From Methanobacteriota archaeon (GTDB taxonomy: Archaea > Halobacteriota > Methanosarcinia > Methanosarcinales > Methanosarcinaceae), in NCBI GenBank assembly GCA_016841265.1, contig JAENZL010000041.1, positions 1 to 34,633 of the forward strand: DNA of 34,633 nt, in the 5' to 3' direction. Below the pieces are notes generated by a model. That model searched no databases and was not told where the DNA came from. It was given only the letters and a program-made list of their open reading frames with translations. A program made the position numbers and the translations under genes. Of the stretch, positions 1-34,633 are shown piece by piece (the stretch's first letter is position 1; each line of letters opens with the position of its first letter).

Positions 1-391
1 ACCTGTCGGCCTGCGGCCTCCGAGGAAGGAGTCTTCCCGCCTTCGGAGATAAAAATAGGCCTCTTTTCTTTACGAGGGAAGGACGGAAGAACTTTAGTAT
101 GCCCAGTTGCCAGAGAACGATGCCCTTCTTTGCTGAATCGAAAAGCTTTCTTCTGTCGCTTTCACTTTTCACTCTTCTTTTTTTGCATTCTGGAAAAGCC
201 GGACTGCGTCCGGAACAGGAACGACGGGAATAAGGCTAATTCCGGTTGTGCTGGACAGAATTCGAAATCCAAAGGTTAAGAATTTCAAGCCGGCCATTCT
301 TCTTTACACTCAAAAATGACAAATATGTAAGGGAAGAAGACCACCTTTTTGCAGGGTATTTTTACCCTCGCTAACCCGAAAACGAACAAAT
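1..391. other. Intergenic region with two hairpins
   Basis: No gene seen. A nested hairpin lies at 18-48 (CTCCGA/TCGGAG outside, GGAAG/CTTCC inside) followed by a T-rich stretch, and probably terminates a gene left of the window on the plus strand. A second hairpin at 353-368 (AGGGTA, four-T loop, TACCCT) lies just past the stop of the minus-strand DGC gene and is a candidate terminator for it. Confidence 0.5.
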
Positions 392-805
392 TCAGGCTTC
401 CCGGATTGCCCGGATAATTTTTTCAATATATTCGTTTTTAATGTCCGAAGGCCTGGTTTTTTCAATCCCTATTTCCGTGACCATCAGAGAACAATCAGCC
501 TGTAAGCCTGCTTCTCCGAGTTTTTTCGTTGCACAACGGTCCTCGCACCCGTTCAGGACAAGGATCCTGAACCCTTCGGAGAGCGCCTCTTCAGCAGCAT
601 CAGCCCCTTTATGTGCAGCTGCGGCCCTGTACACGTTAGGCCTCCTGAAAGCAAGGGTGCTGGCAGCCTGCATGGTGAGTTTTCCCGTATTCGAAAGGCC
701 CGAACAGGCAAAAATAAGGGTTCTCTCTTTTCCCCGGGAAGGTGCGTCAGGTCCATTCTCATTTCCGGATTGAGCTTCCAGATTATTTTTTTCCGTAGCT
801 TTCAT
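392..805 (-). CDS. DGC-domain putative zinc-binding protein
   Basis: This 137-residue protein has the pattern of the DGC family: a cysteine-containing start of the domain (FACSGLSNTGKLT, about residues 32-44), a basic middle, and the signature cysteine cluster NGCEDRCATK (about 85-94). Here the namesake Asp-Gly-Cys reads Asn-Gly-Cys. The first 25 residues are a polar, low-complexity lead. The ATG is preceded by GAGGTTTAATC, a good Shine-Dalgarno. Family members are thought to bind zinc; their role is not established. The next gene on the same strand starts more than 200 bases upstream, so it is probably transcribed alone. Family confident, function unknown. Confidence 0.8.
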   Translation of the reverse strand: MKATEKNNLEAQSGNENGPDAPSRGKERTLIFACSGLSNTGKLTMQAASTLAFRRPNVYRAAAAHKGADAAEEALSEGFRILVLNGCEDRCATKKLGEAGLQADCSLMVTEIGIEKTRPSDIKNEYIEKIIRAIREA

Positions 806-1015
806 GATTAAACCTCTGAAAAAGAGCTGTTAAAAATATCTTGAAAAAGAGTGTCTTCAAGAACTTATAACTTGCTATTTTTTGCAGTGCAGGAAAGTTC
901 CAATTGTGACCTGCAAACCGCCCCACCGGGGGAAAAGCCTGAATCGGGAAGAGAAAGCTGAAAAAGAGATTGAAAAATGTTTTGTAAAAGAGAACTGGAC
1001 GAAAGACTGAAAAAT

Positions 1016-1516
1016 TCAGTCCAGGTCCAGTTCCGTAATCTCTACATTCAGGTTAGCGACCTCAACGGTTGCAACGGTGGCTTTTCCGAAAAGAACCCCG
1101 CAACATTCCCCGGGGTTAATTACGGGGGTCCCGTTAATCATTTTTACTCCGGGTTCATGTGTGTGGCCCCGCACCACCACATCAAAGTCCTCACACTCGG
1201 CAATGGATTTGACCAGAACCTCGTTTATTCCATGCAGGAGGGCGATATGCAGCCCGTCGATGGTCAGGTCCCCGAAATCCCCACAGGAATCTGCCCCAAT
1301 TTCTTCAAACCATTTCGTGAGGGTTACCTTGTCTCCGTCGTTGTTCCCGAAGACAAAATAGAGCTTCGGTTCCAGTTCTTTAAAGGCCCTCACCGTAAAA
1401 GGAGAAACGATGTCCCCTGCATGAAGTACTGCTTTTACCTGCTTTTTATTGAAATATTCCACAGCTTTCTGGATTGCTTTCAGGTTGTCATGTGAATCCG
1501 ACATTATTCCGATCAA
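1016..1516 (-). CDS. YfcE/MJ0936-type metallophosphodiesterase
   Basis: A 166-residue calcineurin-like phosphoesterase. The metal-binding motifs appear in order: DSHD (residues 7-10), GD (about 35-36), GNND (about 58-61), a lone His in the LLHG segment (about 95) and GHTH (about 117-120). This is the compact YfcE/MJ0936 class, active on phosphodiesters in vitro with Mn or Ni; the cellular substrate is not known. The start is TTG at 1516, chosen because GGAGGTGG lies 8 nt upstream. Length matches the family. It is probably a single-gene unit. Cytoplasmic. Confidence 0.9.
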   Translation of the reverse strand: MIGIMSDSHDNLKAIQKAVEYFNKKQVKAVLHAGDIVSPFTVRAFKELEPKLYFVFGNNDGDKVTLTKWFEEIGADSCGDFGDLTIDGLHIALLHGINEVLVKSIAECEDFDVVVRGHTHEPGVKMINGTPVINPGECCGVLFGKATVATVEVANLNVEITELDLD

Positions 1517-2007
1517 GAATTCCCACCTCCGGCATAATATTAGATTTACTGGGATTTAAGAGATACCCTGAGTTCATGCCGTTAACAAGCTATTCAGGGC
1601 CACAGAGCTCCCCCTTTCAGTTAATATCTTGCCCATACCCTAAGTGAATCCGCTGAAATGAATCCACTGAAATGAATCCACTGAAATGAATCCCCCGAAA
1701 CCAGGCCCAATTACAAAAACCGCCGCTACAAAATAACGAAAAAAGAATCCCTCTGATGCCAGCCAGGAACATTCCGGAGGCTATTCTGAAGCCATCATGA
1801 CCCTCATTTAGAGGCGATTAAGGAGCTACCCAGAGGCCCCCCAGGAACAGCTATCTTTAAATAATAGATCTCAATACTAAAGATATATTATCCAGAGAAT
1901 ATTTGTAGAATACCAGTGGAGTATTCGAAGAATACATACAGGGCTCGTATAGAATACTGAAGTACGGCTCAAGACGTATAATTTTACAATTGATTCAGTG
2001 ATCACGG
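1517..2007. other. Intergenic region with 14-bp repeats and the queC promoter zone
   Basis: No gene seen. Three copies of the 14-mer CTGAAATGAATCCA lie in tandem at 1653-1694. Nearer queC, a TATA-like GATATATTA occurs near 1881-1890, and GAATAC appears at 1908, 1930 and 1952, exactly 22 nt apart, with the inverse GTATTC at 1921-1926. These could be operator half-sites for the preQ0 operon or another short degenerate repeat. Confidence 0.5.
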
Positions 2008-2703
2008 ATGAAAGCGATACCCCTTCTCAGCAGTGGCCTGGACTCGGTTGCTGCCCTCTCGATTGCTGCAGAAAGCCTTGAAATTGACATGGCATTGACC
2101 TTTGACTATGGACAGCGTTCCGCAGAGCGGGAAATCGAATACTCGCAAAAGGTCTGCGAACATTTCGGGATCGAGCAGCAGGTAATAAAACTGGACTGGC
2201 TTGCCGGGATCACCTCCAGCTCCCTGGTGAACAGAGACGCAGAAGTCCCGGAACTATCCATTGAAGACATTTCGGGAAACGCCCCTGCCAAAATCACCGA
2301 AGCCTCGGCAAAAGCCGTATGGGTCCCCAACAGGAACGGGGTCATGCTGAACATTGCGGCCAGTTTTGCCGAAAGCCGGGACTGTGAATTCCTTATTGTG
2401 GGCTTTAACGGGGAAGAAGCCGGGACCTTCCCGGACAATTCTCTTGAATACGTCCGGGCCGTTGACGAGTGCTTCTCCTACTCCACCCAGAACGGGGTAA
2501 AGGTGCTTGCCCCCCTCACAGAACTTGACAAGCCCGGAATCGTAAGAAAAGCCCTGGAAGCAAAAGCTCCCCTGGAATACAGCTGGAGCTGTTACCACGG
2601 CGGAAAAAAGCCCTGTGGCAGCTGTGAGAGCTGCAGGCGCAGGGAGCGGGCCTTCAGGGAAATTGGGACAAAAGACCCGCTCCTGGAAAGGTTGGGGCTT
2701 TAA
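2008..2703 (+). CDS. queC: 7-cyano-7-deazaguanine (preQ0) synthase QueC
   Basis: QueC converts 7-carboxy-7-deazaguanine to preQ0 using ATP and ammonia. PreQ0 is the precursor of archaeosine in archaeal tRNA. The 231-residue protein carries the PP-loop ATP motif SSGLDS (8-13; many members have SGGLDS) and the C-terminal zinc site Cys195, Cys203, Cys206, Cys209 in SWSC...PCGSCESC. The ATG follows GTGATC closely, matching the 16S 3' end. First gene of a four-gene preQ0 operon; the DUF366 gene follows after about 150 bp of repeats. Length is normal and no key residue is missing. Confidence 0.95.
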
Positions 2704-2748
2704 AAGGGGAACCTGAAACCCCGGGCCGTGAAAAACTTACAGGAATTA

Positions 2749-2844
2749 ACGGAGAATTCACAGGGATTTTCAGCATATTCACGGAGAATTACAGGGAACT
2801 TACAGAATATTCGCGGAGAATTACAGGGAACTTACAGAATATTC
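2749..2844 (+). repeat. Three tandem 32-bp repeats running into the DUF366 ribosome site
   Basis: Copies at 2749-2780 (degenerate), 2781-2812 and 2813-2844; the last two differ at one base. Each starts with (A/G)CGGAG. A partial fourth copy starts at 2845 and supplies the GGAG that is the ribosome site of the ATG at 2857. The gap between queC and DUF366 is therefore mostly repeated copies of the translation-initiation region. Confidence 0.85.
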
Positions 2845-2856
2845 ACGGAGTATTAC

Positions 2857-3417
2857 ATGAAATCCATTATCCTATCCGAAAAGTTCGATTACGACGGGAG
2901 CCAGATCTCTTCCCTCTGGGCCTACAACAGCTTCGGGGTGCAGGAAGACTCCATCGTAGTTTTCAGGGGCTCCTGCGACGTCAAAATAGAGCACATGATC
3001 GACCTGGAAGACCGGAGGGCAAACGAGTCCATCTGGTCCGAAGACATGGTGAGCTTCATAATAGAACACTTCGACTCGACAGACCTGAAACTTATCTATA
3101 CGCGCCAGCGCCTCTTTACCGCAATCGTCAGGGAATACCTGGCTGAGCACGGGATTGCCACCACAAGGGAAGGAGACGACCTTTTCCTGGAAGGGAAAAA
3201 ACTGACAGTCTCAATTGCAAGCACCTCCCCCGTGTCCCAGAAAATCCATTTCGGGATCAATGTTGCCCACGAAGTGTACGGTAACCTTGAAGAAGCCGGG
3301 ATCAAAAAAGCCGAAGACATAGCCAGGCTCATGCAGGAGATCGGAGAATGCTACATCCGGGAGTTTGAAGACATCGAAAAGGATCTCAGGAAATCCCGAC
3401 CCCTGGGAGTGGTTTAA
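2857..3417 (+). CDS. DUF366 family protein in preQ0 operon
   Basis: A 186-residue cytoplasmic protein that I assign to DUF366, an archaeal family without a settled function. The start is ATG 2857, after a GGAG; the frame is open further upstream to 2728, but that part is only translated tandem repeat. Visible features are a conserved-looking Asp/Glu/Arg-rich centre (DLEDRRANESIWSEDMV, about residues 45-61) and a basic C-terminus. It lies between queC and queE and its stop directly abuts the queE ATG, so it is translationally coupled. A role in preQ0 or archaeosine formation is inference from position. An RNA- or nucleotide-related enzyme or regulator is possible. Confidence 0.75.
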   Translation: MKSIILSEKFDYDGSQISSLWAYNSFGVQEDSIVVFRGSCDVKIEHMIDLEDRRANESIWSEDMVSFIIEHFDSTDLKLIYTRQRLFTAIVREYLAEHGIATTREGDDLFLEGKKLTVSIASTSPVSQKIHFGINVAHEVYGNLEEAGIKKAEDIARLMQEIGECYIREFEDIEKDLRKSRPLGVV

Positions 3418-4296
3418 ATGTCCACTTCAGAAATATCCGCTTCAGAAATATCCTCTCCGGAAATACCCATTTCAGGAAGATCCGAATCAGGGCCAGGACC
3501 AGTCACAGAGCTGTTATCGGCTCCATACAGGGAATCCGCCCCTATCAGGGAGATATTTTGCTCAGTGCAGGGAGAGGGGCCATACGTGGGAGCCAGGCAG
3601 GCTTTTGTACGCTTTTCCGGCTGCAACCTGAACTGCAAATACTGCGACACGGACTTCTCAAACCAGGGAACCTGTGATTATGAGAAGGGAGAAGGCAGCG
3701 GCAGCTTCGAAAAAGCAAAAAACCCCATCAGTGCCCTGCAGCTCAAAGACATGCTGCAGCCTTTCAAGAACCTGCACTCAATTTCCCTTACAGGCGGGGA
3801 ACCGCTCCTGCACACGGACTTCATTGAAGAGCTGGATAAGCTAGAATTATCTGCACCCCTTTACCTGGAATCCAACATGACCCTTCCGGAGCAGGCCAGG
3901 AAAGTAAAGGACAGAGTCGCATACGTGGCAGGCGATTTCAAACTCCCGGAGGCCCTTGGCCTGGAAAACCCGGAAGCCAGGGAAAACAGGGAAACCCATA
4001 TTGAAAATACGGTTAAATGTTTCAGGACTCTGAGAAAAAGCGAGACCAGGGACTGCTTCTGTAAGATAGTGGTAAGCAGGGATAGTGCCCCTGCAAGCGT
4101 GGTTTCAGCGGTGGACGCAATCGCAGGGTATGTGTCCTGTGTGATCCTCCAGCCGGAAACAAGAATTGAAAGCCCGAAAGCCGGGATAAATACGCAGGCT
4201 TCAGTACGGGCCCTTATAGAACTGCAAAGTATGCTGCTTGAAAAAATTGATACGCGCATCATACCTCAGACCCACAGAATGTGGGGGTGTTTATAA
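3418..4296 (+). CDS. queE: 7-carboxy-7-deazaguanine synthase QueE (radical SAM)
   Basis: QueE rearranges 6-carboxytetrahydropterin to 7-carboxy-7-deazaguanine. The radical SAM cluster motif is Cys69-x3-Cys73-x2-Cys76 (CNLNCKYC), preceded by SVQGEGPYVGARQAFVRFSG, the usual QueE lead-in, and followed by SLTGGEPLL, the SAM-binding glycine motif. The 292 residues include an unusual N-terminal extension of about 40 residues (SEIS/SPEI repeats, encoded by a 15-nt DNA repeat) that is probably disordered. The start lies right after the DUF366 stop, with GGAGTGG inside that gene's end. A TAATG overlap joins it to queD. Confidence 0.94.
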   Translation: MSTSEISASEISSPEIPISGRSESGPGPVTELLSAPYRESAPIREIFCSVQGEGPYVGARQAFVRFSGCNLNCKYCDTDFSNQGTCDYEKGEGSGSFEKAKNPISALQLKDMLQPFKNLHSISLTGGEPLLHTDFIEELDKLELSAPLYLESNMTLPEQARKVKDRVAYVAGDFKLPEALGLENPEARENRETHIENTVKCFRTLRKSETRDCFCKIVVSRDSAPASVVSAVDAIAGYVSCVILQPETRIESPKAGINTQASVRALIELQSMLLEKIDTRIIPQTHRMWGCL

Positions 4297-4649
4297 TGAC
4301 AAAAATGAGATTAGGAATTATTGATTACATTGACAGTGCCCATTACCTTCCGGGGCATGGCAAATGCGGAAGCGTGCACGGACACACCTACAAAATCGAA
4401 GTAGTTATAGAAGGGGAAGTCCGAGAAAGCGGAATGGTCATCGATTTCTACGACCTGAAAAAAGGTATAAAGGAAACCCTGCAGGAATACGACCATGTGC
4501 TCCTCAACGACATGATCGAGTTTCCGAGTTCCGAACATCTCTGCCAGAACATCCACGCCTGTCTCCACAAAAAGTTCGGTTATCCCATCAAGGTAAGGGT
4601 CTGGGAAGGAGAGGGCAAGTGGTGCGAGATGGACAACTTTACGGATTGA
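4296..4649 (+). CDS. queD: 6-carboxytetrahydropterin synthase QueD
   Basis: QueD makes 6-carboxy-5,6,7,8-tetrahydropterin from dihydroneopterin triphosphate, the step before QueE. The 117-residue protein has zinc ligands His16, His28 and His30 in SAH...VHGH, catalytic Cys24 (GKCGSVHGH), and a later Asp-His pair (YDHVLLND) typical of the family. ATG 4296 overlaps the queE stop as TAATG and has GGGGGTG just upstream, so I prefer it to the in-frame start at 4281. Last gene of the operon. A T-rich tract after the stop (about 4656-4674) may terminate it. Confidence 0.94.
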   Translation: MTKMRLGIIDYIDSAHYLPGHGKCGSVHGHTYKIEVVIEGEVRESGMVIDFYDLKKGIKETLQEYDHVLLNDMIEFPSSEHLCQNIHACLHKKFGYPIKVRVWEGEGKWCEMDNFTD

Positions 4650-4704
4650 TATCCATCTTTCTTTTTTATTTTACAGGATTTTGATCGAAGGGACACAAAA
4701 ATGG

Positions 4705-4750
4705 AAGTGAATTAGAATGTTAAAGTGAATTAGAATGTCAAAGTGAATTA
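4705..4750 (+). repeat. Tandem 18-bp repeats
   Basis: Two full copies of AAGTGAATTAGAATGT(T/C)A at 4705-4722 and 4723-4740 and a 10-base partial copy at 4741-4750, in the gap between queD and the first NifB-like gene. Confidence 0.85.
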
Positions 4751-4764
4751 AAGTCCTGTATATG

Positions 4765-4776
4765 ATTTATATATAA
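4765..4776 (+). promoter_or_regulatory. TATA box of the first NifB-like gene
   Basis: ATTTATATATAA is a strong archaeal TATA element. Initiation about 25 bp downstream would leave a 5' leader of roughly 140 nt before the TTG at 4945. Confidence 0.55.
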
Positions 4777-4944
4777 TAGGAGTTATTTTAATATAGGGGT
4801 GCTTTTTACTCAAAATACTTATCGGAATTAAAAACAATTCCACAATGTATATCAAGGGGCTGCATTATAATTTGCGTAAGAAATTTTGAAATTTCCCGAT
4901 GAGGGGTATTACTTCAGCTTTAAACTCCGAACGGAGGAAAGATA

Positions 4945-5916
4945 TTGCCAGAAAATACCAACCCTGATACTGACACTAACAATAAAACAATGGATGAAGA
5001 ACTCCGGCGAAAGATTGCGGAACATCCCTGTTATGACAAGAAGGCCCAGCACAAGTACGGGCGAATTCACCTGGCCGTAGCCCCGAAATGCAACATCCAG
5101 TGTAACTTCTGCGTCCGGGAATTCGACTGTGTGAACGAGAGCCGGCCCGGAGTTACCAGCAAGGTCCTGAGCCCGGAAGAGGCCCTTGAAAAGACAAAGC
5201 TGGTCTTAAAAGAGTACCCCTTCATCAAAGTAGTGGCAGTTGCGGGACCAGGTGACCCTCTTGCCAATGATGAGACCTTCAAAGCTTTTGAGCTTATCAG
5301 GAAAGAATTCCCGGACATTACTCTCTGCATGAGCACGAACGGGCTGATGCTCCCTGAAAAGATCCAGGACATGCTGAGAGTGGGCGTATCCACTTTGACG
5401 GTGACGGTTAATGCCATCGACCCTGAAATCCAGGCGCAGATCGTGGACCACATCGTCTACCATGGAAAAGTCTACAGGGGCGTTGAAGCCGCAGAGATCC
5501 AGATCAAGAACCAGATGGAAGGCATAAAGGCGGCCGTTGAGGCAGGAATCGTATTAAAGGTCAACACTGTCCTGGTTCCAGGGATCAACGACAAGCATGT
5601 TGTCGAGATCGCCAAAAAACTCAACGAACTCGGGGTATATATCATGAACATCATGCCCCTGATCTGCCAGGGCGCCTTTGCGGACAAGGAAGCTCCCACC
5701 GCCGAAGAAAGAAAAGAAGCTCAGGCCTCCTGCGAACCCTATGTAATGCAGATGCGCCACTGCAGGCAGTGCAGGGCTGACGCCTACGGACTCCTTGCCC
5801 AGGACATGTCCCAGATGAGCGAAGAACGCAGGGAAATCATAAAGATCCAGACCAAAGAAGAGATGGAAAAAGCAAGAGAGGTCCTGGCCGAAAACGGCAA
5901 GGAAGAAAAAGACTGA
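4945..5916 (+). CDS. nifB: NifB-like radical SAM protein (copy 1)
   Basis: NifB builds the 8Fe-9S-C core of nitrogenase cofactors using SAM. This 323-residue protein has the compact archaeal form without a NifX-like tail. Seen in order: HPC (Cys29), radical SAM triad Cys49, Cys53, Cys56 (CNIQCNFC), Cys62, ESRP (65-68), AGPGDPLAN, STNG, and near the C-terminus HCRQCRADAYG. TTG 4945 is chosen because GGAGG lies 7 nt upstream. After the triad it reads VREFDC, where typical NifB has NRKYDC as I remember it. No nifHDK genes are in the window. It is either the genuine NifB or one of two paralogues with divided roles. Confidence 0.85.
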   Translation: MPENTNPDTDTNNKTMDEELRRKIAEHPCYDKKAQHKYGRIHLAVAPKCNIQCNFCVREFDCVNESRPGVTSKVLSPEEALEKTKLVLKEYPFIKVVAVAGPGDPLANDETFKAFELIRKEFPDITLCMSTNGLMLPEKIQDMLRVGVSTLTVTVNAIDPEIQAQIVDHIVYHGKVYRGVEAAEIQIKNQMEGIKAAVEAGIVLKVNTVLVPGINDKHVVEIAKKLNELGVYIMNIMPLICQGAFADKEAPTAEERKEAQASCEPYVMQMRHCRQCRADAYGLLAQDMSQMSEERREIIKIQTKEEMEKAREVLAENGKEEKD

Positions 5917-5924
5917 GAAAAATT

Positions 5925-5978
5925 AGATTGAAGATTTTAGACCGAGATATGAAATATGAAGTCTGAAATCTTCAATCT
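5925..5978 (+). terminator. Long hairpin after NifB copy 1
   Basis: An 18-base arm at 5925-5942 pairs with 5961-5978 at 17 of 18 positions (the other is a G-U), with an 18-base A-rich loop. It begins 9 bases after the stop codon. No T-run follows directly, so RNA 3'-end protection or processing is as likely as termination. Confidence 0.6.
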
Positions 5979-6024
5979 GAAGGTCTAAACGGGAATTATT
6001 CAGATTAAGGAATCCTAATTTTTT

Positions 6025-6122
6025 CAGACATATTTTTTCAGGTACATTTTTTCAGGTACATTTTTTCAGGTACATTTTTTCAGGTACATTTTTTCAGGTA
6101 CATTTTCTCAGACACATTTTTT
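6025..6122 (+). repeat. Pyrimidine-rich 14-bp tandem repeats
   Basis: Unit CAGGTACATTTTTT, with four exact copies at 6039-6094, a fifth ending TTTTCT at 6095-6108, and diverged copies (CAGACA...) on each side. The T-runs could terminate plus-strand transcription from NifB copy 1. The rest of the 5917-6475 gap holds the promoter of copy 2 and no gene. Confidence 0.85.
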
Positions 6123-6363
6123 TCACCGGCTCAACCTTTGATACTATCAGATAAATTCAACTTTTTTACAGAAGCAACTGCGTAAACAAGCGTTCTGAAA
6201 ACCCGGCGCCCGGCACCTGGCAAAAAGAACCATAAGCGTCTTATTTTAGATTTTTTGCCCCAACCCTTATTTTAGCAAAATAGCCGGTGAGAAGCTTGAG
6301 ATTGCCTTAAGCCAGAAAAGGGAGTGAAACGGAAAAAGCCTTGAAGCCACGGAAAACGGATGC

Positions 6364-6388
6364 TTTATATATTATGCATAATTATGCA
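6364..6388 (+). promoter_or_regulatory. Promoter of NifB copy 2 with 14-bp palindrome
   Basis: TATA box TTTATATAT at 6364-6372, followed by the perfect palindrome TGCATAATTATGCA at 6375-6388. The palindrome sits between the TATA box and the expected start site near 6394, where a bound repressor would block polymerase. The regulator is not identified from the sequence. Confidence 0.5.
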
Positions 6389-6475
6389 CAAATGAAACTA
6401 AAATTCGCATTCTTTGCTATTCCCGAGTGCATCCGACCCCTCGCACCGGGACCTTAAACTGCCGGAGGAAAAAAT

Positions 6476-7393
6476 TTGTCCGAAAAAGAAAACGTCACTT
6501 TTGACAGAGAACGTTATAGAATAATAGCCGAGCACCCCTGCTACAGCGAAAAGGCCAGGCACAGGTTTGGGAGAATGCACCTTGCTGTGGCCCCGAAGTG
6601 CAATATCCAGTGCAACTTCTGCGTCCGGGACTTTGCCTGCGTAAACGAAAACAGGCCTGGGGTGACCATGGAGGTCTTGACCCCGGCCAAAGCCCTTGAA
6701 AAAGTAAAGCAGGCACTTTCCGATTACCCCTTTATCAAAGTGATAGGCGTTGCGGGGCCTGGCGACCCGCTGGCAAACGAAGAGACTTTCGAAGCCCTCC
6801 GGCTTGTAAGGGAGGAGTTCCCGGACATTACGTTTTGCATGAGCACAAACGGACTCGCGCTTCCGGAAAAACTTCCGGAGCTTGTAAAGCTTGGAGTTGC
6901 GACCCTGACCGTGACCATCAACGCCGTTGACCCCGAAATTCAGGGACAGATCTGTGACCACGTCAATTACCACGGCAAGACCTACAAAGGAGTTGAAGGG
7001 GCAAAAATCCAGATCAAAAACCAGCTTGAAGGTATCGAGGCCGCTGCAAAGGCAGGGCTCGTTGTCAAGGTCAATACCGTACTTGTGCCGGGGATCAACG
7101 ACCAGCACATGGTGGAAATTGCAAAAACGATCCGGGAAAGAGAGGTATATATAATGAATATCATGCCCCTGATCCCCCAGGGAGCTTTCGCCCACATAAG
7201 AGCCCCTACCCCGGAAGAGCGCCAGGCAGTCCAGGACGCCTGTGAGCCCTATGTCAGGCAGATGCGCCACTGCAGACAGTGCAGGGCTGATGCCTACGGC
7301 TACATTGACCAGGACATGACCCAGATGAGCGAGGAGCGCAGAAAGCTCATCAAAATCCAGACCGGGGCAGAGATGAAAAAACAGCCCAGGTAA
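6476..7393 (+). CDS. NifB-like radical SAM protein (copy 2)
   Basis: A 305-residue paralogue of the gene at 4945, closely similar along its length and with the same signature: HPC (Cys22), Cys42-x3-Cys46-x2-Cys49, Cys55, ENRP (58-61), AGPGDPLAN, STNG and HCRQCRADAYG. It lacks the first copy's N-terminal extension and its acidic C-terminal tail. Start TTG 6476, again 7 nt after GGAGG. It has its own promoter and palindrome, so the two copies can be regulated separately. It could supply a different nitrogenase (Mo, V or Fe-only) or have left nitrogenase altogether. NifB family assignment firm, role not. Confidence 0.82.
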   Translation: MSEKENVTFDRERYRIIAEHPCYSEKARHRFGRMHLAVAPKCNIQCNFCVRDFACVNENRPGVTMEVLTPAKALEKVKQALSDYPFIKVIGVAGPGDPLANEETFEALRLVREEFPDITFCMSTNGLALPEKLPELVKLGVATLTVTINAVDPEIQGQICDHVNYHGKTYKGVEGAKIQIKNQLEGIEAAAKAGLVVKVNTVLVPGINDQHMVEIAKTIREREVYIMNIMPLIPQGAFAHIRAPTPEERQAVQDACEPYVRQMRHCRQCRADAYGYIDQDMTQMSEERRKLIKIQTGAEMKKQPR

Positions 7394-7410
7394 AAGTGAA
7401 CAATAAAAGA

Positions 7411-7431
7411 GCGGAGTCAAAAAAACTCCGC
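7411..7431. terminator. Terminator hairpin between convergent genes
   Basis: GCGGAGT and ACTCCGC form a perfect 7-bp stem around the loop CAAAAAA. It lies between the stop of NifB copy 2 (plus) and the end of the ferredoxin gene (minus). Confidence 0.6.
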
Positions 7432-7491
7432 GGAAAAGTTTTTAAAACAGTTAATTGATCTGCTTAAAAGGGTTTATTAAACTCAAAGGGT

Positions 7492-7665
7492 TTATTCGAC
7501 TTTGATGGCGCCGTTCGGGCAGGCATCTTCGCATGCACCGCAGTCAAGGCATTCATCTTCATCTACAACTGCAAGGTCGTCTTTGAGTTCGATTGCACCT
7601 GCAGGGCATTCGTCTACACATGTTCCGCATCCGGTGCAGGAGTCAGCATCGATTTTTGCTACCAT
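7492..7665 (-). CDS. 2[4Fe-4S] ferredoxin
   Basis: A 57-residue low-potential electron carrier. Two complete cluster motifs are visible: Cys10-x2-Cys13-x2-Cys16-x3-Cys20-Pro and Cys39-x2-Cys42-x2-Cys45-x3-Cys49-Pro, with an acidic linker. I chose ATG 7665, because AGAGGA ends 9 nt upstream of it while touching the in-frame ATG at 7674. A strong TATA-like AT stretch (about 7690-7710, minus) stands upstream. It converges on NifB copy 2 and could donate electrons to the radical SAM enzymes or to methanogenic oxidoreductases; the sequence does not decide. Confidence 0.93.
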
Positions 7666-7858
7666 GTTTTTCATTCCTCTCTAGATAGTGGGGTATTTAT
7701 ATATATTTGCAGAAATATAAAGCTAACATAAAGGATAGAATAATTTCATAAAAAGCTGTCGCTTCTACTCCATCAGCACAAGAAAGAAAAACAAATAAAG
7801 GATAACCGGAGTATCGGTACTGGTAAAAATATTGCGCAAATTTTCGCAAAGCAAAGCC

Positions 7859-7890
7859 TTATCGGGTTTGCACCAAAACCTACCGGATAA
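7859..7890 (+). promoter_or_regulatory. Hairpin upstream of methanogenesis marker 2
   Basis: TTATCGGGT at 7859-7867 and ACCGGATAA at 7882-7890 can pair at 8 of 9 positions around a 14-base loop. It lies 35 bases before the TTG of the next gene, so it would be in its leader or promoter. Function unknown. Confidence 0.35.
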
Positions 7891-7925
7891 TTTTACAAAT
7901 AATAAAAACAAAAGGAAGCTTTCGA

Positions 7926-8906
7926 TTGGATCTTGAAGAGCTTGCAGAAGGGATAAAGAATTTTGAAGGGGTCACCCGCAAGAAACAGATTGAAGACATA
8001 GTCTCAATCTTCGAGACCGTCCGCCCGGAGTATAAGGACGCTATTGTAGACTTCGGGGACGATGCGGCGGTAATCGACATAGGAGGGGACGACGTTATCC
8101 TCTTTGCAGCGGACGGGATCTGGGGCAGGCTGCTTGACGCAAGCCCCTGGTGGGCAGGCTACGGGGCTGTGGTCGTAAACGTCAATGACATCGCAGCCAT
8201 GGGAGGAAGGCCCCTTGCCATGGTGGACATAGCCTCCTCAAAAAGCGATGCCGCCTGCAAGGAACTGATGGAAGGCCTGGCGGAAGGGATCAGGAAGTTC
8301 GGGGTCCCCGTTGTCGGAGGGCATGTGCACCCTGACACAAACTACACCTCTCTTTCCGTTGCAATCATCGGGATTGCGAAAAAGGACTGTATAATCCGCA
8401 GCGACACCGCACAGCCCGGGGACCTGGTTATTGCCGCCTATGACATGGACGGGAAAATCGGGCCGAATTCCCCATACAGCTGGGATACCACCTCCTATAA
8501 GGAACCGAAAATTGTCAGGGAGCGCTACCTGGTGACCCGGAAGATTGGGGAGCTCAAACTCGCAAGTGCAGGAAAGGATATCAGCAACCCGGGTCTCGTA
8601 GGCACCCTGGGCATGCTCTGCGAGACGAGCAGGGTAGGAGCTTCCGTGGACCTGGAAAAAGTCCCGAGACCCGAGGGCGTGGACTTCGCCCAGTGGCTGA
8701 AAGTGCACCCCGGAACAGGATACGTCTTCACCGCAGTGCCGGAAAAAGCAGAAGAGTGTGTAAAAGTCTTTGAAGAAGCGGGACTTACCGCCGCAGTAGT
8801 CGGAAAGATCGAAGAAGGCTCAAAACTCGATATATACGACAGCACAGGCAAAGTTACGGTTTTTGACTTTTCAAAGGATAGCATTACAGGCATCAGTACC
8901 GAATGA
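7926..8906 (+). CDS. Methanogenesis marker 2 protein (AIR synthase-related)
   Basis: A 326-residue member of the PurM/AIR-synthase-like superfamily, assigned to methanogenesis marker protein 2. N-terminal DFGDDAAVID (about 42-51) is the nucleotide/metal-binding motif of this fold; VNVNDIAAMGGRPLAMVD (about 84-101) is the second conserved block; GGHVHPD follows near 134. Relatives (PurM, ThiL, SelD, HypE) bind ATP and act on phosphorylated or carbamoylated substrates. The exact reaction of marker 2 is not known to me; it is nearly confined to methanogens. Start TTG 7926, with GGAAG about 8 nt upstream. Probably monocistronic. Confidence 0.88.
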   Translation: MDLEELAEGIKNFEGVTRKKQIEDIVSIFETVRPEYKDAIVDFGDDAAVIDIGGDDVILFAADGIWGRLLDASPWWAGYGAVVVNVNDIAAMGGRPLAMVDIASSKSDAACKELMEGLAEGIRKFGVPVVGGHVHPDTNYTSLSVAIIGIAKKDCIIRSDTAQPGDLVIAAYDMDGKIGPNSPYSWDTTSYKEPKIVRERYLVTRKIGELKLASAGKDISNPGLVGTLGMLCETSRVGASVDLEKVPRPEGVDFAQWLKVHPGTGYVFTAVPEKAEECVKVFEEAGLTAAVVGKIEEGSKLDIYDSTGKVTVFDFSKDSITGISTE

Positions 8907-8987
8907 GCCGGCGCATCAGCCTGCATTCAACTGCTTCCTTTTTTCCCTCCTGCGGCCTGACAATTAAACCTTACAAATAAAAGTTTA

Positions 8988-9323
8988 TCAGGCTTTCTCG
9001 GGGTTTTTCGAATCTTCCGAATCACCCTCAAGCCAGGATTTCATCTCATCATAGAGGAACTTTTCCGCAGCCTGGACCTGTTCCAGAGAACCGCGCAGGA
9101 CAAGGACTTCCCGCTCCTCACTGTTTGCAATTTTTACAGGCATCTTTCTGATGATAGGCTCAAGGTCGAATTCATCCACAAGGTCGTAGATGATAGACTT
9201 CACGGTTCCGGGAGGGATCACAAGGTCGTAGAAACCCTCCAGTTCAACGTCTTCCCCCTCTTTTGCTTCTATTTCCGCTTGTTTCTTTGCGATTAAATCG
9301 TCCAGGTTTAGTATTTTGCTCAT
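8988..9323 (-). CDS. Conserved hypothetical small protein
   Basis: A 111-residue acidic cytoplasmic protein that I do not recognise. An N-terminal helix rich in Glu and Lys (about 8-25) is followed by a compact alpha/beta segment ending in EVLVLRGSLEQVQAAEKFLYDEM (about 72-94). That last piece resembles the strand-helix of KH-like or ferredoxin-like small folds, but no catalytic motif is seen. ATG 9323 follows GGTGA by 7 nt. It converges on methanogenesis marker 2. Coding quality is good and the start is well supported, so the gene is real; function unknown. Confidence 0.75.
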   Translation of the reverse strand: MSKILNLDDLIAKKQAEIEAKEGEDVELEGFYDLVIPPGTVKSIIYDLVDEFDLEPIIRKMPVKIANSEEREVLVLRGSLEQVQAAEKFLYDEMKSWLEGDSEDSKNPEKA

Positions 9324-9765
9324 ATTAGGGTCACCTTCTCATTTGTTTTACCTGTTACCCAGGAAAAAATAAACAGCAGTTTTTGTCATAAATTACATTA
9401 ATTAAATGAGTTAATGCAGTAATTATTAATTTTCTTTTTAGTATGGGTTTAATTGATGCTTTTGATCATATTTATGGTTGATTCCTGTATTCCTGTCAAT
9501 ACCTATTTATGACTAATCCCCCCCATATTTTTTAAAATAAGCAAGCCTTCCTTCCGGAAATAAACGAGGAAGACAAAAAAGAAAAAAACAGGTCTGAAAA
9601 GAAAAACAAATTTAAAGGCCGGACCGGCAAGATATTCGGGAGAAAAGAACCGGAAATAACCTGTTCCGGGATTTGAGACCCCGGAACCTGATAAAAAGCC
9701 CTTTTTTGAGAGGACATCCCTGAAAAAAACCTCAGGAAAACCGTCCCTTTGTAAAACCATCTTTT
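9324..9765. other. Intergenic region, no gene seen
   Basis: AT-rich near 9380-9450 and purine-rich near 9560-9700. The open frames here have low-complexity Phe/Leu/Ser translations and no good ribosome site, so I do not call them. The right end holds the 3' flank of the flavoprotein gene. Confidence 0.5.
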
Positions 9766-10161
9766 TTATATGATCTTTTCTCCGGCATTGGGAGGACTTA
9801 AGCTGTAGATTTCTTCTACGTGGAGGAGGGCCGCCCCTTTAGGCTTCAGGTTTGCCATTTTGGAGGCAACCCATTCATTGATTTCATTCATGAGAGGGCC
9901 CTCGGCAACCAGTTCCATACTCCCCTTAATCTGATAAGCTTTGGGGGGCAGGTAAGCCGTTACTGTTGCCTTTGGGTTTTCCTGAAGGTTTGCCAGGGTC
10001 TTTTTCCAGAACACGTCGGCCATAACCAGTGTTTCATCGTCCTGGGCTTTGACAAACCCCATCAAGCATACATTCGGTACCCCGTTTTTGTCAGCGGTCC
10101 CCAGGGAGGCAACCTGCTGGTTTACGAGCGCTTCTTTTACATCTGCTGGAAGTTTTACCAT
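9766..10161 (-). CDS. Pyridoxamine 5'-phosphate oxidase-like FMN-binding protein
   Basis: A 131-residue split-barrel flavoprotein of the PNPOx-like superfamily. It has the usual opening LPADVKEALVNQQVASLGTADKNGVPNV (strand-turn-strand that begins the barrel), VMADVFWKKTLANLQENPKATV in the middle, and a strand with the KGSMELVAEG motif before the C-terminal helix. Many such archaeal proteins bind FMN or F420 and their substrates are unknown; true pyridoxal phosphate synthesis is unlikely from this short form. ATG 10161 follows an AGGATA stretch. A repeat-rich gap of about 530 bp lies upstream. Confidence 0.82.
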   Translation of the reverse strand: MVKLPADVKEALVNQQVASLGTADKNGVPNVCLMGFVKAQDDETLVMADVFWKKTLANLQENPKATVTAYLPPKAYQIKGSMELVAEGPLMNEINEWVASKMANLKPKGAALLHVEEIYSLSPPNAGEKII

Positions 10162-10262
10162 TATCCTATTCCCCTATTTGATTTGATGTTCTTTCAATTT
10201 CCAGGTCAACGGATGCTATTTAAGCTGCATTCATTAGCTGTGCACCCATTGGCTGTGCATCA

Positions 10263-10350
10263 ATTACCTTTGACTCGGTACCTGTGCAGCAATTAACTGT
10301 GAATCAATTACCTTTGAATAAGTACCTGTGCAGCAATTAACTGTGAATCA
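10263..10350 (+). repeat. Two tandem 44-bp repeats
   Basis: Copies at 10263-10306 and 10307-10350 differ only in a short stretch after ATTACCTTTGA. A partial copy (GTACCTGTGCA) follows at 10351. They lie upstream of the minus-strand flavoprotein gene. Confidence 0.85.
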
Positions 10351-10439
10351 GTACCTGTGCACTAAATTATACATTCTGATCTATTATGCAACTTACGCAA
10401 CAAAATATCGAGCGGGGAAATAAATGCCTGCCGAAACTT

Positions 10440-10590
10440 GAAAAGGAAAAGAGTCTTGTAAAAAGCTAAAAAAGTCGGAAAAGGCCAAAAGAAGCCGGAA
10501 AAATGAAAAATGAACCTGGTAAAAAAGCCGGTAAGACCCGAAAAAAACCGAAAAAAGCCGAAAGATGCCGAAAAAAGCCGGAAAAAGCAT
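10440..10590 (+). repeat. Purine-rich AAAAAGCCG-type repeat tract
   Basis: Imperfect iterations of AAAAAAGCCG and AAAAACCG fill the gap before the DUF5611-like gene. No gene is seen here; open frames on the opposite strand are Phe/Ser/Leu artefacts of the repeat. Confidence 0.6.
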
Positions 10591-10691
10591 TATTTACCAG
10601 GTAGATTTTCAGGTCCGGCTGTACCGGTATTAAGGGGTTTCGCTCTAAGCAAACTTTATCTGAGATGAAAATCTCTTATAAGAGGATAGCC

Positions 10692-11006
10692 ATGCAGCAG
10701 TACAAGTTAAAACGCGGCTTTAAGCCCGAAATCGAAAGAATTTACTCGGTAATGCAGGAATGCTTCCCGGGAGAAATTGTAAGGGAAGGAGATGTCCTTG
10801 AGACAGCTTATGGGGCAATGGCAAAGATCACGGTCTCGATCGAGAATAAGAAAATGGTCGTTGATACTGTTCCCAACCCCTCAATGCTGGATGATGAGAC
10901 TATCCTGCAGACGAACAGATATTTCCGGGACTTCCTCTACAAGGCCACCGGCTACACGGGAAAAGAACGCCTCAAACAGGCAAAAAAAGAAGTCAGTGGC
11001 AAATAA
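10692..11006 (+). CDS. DUF5611-like conserved archaeal protein
   Basis: A 104-residue basic protein. I tentatively match it to DUF5611, a small methanogen family without known function. Notable segments are YKLKRGFKPEIERIYSVM at the start, AMAKITVSIENKKMVVDTVPNP in the middle (strand-strand), and a Lys-rich helical end. ATG 10692 is preferred to the in-frame ATG 10665 because AGAGGA lies 5 nt before it. The chorismate-lyase-like gene follows 69 bp later on the same strand, so the two may be co-transcribed. Confidence 0.7.
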   Translation: MQQYKLKRGFKPEIERIYSVMQECFPGEIVREGDVLETAYGAMAKITVSIENKKMVVDTVPNPSMLDDETILQTNRYFRDFLYKATGYTGKERLKQAKKEVSGK

Positions 11007-11075
11007 ACTGCCGGGCACGAGTAAGCCATTTTATAATTTCCGGCACCTGAAAGCCCCTAGCCTGAGGTATCTTCT

Positions 11076-11588
11076 TTGAACACCGATTTTCTGGATAAAC
11101 TAAAGAGCCTGGAGATTCCCACCTGCCTCCGGGTCTGCTGCGGGACAGATGGCTCTGTTACCTTCCTCCTTGAGATAATGACCCGCCAGCCCGTGGAAGT
11201 CAGGACCGAGTCCCAGCACATAATCAGGGCTGACAGAGAAATGGCTACCCTCCTTGGAGTGGAAGAAGGAAGCGAGGTAAATGACAGGAAGGTAAGGCTC
11301 TGTGCCGGCGGCACGGTCTTTGTCCATGCCCGGTCCCTCTCCCCTCTAGAGCGCATGCCCGGGACAATGCGAGAGCAGCTCATGCGTGCCGACATCCCCA
11401 TAGGCAGGATCCTGCGCAGCCACGCCCTTGAGACCCGCCGCGACATGACAGAACTTGAGGTCCTGGAAGGCAAACCCACCTTTGAAGGCACCCCGGTGCT
11501 TTCCCGAGCCTATAAAATCGTCCACGACAACCAGGTCCTAATGTGGATTAACGAGCGCTTCCCCATCGATGAGCGCTGGAAACTCTGA
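11076..11588 (+). CDS. Chorismate pyruvate-lyase family protein (DUF98)
   Basis: A 170-residue member of the UbiC/DUF98 superfamily. UbiC-type enzymes split chorismate to 4-hydroxybenzoate and pyruvate. Seen: DGSVTFLLEIMTRQPVEVRTESQ near the N-terminus, RVxx-type middle strands, and the conserved acidic active-site region LSRAYKIVHDNQVLMWINERFP at the C-terminus, with Glu in INERF in the position usual for the family. TTG 11076 follows GAGGT by about 8 nt. In methanogens the product could feed an aromatic pathway; the substrate of this archaeal branch is not proven by the sequence. Confidence 0.82.
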   Translation: MNTDFLDKLKSLEIPTCLRVCCGTDGSVTFLLEIMTRQPVEVRTESQHIIRADREMATLLGVEEGSEVNDRKVRLCAGGTVFVHARSLSPLERMPGTMREQLMRADIPIGRILRSHALETRRDMTELEVLEGKPTFEGTPVLSRAYKIVHDNQVLMWINERFPIDERWKL

Positions 11589-11726
11589 AAACCGGCCAAC
11601 TCAAAAACAAATATCAAAAAGACAGGCATATTTTCCCGCCAGTCTTACCAGTTTTTTTACGGATAACAAAGGATTTCCTAACAGTAAAGAGATTTTTGCC
11701 CCATCCAAATGCCTCCAGCCGAAACC

Positions 11727-11733
11727 TTTATAT
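11727..11733 (+). promoter_or_regulatory. TATA box of tRNA-Thr
   Basis: CCTTTATAT is a good archaeal TATA element about 45 bp before the tRNA. Confidence 0.6.
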
Positions 11734-11773
11734 CTCTGCTGTGATATTTTGGTGATGCTCTTAGAACAACAGT

Positions 11774-11845
11774 GCCTTGGTGGCTTAGGGGTATAGCGCG
11801 TCCTTGGTAAGGACGAGGTCGTGGGTTCAAATCCCACCCGAGGCT
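11774..11845 (+). tRNA. tRNA-Thr (anticodon GGT)
   Basis: A full cloverleaf can be drawn by hand. Acceptor GCCTTGG/CCGAGGC (one G-U), short D arm GCT/AGC, anticodon stem CGTCC/GGACG with loop TTGGTAA (anticodon GGT, reading ACC), and T arm GTGGG/CCCAC with TTCAAAT. Discriminator T; CCA is not encoded. A decayed copy lies at about 15278-15347. Confidence 0.95.
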
Positions 11846-11855
11846 TAAATCAGTG

Positions 11856-11883
11856 CAAAGCCTTCATTCATTCGAAGGCTTTG
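11856..11883 (+). terminator. Hairpin after tRNA-Thr
   Basis: CAAAGCCTTC and GAAGGCTTTG form a perfect 10-bp stem around an 8-base loop, 10 bases after the tRNA. The gap 11846-12265 otherwise holds only the promoter of the next gene; an 88-codon minus-strand frame there is Lys/Arg-rich and overlaps this hairpin, so it is not called. Confidence 0.6.
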
Positions 11884-12163
11884 ACAAATAAAAAATAAAC
11901 ACTTTTTTCAAAGTCCTATTCTTCCTGTACATTCTTATTTTGACAAAAGCAAATTTCTTAGCAAAAGCTTTCTTCCCCTTCATTATCAACAAAATACAGC
12001 CATTTCCGGCTCTCCTCCCTTTTCGTACCCCTTCTCTTTTTTGACCTCGAGCTCCTCTCTTACTCTCCCTTTTATTTTCCAAACCCTTCCTCTGAGCCCC
12101 TGAATCCTTCGACTTAAAGAGCCGCCGCAATAGCTCAAGCAGCCGGAGTTTGAAAAATTATGG

Positions 12164-12188
12164 AACTTCCGGAAGTTTGTTATATATT
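12164..12188 (+). promoter_or_regulatory. Promoter with 14-bp palindrome at the BRE position
   Basis: The perfect palindrome AACTTCCGGAAGTT (12164-12177) directly precedes the TATA box TTATATATT (12180-12188) of the exported-protein gene. It would overlap the TFB recognition element, so a bound protein could block initiation. Confidence 0.5.
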
Positions 12189-12265
12189 TGGAATAGAAGA
12201 TATTTTGCCGAAACGAGGCAAAATAAGGAAAACAAAATCAAGATCATAGAATCGGAGGAATTTTC

Positions 12266-12739
12266 ATGAAACACTCGAAATTCGTATTATCCTTTCTTTT
12301 AATACTGATGATGATTTTCGGAGGAATCCTTGCAATCTTTACTGCTTATTCCTCTAACGGAGGGAGCTTTATCACCTGTTATTCATCCAATTATACATCA
12401 GAAAGATATACCGAATTCGAGGAAAGAAACCTGACTGGGGACGTGTTTCTGGAAGAGGTCTGGGCGTATGAAGACTATTTTGCCTTCTTATTTATCCCTG
12501 AAGACCAAAATGCAACCGCCAATTACTACTTTAGCTTCGAAATCAAAGAAAACGGGACCACTCTGGAAAGTGCTGAGAAAATCCATTACGAGGAAGTTTC
12601 AACCCGCACCCCAATTATAATGAGAGTCCCGAAAAAGCCAGATACCAGCTATGAAATCGAAGCCCTGATCGAAAACGAAGATGGAGTTGAAGTGCACAAA
12701 AGCAAAACCCGGATAGGGCCCCAGAATCAAGAACCTTGA
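12266..12739 (+). CDS. Small exported or membrane-anchored protein
   Basis: A 157-residue protein of unknown family. Residues 7-29 are strongly hydrophobic (a signal peptide or single N-terminal anchor), and the remainder is polar and beta-rich with several Asn-x-Ser/Thr sites for archaeal N-glycosylation (NYTS, NLT, NAT, NGT). This suggests an extracytoplasmic domain of about 125 residues. A very good GGAGG lies 8 nt before the ATG. The TGA at 12737-12739 is only two bases from the right end of the adjacent IS element. The promoter carries a palindrome and so is probably regulated. Confidence 0.75.
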   Translation: MKHSKFVLSFLLILMMIFGGILAIFTAYSSNGGSFITCYSSNYTSERYTEFEERNLTGDVFLEEVWAYEDYFAFLFIPEDQNATANYYFSFEIKENGTTLESAEKIHYEEVSTRTPIIMRVPKKPDTSYEIEALIENEDGVEVHKSKTRIGPQNQEP

Positions 12740-12741
12740 TT
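12725..12741 (+). terminator. Small palindrome abutting the IS boundary
   Basis: AATCAAG-AAC-CTTGATT forms a 7-bp stem with a 3-base loop, overlapping the stop codon of the exported-protein gene. Its last base is the base before the inferred IS end, so it may be the insertion target as well as part of a 3' end signal. Confidence 0.4.
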
Positions 12742-12838
12742 GTGAACTACCCCTGAGCTAAAGACTCAGGGGCTTCTTGCTTCATTTCCCCTAGCAACCT
12801 AGACGAATCCACAAGCTTAACCCCACGTTCCATAGGGA
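12742..12838 (-). ncRNA. Probable omega RNA (TnpB guide RNA scaffold)
   Basis: The minus-strand region from the tnpB stop to the element end ends in a stable hairpin (12772-12750) followed by TAGTTCAC. This matches the architecture of TnpB-associated right-end RNAs, in which the scaffold is the transposon end and the guide is the flanking DNA. The guide would then be the complement of about 12741 down to 12722, i.e. the 3' end of the exported-protein gene. The scaffold may extend into the tnpB 3' coding region. Expression is not shown. Confidence 0.5.
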
Positions 12839-13954
12839 TTATATGACTATCAAATTTTGATCTTGCAAAGCAAACTTTTTAATGTTTATAGCGGCGTTTA
12901 TGTCCCGATCATGTTTTGTTTTACATTCAGGGCAAACCCATTCCCTTATTTCTAGAGTTATGTCCTTATTATGATAGCCGCAAACATTACACAACTTTGT
13001 TGATGGTTCAAATTGTCCTATTCTCAGAATGGTTTTTCCGTACCATTCGGCTTTATACTCCATTTTTGTAATGAAGCTTGACCATGAAGCATCACTTATA
13101 GCCTGTGCAAGACAGTGATTTTTTACCATGTTCTCGACTTTCAGAGTTTCAAACGCTATTGCTTGGTTCTCGCTGATTAATCTTGATGAAACTTTGTGCT
13201 GAAAATCAGTTCTTTGATTTGTTACCTTTTCATGGATTTTAGCAAGCCTTTTTATTGCTTTTTTCCGGTTATTAGAGCCTTTAACCTTCTTACTTAATTG
13301 TTTTTGAACTACCTTAAGACGCTGTAAAGAGTTTTTAAGATATTTCGGATTATCTATTTTTTCTCCATTTGACAAAACAGCAAAATCCTTTATTCCAACA
13401 TCAACACCTACTGTATTATTTTCTGTGAATGTTTGCTTTTCGGGCAAATCCTTTTCATCATCCACCAATATACTAATGAAATATTTTCCGGTTGAAGTTC
13501 TGGATACTGTTGCTGTTCTTAATTTACCTTCAAAATTCCTATGCAGGACAGCTTTAATTTCCCCTATTTTAGGAAGTTTTATTATATTTTGGTCAAAATC
13601 AACTATGTAATGTTGAGGTATTTCGAAGGATTGAACTGGATTCTTCTTTGATTTAAAGTTTGGAAAACCTGCTTTTTCTCTAAAGAACTTAGTAAAAGCA
13701 TTTTCCACATTTTTAGTCATTGCTTGCAATGACTGAGAATTTGATTCCTTTAACCATTCATGTTCTTTTTTTAGTTCAGGAATCATTTTATTAATGTCGA
13801 ATCTGGAAAATGATTTTCCTTCTTCTTGATATGATTTAATTTTTAGTTCTAAAGCCCAATTAAAAACAAATCGACAGCTACCTATATGTTTTGCTATCAT
13901 CGTTTTTTGTTCAGTTGTAGGATACAACCTGAATTTATAGGCTTTTAACATCAT
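12839..13954 (-). CDS. tnpB: TnpB RNA-guided nuclease (IS605 OrfB)
   Basis: A 371-residue, apparently intact TnpB. It starts with the usual MLKAYKFRLYPT and has the RuvC-like acidic residues in GVDVGIKDFAV (about 188-198), AFETLKVENM (about 268-277) and HDRDINAAINI (near 345-355). A zinc ribbon lies between the second and third (CNVCGYHNK...CPECKTKH). TnpB proteins cut DNA guided by the RNA from the transposon right end and help keep the element. ATG 13954 or 13951 follow GGTGAT directly. A TATA-like stretch (about 13974-13986, minus) precedes it. The partner tnpA is broken, so tnpB outlives mobility in cis. Confidence 0.93.
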   Translation of the reverse strand: MMLKAYKFRLYPTTEQKTMIAKHIGSCRFVFNWALELKIKSYQEEGKSFSRFDINKMIPELKKEHEWLKESNSQSLQAMTKNVENAFTKFFREKAGFPNFKSKKNPVQSFEIPQHYIVDFDQNIIKLPKIGEIKAVLHRNFEGKLRTATVSRTSTGKYFISILVDDEKDLPEKQTFTENNTVGVDVGIKDFAVLSNGEKIDNPKYLKNSLQRLKVVQKQLSKKVKGSNNRKKAIKRLAKIHEKVTNQRTDFQHKVSSRLISENQAIAFETLKVENMVKNHCLAQAISDASWSSFITKMEYKAEWYGKTILRIGQFEPSTKLCNVCGYHNKDITLEIREWVCPECKTKHDRDINAAINIKKFALQDQNLIVI

Positions 13955-14003
13955 ATCACCATATGCTTTAACGGTTTATATATATTCTAGTAAACACCTG
14001 AAT

Positions 14004-14397
14004 GTGAAATATGAAAAAGAGAATCATAGCAAATTTTTGTTAATGTACCATATTATTTTTGTATGCAAATATAGAAAAAATTGCTGCAACCAATAGATCA
14101 GGAACTAAAAGACTTAATCTATTTGATTTCTGAAAGTTCAGATTTTGAAATTGTAGAGATGGAAACAGACAAAGACCATATCCATTTACTTGTAAAAAGC
14201 AAACCTAAAATTAGCGTACTTTCAATAGTAAGAAAGTTAAAACAGCTAACAACATATAGGTTATGGAAAACTCAAAAACAATATCTGAAACAATTCTACA
14301 GAAAGGAAAATACATTATGGAGTGATGGGTATTTTGCTTGCACTATAGGAACGTTAGCAGGGAAACTTTAGAAATATATATACGGAATCAGGGTTAA
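14004..14397 (+). pseudogene. tnpA: IS200-type Y1 transposase TnpA, two frameshifts
   Basis: Translating three successive frames gives a nearly full-length TnpA of about 130 residues. GTG 14004 opens a frame ending in YHIIFVCKYRK. A missing base in the A-run near 14075-14080 shifts to the frame LLQPIDQELKDL..., which contains the HUH motif HIHLLV. A second shift near 14352-14357 moves to SRETLEIYIRNQG then TAA at 14395-14397, which carries the catalytic Tyr region. All catalytic segments are present but in three frames, so the protein cannot be made without recoding. The TnpA of a related element would be needed for movement. Confidence 0.85.
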
Positions 14398-14611
14398 GTT
14401 TACGCTTATATCCCCTAGGCTAAAGACCTAGGGGTTTTACGCTCTTATTTATAAAATAGGACCGGGCCCAAAAATAAAGAAAGACATAAAGAACCCTTCG
14501 ACCTAACTCGCCCGAAGCTCCGGACACGACCAGGCTTTATCTGTCCTGATTTCTGCCATGGGATTGATTGAAGGCAGAGCATGGACAAGGTTTAGAGGCA
14601 CGGCTTTCCAT

Positions 14612-14977
14612 TCAGTCTCTTTCCAGTTCCTCTTCAAGGTTCATGAACTCATCATAACATCTGATACAGATGTATTTATCCTCAGGGCATTCTTCTTCAG
14701 AGTCCACCTTCGGACCCCCGGGTTTTGTGGTTCCGAACTTCAAAATATAGAAGTGCTCTCCCAATTCGATTGGCTGCCCACATCTCGAACATAAGAAGGG
14801 CGGATTCTCAATCGAATCAGCTGCACATTCCATGCATATCAGATCGGACTTGTCCCCTTGAACGTCCTTGAATTTTACTGGTTTCATTTCCTGGCTGGTA
14901 TCGACGACCATTACGTCTTCCAGCAGTTCCCGCCCACATATATTGCAAAACTCTTTCTTTTTGTCGCTTCCCTTCAT
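14612..14977 (-). CDS. Four-CxxC zinc-finger protein
   Basis: A 121-residue acidic cytoplasmic protein with four CxxC pairs: CNIC (11-14), CMEC, CSRC and CIRC. It is probably two zinc knuckles, the second pair framing a loop (GQPIELGEHFYILKFG...) like those in LIM or treble-clef modules. The Asp/Glu-rich C-terminus EELERD argues against simple DNA binding. No family name comes to mind. ATG 14977 follows GGGGTAAC by about 5 nt. It sits between the IS element and the tRNA pseudogene. Real gene likely, function unknown; a protein-protein adaptor is a guess. Confidence 0.7.
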   Translation of the reverse strand: MKGSDKKKEFCNICGRELLEDVMVVDTSQEMKPVKFKDVQGDKSDLICMECAADSIENPPFLCSRCGQPIELGEHFYILKFGTTKPGGPKVDSEEECPEDKYICIRCYDEFMNLEEELERD

Positions 14978-15277
14978 TATGTTACCCCTATTCCAGAAAA
15001 TTTTTCGTGAAATTCAGTATCAAGCCCGAAAGAGGTTTTAGTGTATCCCCGTTTTTACTCCGTTTTATCCCCCTCTTCGGATCCGGTCTAATTTATATCA
15101 AATAGGATATTTAAAAATATTGATATATTAAGCTGTTGTTACTTGATTCAGTATTTTCCAAACCCGGGTTTTCCTTTTCATCCCCGGAGATTTTGCACAA
15201 AAATTTTTCAGGAAGGATTGAGTATGAAGAAAGAAGGCTTAAACACCAAGTTCTGCGATTTTGCCAGCAAAACCACT

Positions 15278-15347
15278 TCTTTGCGGCTCCGGATCGTAGT
15301 ATGTCCCTGGTAAGGATGAGGTAGCGGGTCCAGATCCCACCCGGGGC
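15278..15347 (+). pseudogene. Decayed tRNA-Thr copy
   Basis: From TAGTATGTCC onward, 41 of 51 bases match tRNA-Thr at 11774-11845, and nine of the ten differences are transitions. The anticodon GGT and the 3' acceptor arm are kept (CCGGGGC), but the T-arm has a C-A mismatch and the 5' half is hardly recognisable. It is either a pseudogene from duplication or the tRNA-like end (att remnant) of an old integrated element. The rest of the 14978-15471 gap shows no gene. Confidence 0.75.
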
Positions 15348-15404
15348 TTTTTACTTTTTTTATTTTTTTTATATACTCAGGTTCAAAGCCTATTTTTCTC
15401 AGGA

Positions 15405-15471
15405 GTATCCCCTCCATTTTATAGTATCAAAGGGGATACAACCATGATTTTTGCAATAACATCTCTTCGGT
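15405..15471 (-). pseudogene. Broken duplicate of the next gene's C-terminal zinc motif
   Basis: The minus strand of 15411-15470 resembles that of 15522-15581 inside the TPR gene. It encodes CYCKNHGCIPFDTIKW, against YYCKDHGFIPLLDIKW in the gene, but in another frame beyond the gene's stop, and it soon hits a stop itself. This suggests a tandem duplication of the 3' end that has decayed. Confidence 0.65.
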
Positions 15472-16218
15472 TTACGGATGGAGCAGTTCATTACACTTCG
15501 GACAATTGGGTTCTTTACCACTCCATTTTATATCCAGAAGGGGGATAAACCCATGATCCTTACAATAGTATTTGTTTGGATTTGAACTTACATCTCCGGA
15601 GAGGACCTCTGCCCCACATCCCGTTAAAATATGAATTGTTTCATCAGGTGAATCTAATTCATTTTTACTATCCAATACATTTTTATAAATTTTAATTTCA
15701 GAGTCCATTGGAAAGATATCCGAAATTTCGTAAAGTCCATATTTAAGTTCATCTAACGCTTCATCATATTTTCCAAGTTTGCATAGGGATAGAGCCTTAA
15801 ATTTCAACGCGTACTTATAAGACATCCAGTTATTTTTTTTCCATACATACGCTTTATTTATAGAAGTATTGAAGGGCATACGCTCCAGAGTGTCATCAAA
15901 AACATCTATTGCACTACCAGCTTTTCCAATTTTGTAAAGAACCATACCTTTAATTAGCCAGCATTCAGTAAACTTTGGATCTTTATCTATTTCTTTGTTA
16001 AGAAAAGATAGCATTTCATCAATAGTATGAGAACTCTCGTTTTCTATAGGATAATTCTCATTTAACATTAAAGACTCGATTAAGCCAATTACTTTATTAG
16101 GATCATTTTTTTCTTCTGTTACCCCTAATTCAGTTCCCGATGATTCAGCAGATTCGTTTTTATCTGGCGATAGTATCTCTGATTGGTCCGGTTTATAATC
16201 TTCATATTTTTCAGTCAT
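15472..16218 (-). CDS. TPR-like protein with C-terminal zinc knuckle
   Basis: A 248-residue cytoplasmic protein. Residues 1-40 are acidic and low-complexity. The centre has two or three tetratricopeptide-like helix pairs (CWLIKGMVLYKIGKAGSAIDVFDDTLERMP, ALKFKALSLCKLGKYDEALDELKYGL). The C-terminus has cysteines and a histidine (YYCKDHGF...PNCPKCNELLHP) that can bind zinc. TPR modules bind other proteins, so a scaffold role is likely. The ribosome site is weak (AAGGTTCTG). Base composition is more AT-rich than the left-hand genes. A decayed copy of its 3' end follows the stop. Confidence 0.7.
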   Translation of the reverse strand: MTEKYEDYKPDQSEILSPDKNESAESSGTELGVTEEKNDPNKVIGLIESLMLNENYPIENESSHTIDEMLSFLNKEIDKDPKFTECWLIKGMVLYKIGKAGSAIDVFDDTLERMPFNTSINKAYVWKKNNWMSYKYALKFKALSLCKLGKYDEALDELKYGLYEISDIFPMDSEIKIYKNVLDSKNELDSPDETIHILTGCGAEVLSGDVSSNPNKYYCKDHGFIPLLDIKWSGKEPNCPKCNELLHP

Positions 16219-16602
16219 AAAATCAGAACCTTACAAATTTATACATTAGAAATCATTTTTTCTTCCAGTTTATACGATTGATATATTAAAACTCCTAAAT
16301 GATAAGGGATTGCACAGTTTCCACTTAGAACAAATAATTCACCATTATTTTTCAGCTTTACTTTTGGATTTAACCTCTAGCCTCATACTTTAATCCCCCA
16401 TGCTCCCGGAGAAGCTCAGCCCCTCCGATCTGGCTGCTGCCAGGTTCCTGAAAGTCCCTGAGCCTGGATTCCGCATTTTTAGGAGCATTAGTGTCTTTTG
16501 ATGTTGAATTATGCGCCTAATATTAAGCACATATAGAATTGGTTCTTATTTAAAAACCACAATCATCTGACATTATATATTTGCGAAATTTGGTATATAC
16601 GC
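16219..16602. other. Intergenic region with a short GC-rich patch
   Basis: Mostly AT-rich. A 33-codon frame at 16400-16501 (plus) is clearly more GC-rich than its surroundings and looks like a gene scrap, but it has no ribosome site and I cannot place it. No confident gene. Confidence 0.4.
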
Positions 16603-17229
16603 TTAAAATTTGGGAATCAAGGTCGATTGAAATACCTTTTCTGCATCTACCCCCAGTTCAGTATAGCATTTTTTCAGGTATTCTGAAGGATTTTGATCTT
16701 TTACTATTTTATTATTTTTAGACTTATAAAGGCAAATATTGCACAGGCTGTCGATTTTTTCATTCGGAACAGATGCTTCCCGCAATATTTTTCTAGGGAA
16801 TATGTGGTGGCACTCGGTTTGATTTATTTCAGCAAGAGGCTTTTGCATGTTGATTTTGGTCCCGCTGACAAGATCTTGTGGTGTCTGATACGCCAGGAAA
16901 AGAATAAACGTCTTCGTGAAAGCACTTGAACGATTGTATTTTTACCCCATAAGATCCTTTACTGTCAATTTGTAGGTTTCATTTTCAATTTCAAGTTCGT
17001 CTACATTATGAACCAACCTGTCCACGCATCTTATATCCTCGTCGAGAATACTTTCCGAGGCACCTCGAAAATGCTCAGAAAATCCTGTTCTCCAGAACCA
17101 TCCTTTCAGGAGTTTCAACTGCTTTGGACTGGGGGTTTTCACGGATGCGAAGAAGTAGGCGAGGACAACGAGCTGGTTCTCATACGGAAGAAAGTCTTGC
17201 CTATAAAATAGACCAAAATCCGTTATTTT
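16603..17229 (-). pseudogene. DUF262/DUF1524 (GmrSD-like) C-terminal fragment with in-frame stop
   Basis: One reading frame runs from 17229 to 16603 with a single TAA at 16942-16944. Before it: LFYRQDFLPYENQLVVLAYFFA and LLKGWFWRTGFSEHFRGA. After it: RSSAFTKTFILFLAYQTPQDLVSG and the HNH-like ECHHIFPRKIL, with SLCNICLY and PSEYLKK. This order matches the C-terminal half of DUF262/DUF1524 proteins (GmrSD-type restriction enzymes against modified DNA). The N-terminal DUF262 domain is missing; a TAG closes the frame at 17230. It lies immediately upstream of the type I locus, a decayed neighbour in a defence region. Confidence 0.82.
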
Positions 17230-17352
17230 CTAGAGATGGAGGGTATTTTTTGGGCAACTGCTCGATTTTTTAGGTATTGCATCTATTTTCTGGTTCACGG
17301 TGTATTTCTAAGGTAAAATCATTTTATAAGCAAAGCGCGCTTCTCCGCAATC

Positions 17353-17406
17353 TTTAAATAGTAGGGGGCTCAACTTACTAAATGAAACTGTTGTAGAGCA
17401 GCTACA
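17353..17406 (+). promoter_or_regulatory. Promoter and small inverted repeat of the R-M operon
   Basis: TATA-like TTTAAATA at 17353-17360, then TGTAG-AGCAG-CTACA at 17392-17406 in the expected leader. AGGAG precedes the ATG at 17450. The inverted repeat could be an operator or a leader hairpin. Confidence 0.45.
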
Positions 17407-17449
17407 CAAGATAACAAAATGATTTATGCTAAATGCATAGGAGATTTAC

Positions 17450-18049
17450 ATGATAGATGAAACAAAAATACATTACATATTCATGGAAGACTGCATCAAA
17501 TCAGTGAAAAGGGGAATACCTACCCAACGCTTGAATGAGGAAAATGAGGAGTCTATTGAAGTTCCGTTCATTGGCGTGAAAGCAGTACAGGAAGGATACG
17601 TTGATACTGAAAATGTAGACTGGGTTAAAATTCACGACAAAGATGCCATTAAGAAAGCAACTGTTAATACAGGAGACCTTATACTCACCCTCAGAGGTTC
17701 ATATATCAAAGCAGCTGTTGCTGATAATTCTGTGGATGGATATGCCATTAGCGCTAATCTTATAGCGCTTACACTTACCAAAAAGATTAAACCTGAAATT
17801 GTCGCTGCCTACCTGAATGGTCCAGTTGGGCAGAGGGAATTAAACAAAAGAGCAGGAGGAACAGTCATGTTTTCCCTCACTTTGGGAAGTTTGAAAAAAG
17901 TCCCGATCCCTGTTAAATCAATTGAGGAACAAGAAGTACTACTAAGATTCATTAAACTGTCCAGTGAGTACAGGATGAACCTTGTGAGGGAATTGGAGCT
18001 TTGGGACAATATGAGAGAATCATTTATTGTGAAAAGGTTGGGGATCTAA
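17450..18049 (+). CDS. Half-size type I specificity subunit (single TRD HsdS)
   Basis: A 199-residue protein with one target-recognition domain followed by one conserved helix (about 160-195), i.e. half a usual HsdS. The TRD region shows VPFIGVKAVQEGYV, GDLILTLRGSYIKAAV, and AGGTVMFSLTLGSLKKVPIPVKSIEEQEVL, the standard end of a TRD. Half-size HsdS proteins can dimerise to read a palindromic bipartite site. AGGAG stands about 6 nt before the ATG. The stop is one base before the next gene, the HsdM-like protein with altered motif IV, so the two are translationally linked and probably form one complex. Confidence 0.85.
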   Translation: MIDETKIHYIFMEDCIKSVKRGIPTQRLNEENEESIEVPFIGVKAVQEGYVDTENVDWVKIHDKDAIKKATVNTGDLILTLRGSYIKAAVADNSVDGYAISANLIALTLTKKIKPEIVAAYLNGPVGQRELNKRAGGTVMFSLTLGSLKKVPIPVKSIEEQEVLLRFIKLSSEYRMNLVRELELWDNMRESFIVKRLGI

Positions 18050-18050
18050 T

Positions 18051-19517
18051 ATGACTGAATCAGATAAAGTGGCCTCCAAGATCATACGTATATACAGATC
18101 TATGCCCAGAGACGAAAAATATAAAAATGTTTTCTGGCCCCTTGTATTCAGAAAAAGGGTATCAGATGTATTTGAAGAAGAAGCAAAAGCAATTTACAGT
18201 GAAACAAAAGACGAGGATAAGGCGTGGAACCAACCTCAGTTCCATGACATTTTTGTTCCAGAAATTGCCAGATGGGGAAATCTGATGAGGACTAAAAATT
18301 ACCTCGGACATTTCCTTATGGAATCATTTAAAGAGCTCGAAAAAAGTAACGAATATCTGGATGGCGTGTTCTCACCAATTGAAAATCAAGTTTCTGCTAT
18401 AATGAGGGACAGAAAACTTGAAAATGATTATTTCCAGGTGATTTATGAACTCTCATTAATTCCAATGGACAGAGCTCATTTAGGAAATTCCCAATTCCAG
18501 GAAGTTTCTGACAAAATATTGGCTCATATAATGAAAGAGTGGTATCTTGGTGAATTTTATACTCCTGGCCAAATTTCAAAATTGTTGGCATCAATAGCGG
18601 ATCCCAGAGACAATATGACCGTTCTGGATCCATTCTGTGGAACGGGAGGATCACTGCTAGAATGTGAAAGGTATGCAAAGAAACATTCTGATGGCCATCT
18701 TTCTCTATTCGGTCAGGAGATTAAGGATAACATATGGATGCATTGCAGGCTTTCCCTCATATTGAACGGGTGTAAAGATTCTATTGTAGCGAATGCAGAT
18801 TCAATACTCTACCCTGCCTTTGTTGAGGACAATAATTTGAAACAGTTTGACAGGGTAATTTCAGTTCCTCCATTTGGAAAACAAAAATGGGGTTATGAAA
18901 TTGCAGAACGTGACCAGTATTCTCGTTTCCGCTATGGGATACCACCTAAAAACTCGGGAGATTTTGCATTTCTACAATACATGATAGCATGTCTAAAAAA
19001 TAGCGGAAAGGGTGTGATGGTATCTTCCGAGGGCATCCTTTTCAGAAGCGGCCCCGATGCTCGGATTCGAAAGAACATAGTACAGAGTGATATAATAGAA
19101 GCGATAATTCTGCTTCCACCAGGACTGTTCCTCAATACAGGAATCCCCACAATAATTACAGTCATCAACATGGACAAGCCCGAAGAAAGGCGGGGTTTAA
19201 TCCTGTTTATTTCGGCAGATCGGGAGTATGAAGAAATAAAGCGCCAAAAAATTTTGAACGACGACAACATCAAAAAAGTGGTTGATGCGTACAGAAATTA
19301 CAAGGATATTGAAAAGTTCTGCAGAGTGGTGAGCCTTGAAGAGATCAAGGATAATGACTATTCACTAAATTTTTCACTTTACGTTGACACTGAGCCTGAA
19401 ATCGAGACTGTAAATATTACAGAAACATTGAGTGAAATACGCAACTTGAAGAGTGAGAGAGATGAATTGCTAGAAGAACTTGTGGATATTATAGAAAAGT
19501 TTGACCAGAACGAATAA
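18051..19517 (+). CDS. HsdM-like N6-adenine methylase with altered motif IV (VPPF)
   Basis: A 488-residue member of the type I methylase family. It has the N-terminal helical domain, SAM motif I DPFCGTGGSL (about 193-202), FGQE, and the later LPPGLFLNTGIPT block. At the catalytic motif IV it reads SVPPFG (Val272), where active N6-adenine methylases have Asn or Asp in (N/D)PP(Y/F). Val is GTT, two base changes from any Asn codon, so a single sequencing error does not explain it. The Asn is needed for base-amine contact, so this protein probably cannot methylate but may bind SAM and DNA with the half-HsdS. A charged helix closes the C-terminus (about 455-488). Confidence 0.85.
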   Translation: MTESDKVASKIIRIYRSMPRDEKYKNVFWPLVFRKRVSDVFEEEAKAIYSETKDEDKAWNQPQFHDIFVPEIARWGNLMRTKNYLGHFLMESFKELEKSNEYLDGVFSPIENQVSAIMRDRKLENDYFQVIYELSLIPMDRAHLGNSQFQEVSDKILAHIMKEWYLGEFYTPGQISKLLASIADPRDNMTVLDPFCGTGGSLLECERYAKKHSDGHLSLFGQEIKDNIWMHCRLSLILNGCKDSIVANADSILYPAFVEDNNLKQFDRVISVPPFGKQKWGYEIAERDQYSRFRYGIPPKNSGDFAFLQYMIACLKNSGKGVMVSSEGILFRSGPDARIRKNIVQSDIIEAIILLPPGLFLNTGIPTIITVINMDKPEERRGLILFISADREYEEIKRQKILNDDNIKKVVDAYRNYKDIEKFCRVVSLEEIKDNDYSLNFSLYVDTEPEIETVNITETLSEIRNLKSERDELLEELVDIIEKFDQNE

Positions 19518-19565
19518 ACTCTTTAAATTTTATACTTATTACCTATTCATGAGGATCGTGATATC

Positions 19566-21608
19566 TTGAACAATTTCCAAGACAAGGCCAATTTCATATG
19601 GAGTGTAGCAGACGAGGTTTTAAGGGACGACTTGAAATCGGGGAAATATAGGGACGTAATATTGCCATTTACCGTAATAAGAAGGCTCGAATGCGTACTT
19701 GAACCAACCAAGGAAAAAGTAATCCAGAAAAATGAAAAATTGAAGGACAAGGTTAAGGATAGGAAAAGTGCCCTCTGTCATGAATCTGGACAGCGGTTCT
19801 ACAATACCTCCAAGTACGATATGAAAAAGCTCCTTGACGACTCGAAAAACATAAAAAAGAATTTCCTGGCGTACATTGATGCATTTTCTGAGAATGTAAC
19901 GGAGATTATATCGAAGTTCAAAATTGAAACATATATCGATCAACTTGATGAAAACAATCTCCTTTACTTGTTAATCAGTAAATTCGCTAATGTTGACCTA
20001 CACCCAGACGTGGTCAGCAATATCGAGATGGGATACATTTTCGAAGAACTGCTTCGGAAATTCAACGAGAGCATGAACGAAAATCCTGGTGAACATTTCA
20101 CCCCACGTGAAGTCATCGCCCTGATGGTGCACCTTTTGTTCTACCAAGATAAGGACATTCTTAGCCAGAGTCATCCAGTGCGTACTGTCTATGATCCTGC
20201 GTGCGGGACTGGGGGCATGTTGACAGTCTCAAAGGACTATGTTCGCGATTTCATCAATCCCGATGCGGACCTGCACCTTTATGGCCAGGAGGTAAATCCT
20301 GAAACCTATGCAATCGCCAAATCCGAATTACTGCTCAAAGGAGATGGCCGTGACGCCGAAAACATCAAGGAAAAATCAACACTTTCCAATGATGGCCACC
20401 CGAACATGACCTTCCATTACCAGCTTGCCAATCCCCCATTCGGGAAGGATTGGTCAAAGGATAAAGAGGCTGTTGAGAAGGAAGCCCTAGAGGGTCACAG
20501 TGGTCGGTTCGGTGCAGGGCTTCCGCGCAAAAGTGATGGCCAGATTTTGTTCCTGCAGAATATGATTTCAAAGATGAGGGCACCTGAAGACGGCGGAGGC
20601 CGTTTGGCCATTGTCATGAATGGCTCTCCGCTCTTCACAGGTGATGCTGGATCTGGGGAGAGTGAAATAAGAAGATGGATTCTTGAGAAAGATTATTTAG
20701 AAGCGATTGTAGCACTACCTGACCAGTTGTTCTATAACACAGGCATCTGTAGCTATGTCTGGGTACTGACAAACCGTAAAGAAGAACGAAGGGAAGGCAA
20801 GATCCAGCTCATCGATGGGACTGCATTCTACGTAAACATGCGAAAAAGCCTCGGCAACAAAAGACACGAGATCTCAACTAAACAAATAGAAAATCTGACA
20901 CTTATACACAACAGTTTCATTGAAAATGAATATTCTCAAATTCACAATAATAGGGAGTTTGGTTACCGCAAGATTACCATCGACCGACCACTCAAGTTGA
21001 GTTTCCAGGTAACAGATGACCGTATCGAGATGCTGAAAGAGCAGACAGCATTCCAGAACCTTGCAGTTAGTAAAAAGAGGAAGAAAGTAGAAGAAAAAGA
21101 AAAGGAAGAAGCTGAAGGTCGGAGATTACAGGAATCTATCCTGAAAGTTTTGTCTGGAATGGACAAGACTACCGTGTATAAGAATCGTGATGAGTTTTCC
21201 AGGGTCCTGAACAAAAACCTGAAGGATGCAGGATTTTCGATTAAATCACCTGTAAGAAAAGCCATTCTTGAAGTCATGTCCGAAAGAGACGAGACTGCCG
21301 ATACCTGCAAGGATAACAAAGGCAACGTCGAATATGACTCAAACCTTCGGGACTATGAGAGCGTTCCTCTGGATGAAGATATTTTCGAATATTTCGAGCG
21401 TGAAGTCAGACCTTATGTTCCAGATGCTTGGATAAATAAATCCATAACCGATGAAAACGATGGTAAAGTTGGGAAGGTTGGGTATACGATCAATTTCAAC
21501 CAGTATTTCTATAAGTACCAGCCTCCACGTTCTTTGCAGGAAATAGAAAAAGACATCAACGCGGTGGAAAAAGAAATTCTGGATATCCTGGGAGTGATGA
21601 AGCAATGA
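19566..21608 (+). CDS. hsdM: Type I R-M methylase subunit HsdM (canonical)
   Basis: A 680-residue N6-adenine methyltransferase subunit. Motif I DPACGTGG (about 209-216), YGQE, and catalytic NPPFG (about 289-293) are intact, in contrast to the preceding gene. An N-terminal helical domain opens the protein, and a long C-terminal extension (residues about 490-680) contains a Lys/Glu-rich coiled coil (KKRKKVEEKEKEEAEGRR). TTG 19566 is the start. GAGG lies 12 nt upstream and GTGATATC is nearer, so initiation is slightly unusual. The stop overlaps the hsdS ATG by four bases (ATGA). Confidence 0.93.
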   Translation: MNNFQDKANFIWSVADEVLRDDLKSGKYRDVILPFTVIRRLECVLEPTKEKVIQKNEKLKDKVKDRKSALCHESGQRFYNTSKYDMKKLLDDSKNIKKNFLAYIDAFSENVTEIISKFKIETYIDQLDENNLLYLLISKFANVDLHPDVVSNIEMGYIFEELLRKFNESMNENPGEHFTPREVIALMVHLLFYQDKDILSQSHPVRTVYDPACGTGGMLTVSKDYVRDFINPDADLHLYGQEVNPETYAIAKSELLLKGDGRDAENIKEKSTLSNDGHPNMTFHYQLANPPFGKDWSKDKEAVEKEALEGHSGRFGAGLPRKSDGQILFLQNMISKMRAPEDGGGRLAIVMNGSPLFTGDAGSGESEIRRWILEKDYLEAIVALPDQLFYNTGICSYVWVLTNRKEERREGKIQLIDGTAFYVNMRKSLGNKRHEISTKQIENLTLIHNSFIENEYSQIHNNREFGYRKITIDRPLKLSFQVTDDRIEMLKEQTAFQNLAVSKKRKKVEEKEKEEAEGRRLQESILKVLSGMDKTTVYKNRDEFSRVLNKNLKDAGFSIKSPVRKAILEVMSERDETADTCKDNKGNVEYDSNLRDYESVPLDEDIFEYFEREVRPYVPDAWINKSITDENDGKVGKVGYTINFNQYFYKYQPPRSLQEIEKDINAVEKEILDILGVMKQ

Positions 21609-22987
21609 GTGAATCCCAGGTCAAGTGTATAGATACCTCAGGGATGAAGACCTATCCAGAATATAAAGACTCAGGTGTTGAGTGGATTGGAAAGATTCCA
21701 AAGGAATGGGAAGTAAAAAAACTAAAACATCTGACCAAAAAAGTAATTGACGGCACTCACTTTACGCCCACATATGTTGATGAAGGAATTCCATTTTTAC
21801 GTGTAACAGACATACACAATAAGGAAATAGACTTAGAATCAGTAAAAATGATTCCAAAAAAAGAACATGTTGAACTCATCAAGAGATGCAGGCCTGAAAG
21901 AGGAGACCTACTACTTTCAAAAAATGGTACAATTGGAGTTCCTTGTGTAGTAACTTGGGACTGGAAATTCAGTATTTTTGTGAGTCTTTGTTTGATCAAA
22001 TTTGAACAAGAAATGAATGTGAATTATTCAAAATACTTATTTTTAAGTGATCAAATAGACGAACAGATTTCGATGGGAGGAAAGAAAAATACAATTACGA
22101 ATTTACATTTAGATAAAATTAAAGAGTTTCTATTCATAGTCCCACTCCTCCCAGAACAACAAGCCATATCAAATTTCCTTGACCATGAAACGTCCCGAAT
22201 CGACGCACTTGTAGGAAAGAAACAGCACATCATTGAACTTCTGGAAGAAAAACGGTCAGCCCTTATAAGTCACACAGTCACGAAAGGACTCAATACCAAT
22301 GTGCCAATGAAAGATTCTGGTATCGAGTGGGTAGGGGAGATTCCAGATGGATGGGAAGTCGTAAGATTGAAACATTTACTTCTTGACGGAAAAGAAGGAT
22401 TAAAAATTGGGCCATTTGGTAGTTCATTAAAATTAGATATTATGAAAGAAGATGGATACAAAGTTTATGGCCAAGAGAATGTCATAAATGAAAATTTCTC
22501 CAGAGGCAAACGTTTTATCGATGATTCAAAATTCAATGAGCTTCAAGTTTATGAAATTCATGAAGATGACATCGTAATTACTATGATGGGAACTACTGGG
22601 AAATCATGTGTTGTCCCGTCTAATCTGGAAAAAGGGATAATGGATTCTCATCTAATGAGAATTAGAACAAAAGAAGACGTCAATCCAGACTACATTTCTT
22701 TACTGATAAACAAATCCGACTACATAAATCATCAGGTTAAAATTAACAGTAACGGGGCAATAATGGATGGATTGAATTCTTCCATCGTAAAATCTCTTTT
22801 AGTTCTTTGCCCACCTATGGAAGAACAAAACGAAATTATGAACTACCTCATATCCAATAATCGAAGATTTGATCACCCACTTGAAAAGATAAAACAGTCC
22901 ATTGAGTACCTCAAAGAATACCGTACGGCACTGATTTCGGACGCTGTGACAGGAAAAATTGATGTTAGGGGGACTGCCTGTGAATAA
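21605..22987 (+). CDS. hsdS: Type I R-M specificity subunit HsdS (two TRDs)
   Basis: A 460-residue full HsdS. Each half begins with the same family phrase: KDSGVEWIGKIPKEWEV (about 21-37) and KDSGIEWVGEIPDGWEV (near 238-254). Each half closes with a long conserved helix (LPEQQAISNFLDHETSRIDAL..., MEEQNEIMNYL...). The two variable TRDs read the two halves of the target; the target itself cannot be read from sequence. Start ATG 21605 overlaps the hsdM stop. Its end overlaps the beginning of hsdR, so the last three genes are coupled. Confidence 0.93.
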   Translation: MSESQVKCIDTSGMKTYPEYKDSGVEWIGKIPKEWEVKKLKHLTKKVIDGTHFTPTYVDEGIPFLRVTDIHNKEIDLESVKMIPKKEHVELIKRCRPERGDLLLSKNGTIGVPCVVTWDWKFSIFVSLCLIKFEQEMNVNYSKYLFLSDQIDEQISMGGKKNTITNLHLDKIKEFLFIVPLLPEQQAISNFLDHETSRIDALVGKKQHIIELLEEKRSALISHTVTKGLNTNVPMKDSGIEWVGEIPDGWEVVRLKHLLLDGKEGLKIGPFGSSLKLDIMKEDGYKVYGQENVINENFSRGKRFIDDSKFNELQVYEIHEDDIVITMMGTTGKSCVVPSNLEKGIMDSHLMRIRTKEDVNPDYISLLINKSDYINHQVKINSNGAIMDGLNSSIVKSLLVLCPPMEEQNEIMNYLISNNRRFDHPLEKIKQSIEYLKEYRTALISDAVTGKIDVRGTACE

Positions 22988-25964
22988 ACCTTCGGAAGAA
23001 AAGTTTGAAGAAGATATTGAACTATCACTCGTCTGCAATAACAAATACATCCAACGTACGAACAGCAATTATGACCCCGAACTCTGCCTGGACCCTGATA
23101 TGTTGTTCGATTTTATCAGGACAACCCAGCCTGGGGAATGGAAAAAGCTCAAATCCCGACATGGGGCGGATGTCAAAGAAAATTTTCTTGACAGGTTGAC
23201 CAAAGACATTAAAAATCGTGGCACACTCAAAGTCCTGAGAACTGGGGTAAAGGATGTTGGGTGCCATTTCGATCTATTATATTCCAAACCTGAAACTGGA
23301 CTGAATGTGGAACATCAGGACAAATACCGTGCAAATATATTTTCAGTTATCCGACAGCTCCATTATAGTACGAAAACCCCTAAAAAATCCATTGATATGG
23401 TCCTGTTCATAAACGGCATACCTATTATCACTGCTGAACTCAAGAGTCCCCTGAATGAGCAGAATGTTGAACATGCAATCGACCAATATAAAAAACGGGA
23501 CTCAACTGAACCCCTTTTAAGTTTTAAAAGGTGTTTTGCTCATTTTGCAGTGGACCCGCGCTTTGTATTTATGACCACGAAACTAATGGATGAGTCTACG
23601 GAATTTCTTCCCTTCAACAAAGGGTACCAGTGTGGTGCAGGCAACCCTCCAGCATATGGCAAGGATGATTATGATACGGCTTACTTGTGGGAAGATATCT
23701 GGAAAAAGGATATGCTACTGGACATCATACAGAATTTCATCCAGCTTGTTAACAAGAAAGGAAAGAATGGGGTCCTGTCCCCTCAGTTAATTTTCCCGAG
23801 ATATCACCAGCTTGATGCGGTCAATCTCCTGGTAGAGAATACAAGGCTCAATGGTGCTGGGCAAAAGTACCTTATTGAGCATAGCGCAGGCAGCGGTAAA
23901 AGTTACACAATATCTCGTCTTTGCGACAAGCTATCAGGTCTTCATGACGAAAACAATGAGAACATTTTCGATACCATCATTGTCATTACCGATCGGCGGG
24001 TCCTGGATGACCAGCTCAGCCGAACGATACTGGGACATGAGCATGTGGAAGGTACGATAGTAAGTATCGAGAAGGACAAAGCCAAAAACCTCGCAAAAGC
24101 TATCGAAGACAACGCGAAAATTATTATTGTTACATTGCAGACATTCCCGTTTGCAATCGATTTATTCCACAAAACGCCAGGTAAACGGTTTGCTGTTGTT
24201 ATTGACGAAGCGCACTCGTCTCAGACAGGGGATACTGCACGTGATCTCAGGAGAGTGCTCGTAACTGAGGACTCAATCGAATATGAGGACGAACAGGTCA
24301 AGGATGTAGAAGACACCATCAATGAAAAAATGGAAGAAATCACTACGGACCTGAAACTTCAGCCCAAGAACATCAGCTTCTACGCATTCACTGCCACTCC
24401 CAAGAATAAAACTCTGGAAATGTTCGGGGTAGAGCAACCAGATGAAACTTTCGAACCCTTCCACCTGTATTCCATGAAACAGGCAATTGAAGAAAGATTT
24501 ATCCTTGATGTTCTTCAGAACTACACTACATACAATACGTACTTTGAGTTGATGAAGAAGATTGAAGATGACCCAAAATACAAAAAAACAATTGCTTCTT
24601 CCCTTCTTAAGTCCTATGTCGGTTCGAGTGAATATGCTATCAGGAAAAAAACAGAATTGATGCTGGATCATTTTTGGACAGGTACAACGGATCGTATTGG
24701 TGGTCGGGCTAAGGCAATGGTAGTTACAAACTCCAGAGCGAACGCTATACGATATGAACTGGAATTCAAAAAACAGGTTAAGGACAGAGAGTATCCATTT
24801 GAAGTCCTTGTTGCGTTTTCAGGGACGGTAAAAGGTGAAAATGTCCGCAAAGTATATACTGGCAAAGACTTCACCGAAAATGGTGAGAACGGCTTTCCAG
24901 AGAGACAGACAGCGGAAAAATTCAATGAAGATGAGTACAGGATACTGATAGTTGCCAACAAGTTCCAGACAGGTTTTGATCAGCCCTTGCTACATACCAT
25001 GTATGTGGACAAAAAGCTCGGAGGGGTCGAAGCCGTACAGACATTGAGCCGCCTGAACCGTAAGCATCCAGAAAAGTCCGATACCATGGTACTGGATTTT
25101 GTAAACGACGCTGAAAAGATTAGAGAATCATTTCAAAGGTACCATGTCAAGACCATTCTTACTGAACCCACTGACCCGAATAAACTGTACGATTATGAGA
25201 ATCAGTTGAAAGATTTTGCTGTATTCGATGACTCTGATATCAATAAATTTGCATCAGAATATTTCTCAAAAAAGGGAAAACAGGCAGTATTGTACACCTC
25301 GCTCCGCCCTGCAATTGAGAGATGGGGCAGACTGGAAGATGATGAAAAGCGGGATTTCAAGAAGAAGATGACAACCTTTGTACGTCAGTACGCCTTCCTC
25401 TCACAAATTATCTCGTTCTTCGACGAGAAACTGGAAAAGTTTTACCAATATTCTAAATACCTCGTAAAGGAGCTCCATGTGGACCTTGATAGGCTGCCAA
25501 CTGAAATCACGGAAAAAGTCAACATGAGTTCTTTCAGGATACAGGAAACTAGCAAAGGAAGCATCTTTCTTTCCGATGATGAAGGACGCCTGCGCCCTGT
25601 TCCCGAACCAGGTGCAACCCGTCCACCTGACGATGAATTGACACCCCTTTCTGAGATCATCAAAGAAATTAATGAACACTGTGGCACTGATTTTACGGAA
25701 GAGGATAAAGTGGGGCAAGTGCTCGGTGATTTGCAGAAGAACCTGATCGAAAACCCACGCTTGGCAGCTGCCGCAAATACTGCAATCAACAAGAAAGAGG
25801 ATTTTGAGCTGGTATTCAAAGAGATCGTTTCAGATGAATTGGATGAACTGGCCGATATAAATATTGACATATATTCTAAGATAAAAAACGATGCAGATTT
25901 CGGGAAGATGGTCAAAGAAATGTTGTTGAATAATGTATACAAGAAGCTTGTTCAGAAAGATTGA
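22980..25964 (+). CDS. hsdR: Type I restriction subunit HsdR
   Basis: A 994-residue restriction and translocation subunit. The nuclease site is visible as Asp139...Glu153-Leu-Lys155 (IDMVLF...AELKSP). The SF2 motor has Walker A GSGKS (about 304-308), DEAH (about 408-411), FTATP, VVTNSRANAIRY and the motif VI region TLSRLNRKHP. GTG 22980 is chosen: AGGGGG lies about 8 nt upstream and the start overlaps the hsdS stop. The frame is open to 22959. The enzyme would translocate DNA and cut it away from unmethylated sites. It appears complete. A hairpin at 26002-26028 follows. Confidence 0.93.
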   Translation: MNKPSEEKFEEDIELSLVCNNKYIQRTNSNYDPELCLDPDMLFDFIRTTQPGEWKKLKSRHGADVKENFLDRLTKDIKNRGTLKVLRTGVKDVGCHFDLLYSKPETGLNVEHQDKYRANIFSVIRQLHYSTKTPKKSIDMVLFINGIPIITAELKSPLNEQNVEHAIDQYKKRDSTEPLLSFKRCFAHFAVDPRFVFMTTKLMDESTEFLPFNKGYQCGAGNPPAYGKDDYDTAYLWEDIWKKDMLLDIIQNFIQLVNKKGKNGVLSPQLIFPRYHQLDAVNLLVENTRLNGAGQKYLIEHSAGSGKSYTISRLCDKLSGLHDENNENIFDTIIVITDRRVLDDQLSRTILGHEHVEGTIVSIEKDKAKNLAKAIEDNAKIIIVTLQTFPFAIDLFHKTPGKRFAVVIDEAHSSQTGDTARDLRRVLVTEDSIEYEDEQVKDVEDTINEKMEEITTDLKLQPKNISFYAFTATPKNKTLEMFGVEQPDETFEPFHLYSMKQAIEERFILDVLQNYTTYNTYFELMKKIEDDPKYKKTIASSLLKSYVGSSEYAIRKKTELMLDHFWTGTTDRIGGRAKAMVVTNSRANAIRYELEFKKQVKDREYPFEVLVAFSGTVKGENVRKVYTGKDFTENGENGFPERQTAEKFNEDEYRILIVANKFQTGFDQPLLHTMYVDKKLGGVEAVQTLSRLNRKHPEKSDTMVLDFVNDAEKIRESFQRYHVKTILTEPTDPNKLYDYENQLKDFAVFDDSDINKFASEYFSKKGKQAVLYTSLRPAIERWGRLEDDEKRDFKKKMTTFVRQYAFLSQIISFFDEKLEKFYQYSKYLVKELHVDLDRLPTEITEKVNMSSFRIQETSKGSIFLSDDEGRLRPVPEPGATRPPDDELTPLSEIIKEINEHCGTDFTEEDKVGQVLGDLQKNLIENPRLAAAANTAINKKEDFELVFKEIVSDELDELADINIDIYSKIKNDADFGKMVKEMLLNNVYKKLVQKD

Positions 25965-26001
25965 ATATATGGCAACATCCAATCCAGATTGAGCAAAAGA
26001 T

Positions 26002-26028
26002 GTCAGGTGATCGTAAAGGTCTCCTGAC
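26002..26028. terminator. Hairpin between hsdR and the CARF gene
   Basis: GTCAGG and CCTGAC form a 6-bp stem around a 15-base loop in the short gap where hsdR (plus) and the CARF regulator (minus) converge. Confidence 0.45.
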
Positions 26029-26039
26029 TAACACCACAC

Positions 26040-26828
26040 TTAACTTCTGTTTTCAAGAATGCAACTAATTTTAGCTATTACATCTCCTGATCCCGTAAGT
26101 TTAATTCCTTTTTCCCTTCCACTTCTGTCTGTTGAAACGAAACCGTGAGTCTCCAATTTTTTTACAACTTGAGAATACTTGTTTCTGTTTGAACCAGAAT
26201 ATTCAATATTAAGCCCATCTTCCACCAGAGACTTAAGGGAATTGTATTTTTCTTTTTTGGTACCGCTTATTGCTTTCAACACATCAAGTTCGTCTTTAGC
26301 AGGTGGCTCCATTTTCAGAACGGGTATCTCAATGGGTTCTTTTACACCAGTGCTAAGATATCTCTTATTTTGAAGTAAGTCATTGATGATCTTCTTAGAG
26401 GAATCATCGTTATGTTTATTCAAAAGGGGGATTAACTCAAGTGAAAGATAACTGACTACAGGAACGTAATATATCCTCGCAGAAAATAGTGAAGCTGCCA
26501 TGTATGAGGCTTGGGTCATTATTTTCGTGGAAGAGGAAATATTTATGTAAACAACTTCGCCTGCAGCCCCCTCTCCTTCTTTTGAGATAATCTTTGCCAA
26601 TGTATTTATACAGTTTGCAAAATCTAATAAGTTTGCCGATTCTTCTTCAATTTTTACGTGTTTTCCGATCCCTTTTATTACCTCATCTTTTATGTTTTTG
26701 ACTTCTTTTTCGATATCATTCTGCCTGGTCCCTGTCAAAAGAATAACTTTTGATGGGGGGAATTTACGGAATCCCTCAACAAACCTCTCTGGTGAATCCA
26801 AACCTATTGGGACTATATGAATTGTCAT
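26040..26828 (-). CDS. CARF-like domain plus winged helix regulator (DUF6293/HFX_2341-like)
   Basis: A 262-residue protein in two parts. Residues 1-170 form a Rossmann-like CARF domain: beta-strand opening IHIVPIGLDSPERFV, KVILLTGTR, and NISSSTKIM (96-104), the Ser/Thr-Lys ligand loop of CARF proteins. Residues 180-262 are a winged helix (LVEDGLNIEYSGSNRNKYSQVVKKLETHGFV...). Such proteins are thought to sense cyclic oligoadenylate or a similar nucleotide and control transcription, usually near CRISPR-Cas genes. No cas gene or CRISPR is here; it sits tail-to-tail with the type I R-M operon. Start ATG 26828 follows AGGGGA. Confidence 0.82.
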   Translation of the reverse strand: MTIHIVPIGLDSPERFVEGFRKFPPSKVILLTGTRQNDIEKEVKNIKDEVIKGIGKHVKIEEESANLLDFANCINTLAKIISKEGEGAAGEVVYINISSSTKIMTQASYMAASLFSARIYYVPVVSYLSLELIPLLNKHNDDSSKKIINDLLQNKRYLSTGVKEPIEIPVLKMEPPAKDELDVLKAISGTKKEKYNSLKSLVEDGLNIEYSGSNRNKYSQVVKKLETHGFVSTDRSGREKGIKLTGSGDVIAKISCILENRS

Positions 26829-26961
26829 TACTTTCCCCTAATTTTCATATGTTTTCCCTGATAATTATTAAATTTTGTGATAATGTGTCCCCACATCTAG
26901 TTATAATCATTCAAATATTATGCATATTGTAATTTCAATCGAAAATTCAGGGAGAAACAAA

Positions 26962-27231
26962 TTGAGTTTAGAAATAGGCCTTTTGAAATACTGTGTGAAA
27001 ACGCCACTGACAATAGTCGGTTTATTTTCAATGTATGTTTTTGGGGGAGTTATCATGACATTTCTGAATACATTTCATGAAATACTTTCAGGGAACTTCG
27101 TGGAAGCTTTCTTTGAATACTTTATTTTCAGTGCCTTACCTCCAACTTCGATCTCTCAAGTGCTTCTTGTAGTTGCGGCAGGTACAACTGTTGCAGGCTT
27201 GAAATGGTACGTCGCAATGTCAAGAAGATAG
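26962..27231 (+). CDS. Small two-span membrane protein
   Basis: An 89-residue protein of unknown family, with hydrophobic spans at about 14-36 (TPLTIVGLFSMYVFGGVIM) and 62-80 (SQVLLVVAAGTTVAGLKWY), and a basic C-terminus (MSRR). TTG 26962 is chosen because GGAG ends 7 nt upstream; an in-frame ATG at 26920 has no ribosome site. It diverges from the CARF gene with about 130 bp between. Defence systems often include small membrane proteins, but nothing in the sequence proves a link. Confidence 0.6.
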   Translation: MSLEIGLLKYCVKTPLTIVGLFSMYVFGGVIMTFLNTFHEILSGNFVEAFFEYFIFSALPPTSISQVLLVVAAGTTVAGLKWYVAMSRR

Positions 27232-27350
27232 GAAGGAACATATGGAAAAGCATGGATTAAGTCAGATCTTAAAAATTTCTTGATGATATAAAGCCTTTTG
27301 AATGCATAAAGAGCTAAATCTGTAATGAAGCCCATCAAGGAGGTATAAAC

Positions 27351-27524
27351 ATAGCAAAAAATTCTCCAACTGGTGACAATAGAAGAATTGGAGCTGTTCG
27401 TGACAGATCTCAGACCTATAACCCAGTAACTGATAAGTGGACAAAAAGAGACGCCACCACAGGAAAATTTATGGACACAAAAGCTGATGGAAAACCATTC
27501 AAAGGTGTCCGAAAGGAAAAATAA
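27351..27524 (+). CDS. 57-residue basic conserved protein, apparent ATA start
   Basis: The frame begins after AAGGAGGT (27337-27344), a full Shine-Dalgarno, with ATA at 27351, 6 nt downstream. No ATG, GTG or TTG is available before an upstream stop. The product has the pattern RSQxxNPxTxxWxKRDxxTGxFMDxKxDGKPFKGVRKEK, which I recognise as a small protein family spread across prokaryotes, without known function. Many Arg and Lys residues and few hydrophobics suggest nucleic acid or ribosome binding. ATA is a rare initiator; alternatively the ATG has been lost and translation is poor. High coding quality supports a living gene. Confidence 0.75.
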   Translation: MAKNSPTGDNRRIGAVRDRSQTYNPVTDKWTKRDATTGKFMDTKADGKPFKGVRKEK

Positions 27525-27597
27525 CTTAGTCAGAAGGGTAGCATTATCCCAAATATTTAATTTTTTTGTTAGAGTAACATAAGGAGTGAAACTTCAT

Positions 27598-28512
27598 TTG
27601 AGCAGAAAATCAATAATAATCCCACTTTTAATTCTGGTTTGCTTTTTTAGCGGATGTATCAATGCATCAAATATTGAAAACAGCATTGAAGAAATATCTC
27701 CTCAAGTAAAAGGTGCTGTTTCCGATGAAAAATTAACAAGAATTGATCTGAAAAACAAGTCAAATGACCTCATAAAAGATGTAAATCTCGTCAAAACGTC
27801 GTTAGAAACCAATTATGGGTATGAAGAGTATTCTCAAAAAATCCATATATCTGTAGAAGATTTAGGGGGTCTGGGCTTTGACGAAAACATTCAAGCAGCA
27901 TTGATAACAGCTGAAGTCGATGAGAACTACAATGTCACTTATTATGGTGAAATTGCCTATACAATTTCAAAGGAAATGGAAGAAAAAAGCCTTTGTGAAA
28001 TAAAAGTATCAAATGTTGCTTTTCTAGAGGATTATGATAATTTCAAAAAGGAAATGAATAATTTAAATCGGGCCATTGCCACCATTAATGAGAATTCTGA
28101 TATGAATATCGAATCTCTAAAGATAGACAAAGGTTCTCATACTCATTTTATGACTCTCTTGAACAAAGGTGAAAAATATGTTCCCTTGGTGTATTCATAT
28201 AACGAGCTTATTTTTGCTTCGAGGAATGTCTTAAAAGATAATACAAGCGAAGCTTTTGTCAAAGGATTTTACATAGCTGCTGGAATGCTTGCCGCCGATA
28301 TACTGCTAATAGAATCTGGGTGTATGTATAAAGGAGCTTTCAAGTCTGTAGGAGTTCTTAATAGTGAACTTAAGCTGATGAAAATAAGAAAATATTGCGG
28401 CAATAGTGGGTACGGCTTATTATTGAGTAATATGCACTGGTACTTTAGAGGGCGCATGGAAACCAGTAAAGATGAACTATATGACCTGATAATGAAAGAG
28501 TGCACAGGATAA
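27598..28512 (+). CDS. Putative lipoprotein
   Basis: A 304-residue exported protein of unknown family. A signal peptide (SIIIPLLILVCFFSGC) ends in a lipobox with Cys near residue 20, so it is probably lipid-anchored on the outer side of the membrane. The rest is soluble, mostly helical, with an Ala/Gly-rich hydrophobic stretch near 220-235 (FYIAAGMLAADILLI). TTG 27598 is preferred to GTG 27586 because AAGGAG ends 11 nt upstream of the former and overlaps the latter. Nothing similar nearby; the ATA-start gene lies 73 bp upstream and may share a transcript. Confidence 0.7.
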   Translation: MSRKSIIIPLLILVCFFSGCINASNIENSIEEISPQVKGAVSDEKLTRIDLKNKSNDLIKDVNLVKTSLETNYGYEEYSQKIHISVEDLGGLGFDENIQAALITAEVDENYNVTYYGEIAYTISKEMEEKSLCEIKVSNVAFLEDYDNFKKEMNNLNRAIATINENSDMNIESLKIDKGSHTHFMTLLNKGEKYVPLVYSYNELIFASRNVLKDNTSEAFVKGFYIAAGMLAADILLIESGCMYKGAFKSVGVLNSELKLMKIRKYCGNSGYGLLLSNMHWYFRGRMETSKDELYDLIMKECTG

Positions 28513-28651
28513 GGAAGTTGAGGTATAATTAATCCCAGGCCCTCCAGCCTAAAAGCAAAGCTAAAGAAACTGAAATTCACACCGAATTCGAAAAAATCAA
28601 AAAATAGTGGAAACGAGCCAAAAATGAAGAAATTGAAACATTTTCGGCTGC

Positions 28652-29059
28652 TCAGACGGGGACTTCTTTTTTAATGATGTATGCGACCATTTCGGGATTA
28701 ATCTTTCTCGCCCTTGAAACTTTTTCTTCAATGGCCTCGGAAGGTTCGCCTTCCATTTTCAGTTCTTTTATTTCCTCAATGACTGATGGAGGTATGCTGT
28801 AATACTCGTTTATGTCTTTCCGGTGTCCCCAGACATCTCCTTCAATGAGCTGGATACGCTGCATTTCAAGGAACATTTCGATGGACGTTGAAACAGTCCG
28901 ACGGTATGATTTAGGAAGCTGTATTACCTCAATTTTCGGACAGGTTTCGACCAGCGAAAGGATGTCCTTGTTTGAAGGCCTGAAAGCCATGTGCACTATT
29001 CTTTCATTTGGATTCAATGAAAAGATTTCATCTCTTGAACTCACAACCCTTATCTTCAA
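28652..29059 (-). CDS. DUF1699 family protein
   Basis: A 135-residue protein that I match to DUF1699, a family known chiefly from Methanosarcina. It opens MKIRVVSSRDEIFSLNPNERIVHMAFRPSNKDIL and has a central IEVIQLPKSYRRTVSTSIEMFLEMQ, followed by a helical C-terminus. Function is unknown. TTG 29059 follows GGGAGGAG closely. It stands alone, flanked by long non-coding stretches. Its presence supports the Methanosarcina assignment. Confidence 0.82.
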   Translation of the reverse strand: MKIRVVSSRDEIFSLNPNERIVHMAFRPSNKDILSLVETCPKIEVIQLPKSYRRTVSTSIEMFLEMQRIQLIEGDVWGHRKDINEYYSIPPSVIEEIKELKMEGEPSEAIEEKVSRARKINPEMVAYIIKKEVPV

Positions 29060-30036
29060 ATTAACTCCTCCCGTTCTATCCCCGTTTTTTTATTTAATGT
29101 CTAAATATTCAGTATTAAATATTTTTCCTCCGGAGACAGATTTGTTTTGTAAGTTAGAGTTTACCGTCCTGTATTCCATACCCACAGGGGAAACAGCGAA
29201 TTGTTAAGAATCATGATCGAAAGCCGCATTTTACCATATTAAAGTGCAATGCAGGATGAAGGGCCTGAAACATATAAAAAGAGAAATTCACCGAAATCCG
29301 GATTTTATAGAAATATTTTTTGATTTTGCCGCGGGTTAGGGCATTTTCGAGACTTCCCAAAGGGACCTGCCAGGACCCGAGAAAGATGCACGCAAACCTG
29401 TAAGGAACTTGCAGCGGGTTTTCACCATTTATGATGAAACTTGCATTGCATATGTCCGGATTATTCCCTCCAAATTGCCAGCTAAAATTTTAGAAAAATA
29501 ATACTTCATGAATTGTGATATATTTTTTGGAACTGGAACTTAATAAATTAGAACCTGGACATAATAATTCAGATCCTGGATTTAAACACAGAACTTGGAC
29601 TTAATAATTCAGATTTCAGACTTAATAATTTAGAATTCAAACTTAAATTTAGAATTCAAACTTAAATTTAGAATTCGGACTTGAAGTTAGAATTCGGACC
29701 TAAATTCAGAAAATAAGAACTTCTTATTTCAGGGCCCGGTTTTCATATAGTAGACAAGTCAGGAAGCAAAGCCCCACTAAGAGATGCTAAGAGATGCTAA
29801 GAACAGGTTGCAGCCTTCGAATCAGAATGGAGGCCTGAAAATACAATATCATAAGCCAGAATCAACGCAAAAAATAAAAAACTCCACAACTCAGGAAAAA
29901 AAATCAAGAAAAATAAAGTGGTGCCTTTTCGGAAGAGCGAAATTAGAAACATCTCTTCCGATAGAAACACACGAGAATCAGCTTTTTACCGATTGGTTTC
30001 AAGCCAAACAGTGTGGTTCAAACAGAATCCCGGGTT
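29060..30036. other. Long intergenic region with a repeat block
   Basis: No gene seen in 977 bases. Tandem 19-bp copies (TTAGAATTCAAACTTAAAT type) lie at 29630-29705, with looser copies back to about 29530. A hairpin CGGAAGAG/CTCTTCCG at 29930-29960 lies downstream of the minus-strand peptide gene and may end its transcript. Open frames here have poor composition. Confidence 0.5.
29630..29705 (+). repeat. Four tandem 19-bp repeats
   Basis: Units at 29630-29648, 29649-29667, 29668-29686 and 29687-29705; the first two are identical, the others are diverged. Confidence 0.85.
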
Positions 30037-30228
30037 TCAAGAAAGCTTTGGCACCACAAACACGCAGACTCCGTACAGGAGTAGCAAGAGCACAACCTGA
30101 ATAAAAACCACATCCAGGTAGTAAGACTTGGACTGGCTTCCGTTCACCTGAGAATCTCCTTCAACCTGAGTTTTCATTCTTTTCTTATCTTTATTGGCTA
30201 CAACCTGACTTTTCATTCCTTCTCCCAT
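30037..30228 (-). CDS. Single-span small membrane protein (paralogue A)
   Basis: A 63-residue peptide: a polar, charged N-terminal part and one C-terminal transmembrane span (VVFIQVVLLLLLYGVCVFVVP, residues about 41-61) ending in Lys-Leu-Ser. ATG 30228 is chosen since GGGGGT lies 6 nt upstream; the frame extends to 30255 without a better start. The segment SKSYYLDVVF.Q.VLL...Y.VCVFV recurs in two decayed copies upstream (30459-30588 and 30655-30779). Family and function unknown; a tail-anchored regulatory peptide or toxin-like peptide are possibilities. This is the only intact copy. Confidence 0.6.
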   Translation of the reverse strand: MGEGMKSQVVANKDKKRMKTQVEGDSQVNGSQSKSYYLDVVFIQVVLLLLLYGVCVFVVPKLS

Positions 30229-30458
30229 GCGATTACCCCCTTCATAGGACATCATATTCTCTTACTTCATATTCCCCATATTTTTAGTAATCTATTTTTT
30301 TAGTAATTTCTTACTTCTTCTTTGCATGATGATCCTTTTTAGCATGAATTACCATTCATTCTTATACTCATCCAGCTTTAGTTTTCAGAATTCTATTTGG
30401 TTATTGCCTTTCATTTTGAGGCAAAAAATTCCAGATTTTAAAGCTGGGCAAGTATAGC

Positions 30459-30588
30459 TCATATCGGAACTATTGTTGGCACAATATACATGTAGACAAT
30501 ATACAGGATCACCACGAACATCACATGCATAAAAACCAGATCCACGACCCAGCTTTTTACCCTGACCTTCGCCAAAATACCCCCCCAT
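30459..30588 (-). pseudogene. Small membrane protein paralogue B, +1 in a G7 run
   Basis: ATG 30588 is followed by seven G on the minus strand (30586-30580). With six, the frame would give a 42-residue peptide MGGILAKVRVKSWVVDLVF... with one transmembrane span like paralogue A. With seven, the ATG reads an unrelated frame. Either the gene is broken or it switches by slippage in the G run. AGGGA stands 7 nt before the ATG. Confidence 0.55.
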
Positions 30589-30654
30589 TGAATTTCCCTA
30601 AAATTTATCCGGCCCGCTTTCCGACAACAGGCTTCCAGATCCCAAAAACCGTTT

Positions 30655-30779
30655 TTAGCGTATCTTAAGGACGATGAACACACAAAGAACGTACAGGACC
30701 ATCAGAAGCACAATTTGCGTAAAAATTACTGCGTAAGAATTGCATCCAGATAGTAAGATTTGGATCCCCTCTTTTCCAA
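30655..30779 (-). pseudogene. Small membrane protein paralogue C, frameshifted
   Basis: TTG 30779, preceded by GGGGGAGC, starts MEKRGSKSYYLDA, closely like paralogue A. The reading then breaks at an apparent 11-base insertion (part of a local ACGCA duplication) and resumes in another frame as VIFTQIVLLMVLYVLCVFIVLKIR, then TAA. Removing 11 bases restores a 37-residue peptide. Confidence 0.6.
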
Positions 30780-31148
30780 ATAGCTCCCCCTGAACTGATC
30801 AGTTTGAATTAATGACAATATGCCTTCATTGTTTGATTTAAAGTTCGTTACATTTATTTATAAAGTTTTTAAATAATATGCTAAATTCTTCCCAAATAAT
30901 TATCTTCATATTAACCGTCAAGATCTTTTTGGGATTGAAAACATCCAGACCAATACGGGATCATTAGAGCGAAACTTTCCCGAAAACCACAACCCAACAC
31001 CATGATGCAGTTCCGGATCATTAAAAATAAATATCCCCGTGGTGGTACATGATCTTCTCAAATAAATATTCCCATTTACTTAGTTAAAGAACATCTTATA
31101 TTAATTTAACTATATAAAAAATTTAATTAATATGTTATGTATAAATTT
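30780..31148. other. AT-rich intergenic region
   Basis: No gene seen. Very AT-rich between 31080 and 31148. Confidence 0.5.
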
Positions 31149-31327
31149 ATGTCTCCAGTGGAAATTGCAAAGACAAAAACAGACTCAGAAGCATCGGACC
31201 AGCCCATGTAAAAAAGCTGAAATTAGATGTTGTTCAAAATTTAGGTATCGAGCAAGATATTTCAGGTGGGAATAAAAAGCTAACATGGGGGAATAATATG
31301 GGAAAAACAAAGACTCCTCCTGACTAA
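31149..31327 (+). pseudogene. Possible broken small gene
   Basis: ATG 31149 opens a 20-codon frame (MSPVEIAKTKTDSEASDQPM). One base lost near 31210 would join it to KKLKLDVVQNLGIEQDISGGNKK..., which ends at TAA 31325-31327. The joined product of about 59 residues has a helix (LKLDVVQNLGIEQDI) faintly like small acid-soluble protein helices. Evidence is thin and no ribosome site precedes the ATG. Confidence 0.3.
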
Positions 31328-31351
31328 AAAAAATAATACTTAACCTAAAGT

Positions 31352-31359
31352 TTTATATA
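31352..31359 (+). promoter_or_regulatory. TATA box of the small membrane protein gene
   Basis: TTTATATA in AAAGTTTTATATAGATT, about 100 bp upstream of the ATG at 31452. Confidence 0.55.
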
Positions 31360-31451
31360 GATTTGTCACAATTTTAGACTATGTAGGGAAGTTTCCAAAA
31401 AGGAAACGTATTTTGCCGAAAAACAGGCTACAATTAAATGGGGGGAAGATG

Positions 31452-31655
31452 ATGAGCAATACGATTGAAAACCTGTACGGGGCGCCAGTCCTCTGCCTGC
31501 TAGCTATCGGGATACTGCTGAGCACTGTTCTGTTCAGTTTCATGTTCAAATATGCCGAGGAAGGAAATTTGTTAATGGTGATTTTAATCCCCCTGGTAGT
31601 CTCGCTTATTGCACTGGGGATTGCCGGGGGCCTGAGCTCCACGACCAATGAATGA
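31452..31655 (+). CDS. Small two-span membrane protein
   Basis: A 67-residue hydrophobic protein with two spans (VLCLLAIGILLSTVLFSFMF, about 13-32, and VILIPLVVSLIALGIAGGL, near 43-61) joined by a short loop KYAEEGNL. ATG 31452 is 5 nt after GGGGGA; the neighbouring ATG 31449 would be too close to it. The frame is open back to 31413 without a start signal. No family recognised. A terminator-like hairpin at 31729-31755 follows, and the upstream TATA box supports a single-gene unit. Confidence 0.65.
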   Translation: MSNTIENLYGAPVLCLLAIGILLSTVLFSFMFKYAEEGNLLMVILIPLVVSLIALGIAGGLSSTTNE

Positions 31656-31728
31656 TTTTATATGCAAGGGAAAAACCCGAAAATCACTCTTCGGAACAAT
31701 ATTAAAGAGCTTAAATTAAGAGATGTCC

Positions 31729-31755
31729 AAAGTTGCCTTGTTTGCAGGCAACTTT
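31729..31755 (+). terminator. Hairpin with T-rich tail
   Basis: AAAGTTGCCT and AGGCAACTTT make a perfect 10-bp stem around TGTTTGC, followed by AGACTTTAATTTT. It probably ends transcription of the small membrane gene. The rest of 31656-32116 shows no gene. Confidence 0.6.
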
Positions 31756-32116
31756 AGACTTTAATTTTCATAAACACATCTAATTTACACCAACAGATTA
31801 CAGCTGCGAATTGCAGATATGTGATTCCTGATCCGGGGAACAATTAACAATAATTAACTGTTATTCATCTAAACATCTAAACTATTTTCATTCAAACCTC
31901 ATCTCAAGTTCTTTTTATGGAGGTAAAAGTTGCCTATTCCAGCTTCAGAGTGTCGGTTGAGCTCATTTTTTACATGATGCAATTGTTATCACTGTTAAGT
32001 AAAAAGGCCAAAAAACTCGATTAACCACCAGTGTGTCCGGCTGAAAAACAACTCTGACTAAGTTATTAGAGCCGGAAGGTGAAACTCAAAAAAGGGAAAA
32101 ATTAAAAAATCCGGGA

Positions 32117-32971
32117 TCAGAATTTATTGGCTTTTGTGATGTTATACCCCGTAATCTCCATTTTTCCGGTGTCAGAGTCTATGTAGACAAGGTTGGAGAT
32201 GCTTGAATAGTAAGTAAAGAGTTCTCGCCCCCATTTCAGGGCACTGGGCTCATAACTTATCAGGGTAGTCCCGTCGAACCTTCCGTTCTTATCAAAAAGC
32301 CACAGGCCCATGAACCTGTCCGTGACTACCAGGGTAAGGGGGCCGATGTGCCCGCTACGCATGGAGACGTTCATATTTTCATGAGAAAGAAAGTTGTTAA
32401 ACTTATCCGGGTAATCTTCCAGATATTTGTTGAAAATCTGCTCCGTAAACACACAGGTAACTTTTGAATTATTGCGGAGAAGCTTGGAAAATATGCTGAC
32501 TGTGTGAGGCTGGAAAGTCGAACTGGCCATCATTACGTACTTGGAATTCAGAACATTGTCCACAAATGTTGGATGGAACTCAAACAGACAGTCCCTGTTT
32601 GCTTCCAGCAGTTCACAGTGCACAAGGTTACCTATACGTTTTCTCATATGATAGGGGATTTCACTGAGGTCCCGGGTTTCCCAGTACTCATGATTCTCCG
32701 CATAGATATTTATGATATTGAGGAATTCTTCTATTTTTTCAACTATTAAAGCCCCCATGTCAGACAGCTTGTATAAATCTTCATTGGGATCGTAAGTAAG
32801 CAGGTCCCATTTGAGAAGTTTCTTTATCTGAGGCATCAAAGCACTTGCACTGAAGTCGAGTGCGTCTTTGATTTCATCTATATTCTTGGGGCCTTCTCTT
32901 AGCAACAAGACCAGTACATTTTTTCTTTTTTCGGATAGGAATATTGTTTTAATAAGGCAGGAGGGGTCCAC
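32117..32971 (-). CDS. FilR1-domain winged-helix transcriptional regulator
   Basis: A 284-residue regulator. An ArsR-like winged helix fills residues 1-80 (RKNVLVLLLREGPKNIDEIKDALDFSASALMPQIKKLL), and the FilR1 (formerly DUF1724) domain fills about 130-265, ending with ISYEPSALKWGRELFTYYS. Methanosarcina has several such proteins, including the Msr regulators of methyltransferase genes, acting on promoters; the target of this one cannot be read. GTG 32971 follows GGTGAT by 5 nt. A TATA-like TTTATAT lies upstream near 32990 (minus). Cytoplasmic. It stands alone in a gene-poor end of the window. Confidence 0.88.
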   Translation of the reverse strand: MDPSCLIKTIFLSEKRKNVLVLLLREGPKNIDEIKDALDFSASALMPQIKKLLKWDLLTYDPNEDLYKLSDMGALIVEKIEEFLNIINIYAENHEYWETRDLSEIPYHMRKRIGNLVHCELLEANRDCLFEFHPTFVDNVLNSKYVMMASSTFQPHTVSIFSKLLRNNSKVTCVFTEQIFNKYLEDYPDKFNNFLSHENMNVSMRSGHIGPLTLVVTDRFMGLWLFDKNGRFDGTTLISYEPSALKWGRELFTYYSSISNLVYIDSDTGKMEITGYNITKANKF

Positions 32972-33440
32972 TCTCTATCACCAGGGAACATATAAATCTT
33001 CTTCAAAGGAAATTCGTCTTGAAAGAATAACAGTACTACACCTAAGCACCGTCCCAAATATCAACACGGGAAAATCGGTTTATTATTTTATTAATAGTAT
33101 AATCAGTTTTAATATATGAAGTAATTTTGCTATTAATAATTTATTATTTAAACCTGTATCAAAAGTTTAATTAAAGTATGTTAAAAGCTCTCGATGTTTA
33201 TTTTCCAAAAGTAGCCAGATAATTAGACTATAAAAACAGAAAGTTTAAGTATAGAGAAAAATCCCCTCCCCGAAGATTGGAACATTTCTAAATAAAAAAC
33301 AGAGGAAAGAAACCTCTATACTATTGGCCCTTGAAAAAAAGATAAATCAAAAAGAAAATGATAAATTATAAAAGGGGATATATTTTCGATCTTGAGGGTT
33401 CAGGGAGCGAGAGAAATAAAAAAATATGAAAAGGAAAACA
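32972..33440. other. Intergenic region, AT-rich
   Basis: No gene seen. TTATTAATAG (33088-33097) and CTATTAATAA (33130-33139) form a 10-bp inverted repeat with a 32-base spacer. Confidence 0.5.
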
Positions 33441-33800
33441 TAAGGCTTCAAGACATGCGGTTCGGCGGCAGGTATCAAGAAAAAAAAGACTTCAGAGACT
33501 GGCAAAGTTTGTCTTGAAGCCATTGAAGAGAGTTGTAGACCTCTCTCACCTGGAGGTTAAGAATGGAAAAGTTTCTGCCGTCATCTCGGAAAGTCCCGGC
33601 CAGAGACTTTTCTTCACCGATCGGGAAATGGCGAACCCTTTTCGGTTAATGGAACAGCCCCGTAATCCGGGCTTTCCGATCAGACAAAGCATCCCTTGCA
33701 GCGGCATAAAATGGCAAATATACAGCTGCAAAGGGGATATTGCAGGTCTTTTACTCACTTTTGGGGGATATTTGATAACAGTGCCTTCTTGAAGAGAGGG
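33441..33800 (+). pseudogene. Possible transposase remnant
   Basis: The frame from 33514 encodes VVDLSHLEVKNGKVSAVI, then SPGQRLFFTDRE and a later IKWQIYSCKGDIAGLLL. The order (a Lys-rich lead, FFTDRE, then a helix with LLL) is like the C-terminal part of IS4/IS1634-type transposases, but much diverged. A 12-bp inverted repeat GGCTTCAAGACA/TGTCTTGAAGCC (33444-33455, 33510-33521) lies at its start. Weak call. Confidence 0.3.
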
Positions 33801-33852
33801 ATATGGACAGGCACAGTCATCAGCGTGATTAATTAGCCCGGAAACCGGTTGC

Positions 33853-33906
33853 GAACGTTGGGTACACGATATGGGGCACACTGCATGGAGATGCAGCCCC
33901 AACGCC
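33853..33906 (+). other. Nested hairpins in a gene-free region
   Basis: CGTTGGG near 33855 can pair with CCCAACG near 33899, enclosing CTGCAT-GGAG-ATGCAG. This may be a structured RNA or a mobile-element end. The remaining stretch 33800-34430 holds no gene I can support. Confidence 0.35.
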
Positions 33907-34439
33907 GTAGTAACCCATGGAGAACGCATTTACAGCGGAAACTCTGAAAAAACCCTTCTGGAAGAGTAGTCCAGAGCAGGCTCGTATCCAAAGATACTTT
34001 CAGGGGCCGAAAAAGCCTCCAACGTATTAGATATAAGGTTTCCTGAGCATTTCATTCGGTATCATCTCCCTTTCTGAGGAAAGGAAGTGTAAACTGGCTC
34101 TTCGCAGATTTTTCCGGGAACATACAGCACACACATTGCACACATATATTCAGACACGTTTTGAGAGAACTCCACGTTTTTTTCGATCTTTTGCACGTTT
34201 CGGGAAAGAACTGCTCCCGAAAAAGCAGCGAAGAACCTTTATCGTAAATTTTTTGGGGTTTTTTAAGGGTTTGGGGTTATCAGGGAATGGAGGTTTCAAC
34301 CATTTCCATACTATTCAGCTATTGATTCACGTTTAACTCCGAATTTTTCACAGTTGTGGTGTGAACCGGGAATTATAGGGGTTTTGTGGGGGTATTGGCA
34401 TATAAAGGGGTATTAAGGGTTGAAATTTAAATAGGGGTT

Positions 34440-34511
34440 TTATTGGAGGTTTTATTGGAGGTCTTATTGGAGGTCTTATTGGAGGTTTTATTGGAGGTTT
34501 TATTGGAGATT
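34440..34511 (+). repeat. Six tandem 12-bp repeats
   Basis: TTATTGGAGGTT and close variants. On the minus strand the frame would read PPIK/PPIR repeats within a 66-codon frame, but nothing else supports a gene. Confidence 0.9.
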
Positions 34512-34578
34512 TATGCAAATTTGGGGAGATATTCAGGGAAAAATTCAACCCTTTAAACCGTTGTTTGAATCAATTTTG

Positions 34579-34632
34579 AACCGTTTTTCGAATCTTAACC
34601 GTTTTTCGAATCTTAACCGTTTTTCGAATCTT
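34579..34632 (+). repeat. Three tandem 18-bp repeats at the window edge
   Basis: AACCGTTTTTCGAATCTT at 34579-34596, 34597-34614 and 34615-34632, and possibly continuing beyond the window. Confidence 0.9.
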
Positions 34633-34633
34633 A

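Follow-up and report, generated by a model that had tools for sequence, protein, structure and literature searches.

A half-HsdS and a degenerate HsdM ahead of an archaeal type I restriction-modification operon as a candidate operator-binding autoregulator

Introduction

According to a 2025 review, surprisingly little is known about the transcriptional regulation of type I restriction-modification (R-M) systems (PMC12707154). C proteins are known controllers of R-M systems, and in Mollicutes one of them is encoded in front of a type I operon (PMC5282649, PMC12707154). RptR is another known R-M controller (PMC12255303). These regulators are encoded first in or near the R-M operon and bind repeats in the promoter. 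Moreover, the methyltransferases M.Ecl18kI and M.EcoRII are repressors that control their own operons (PMC12707154). Both are type II enzymes that carry a fused repressor domain and are still active.

The closest systems with respect to protein architecture are the type I M2S methyltransferases (7VRU/7VS4; EcoR124I, 7BST) and their engineered half-S derivatives. It has been demonstrated that an M subunit combined with a half-S, as well as fused M-half-S proteins, form dimers that recognise palindromic bipartite sites (PMC6158711). Among solved structures, the half-S closest to the one analysed here is Esub1 (PDB 8VSQ and 8VSR; E 1e-14 with our half-S profile), a protein of 198-206 aa with a single target recognition domain (TRD). 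The entry 8VSR, released on 2024-12-25, is entitled 'Co-crystal structure of Prx with Esub1'. Prx (paratox) is encoded by streptococcal phages and is described as binding the competence regulator ComR (PMC11129628), and we infer that the Prx of 8VSR is this paratox.

Here, we describe an archaeal locus that encodes a natural half-S together with an HsdM homologue, named M0, that has lost its catalytic motif IV. The pair resembles the type I M2S and engineered half-S enzymes in its domains, in its fold family as judged by sequence, in the joint encoding of M and S and in the presence of a palindrome of the kind that is bound by half-S dimers. It differs from them by the loss of motif IV, by the natural occurrence of the half-S and by the location of the palindrome in its own promoter.

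Gene order and catalytic motifs

The window, that is, the whole stretch of 34,633 nucleotides analysed, belongs to a genome of the family Methanosarcinaceae. It contains from position 17450 on the + strand the genes for the half-S, M0, HsdM, HsdS and HsdR in this order. One base separates the half-S gene from M0 and 48 bases separate M0 from hsdM. The features of the operon are as follows:

17353..17360, + strand: TATA box TTTAAATA, presumed promoter of the five-gene operon
17392..17406, + strand: TGTAG-AGCAG-CTACA, a bipartite palindrome and presumed operator that precedes the half-S start codon by 43 bases
17450..18049, + strand: half-HsdS, 199 aa, one TRD (Pfam Methylase_S, E 2e-8)
18051..19517, + strand: M0, HsdM-like, 488 aa (Pfam HsdM_N and N6_Mtase), motif IV VPPF
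18627..18650, + strand: motif I DPFCGTGG of M0, intact (translation and alignment)
18864..18875, + strand: motif IV VPPF of M0, Val272 replacing Asn/Asp (alignment to 7VRU chain A)
19566..21608, + strand: hsdM, 680 aa (Pfam; PADLOC MTase_I, 917 bits)
20430-20441, + strand: motif IV NPPF of the main hsdM, intact
21605..22987, + strand: hsdS, 460 aa, two TRDs (Pfam and PADLOC)
22959..25964, + strand: hsdR, 1001 aa (Pfam HSDR_N, SWI2_SNF2 and T1R_D3-like)

The original prediction of two S genes, two M genes and one R gene, with a single-TRD S and a first M preceding a complete operon whose M is intact, agrees with these reading frames, lengths and motifs. The same is true for the proposed valine in motif IV of a protein that keeps its SAM motif. 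Using chain A of 7VRU, the solved HsdM nearest to M0, as the reference, Val272, encoded by GTT at 18864-18866, takes the position of the motif IV asparagine. The promoter elements upstream of the half-S gene had been missed.

M0 contains the N6_Mtase (E 1.7e-78) and HsdM_N (E 9.1e-12) domains, shares only 29% identity with the main M of the window and carries an intact SAM motif I. However, active type I methyltransferases show [N/D]PP[FYW] at motif IV and work with an S subunit that has two TRDs, whereas M0 has VPPF and its partner is a half-S. Relatives with 31-39% identity to M0 have kept the motif IV asparagine in those cases that were checked (NPPF, NPPY, NPPW or NPMW). Two candidates for close relatives, L047 and G462, turned out to be ordinary M genes with NPMW or NPPF and were rejected. 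A group of archaeal HsdM proteins (L019, L021-L026) has NPMW instead of NPPF at motif IV. AlphaFold2 models computed from two-row alignments reached pLDDT values of 35 (half-S) and 33 (M0), at which a fold comparison carries no weight.

Because motif IV lacks the Asn/Asp of an active enzyme, the pair is assigned, as far as the sequence allows, to R-M control and not to the active methyltransferases. A symmetric sequence at the R-M promoter, as is typical of a controller, is present downstream of the TATA box in both genera examined (see below). C proteins and RptR are small dedicated DNA-binding proteins, the former of the helix-turn-helix type, whereas Pfam detects only Methylase_S and HsdM domains in the pair, and the presumed binder would be a dead type I methyltransferase. 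The pair also has homology to the M and S components of MADS (MAD2/MAD5), but the scores of 46.1 and 36.3 bits are far below the curated cut-offs of 720 and 400, respectively.

Several further genes were observed in the window and in the same genome. A CARF/winged-helix gene (HFX_2341/DUF6293-like; 26040-26828, - strand) is convergent with hsdR. A TnpB-type IS605 OrfB protein with a Cas12f-like domain is encoded at 12839-13954 (- strand). Contig C20 carries a second type I system (L009, 4337-7317) consisting of tandem HsdM genes (NPPF and NPPY), S and R, which resembles the heteromeric M1-M2 enzyme 7VRU.

Conservation in a second archaeal genus

A search of 186 genomes of the order uncovered one close relative of M0, which is 86% identical and belongs to another genus (G156). 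The locus of this genome (L046) has the five genes arranged as in the window, from half-S through M0, M and S to R, with the same CARF gene behind them. VPPF is retained, and the valine codon has changed synonymously from GTT in the window to GTG in G156. The half-S proteins are 77% identical, with a dN/dS of 0.16-0.19. For M0 the dN/dS is 0.18-0.25, and for the main M and R it is 0.05-0.12. The half-S and M0 genes are thus under purifying selection that is less tight than that acting on the main M and R. Since VPPF, gene order and selection hold in G156, M0 is not a lone decayed copy. NPPF at this position in nearly all close relatives would have counted against the original prediction, but the close relative has VPPF. 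A DNA pattern for VPPF matched only the own genome among 393 genomes of the phylum, a set that does not include G156, so this result says little. Pattern-based scans of genome contigs and of viral contigs with M0 yielded no relatives.

The main HsdS proteins of the two loci are only 41% identical. The TRDs of the main HsdS have thus been exchanged between the two archaeal loci while the specificity of the half-S was kept, which is the expectation for a fixed operator.

Three further observations concern the two loci. At synonymous sites, M0 has diverged much less (0.29-0.38) than the half-S, M and R genes of the same operon (about 0.5-1.0), which hints at recombination inside the operon. The CARF gene of G156 (L046, 1140-1928) is 90% identical to that of the window and is likewise convergent with hsdR; a CRISPR-type sensor fold has been kept next to the type I operon in both genera. 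G156 also contains, between hsdR and the CARF gene, a reading frame for 266 aa without a Pfam match (L046, 2691-3491) that does not occur in the window.

Related pairs in archaea and bacteria

Pairs of a half-S and a degenerate M, either split or fused, were also found in plasmids of Carboxydocella, Lactococcus, Lactobacillus, Salimicrobium, Paenibacillus and Moellerella. These companions often precede a complete type I operon and sometimes stand alone. The set consists of loci retrieved through their resemblance to the half-S/M0 pair, as opposed to an unbiased survey, and a phage M-S protein (L097) was excluded from it. Its members are:

G102 (same family), split: motif IV SYPI, motif I YEPFCTLG; R-M genes absent nearby
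Carboxydocella plasmid, split: VPPW, motif I YEPFARIG; ahead of R-S-M
Moellerella, split: EPPM; beside Tn7-like genes, ahead of M and S
Levilactobacillus, split: DPPY; ahead of M-S-R
Nostoc, split: NPPF, intact
Lactococcus cremoris, fused M-half-S: VPPF, motif I DATAGTAG; ahead of M-S and R
Lactobacillus amylovorus, fused M-half-S: FPPI; ahead of M-S and a helicase-type R
Salimicrobium, fused M-half-S: NFPF; ahead of M-S-R
Paenibacillus crassostreae, fused M-half-S: HPPL; without adjacent R-M genes
Aliivibrio, fused M-half-S: FPPF, motif I gone
Subdoligranulum, fused M-half-S: DYPF
Cyanobacterium Dongsha4, fused M-half-S: motif I and motif IV both gone

The Asn/Asp of motif IV is missing in most companions, often together with motif I, and the main M adjoining a companion has kept NPPF wherever it was read. 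The M proteins of the partner R-M systems come from unrelated lineages. The degenerate Ms may form one clade or several and may have lost the motif once or often; a tree built from M0 and canonical M proteins has long branches and does not tell these cases apart. The pair had been described as binding SAM and DNA without methylating. A DNA binder that does not methylate is well supported as a reading of the motif loss, but SAM binding is no trait of the family: motif I is degraded in most companions other than the archaeal pair. The pairs of G102 and Paenibacillus also reveal that such pairs are not always neighbours of hsdMSR. A gene for a PP2C phosphatase lies directly upstream of the pair in G102 (L076, 9902-10567, - strand).

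With an Esub1 fragment as the query, mainly fused companions in plasmids were found, and Esub1 may therefore be the half-S of such a companion pair. Literature searches for Esub1, inactive HsdM and half HsdS retrieved no description of a half-S/dead-M pair.

Palindromes at the promoters

Alignment of the upstream regions of the window and G156, which have otherwise strongly diverged, revealed an identical TATA box, TTTAAATAGTA. About 30 bases past it, TGTAG-AGCAG-CTACA in the window corresponds to TGTAG-GACGT-CTACA in the second locus; the arms are the same and the spacer differs. TGTAG-N5-CTACA occurs once in the window and in none of 100 shuffles. Genome-wide, there are two copies in the own genome and one in G156, with one copy in each genome located at the half-S promoter. 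The other copy of the own genome (L096, 2153; C40) lies between two divergent reading frames, in a promoter-like place.

Because engineered half-S enzymes dimerise on palindromes (PMC6158711), the archaeal pair should read a palindrome as well, and TGTAG-N5-CTACA has the geometry that is expected of a half-S dimer. The would-be target adenines are 8 bp apart, as are those of the EcoR124I site GAA(N6)RTCG. Another protein could, however, be the owner of the palindrome.

Palindromes upstream of the bacterial companions were listed exhaustively. Salimicrobium has AGTAATTAAATTACT at -146 and AGTAATCGAATTACT at -48, upstream of a DUF2325 gene that is followed by the fusion. Lactococcus has AGTATTAGCCATACT at -186 and AGTATTTCGAATACT at -45 upstream of the companion. 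In both cases, the palindromes flank a TTGAC-type promoter on both sides. A second Lactococcus strain has unchanged arms and altered spacers. In L. amylovorus, AGTAT-N6-ATACT lies upstream of the gene that precedes the fusion. GTA...TAC is common to these three and the archaeal palindromes, and the layout GTA-N7-TAC occurs twice before the Salimicrobium companion and twice before that of Lactococcus.

A GTA-core site is present in 4 of 13 independent loci, whereas shuffles gave 0.24 and none of 1000 reached the observed number. For the N5 form alone the values are three loci versus 0.06, again with 0 of 1000. When 137 upstream regions from these loci were inspected, the GTA-core site was found at companion genes only and nowhere else (0). 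The core had been derived from the data beforehand, so that all of these figures are partly post hoc. With the archaeal pair left out, the N5 form is still present in two other loci, twice in each. The count disregards AT-rich palindromes with different layouts that lie in front of other loci. The TRDs of the nine loci without a GTA-core site may read other sequences.

Possible functions of the pair

We favour, with a probability of about 0.58, the interpretation that a catalytically dead (M0)2(half-S)2 complex is an operator-binding autoregulator of the R-M operon. The half-S and M0 would assemble into a dimer resembling a type I methyltransferase, which would still read a bipartite palindrome and be unable to methylate it. 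By occupying TGTAG-N5-CTACA, shortly past the TATA box, the complex would hinder or tune transcription of its own operon, from the half-S gene to hsdR, and the paired sites around the bacterial promoters would permit looping. In contrast to M.Ecl18kI and M.EcoRII, the reading module itself would repress. A regulator of HsdR was among three roles originally suggested for the pair and was the best of these guesses, but the palindrome in the pair's own promoter points to transcription, not to HsdR, as its target.

Alternatively, the half-S and M0 might join the main HsdM, HsdS or HsdR and act as a dominant-negative, protein-level brake on restriction. The usual location of the pair beside a complete type I system speaks for this possibility, which we nevertheless regard as unlikely: the 29% identity between M0 and the main M and the unrelated lineages of the partner Ms make shared interfaces doubtful, the pairs of G102 and Paenibacillus exist without R-M genes nearby, and the promoter palindromes would be left unexplained. 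The two solitary pairs also count against an obligate decoy for HsdR, another of the roles suggested originally.

It is more improbable still that the pair is an independent defence module, which would detect a foreign site and recruit HsdR or another effector without host methylation. The pair does lie in defence neighbourhoods, and a phage protein, Prx, binds the related half-S Esub1. However, the host genome itself contains the sole candidate site, both at the promoter of the pair and at another position, where it would have to be spared from self-attack, and the loci share no dedicated effector. These points weaken the third of the original suggestions, recognition without modification.

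An active methyltransferase despite Val272, perhaps with the main HsdM as the catalytic partner, is very improbable. The intact motif I of the archaeal pair, the apparently active pairs of Nostoc (NPPF) and of one DPPY locus and the existence of heteromeric M1-M2-S enzymes (7VRU) are compatible with activity, but most members have lost the Asn/Asp of motif IV, often along with motif I. Functionless remnants of duplicated hsd genes are the least probable explanation of all: the dN/dS of M0 does exceed that of the main M and R, but it is well below 1, the frames are open in two genera, Val272 has been kept through a synonymous change and similar pairs recur elsewhere.

Conclusions

Beyond the archaeal operon, the autoregulator interpretation can be extended tentatively, with somewhat less than even odds, to a wider class in which dead type I methyltransferases, split or fused, would regulate type I R-M operons in archaea and bacteria, with paired sites at bacterial promoters, and in which phages would target them via proteins such as Prx. 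The predicted operator of 15 bp makes the control of type I R-M systems directly testable, including those on the Lactococcus and Salimicrobium plasmids. If the interpretation is true, some of the genes annotated as 'N-6 DNA methylase' would encode regulators that are incapable of methylation, and a type I system would have a controller made of its own kind of parts.
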